Below, in pieces: positions 1 through 9,973 of a stretch of DNA of 9,973 nucleotides. Both the position numbers and the translations under genes were made by a program. The stretch spans positions 1-9,973 of the forward strand of contig JALSIF010000291.1 of assembly GCA_026981635.1 (NCBI GenBank), given 5' to 3'. Under the pieces are notes generated by a model. That model saw only the letters and a program-made list of their open reading frames with translations, was not told the DNA's origin and did no database searches. The DNA is from a bacterium (GTDB lineage Bacteria > 4484-113 > JALSIF01). Position 1 is the stretch's first letter. Each line of letters opens with the position of its first letter.

Positions 1-1
1 A

Positions 2-1306
2 GGTCTGGTACTGGACGAGGAGGAGATCCGCGATCGGGCTCTGCTGGAAGAGGTTGAGCAGGCCCCCATCGTCAAGCTGGTGGAGACCATCCTAAACGGG
101 GCGGTTGACTACCGCGCCTCCGACATTCACCTGGAGCCCAAGCCCGACCGGATGGATGTGCGCTACCGCATTGACGGCATGCTCCACAAAGTGCTCACCG
201 TACCCAAGAACGCAGTGCGGGCGGTGACTGCACGCCTAAAGATTCTCGCCCACGTGGACACCAGTGAGCGTAGAAAGCCCCAGGACGGACGCATCCGGGC
301 AATCCTCAGGGACAAGGAGTGGGACATCCGCTTCTCCACCCTGCCTACGGTGCACGGGGAGAAGATCGTGATGCGACTGCTTGACCCGGAGAGCTCCAAG
401 GTGGAGATCACCGACCTGGGCTTTGACGAGGAGGAGCTTGAGGTCTATGAGGAGATCATCAGCCACCCCCACGGCATTCTGCTGATCACCGGGCCCACCG
501 GTTCAGGTAAGTCCACCACCCTGATCGCCACCCTCAGAAAGCTGGCCCGGGAAGAGGTCAACGTGACCACCATTGAGGACCCGGTGGAATATCTTTACGA
601 GGGGATCAACCAGGTGCAGGTCAACCCCAAGGTGGGGCTCACCTTCGCCACTGGGCTCCGCTCCATCGTCCGTCAGGACCCCGACATCATCATGGTGGGT
701 GAGATTCGTGACCCAGAGACGGCCGACCTGGCGGTGCAGGCGGCCCTCACCGGACACCTGGTCTTTTCCACCCTGCACACCAACGACGCCCCCGGTGCCA
801 TTCCGCGTCTCAACAACCTGGGGGTGCCCATCTATCTCATTGACGCCTCGGTGCTGGGGGTGATGGCCCAACGGCTAGTGAGAAAGCTCTGTCCCCACTG
901 CAAGCGGGCCAAGGAGCCGGATGAGCTGGAGTGGGAGATCATCCGCAAGACCATCCCCAACCTGGATAAGCCGCCCCTCATCTACGAGGCGGTGGGGTGC
1001 AAGTTCTGCAACCACTTCGGCTACACGGGCCGGACCGGTATCTTTGAGATCTTCCGCATGACCCCCAAGGTGAGGGAGCTCATCAAGAAGAACACCTCCA
1101 TCCACGCCATCAAGCGGGTCGCCCGCGAGGAGGGGATGAAGACCCTGTTTGAGTCGGGGATGAAGAAGGTACTACGGGGCATCACCTCGCTGGAGGAACT
1201 GCTCCGGGTCGCCCGGCCCGACTGGGAGGAGGAGGTCGTGGAGGGCGAGCCGGTCATTGCCAAGCTGGAGGAGGCGGCGCCCAAGCTGGCCGAGGTGGAA
1301 GCCTAG
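2..1306 (+). CDS. pilB: Type IV pilus extension ATPase PilB (5' partial)
   Basis: This is the hexameric cytoplasmic ATPase of the GspE/PilB family that drives pilin polymerisation. The frame is open from base 2, and the upstream residues (QAPIVKLVETIL) belong to the family, so the GTG at 80 is not the true start and the N-terminal domain is missing. Counting from base 2: the ASDIHLEP motif near residue 40; Walker A GPTGSGKST at 164-172; then the Asp box TIEDPVEY, Walker B DIIMVGEIRDPETA and His box TGHLVFSTLHT. The zinc-binding tetracysteine typical of PilB/GspE is at C297/C300 and C333/C336, and PilT lacks it. The protein ends in an acidic Glu/Ala-rich tail. Next comes pilT, 95 bases downstream. 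GspE of a type II secretion system is the alternative, but the adjacent pilT argues for a pilus. Confidence 0.93.
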   Translation, partial: GLVLDEEEIRDRALLEEVEQAPIVKLVETILNGAVDYRASDIHLEPKPDRMDVRYRIDGMLHKVLTVPKNAVRAVTARLKILAHVDTSERRKPQDGRIRAILRDKEWDIRFSTLPTVHGEKIVMRLLDPESSKVEITDLGFDEEELEVYEEIISHPHGILLITGPTGSGKSTTLIATLRKLAREEVNVTTIEDPVEYLYEGINQVQVNPKVGLTFATGLRSIVRQDPDIIMVGEIRDPETADLAVQAALTGHLVFSTLHTNDAPGAIPRLNNLGVPIYLIDASVLGVMAQRLVRKLCPHCKRAKEPDELEWEIIRKTIPNLDKPPLIYEAVGCKFCNHFGYTGRTGIFEIFRMTPKVRELIKKNTSIHAIKRVAREEGMKTLFESGMKKVLRGITSLEELLRVARPDWEEEVVEGEPVIAKLEEAAPKLAEVEA

Positions 1307-1330
1307 GCGAGAAACGCTCCCCCGCCCCGA

Positions 1331-1340
1331 GGGGTATAAT
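1331..1340 (+). promoter_or_regulatory. Candidate -10 promoter box upstream of pilT
   Basis: GGGGTATAAT carries a perfect TATAAT at 1335-1340, in the pilB-pilT gap 61 bases before the pilT ATG. No good -35 hexamer is visible 16-18 bases upstream. The GGGTATAA core recurs before pilC (2551) and the major pilin (4002), which supports a real promoter element. pilT may therefore be transcribed independently as well as by readthrough from pilB. Confidence 0.5.
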
Positions 1341-1354
1341 TGTTGCTTAAATAT

Positions 1355-1385
1355 CTGCCCGCAGCCGCCGGCAGGCGGGGGGCAG
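1355..1385 (+). repeat. GC-rich hairpin in pilT leader
   Basis: CTGCCC at 1355-1360 pairs with GGGCAG at 1380-1385. Inside it CCGCC (1365-1369) pairs with GGCGG (1374-1378) across a GGCA loop. The stem abuts the pilT Shine-Dalgarno AGGAGG (1386-1391). No T-tract follows, so it is not a standard intrinsic terminator. It could stall polymerase, protect the 5' end of a processed pilT message, or tune translation. Confidence 0.5.
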
Positions 1386-1401
1386 AGGAGGGTGATCGAG
1401 C

Positions 1402-2559
1402 ATGGACTATACGATCCTTGACCTTTTGGTTCAGCTCGTGGAGCACGGGGCCTCGGACCTGCACATCACCGCTGGCGTGCCACCCTCGTTGAGGATTCAC
1501 GGCCACCTGGTCCGGCTGGACTATCCGCCCCTCACCCCGGAGGACACCCGTGCCCTGGCCTACTCCCTGATCCGCGAGGACCAGCGCAAGAAGTTTGAGA
1601 TTGAGCGCGAGCTGGACTTCGGCTACTCCCAGAAGGGAATCGGCCGTTTCCGCTGCAACCTGATGTGGCAGCGCGACTCGGTCGCCCTGGTGATGCGGGC
1701 CATCAACGAGCGTATCCCCACCATGGAGGAACTGCTCATCCCGCCGGTGATGAAGGAGGTGATCATGCTGCCGCGCGGGCTGGTGCTGGTCACCGGACCC
1801 ACCGGCTCGGGTAAGTCCACCTCACTTGCGGCGATGATCAACGTGATCAACGAGACCAAGGACCTGCACATCGTCACCCTGGAAGACCCCATTGAGTATG
1901 TCCACCAGCACAAGAAGTGCAACGTCAACCAGCGCGAGGTGGGGCGCGACACGCTGAGCTTTGCCGAGGCCCTGAAGCGGGTGCTGAGGGCCGACCCGGA
2001 TGTGATCCTGGTGGGTGAGATGCGCGATCTTGAGACCATCTCCACCGCCATCACCGCGGCAGAGACCGGTCACCTGGTCTTTGCCACCCTGCACACCAAC
2101 AACGCCCCGCTTACCATTGACCGGATCATTGACGTCTTCCCCCAGGGCCAGCAGGACCAGATCCGAGCCCAGCTGGCCAACTCCCTGCAGTGTATCATGA
2201 GCCAGCAGCTGCTTCCCCTTGCCGACGGCGGCGGTCGGGTGGCCGCCTTTGAGGTGATGCTTAATATCCCCGCCATCCGCAACCTGATCCGCGAGCGCAA
2301 GGAGTTTCAGATTCACTCCACCATGATGACCCATACCCACCTGGGCATGATGACCATGGACCAGTGTCTGAGGGACCGCTACCTGGACGGGCTCATCACC
2401 CTGGAGGTGGCCATGGCCCACGCCAATAACGTGGGCAACCTGCAGCGGCTGATTGCGGCGGCCACCGCCGGCGAGGGGATGGAGGAGCGGCGCCGTCCGC
2501 GCAAGGGTGGTCCCGGCGAGGGGGGAGGCTTCCTTGAAGGCTCCTCCATCGGGGTATAA
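1402..2559 (+). CDS. pilT: Type IV pilus retraction ATPase PilT
   Basis: PilT is the hexameric cytoplasmic motor that depolymerises pilin into the membrane and powers twitching, surface sensing and DNA uptake. The protein has 385 residues, slightly longer than most PilT. It opens with the typical PilT PAS-like domain (SDLHITAGVPP). Walker A GPTGSGKST starts at residue 132, followed by the Asp box TLEDPIEY, Walker B DVILVGEMRD and His box TGHLVFATLHT. The PilT-specific AIRNLIRE motif, needed for retraction in studied homologues, is intact at 291-298. The tetracysteine of PilB is absent, as expected. The last 25 residues are an unusual Arg/Gly-rich tail after the conserved domain. The ATG is set by AGGAGG at 1386-1391, 10 bases upstream. 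pilC follows after 61 bases. Confidence 0.95.
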   Translation: MDYTILDLLVQLVEHGASDLHITAGVPPSLRIHGHLVRLDYPPLTPEDTRALAYSLIREDQRKKFEIERELDFGYSQKGIGRFRCNLMWQRDSVALVMRAINERIPTMEELLIPPVMKEVIMLPRGLVLVTGPTGSGKSTSLAAMINVINETKDLHIVTLEDPIEYVHQHKKCNVNQREVGRDTLSFAEALKRVLRADPDVILVGEMRDLETISTAITAAETGHLVFATLHTNNAPLTIDRIIDVFPQGQQDQIRAQLANSLQCIMSQQLLPLADGGGRVAAFEVMLNIPAIRNLIRERKEFQIHSTMMTHTHLGMMTMDQCLRDRYLDGLITLEVAMAHANNVGNLQRLIAAATAGEGMEERRRPRKGGPGEGGGFLEGSSIGV

Positions 2560-2560
2560 C
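2551..2560 (+). promoter_or_regulatory. Candidate -10 box upstream of pilC
   Basis: GGGGTATAAC overlaps the last codons and TAA stop of pilT. It matches the box before pilT in nine of ten positions and sits at almost the same distance from the next start codon (60 versus 61 bases). The overlap with coding sequence (Gly-Val-stop) means it could be coincidence. Confidence 0.3.
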
Positions 2561-2585
2561 TAGGAGGCGGCAGTGACGCAAAAAC

Positions 2586-2603
2586 GGGGAGGCTAGCCTC
2601 CCC
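2586..2603 (+). repeat. 18-bp perfect palindrome in pilC leader
   Basis: GGGGAGGCTAGCCTCCCC is self-complementary along its whole length. As RNA it would form a 7-bp GC-rich stem with a CTAG loop. It lies between pilT and pilC, just before the pilC ribosome binding region GGGGTGA (2607-2613). The C-run at 2600-2604 could alternatively pair with that GGGG. There is no T-tract, so a terminator is unlikely. A translational control hairpin or a protein-binding site is possible. Confidence 0.5.
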
Positions 2604-2620
2604 CAAGGGGTGAAGCGAGC

Positions 2621-3868
2621 ATGAAAACCTTCATCTATACAGCCAGGGACCCGCAGGGCAAGCTCATCCGCCAGACGGTGCAGGCTGACAACCCCAACAC
2701 GGTGGTTGAGGCCCTGCGCAAGGAGGGCTTCTTCGTCGTCTCCATCCGCGAGCGGCGCCGGCCGTTTAACCCCTTCATCCTCTGGGAGCGCCTGTGGCGC
2801 ATCGGGCTTAAGCAGCTAACCATCTTCAGCCGGCAGTTTTCTCTGCTGCTCAACGCCGGCCTCACCCTGTCGGAGGCGCTGGACACCATTGAGGAGCAGA
2901 CCCCGAGTGGCCACTTCCAGGAGATCATCCACCAGGTAAAGATTGACATCCAGGAGGGGATGACCCTCACCCAGGCCATGAAGCGCCACCGCAAGGCCTT
3001 TTCCGACTTCTTCGTCTCCATGGTCCACGCCGGTGAGATTGGTGGTGCGCTGGACATCATCCTGGAGCGGGTGGCGGTCTTCTACGAGAAGGAGCTTGAG
3101 CTCCGGCGCAAGGTGATCAGCGCCCTGGTCTATCCGGCGGTGGTGGTCTCCTTCGCCTTCATCATCACCATGTTCATGCTGGTCTACATCGTGCCCCAGT
3201 TTGCCGCCTTCTATGAGGAGTTCTCCGAGGGAGAGGCCAGGCTGCCTGAGCTTACCCAGCGGCTGCTTGACCTTTCAACCTGGATGCTCACCCCCTTCAT
3301 GAACATCCCCTGGCTGCCCAACTGGCTGGCGGTGATCATCGGGATGGTCCTCTTCCTGATCATCTTCTGGAAGTTCAGGAACTCCCACTGGGGCCACATC
3401 ATCTTTGACCCCATCGTGCTCCGCATCCCCATCTTTGGTCCCCTCAACCGGAAGGTGGCAATCACCCGCTTCACCCGCACCTTCGGCACCCTGAACCAGT
3501 CGGGCGTGCCCATTCTTGAGGCGCTGGAGGTGGCCAAGCAGACGGCCAACAACTATGTGATTCGGCGGGCCATTGACTACACGGCCGACCGCATCCGGGA
3601 GGGGGAGACCATCCACGGTCCCATGAAGCGCACCCGCGTCTTCCCGCCCATCGTCACCAACCTGATTTCGGTGGGCGAGGAGGCGGGGAACCTGGAGGAG
3701 ATCCTGTTTAAGCTCTCCGACTACTACGACGCGGAGATTGATGCCACGGTGAGGGCGCTGGCCAGTATCATTGAGCCCATCCTCATCGTCATCATCGGAG
3801 GCGTGGTGGGAACCATCGTAATCGCCCTCTACCTTCCCATCTTCAACCTGGTTAACGTAATACGCTAG
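2621..3868 (+). CDS. pilC: Type IV pilus inner-membrane platform protein PilC
   Basis: PilC (GspF/T2SF family) is the membrane platform that couples the PilB and PilT motors to the pilus base. The 415-residue length is normal for the family. It starts with the usual short beta-rich N-terminus (FIYTARDPQGKL). Two T2SF domains follow, about 65-188 and 275-402, each with the family signature: GEIGG at 138-142 and GEEAGNLEE at 352-360. Hydrophobic membrane segments are at about 166-194, 234-251 and 384-408, and the last few residues return to the membrane face. The ATG is preceded by GGGGTGA (2607-2613). A 260-base gap with a promoter follows, so pilC is probably the last gene of the motor/platform transcript. 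GspF is the only realistic alternative. Confidence 0.95.
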   Translation: MKTFIYTARDPQGKLIRQTVQADNPNTVVEALRKEGFFVVSIRERRRPFNPFILWERLWRIGLKQLTIFSRQFSLLLNAGLTLSEALDTIEEQTPSGHFQEIIHQVKIDIQEGMTLTQAMKRHRKAFSDFFVSMVHAGEIGGALDIILERVAVFYEKELELRRKVISALVYPAVVVSFAFIITMFMLVYIVPQFAAFYEEFSEGEARLPELTQRLLDLSTWMLTPFMNIPWLPNWLAVIIGMVLFLIIFWKFRNSHWGHIIFDPIVLRIPIFGPLNRKVAITRFTRTFGTLNQSGVPILEALEVAKQTANNYVIRRAIDYTADRIREGETIHGPMKRTRVFPPIVTNLISVGEEAGNLEEILFKLSDYYDAEIDATVRALASIIEPILIVIIGGVVGTIVIALYLPIFNLVNVIR

Positions 3869-3982
3869 ACAAGTTTCCGGGGCCCAAACTACCACTTCCC
3901 ATCTTGAATCCTCTCAACTGCTCCCACTCGCCCAGCGCTTGAAACCCTCTGAAAACTCCGCCAGGAAGAGGCTCCTTAGGTA

Positions 3983-4010
3983 TTGAATATTTTTCGAATG
4001 TGGGTATAAT
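3983..4010 (+). promoter_or_regulatory. Promoter of major pilin gene
   Basis: A TTGAAT -35 box (3983-3988) and a perfect TATAAT -10 box (4005-4010) are 16 bases apart. The -10 is preceded by GGG as in the boxes before pilT and pilC. The surrounding 3969-4000 is locally AT-rich against a GC-rich background. Transcription would start near 4017 and give a leader of about 110 bases. The rest of the pilC-pilin gap (3869-3982) is C-rich and holds no gene or convincing terminator that I can see. Confidence 0.75.
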
Positions 4011-4016
4011 GGCGGC

Positions 4017-4129
4017 GGGATGAGAGCAGGAGCCGCGTCCGCAGCTAGCGGCTAAAGGGGGTGAGAAGCAGGCTCTGCCGTGGCTCTGTGATCGTCCCGA
4101 CAAATCCAAAAAAGAGGGGTGACACGACT
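4017..4129 (+). promoter_or_regulatory. Structured 5' leader of major pilin mRNA
   Basis: This is the predicted untranslated leader. AGCCGC (4031-4036) can pair with GCGGCT (4048-4053). The sequence GCAGGAGCC (4026-4034) can instead pair with GGCTCTGC (4071-4078), leaving one bulged G, or slightly less well with the second copy of GGCTCTG at 4082-4088. These pairings share 4031-4034 and exclude each other. A small GCAG/CTGC hairpin (4068-4078) is a third option. The ribosome binding site GAGGGGTGA (4114-4122) lies downstream in an open, A-rich stretch. No known riboswitch class could be assigned. The leader may act in stability or regulation. Confidence 0.35.
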
Positions 4130-5299
4130 ATGAGGCGAGGATTTACGCTCATTGAGCTGCTCGTCGTCATCGTGATCATCGGTATCCTCGCGGCCATCGC
4201 CCTTCCCAACTACATCAAGGTGAAGGACAAGGCCAAGGAGGCCGAGGTCAAGGCCAACATGCACAACATCCAGCTCACCGTTGAGCGGTTCGGGGTGGAC
4301 AACGACGGAACCTACCCGCAGTACCTGATCGGTGGTGACTCGAGGCTGGCCGACATCTCCCAGAACGCCGTTGGGCAGGAGAGCATCGGCATCTTCACTA
4401 ACATTCGGCCGGCCCAGAACACCATCGCCTACTCCGACGCTCTGCTGAGGGGTGGGTACACCTCCAGCTACCCGAAGAACCCCTTCGCCAAGAACGGTAC
4501 TGCCATCTACCAGTACCAGGTTGACGCCAACGACCGCCTGCGCATCAACGCCGAGGGAAGTGTCGGCACGCCGGAGACCAACGGCAACCCGCTGGGCCTC
4601 CGCTTCGGTGCGGACGGCACCATCATGGGTCAGGTGCTGGCTGACTTCCGCTTCCCCTTCTTCAAGTTCCGCGACCCCGCCACCGGCAACGTGAGCGCGG
4701 TCAGAAGCTACGCCTGGATCGGGTTTGAGATGTACGACCTGTGGCTGGGCAACCAGCCGCGCGTGGTCTACCTGCCGGGTGAGTTCTTCTACAAGAGCGC
4801 TGGACCCATCCTGGCTACCCGTACCCGGGTGCAGCAGAGCGAGCGGCAGCCCATCCAGCCGGTGGAGATTGACCAGTACATCATGGGCGGCTACGGCTCG
4901 GTGCGCACCAAGGGCTTTGAGATCCTGGGCCGTGAGTTCCCCATCATCGTGCGGACTCAGCTGTTTACCCAGAACAACTCTGAGGGCAGCGGCCTGTTTG
5001 CTCTGAGCGACACGCCCACCGAGACCATTGAGAAGCCGGTCAAGGGGCCCAACGCTCCGGGTGCCGGTCCTGGCGGTGGCGGCATCGGTGGTCCCGGCTC
5101 CGCACTGGGCCCGGGCGAGGCCGCCCTGTGGCACTGGACCCGTTCGCTGGACAGCGACGACCGGCTCGGTTCGCCCTACCGTCCGCGTGGTCCGGGTGAG
5201 GTTGACCTGCTGGCCTACGGCAACCCCGACCTGGGTCTGCGTGACGGCATCGTCATCGCGCTCAACGCTGGTGAGGACGTCAAGATCCGCAACCAGTAG
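4130..5299 (+). CDS. Oversized major type IV prepilin
   Basis: This is a pilus fibre subunit. The leader is MRRG, then cleavage and N-methylation at F5 (RRG|FTLIE), with the conserved Glu at mature position 5. The hydrophobic N-terminal alpha-helix (LIELLVVIVIIGILAAIALP) anchors the subunit and builds the fibre core. At 389 residues it is more than twice a normal pilin (about 150-180). The large C-terminal region is not one I recognise. It contains YLIGG, RGGY..YPKNPF, GLRFG, MGQVLA, PIQP and LGRE blocks, a Gly/Pro-rich linker at 305-330, and a final NPDLGLRDG block (365-373). I chose ATG 4130 because it has an SD 10 bases upstream and gives a short class III leader; a GTG at 4061 would add 23 unlikely residues. 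C-ending codons for Phe and Tyr dominate, which suggests high expression. It is flanked by its own promoter and terminator. A GspG-type pseudopilin is the alternative. Confidence 0.85.
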   Translation: MRRGFTLIELLVVIVIIGILAAIALPNYIKVKDKAKEAEVKANMHNIQLTVERFGVDNDGTYPQYLIGGDSRLADISQNAVGQESIGIFTNIRPAQNTIAYSDALLRGGYTSSYPKNPFAKNGTAIYQYQVDANDRLRINAEGSVGTPETNGNPLGLRFGADGTIMGQVLADFRFPFFKFRDPATGNVSAVRSYAWIGFEMYDLWLGNQPRVVYLPGEFFYKSAGPILATRTRVQQSERQPIQPVEIDQYIMGGYGSVRTKGFEILGREFPIIVRTQLFTQNNSEGSGLFALSDTPTETIEKPVKGPNAPGAGPGGGGIGGPGSALGPGEAALWHWTRSLDSDDRLGSPYRPRGPGEVDLLAYGNPDLGLRDGIVIALNAGEDVKIRNQ

Positions 5300-5324
5300 G
5301 AGCCGAGCAGACGACGAGCACCAC

Positions 5325-5359
5325 GGGGGGCTCCCCTGCGGGGGAGCCCCCTCTCTTTC
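5325..5359 (+). terminator. Strong intrinsic terminator after major pilin
   Basis: A perfect 11-bp GC-rich stem pairs 5326-5336 with 5341-5351 across a TGCG tetraloop. A pyrimidine tract, TCTCTTTC, follows at 5352-5359. It begins 25 bases after the pilin stop. It should end most pilin transcripts and so separate the expression of the second prepilin from the first. Confidence 0.9.
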
Positions 5360-5428
5360 ACCTGGGAGGCTACCCTCACTCCCCATGGGCTAGGCTAGAC
5401 TGGTGGGAGGATGCCAGAGGGACTAATG

Positions 5429-6394
5429 ATGGGCAGAGCAGGTTTCTCCAGGCTTGAGCTCGCGGTGGCGGCGTCTCTGATTCTCCTTCTTGGTGGAGTT
5501 GCCCTGCCTACGGTAAGCGCTACCGACCGCTATGCCCAGAAGCAGGAACTGATCACCAAGGGGGCCGAGATCCAGGACGCCATTGAGCGCTATTATCTGG
5601 ACCACAAGCCGGGATTTCCAACCTATCTCATCGGGGGGGAGGCGGCGGTGGATGAGAGGGGAAATCCCCGCCCGGAGACGGCCTCCGACCCGCTGATCAG
5701 GGGGGGCTACCTGGTGCGCTACCCCAAAAACCCCTTCCTGAATCAGGGGAAGGGCTTTCTCTACTGCCAGAAGCTTAAGGACGACCCGCTTAGGGAGGGG
5801 GATGTTGGAAGCGAGGGGAGCTATCCCCGCGGGCTCAGGTTTGGCAGGAGCGGCATGCTGATGGGCCAGGTGCTGGCCGAGCACCGCTACCCAAGCTTTC
5901 TGGTTGAGATAGACGGGGAGAGCAAAAAGCTAAGCTCCTTTGCCAAGTTCAGCTATGAGCAGTTTGACACCTGGGAGGGAGAGCGGGGGCGTAACCGGGA
6001 GGGGTTTTATGTGGGCAGCTTTGCCTACAAGTCGGGGGGGCCGGCGGCAAAGATCGTCTCTCGCCTCAGGCAAAACCCGCGGGTGCCCCTGGGGCCCATC
6101 CAGCCCGAGCACTATATCCTACTGATCTTTGGCTACCTTGATGACGAGGGTTCAGACCTGCTGGGTCGTGAGCCAACCATCGGTGAGGGGGGACCGCCAA
6201 GCTGGACCCGGGGCTCCATGACCAAGCCGGAGGGATCGCCCTTCCTGAAATGGGATGAACTGGGTGACTTCTTTGGTTGGCCCAACCCCAACGGCATCTC
6301 TGACGGGGTTATCTGGATGGCCTACGGGATGGATGAGGAGCGCAACCGCCGTTGGCGGGAGAAGATGAGGGAAAAGCTGTGGGAGGATTATTAG
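5429..6394 (+). CDS. Second large prepilin, paralogue of the major pilin
   Basis: This is a prepilin-like protein with leader MGRAG, then cleavage before FSRLE. The Glu at mature +5 and a hydrophobic helix (LELAVAASLILLLGGVALP) follow. It aligns with the upstream pilin along its length: YLIGG (66-70), RGGY..YPKNPF (91-103), GLRFG (135-139), MGQVLA (145-150), YKSGGP (200-205), PIQP (223-226), LGRE (245-248) and NPNGISDG (286-293). The Gly-rich linker is missing and the C-terminus is a charged Glu/Arg/Lys tail. ATG 5429 has AGAGGG (5416-5421) at 7 bases. An ATG at 5411 is also in frame, but its GGGAGG touches the start codon. More T-ending codons and AGG arginines than in the first pilin suggest lower expression. 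It lies after a terminator with no clear promoter. It is probably a minor pilin; an adhesin or tip role is inference. Confidence 0.82.
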   Translation: MGRAGFSRLELAVAASLILLLGGVALPTVSATDRYAQKQELITKGAEIQDAIERYYLDHKPGFPTYLIGGEAAVDERGNPRPETASDPLIRGGYLVRYPKNPFLNQGKGFLYCQKLKDDPLREGDVGSEGSYPRGLRFGRSGMLMGQVLAEHRYPSFLVEIDGESKKLSSFAKFSYEQFDTWEGERGRNREGFYVGSFAYKSGGPAAKIVSRLRQNPRVPLGPIQPEHYILLIFGYLDDEGSDLLGREPTIGEGGPPSWTRGSMTKPEGSPFLKWDELGDFFGWPNPNGISDGVIWMAYGMDEERNRRWREKMREKLWEDY

Positions 6395-6404
6395 AACTCA
6401 GGGG

Positions 6405-6421
6405 TGAACAAAGTCTGTTCA
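6405..6421 (+). promoter_or_regulatory. Inverted repeat upstream of phnC (possible operator)
   Basis: TGAACA (6405-6410) and TGTTCA (6416-6421) form a perfect inverted repeat around five bases. It sits 13 bases before the candidate -10 box of phnC, where a repressor or activator would act. It could also be a weak hairpin ending the second pilin transcript, since GG/CC pairing extends it past one mismatch, but no T-tract follows. Confidence 0.4.
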
Positions 6422-6434
6422 GCCTAGGCTTGCT

Positions 6435-6449
6435 TAAAATCCCAGCGTG
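6435..6449 (+). promoter_or_regulatory. Candidate leaderless promoter -10 box at phnC
   Basis: TAAAAT (6435-6440) ends six bases before the phnC GTG (6447-6449), the spacing seen in leaderless bacterial mRNAs where transcription begins at the start codon. No Shine-Dalgarno sequence precedes this GTG. An in-frame TAA at 6435-6437 rules out any further upstream start. A -35 hexamer is not evident. Confidence 0.4.
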
Positions 6450-7211
6450 TCAGTCCTGAAGCTTTCTGAGATCATCCATACCTTCCCCGATGGAACCACT
6501 GCCCTGCGGGGGGTTGACCTTTCAGTTGGGCCGGGGGAGGTGGTGGCCATTATCGGCCCCTCCGGAGCGGGCAAGTCCACCCTCCTTCGGGTGATCAACG
6601 GGCTGGTGATCCCCAGCTCGGGAGAGGTTGAGGTGCTGGGGGAGAGGCCGCGGGGAGAGCGGGCCTGGCGGCGAGTGAGGCGGCGCATCGGGATGGTCTT
6701 CCAGAGCTTTAACCTGATCCCCCACACCAGCGTGCTGATGAATGTCTTGGCAGGTGCCCTGGGCCGGATCCCCACCTGGCGCTCCCTGATAGTGGCCTTT
6801 ACCCGGGAGGAGCGGGAGGGGGCGATGGCCGCCCTGGAGAGAGTGGGCCTTGGGGACAAGGCCCACAAGCGGGTGGAGGAGCTTTCCGGGGGTGAGCGCC
6901 AGCGGGTGGCCCTGGCCCGGGTGCTCATGCAGGAACCGGAGATGGTGCTGGCCGACGAGCCGGTGAGCAACCTTGACCCGGTAATCGCCCGGAGCGTCCT
7001 TGACCACCTGGTTCGCATCTGCCGGGAACAGGGGATCACCACGGTGATGAACCTGCACGCGGTGGACCTGGCCAGAAGCTACGCAGGGCGCATCGTTGGA
7101 CTTAGGGATGGCAGGGTGGTATTTGAGGGAAGCCCCGCCGAGCTGGGGCAGGCGGAGCTTAGGGAGATCTACGGAGAGAGCTACCGGGAGGTGGGGGTTG
7201 GCCAGGGGTAA
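6447..7211 (+). CDS. phnC: Phosphonate-type ABC transporter ATPase PhnC
   Basis: This is the cytoplasmic ATP-hydrolysing subunit of a PhnCDE-type importer, a family that takes up phosphonates, phosphite or related phosphorus compounds. The 254 residues are a typical length. Walker A GPSGAGKST is at 37-45, the Q-loop FQSFNLI has Q86, the ABC signature LSGGERQRVALARVL starts at 146, Walker B MVLADEP is at 166-172, and the switch histidine is H204. The stretch HAVDLARSYAGRIVGLRDG after the switch histidine is characteristic of PhnC rather than PstB or amino-acid importers. The GTG start is forced by an upstream in-frame stop and has no SD. The gene overlaps phnE by 14 bases, so the two are co-expressed. 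The actual substrate cannot be read from sequence. Confidence 0.9.
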   Translation: MSVLKLSEIIHTFPDGTTALRGVDLSVGPGEVVAIIGPSGAGKSTLLRVINGLVIPSSGEVEVLGERPRGERAWRRVRRRIGMVFQSFNLIPHTSVLMNVLAGALGRIPTWRSLIVAFTREEREGAMAALERVGLGDKAHKRVEELSGGERQRVALARVLMQEPEMVLADEPVSNLDPVIARSVLDHLVRICREQGITTVMNLHAVDLARSYAGRIVGLRDGRVVFEGSPAELGQAELREIYGESYREVGVGQG

Positions 7212-8022
7212 GCTGAGCACCGCCCTCAGCCGTGCACTGTGGCTGGGGCTAGGCGTCCTGGGGCTGGCCCTCATCTGGGCCTCGCTGGTGAGGACCGAGT
7301 TTCTCCCCCAGCGGGTGCTGGGGATCGGGCCCAAGGGGCAGGAGGCCTTCGTGAGGCTTATCTCCGCCCTCGCCCATCCTGATCTGACCGTCCTTCCGGA
7401 GATCGCCGACGGGATGTGGGAGTCCATCGCCATGGGCCTGATCGGCACCCTGCTGGCGGTGGTGGCCTCGCTTCTGACCTGCTTTCTTGCCGCGCGCAAC
7501 CTCACTTTTGGCACCCCCCAGGGGAAGGCGGTCTACCTGGTGGTGCGCACGGTCTACAACATCGTCCGCGCCTTCCCCCCCATCGTCTTGGCGATGCTCT
7601 TTGTGGTGCTGTGGGGGGTGGGACCGCTGGCCGGGGTGATGGCGCTGGCGGTCCACTCGGTTGGCATGCTGGGCAAACTCTTTGCCGAGGCCATTGAGGG
7701 GGCCGACCCGGGTCCCATTGAGGCGGTGCGTTCAACCGGGGCAAGCCCCATCCAGGTGGTGGCCTATGGGATCCTTCCCCAAGTGCTTCCCCACTTCGTG
7801 GCCTACTCGGTCTACCGGTGGGACATAAACATCCGCATGTCCATCGTGCTCGGCGTGGTGGGGGCGGGGGGGATCGGCAACCTGCTCCAGCAGTACTTCG
7901 GCTACCTCAAGTATGAGCAGATCTCCACCACCTTCCTGGCCATCCTGGTGGTGGTGACGGCACTGGACCTGGCCTCGGGCTGGATCCGGGAGCGGCTGGG
8001 GGTGGTGAGCGCCCCGGTCTAG
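7198..8022 (+). CDS. phnE: Phosphonate-type ABC transporter permease PhnE
   Basis: This is the membrane channel subunit that partners PhnC, with 274 residues, normal for PhnE. Hydrophobic segments lie at about 13-31, 75-98, 125-145, 147-163, 214-224 and 244-261. The EAA loop that docks the ATPase is clear (FAEAIEGADPGPIEAVRSTG onward, about 162-198, ending LPQVLP). It is followed by the PhnE hallmark IVLGVVGAGGIG (216-227). I chose TTG 7198 because GGGAGGTG (7186-7193) gives a good SD 6 bases upstream and the overlap with phnC suits translational coupling. The longer open frame from 7096 would add 34 residues that only shadow phnC. No PhnD binding-protein gene is adjacent. The stop overlaps the convergent exchanger gene. 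Confidence 0.9.
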   Translation: MARGKLSTALSRALWLGLGVLGLALIWASLVRTEFLPQRVLGIGPKGQEAFVRLISALAHPDLTVLPEIADGMWESIAMGLIGTLLAVVASLLTCFLAARNLTFGTPQGKAVYLVVRTVYNIVRAFPPIVLAMLFVVLWGVGPLAGVMALAVHSVGMLGKLFAEAIEGADPGPIEAVRSTGASPIQVVAYGILPQVLPHFVAYSVYRWDINIRMSIVLGVVGAGGIGNLLQQYFGYLKYEQISTTFLAILVVVTALDLASGWIRERLGVVSAPV

Positions 8023-9176
8023 CCCTTGGGGGTGTGGGTGGGAACGCCCAGGGGATTGAGGATCACTATCGCCAGGTAGACCAGGTAGAGCAGACCGCCA
8101 ATCATCAGCAGGCGGGGATCCACGTCGCGGTTCTTGCGGATGTTTAGGTAGACGAGAAGGCCACCCAGCAGGGCCAGCAGAACCGAGACGGTCTCAAAGG
8201 ATCGGGGATCAAAGGTCCACTCGGTAAGGAGCATTCCAATGGCCACCGGGATGGTGGACTGGAAGACCATGGCGCCGCTCATGTTGCCCAGGGCGAGGGT
8301 GTCCTTGCCCTCCCTCACCCAGATAACTGAGTTGAACTTCTCAGGTAGTTCTGTGGCGACTGGGATGATAAGAAAGGAAAGAACTAAGGGGCTGATTCCG
8401 AGTTGCTGACTTAGGTCTGTAATAACCCCTACGATTAGATATGCCCCTGCTAGAATCATACCCAGAGCGAAGATAAGCTGTAGAATGATGTAGCGGCGAC
8501 GAGGCACCCCTTTATCCAACAAGATATCCCAGCCCTGTTTCAGAGCGGGGCAAATTCGGTAAACAAGAGAGACAAAATGTAGTTGATCTAAGCCCTCTTG
8601 TTCTGTATGAATTCTACCAGACTTGACTATTCTTCTTACATAGATTACATACGCAAACACAAGAAGAATTGCTAGGACAATTTTGATTATATGTAATATT
8701 GCAGACATCTGCTGAGGACTGTTAGAATACTGTGTTAGATACCAGCTGGCAAGACCAGCAATTACCCCTAGTGGATAAGTAATGAGGAAAAACCTAAAAT
8801 CTTTTTCAGCCACAGTTATATCCACGTGAAAAGGCCGAGACCTACCTAAAGCAAGGGAAATAAAAAATACTGAGCCCACAACAAAAACTCCCAATGTCGC
8901 TAGCATAAAAGGAGCTCCCAAGATAGCCCCAATTCCGATGTGTTCAGCGGCCTGATGGGCTTCATCAGTTCCCATCAAGGAAATGACGATGGCCACTATG
9001 GTTATCAGGGTCTCGGGAAGCGCTGTCCCTACCGCTGCCAAGACACTGCCCACTGCCCCGGTGGAGAGGTTTAGGCGGCTGCCCAACCACTCAACCGCGT
9101 TGGTAAAGACCTCAGCGGCCAACACAAGCAGGGCGAGGATGGCCACGAGCAGGGTGACGTCCAAGAAGATCTTCAT
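8019..9176 (-). CDS. CaCA-family sodium/calcium-type cation antiporter
   Basis: This is a polytopic membrane antiporter of the Ca2+:cation antiporter superfamily, with 385 residues and about ten hydrophobic segments. The two inverted alpha-repeats are visible: AVGTALPE (48-55) with GIGAILGAPF (81-90), and PVATELPE (272-279) with GNMSGAMVFQ (297-306). The paired acidic residues E55 and E279 correspond to the central ion-binding glutamates of the family. The usual GSN tripeptides are replaced by GAP and GAM, so this is a divergent branch and the transported ions are uncertain. A cytoplasmic loop lies between (about 182-225). The ATG has an AGGTG 10 bases upstream (9187-9191 on the complementary strand). 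Base composition is mosaic: bases from about 8340 to 8950 are AT-rich while both ends are GC-rich. The gene converges on phnE, with no terminator between them. Confidence 0.85.
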   Translation of the reverse strand: MKIFLDVTLLVAILALLVLAAEVFTNAVEWLGSRLNLSTGAVGSVLAAVGTALPETLITIVAIVISLMGTDEAHQAAEHIGIGAILGAPFMLATLGVFVVGSVFFISLALGRSRPFHVDITVAEKDFRFFLITYPLGVIAGLASWYLTQYSNSPQQMSAILHIIKIVLAILLVFAYVIYVRRIVKSGRIHTEQEGLDQLHFVSLVYRICPALKQGWDILLDKGVPRRRYIILQLIFALGMILAGAYLIVGVITDLSQQLGISPLVLSFLIIPVATELPEKFNSVIWVREGKDTLALGNMSGAMVFQSTIPVAIGMLLTEWTFDPRSFETVSVLLALLGGLLVYLNIRKNRDVDPRLLMIGGLLYLVYLAIVILNPLGVPTHTPKG

Positions 9177-9250
9177 GGGCTGGAAGCACCTATTCTAGAA
9201 CTCAGCCACCAAAGAGCTGGGCATATCATTGCTGAGCAGTATAGCTCTAC

Positions 9251-9279
9251 TTGACATAACTCCGCCTTGAATATACACT
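9251..9279 (+). promoter_or_regulatory. Promoter of the lipoprotein gene
   Basis: A consensus TTGACA -35 box (9251-9256) is followed after 17 bases by TACACT (9274-9279); an overlapping TATACA at 9272 is an alternative -10. Transcription would start near 9286, leaving a short leader with GGAGGTGA (9298-9305) before the ATG. This is the best -35 box in the window. The 134-base gap also must contain the promoter of the divergent exchanger, for which I see no convincing pair of boxes. Confidence 0.7.
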
Positions 9280-9310
9280 ACAGGCAACTTAATACCTGGA
9301 GGTGACAGCC

Positions 9311-9973
9311 ATGAGAGGGCTTTACACAGTTAGTGTTACGCTGATATTCGTCCTAATTGGTCTGGGCATGTTTTCTTGTGGCGCCGGGGGTGGAGACAGC
9401 ACTGTAACTCAGCCACCCACTACAGGAGCTCCACCCGCAGGCGATGATAATGCTGGCAGCCCGGGCAATCAGGATGGTGAGGGACAGGAGCAGCCTCCAT
9501 TGGGTGGTGATAATGGAGGTAGTGGAGGCCAGCCCGATGGAGACCAAACACAACCACCTTCTCAAAGTTATGGTTCCATCTCGGGATACATTTACAGGAC
9601 AATCTACCCTAGAGAAAGACCGGTTCAGGGAAGCCCGGCTGGGTTTGTGCCCTTGGAAGGGGCAGAGGTAAGGATTGGGGAGCTGAAGGCTACTACCGAC
9701 CAGCGGGGTTTCTTCCGGCTGGAAGGCGTTCCCACGGGAACCCACCAGCTCCAGGTGAGCAAGGCAGGCTATGACACCCTCACCAGGCAGGTGGTGGTCT
9801 CTGCCAACGTTGATACGACAGTCTTTCCCCAAGACAGCCCCAGCGGATACCTGGGAAGAAGTGATGGGGCTGACCTGGCAGTTAACTCCGACCCCAGTGG
9901 TGCGGCGGTGGTGATAGAGCAGATCGGCACTGGAGTCACTACTCCCCACACTTTCAGAGACCTGCCCCCGGGC
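9311..9973 (+). CDS. Lipoprotein with carboxypeptidase-like and PEGA domains (3' partial)
   Basis: The frame runs open from ATG 9311 to the window end (221 residues seen), with a near-perfect SD, GGAGGTGA, 5 bases upstream. An N-terminal signal (MRGLYTVSVTLIFVLIGLGM) ends in FSC, with C23 as the likely lipidated cysteine. The lipobox is imperfect because Met and Phe sit at -3 and -2. Residues 24-87 are a low-complexity Gly/Pro/Asp/Gln tether. Residues 88-172 look like a carboxypeptidase regulatory-like beta-sandwich (GAEVRIGELKATTDQRGFFR, then GVPTGTHQL and KAGYDT). From 188 a PEGA domain begins (LAVNSDPSGAAVVIEQIGTG, TTP, DLPPG). Such proteins are surface-anchored and usually structural or binding; no enzyme activity is indicated. 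The 5' half (to about 9600) is lower in GC than the rest. The true length is unknown. Confidence 0.8.
   Translation, partial: MRGLYTVSVTLIFVLIGLGMFSCGAGGGDSTVTQPPTTGAPPAGDDNAGSPGNQDGEGQEQPPLGGDNGGSGGQPDGDQTQPPSQSYGSISGYIYRTIYPRERPVQGSPAGFVPLEGAEVRIGELKATTDQRGFFRLEGVPTGTHQLQVSKAGYDTLTRQVVVSANVDTTVFPQDSPSGYLGRSDGADLAVNSDPSGAAVVIEQIGTGVTTPHTFRDLPPG

What the first reader, a model, noticed from the sequence alone, without database searches (positions are those of the whole stretch)
4130..6394. Tandem pair of oversized, paralogous type IV pilins with a shared unrecognised C-terminal domain
Both proteins have canonical prepilin leaders (G|F, Glu at +5), but their mature forms are about 385 and 316 residues, not about 150. 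They share at least seven blocks in the same order (YLIGG, RGGY..YPKNPF, GLRFG, MGQVLA, YKS.GP, PIQP, LGRE, NP...DG), so the whole large ectodomain was duplicated. I do not recognise the domain. It may define a pilin class with a decorated fibre surface. The pairing of a highly expressed and a weakly expressed copy suggests a major subunit plus a specialised minor one.
Basis: partly seen in the sequence, partly recalled or inferred. Interest (0 to 1): 0.6.

Follow-up and report, generated by a model that had tools for sequence, protein, structure and literature searches.

The report
Unnamed family of giant pilins
Next to the genes for a pilus motor, this uncultured bacterium (candidate phylum UBP7) carries two related pilus-subunit genes more than twice the usual size, and they belong to an unnamed pilin family that so far turns up only in three obscure candidate phyla, where it has been copied up to 16 times per genome.

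Summary
Window genes A (4130-5299) and B (5411-6394) are paralogous prepilin-like proteins (35% identity, E 3e-43). The ectodomain of B alone matches a profile made without it at E 7.5e-48, and no shuffle matched. No Pfam or NCBIfam model covers the ectodomain. A 78-sequence AlphaFold2 model of A is confident (pLDDT 83, pTM 0.84): a 51-residue pilin helix plus one large globular domain. No solved structure matches significantly; among the few weak structural alignments, pilins predominate.

The pair itself is not the unit. A belongs to a family found in all ten UBP7-class genomes held and in two other small candidate phyla, with up to 16 copies per genome. In eight of ten class genomes A's ortholog directly follows pilC, the place a normal 127-170-residue pilin takes in a second pil locus. 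I therefore read A as the major subunit of its own PilB/PilT-driven pilus. Its mature length (385) exceeds the 297-residue maximum of a published survey of 1,955 major pilins. B is a fast-evolving copy seen beside pilC only here, probably a minor subunit. The truly conserved tandem pair is another branch of the family. Eleven relatives across all three phyla lack the prepilin leader. This is a new variant of a known kind.

The parts
2..1306 (+). pilB: pilus extension ATPase, 5' end cut by the contig end
   Evidence: PF00437 E 1.4e-140
1402..2559 (+). pilT: pilus retraction ATPase
   Evidence: PF00437 E 8.1e-49; PilT-like length and order, by comparison with class-mates
2621..3868 (+). pilC: inner-membrane platform protein
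   Evidence: PF00482 E 9.8e-64, two stretches
3983..4010 (+). promoter-like site upstream of A (TTGAAT-16-TATAAT)
   Evidence: 10 of 12 consensus matches; consensus only
4130..5299 (+). oversized prepilin A, 389 aa (mature 385): probable major pilin
   Evidence: PF07963 E 2.1e-8 and TIGR02532; AlphaFold2 pLDDT 82.6, pTM 0.84; pilC-adjacent in 8 of 10 class genomes
4130..4141 (+). prepilin leader MRRG of A; cleavage before Phe, Glu at +5
   Evidence: sequence
4985..5098 (+). Gly/Pro-rich low-confidence stretch of A (about residues 286-323)
   Evidence: pLDDT under 50 at 286-293 and 295-323
5325..5352 (+). 12-bp hairpin followed by TCTCTTT, probable terminator between A and B
   Evidence: -44.7 kcal/mol for the 80-nt piece, z -3.4, no shuffle as stable
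5411..6394 (+). oversized prepilin-like protein B, 327 aa (322 from the ATG at 5426): paralog of A, probable minor subunit
   Evidence: long branch 1.94 inside the UBP7 clade
5426..5443 (+). leader of B (MMGRAG), cleavage before Phe, Glu at +5, Arg at +3
   Evidence: sequence; missed by PF07963 and TIGR02532

Best explanation
A is the major subunit of a dedicated, retractable type 4 pilus made by the adjacent PilB/PilT/PilC. Prepilin peptidase cuts after Gly -1, PilC and PilB polymerise the long helices, and PilT pulls the fibre back. The subunit carries about 330 residues outside the helix instead of about 100, as one enlarged globular domain. The fibre should therefore be wider and more heavily clad than ordinary type 4 pili, and possibly stiffer, as proposed for the 208-residue Myxococcus pilin (PMC11046646). 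B is a lineage-specific, fast-evolving copy, separated by a terminator and less codon-adapted, that most likely enters the same fibre as a scarce minor or tip subunit. Shown by computation: homology, leaders, pilC linkage, family range, fold confidence. Inferred: processing, polymerisation, retraction, major/minor roles, fibre properties.
For: A has a full class III leader and a continuous helix 7-57 in a confident model. A's ortholog follows pilC in 8 of 10 class genomes: six complete genes and two cut by contig ends. In nine of the ten, a second pil locus has a 127-170-residue pilin directly after its own pilC; the sequences read show pilMNO and further genes beside it. The large pilin thus sits where a major pilin sits. 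Five intact orthologs beside pilC have mature lengths of 324-372. The structural second look gives PilA4 of Thermus (108 residues at 2.7 A, Z 4.2) and an ETEC type IVb pilin (151 residues, Z 4.4), spanning model residues 5-383. For the A/B split: terminator hairpin, codon adaptation 0.69 versus 0.54, B's long branch, B absent from the other loci.
Against: The large-pilin locus has no pilMNO or secretin beside it in G003, where the flanks were read. The window genome's only detected secretin (G000:C26) lies elsewhere, though the genome is 85% complete. Position after pilC is circumstantial. Z 4 matches are weak. Leaderless relatives show the ectodomain can have a use outside polymerised fibres. 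In G002 and G004 pilC is not followed by a large pilin.
Confidence: 0.62

Rival explanations
1. A and B are large minor pilins that work at the tip as adhesins or ligand binders, like the modular pilins PilB/PilC of Streptococcus sanguinis; the fibre itself is made of a small pilin from the second pil locus.
For: The pilins of this size described in the papers I read are minor or modular (PMC8179133). Nine of ten class genomes also encode a 127-170-residue pilin with its own pilC. Many paralogs per genome suit diversified binding roles.
Against: The large pilin has its own pilBTC and sits directly after pilC, separate from the small-pilin locus. The window genome shows no small pilin over the cut-off. 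No known binding module is found in the ectodomain.
Confidence: 0.2
2. The proteins are pseudopilins of a type II secretion-like system that drives secretion rather than a surface pilus.
For: The same genome has a gspJ/K-like cluster with three large pilin-like proteins (C181) and a long secretin gene. B matches gspG weakly over nearly the whole model (E 1.2e-4, below the cut-off). No class genome has a gspG over the cut-off.
Against: pilT, a retraction ATPase that type II systems lack, sits between pilB and pilC. Profile comparison with GspG aligns only the helix, and with the helix removed nothing aligns significantly.
Confidence: 0.1
3. The ectodomain is a portable envelope domain whose job (binding or sensing) does not depend on polymerisation; the pilin form is one of several ways to anchor it.
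For: Eleven full-length relatives in all three phyla keep the domain but lack the G/F..E leader, among them one with a zinc ribbon before the membrane helix (L025) and a tandem set of five in G007; a twelfth, more distant one carries about four membrane helices (L020).
Against: 68 of 82 full-length members keep the leader, and the leaderless ones nest among leader-bearing pilins as derived branches.
Confidence: 0.08

Closest known systems
Myxococcus xanthus PilA and other 'large major pilins' (PMC11046646)
   Same: T4a-type N-terminal helix with an enlarged globular domain in a presumed major subunit; A aligns by sequence to the helix of a 208-residue PilA major pilin chain (8tj2)
   Different: 208 residues there; surveyed major pilins span 42-297 aa. 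A is 385 aa mature, its intact orthologs beside pilC 324-372; no sequence similarity was found outside the helix
Modular pilins, e.g. PilB and PilC of Streptococcus sanguinis (PMC8179133)
   Same: pilins far above the usual size; extra mass beyond the pilin module
   Different: those carry a recognisable grafted domain and are minor subunits; here no known domain is found and the C-terminal strand appears to belong to the core
Thermus thermophilus PilA4 (6xxd) and ETEC type IVb pilins (9iuf, 3s0t)
   Same: best structural alignments of the model (Z 4.2-4.4 for the top two, covering most of PilA4)
   Different: Z is low; the model has over 200 residues of insertions and extensions
GspG major pseudopilin (TIGR01710)
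   Same: N-terminal helix; a 'GPYL..lPkDPWG'-like motif recalls GY..YPKNPF
   Different: below the curated cut-off (51 and 22 bits versus 88.85); no significant profile match outside the helix

Membership tests
Type 4 pilin (class III prepilin) | G|F cleavage site with Glu +5 and a hydrophobic segment | tested here: met
   A: PF07963 E 2.1e-8, over the cut-off. B: residues present but not recognised by the models
Type 4 pilin (class III prepilin) | about 50-residue N-terminal helix | tested here: met
   helix 7-57 in the model of A, pLDDT above 95 over most of it
Type 4 pilin (class III prepilin) | pilin beta-sheet globular domain | tested here: inconclusive
   VIA second look Z 4.2-4.4 to pilins; Foldseek no significant match
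Type 4 pilin (class III prepilin) | linked to pilus assembly genes | tested here: met
   pilB, pilT, pilC immediately upstream; conserved in 8 of 10 class genomes
Type 4 pilin (class III prepilin) | polymerises into a filament | not testable with these tools
   needs microscopy
GspG major pseudopilin | match over the curated score of TIGR01710 | tested here: not met
   51.0 (A) and 22.2 (B) against 88.85 bits; no class genome has a match at E 1e-15
Modular pilin | additional recognisable non-pilin domain | tested here: not met
   no Pfam or NCBIfam family in ectodomains of nine diverse members apart from three sub-cut-off chance-level hits
T4a major pilin | most abundant subunit of the fibre | not testable with these tools
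   inferred only from position after pilC and codon adaptation

The most novel reading that the evidence does not exclude
Three candidate phyla build a class of very thick type 4 pili from 320-390-residue major pilins. They have also turned this pilin, repeatedly, into uncleavable membrane-anchored proteins that keep the pilin head but cannot join a fibre, acting as caps, inhibitors or receptors for the fibre.
Probability: 0.25. Interest if true: 0.75.

Novelty: new variant of a known kind. Interest (0 to 1): 0.5.

Why it matters
If A is the main fibre subunit, it extends the size range of major pilins by about a third beyond the largest of 1,955 surveyed sequences (297 aa, PMC11046646) and gives a natural test of how much cladding a type 4 fibre can carry. 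The family has no Pfam or NCBIfam model beyond the helix, so its members are presumably annotated only as 'prepilin-type N-terminal domain' proteins. The leaderless relatives give material for asking how a pilin leaves the filament system.

Tried and rejected
Grafted separate domain: short C-terminal 'half' matches in G001 and G008 (L085, L086, L087) first looked like a free-standing domain, but they are genes cut by contig ends, so rejected. GspG ancestry of the ectodomain: profile comparison aligned only the helix; without the helix only a 14-column, non-significant stretch around YPKNPF aligned. First AlphaFold2 run with 14 sequences: pLDDT 49, unusable. Foldseek against PDB and viral models: no significant match. 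Profile of the ectodomain against PDB sequences: only chance-level glutamate-receptor hits. Plasmid search for A: no match. Naming the two other phyla: handles are anonymous; only one member could be tied to a record (bacterium isolate AUK107, by matching contig lengths and sequences). Papers on UBP7 pili: none found in the held library.

Full report
WHAT IS THERE. The window is a whole contig of a 1.75 Mb, 85%-complete MAG. It reads pilB (cut), pilT, pilC, pilin A, pilin B, then an ABC transporter pair (ATPase and permease), a Na/Ca exchanger on the other strand and a PEGA/carboxypeptidase-regulatory-domain protein. A (389 aa) has a full prepilin leader recognised by PF07963 and TIGR02532. 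B (327 aa, or 322 from the better-placed ATG at 5426) keeps Gly -1, Phe +1 and Glu +5 but has Arg at +3 and is missed by both models.

IS THE PARALOGY REAL. Because all pilins share the N-terminal helix, I removed it. B's ectodomain still scores E 7.5e-48 against a profile of UBP7 ectodomains built without B, and none of 2000 shuffles matches. Profiles from the other two phyla and from the distant subfamily also find it (E 7e-14 to 1e-9).

THE FAMILY. The same genome has at least six more large pilins: three in tandem on C117 that clearly belong to the family, and three in tandem on C181 beside gspJ/K-like genes that match mainly in the helix and the YPKNPF region. All ten genomes held of the class carry the family. 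Named records of the same kind include 'UBP7 HKST-UBA03' and 'Planctomycetales bacterium 4484_113'. Beyond the class, full-length members were found in two other small phyla: that of G118 (four of four genomes, up to 16 matches in G118, a few of them partial) and that of G090 (three of three). In the 385-genome search no listed match from any other genome went past profile position 173, and the two that went past position 100 (G273, G327) are ordinary pilins of under 200 residues; the weakest matches were not listed. The ectodomain has no Pfam or NCBIfam family.

STRUCTURE. With 78 sequences AlphaFold2 gives A pLDDT 82.6 and pTM 0.84: helix 7-57, then one globular domain up to about residue 383, with a disordered Gly/Pro-rich stretch at about 286-323. 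Foldseek finds no significant PDB match. The second-look aligner lists only five entries with Z 2 or more, four of them pilins: ETEC type IVb pilin (Z 4.4, 151 residues, 4.6 A), Thermus PilA4 (Z 4.2, 108 of 125 residues, 2.7 A), CofA (3.2) and a monoderm pilin (3.0). Much of these alignments is the helix and the Z values are low, so a pilin core with large insertions is favoured but not proven.

GENOMIC CONTEXT. Eight of ten class genomes have a large pilin directly after pilC: six as complete genes, two cut at contig ends. G002 and G004 have this pilC without it. Nine of the ten genomes also have a second pil locus in which a 127-170-residue pilin directly follows pilC; in the three examined, pilB and/or pilT precede it and pilMNO-like genes follow. 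The window genome shows no small pilin. Its only detected secretin is on C26; it scores with the secretins that in other class genomes lie on the contigs of the gspJ/K-like clusters, not with the PilQ-type ones. The large pilin thus takes the same place in its locus as the small major pilin in the other, which is my main reason for reading A as a major subunit. B follows A only here; in the other five loci with downstream sequence the next genes are unrelated.

PHYLOGENY. A maximum-likelihood tree of 78 members separates subfamily I (with A and B; three phylum-specific clades) from subfamily II, which splits into IIa and IIb, each with members from all three phyla. IIa and IIb genes lie side by side in G000, G002, G006, G118, G231, G360 and G381, so the ancient conserved tandem pair is this one and not A-B. 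B sits on a long branch (1.94 changes per column) inside the UBP7 clade: a fast-evolving, lineage-specific copy whose exact placement is unsure.

LEADERLESS RELATIVES. Of 82 distinct full-length members, 68 keep a [GA][FMYL][ST]..E site; three lack it only because of contig or locus ends, and eleven truly lack it while keeping a membrane helix and the same ectodomain (sequences). They occur in all three phyla: five in tandem beside one true pilin in G007 (L084), one with an N-terminal zinc ribbon (L025), and others in L016, L026, L145, L148 and L162.

EXPRESSION SIGNS. Upstream of A there is a TTGAAT-16-TATAAT site. A 12-bp hairpin followed by a T-rich run lies between A and B (5325-5352; z -3.4). 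Codon adaptation measured against this genome's ribosomal and EF genes: A 0.69, B 0.54, pilBTC 0.66-0.71.

COMPARISON. In a survey of 1,955 T4a major pilins the mature length was 141 +/- 25 aa with a maximum of 297 (PMC11046646). A is 385, and its five intact orthologs beside pilC are 324-372. Larger pilins are known, but as modular minor pilins with a grafted recognisable domain (PMC8179133). This family is therefore a new variant of a known kind: type 4 pilins with an uncatalogued, enlarged head, probably used as major subunits. Leader, helix, homology and linkage are shown by computation. Processing, polymerisation, retraction and the major/minor roles are inferred.

Noticed in passing
G000:C117 (L009:2482-5957) and L030, L069, L155, L172, L165/L168, L163/L166: A second branch of the family (IIa and IIb) is kept as an adjacent tandem pair in genomes of all three phyla; in the window genome it lies away from any pil machinery.
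   Followed up: partly
L084:6328-11561 (G007), L025, L016, L026, L145, L148, L162: Family members without the prepilin cleavage site, anchored by an ordinary membrane helix; L025 has a zinc ribbon in front, and G007 has five in tandem next to one true pilin.
   Followed up: partly
L020:1285-2463: A protein with about four membrane helices fused to a distant version of the same ectodomain.
   Followed up: no
G000:C181 (L010): Three tandem pilin-like proteins of 340-398 aa followed by gspJ-like (609 aa) and gspK-like proteins; no class genome has a gspG over the cut-off, so a large pilin may replace it.
   Followed up: no
8022-9176: Na/Ca exchanger gene of much lower G+C (about 49%) and codon adaptation (0.34) than its neighbours, probably acquired from elsewhere.
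   Followed up: no
L085, L086, L087, L189, L190: Several MAG contigs break inside large-pilin genes, as expected for near-identical repeats; copy numbers in these MAGs are probably underestimates.
   Followed up: partly
6447-8022: Downstream genes encode an ABC-transporter ATPase and permease of phosphonate-import type (my reading), transcribed in the same direction as the pilins.
   Followed up: no
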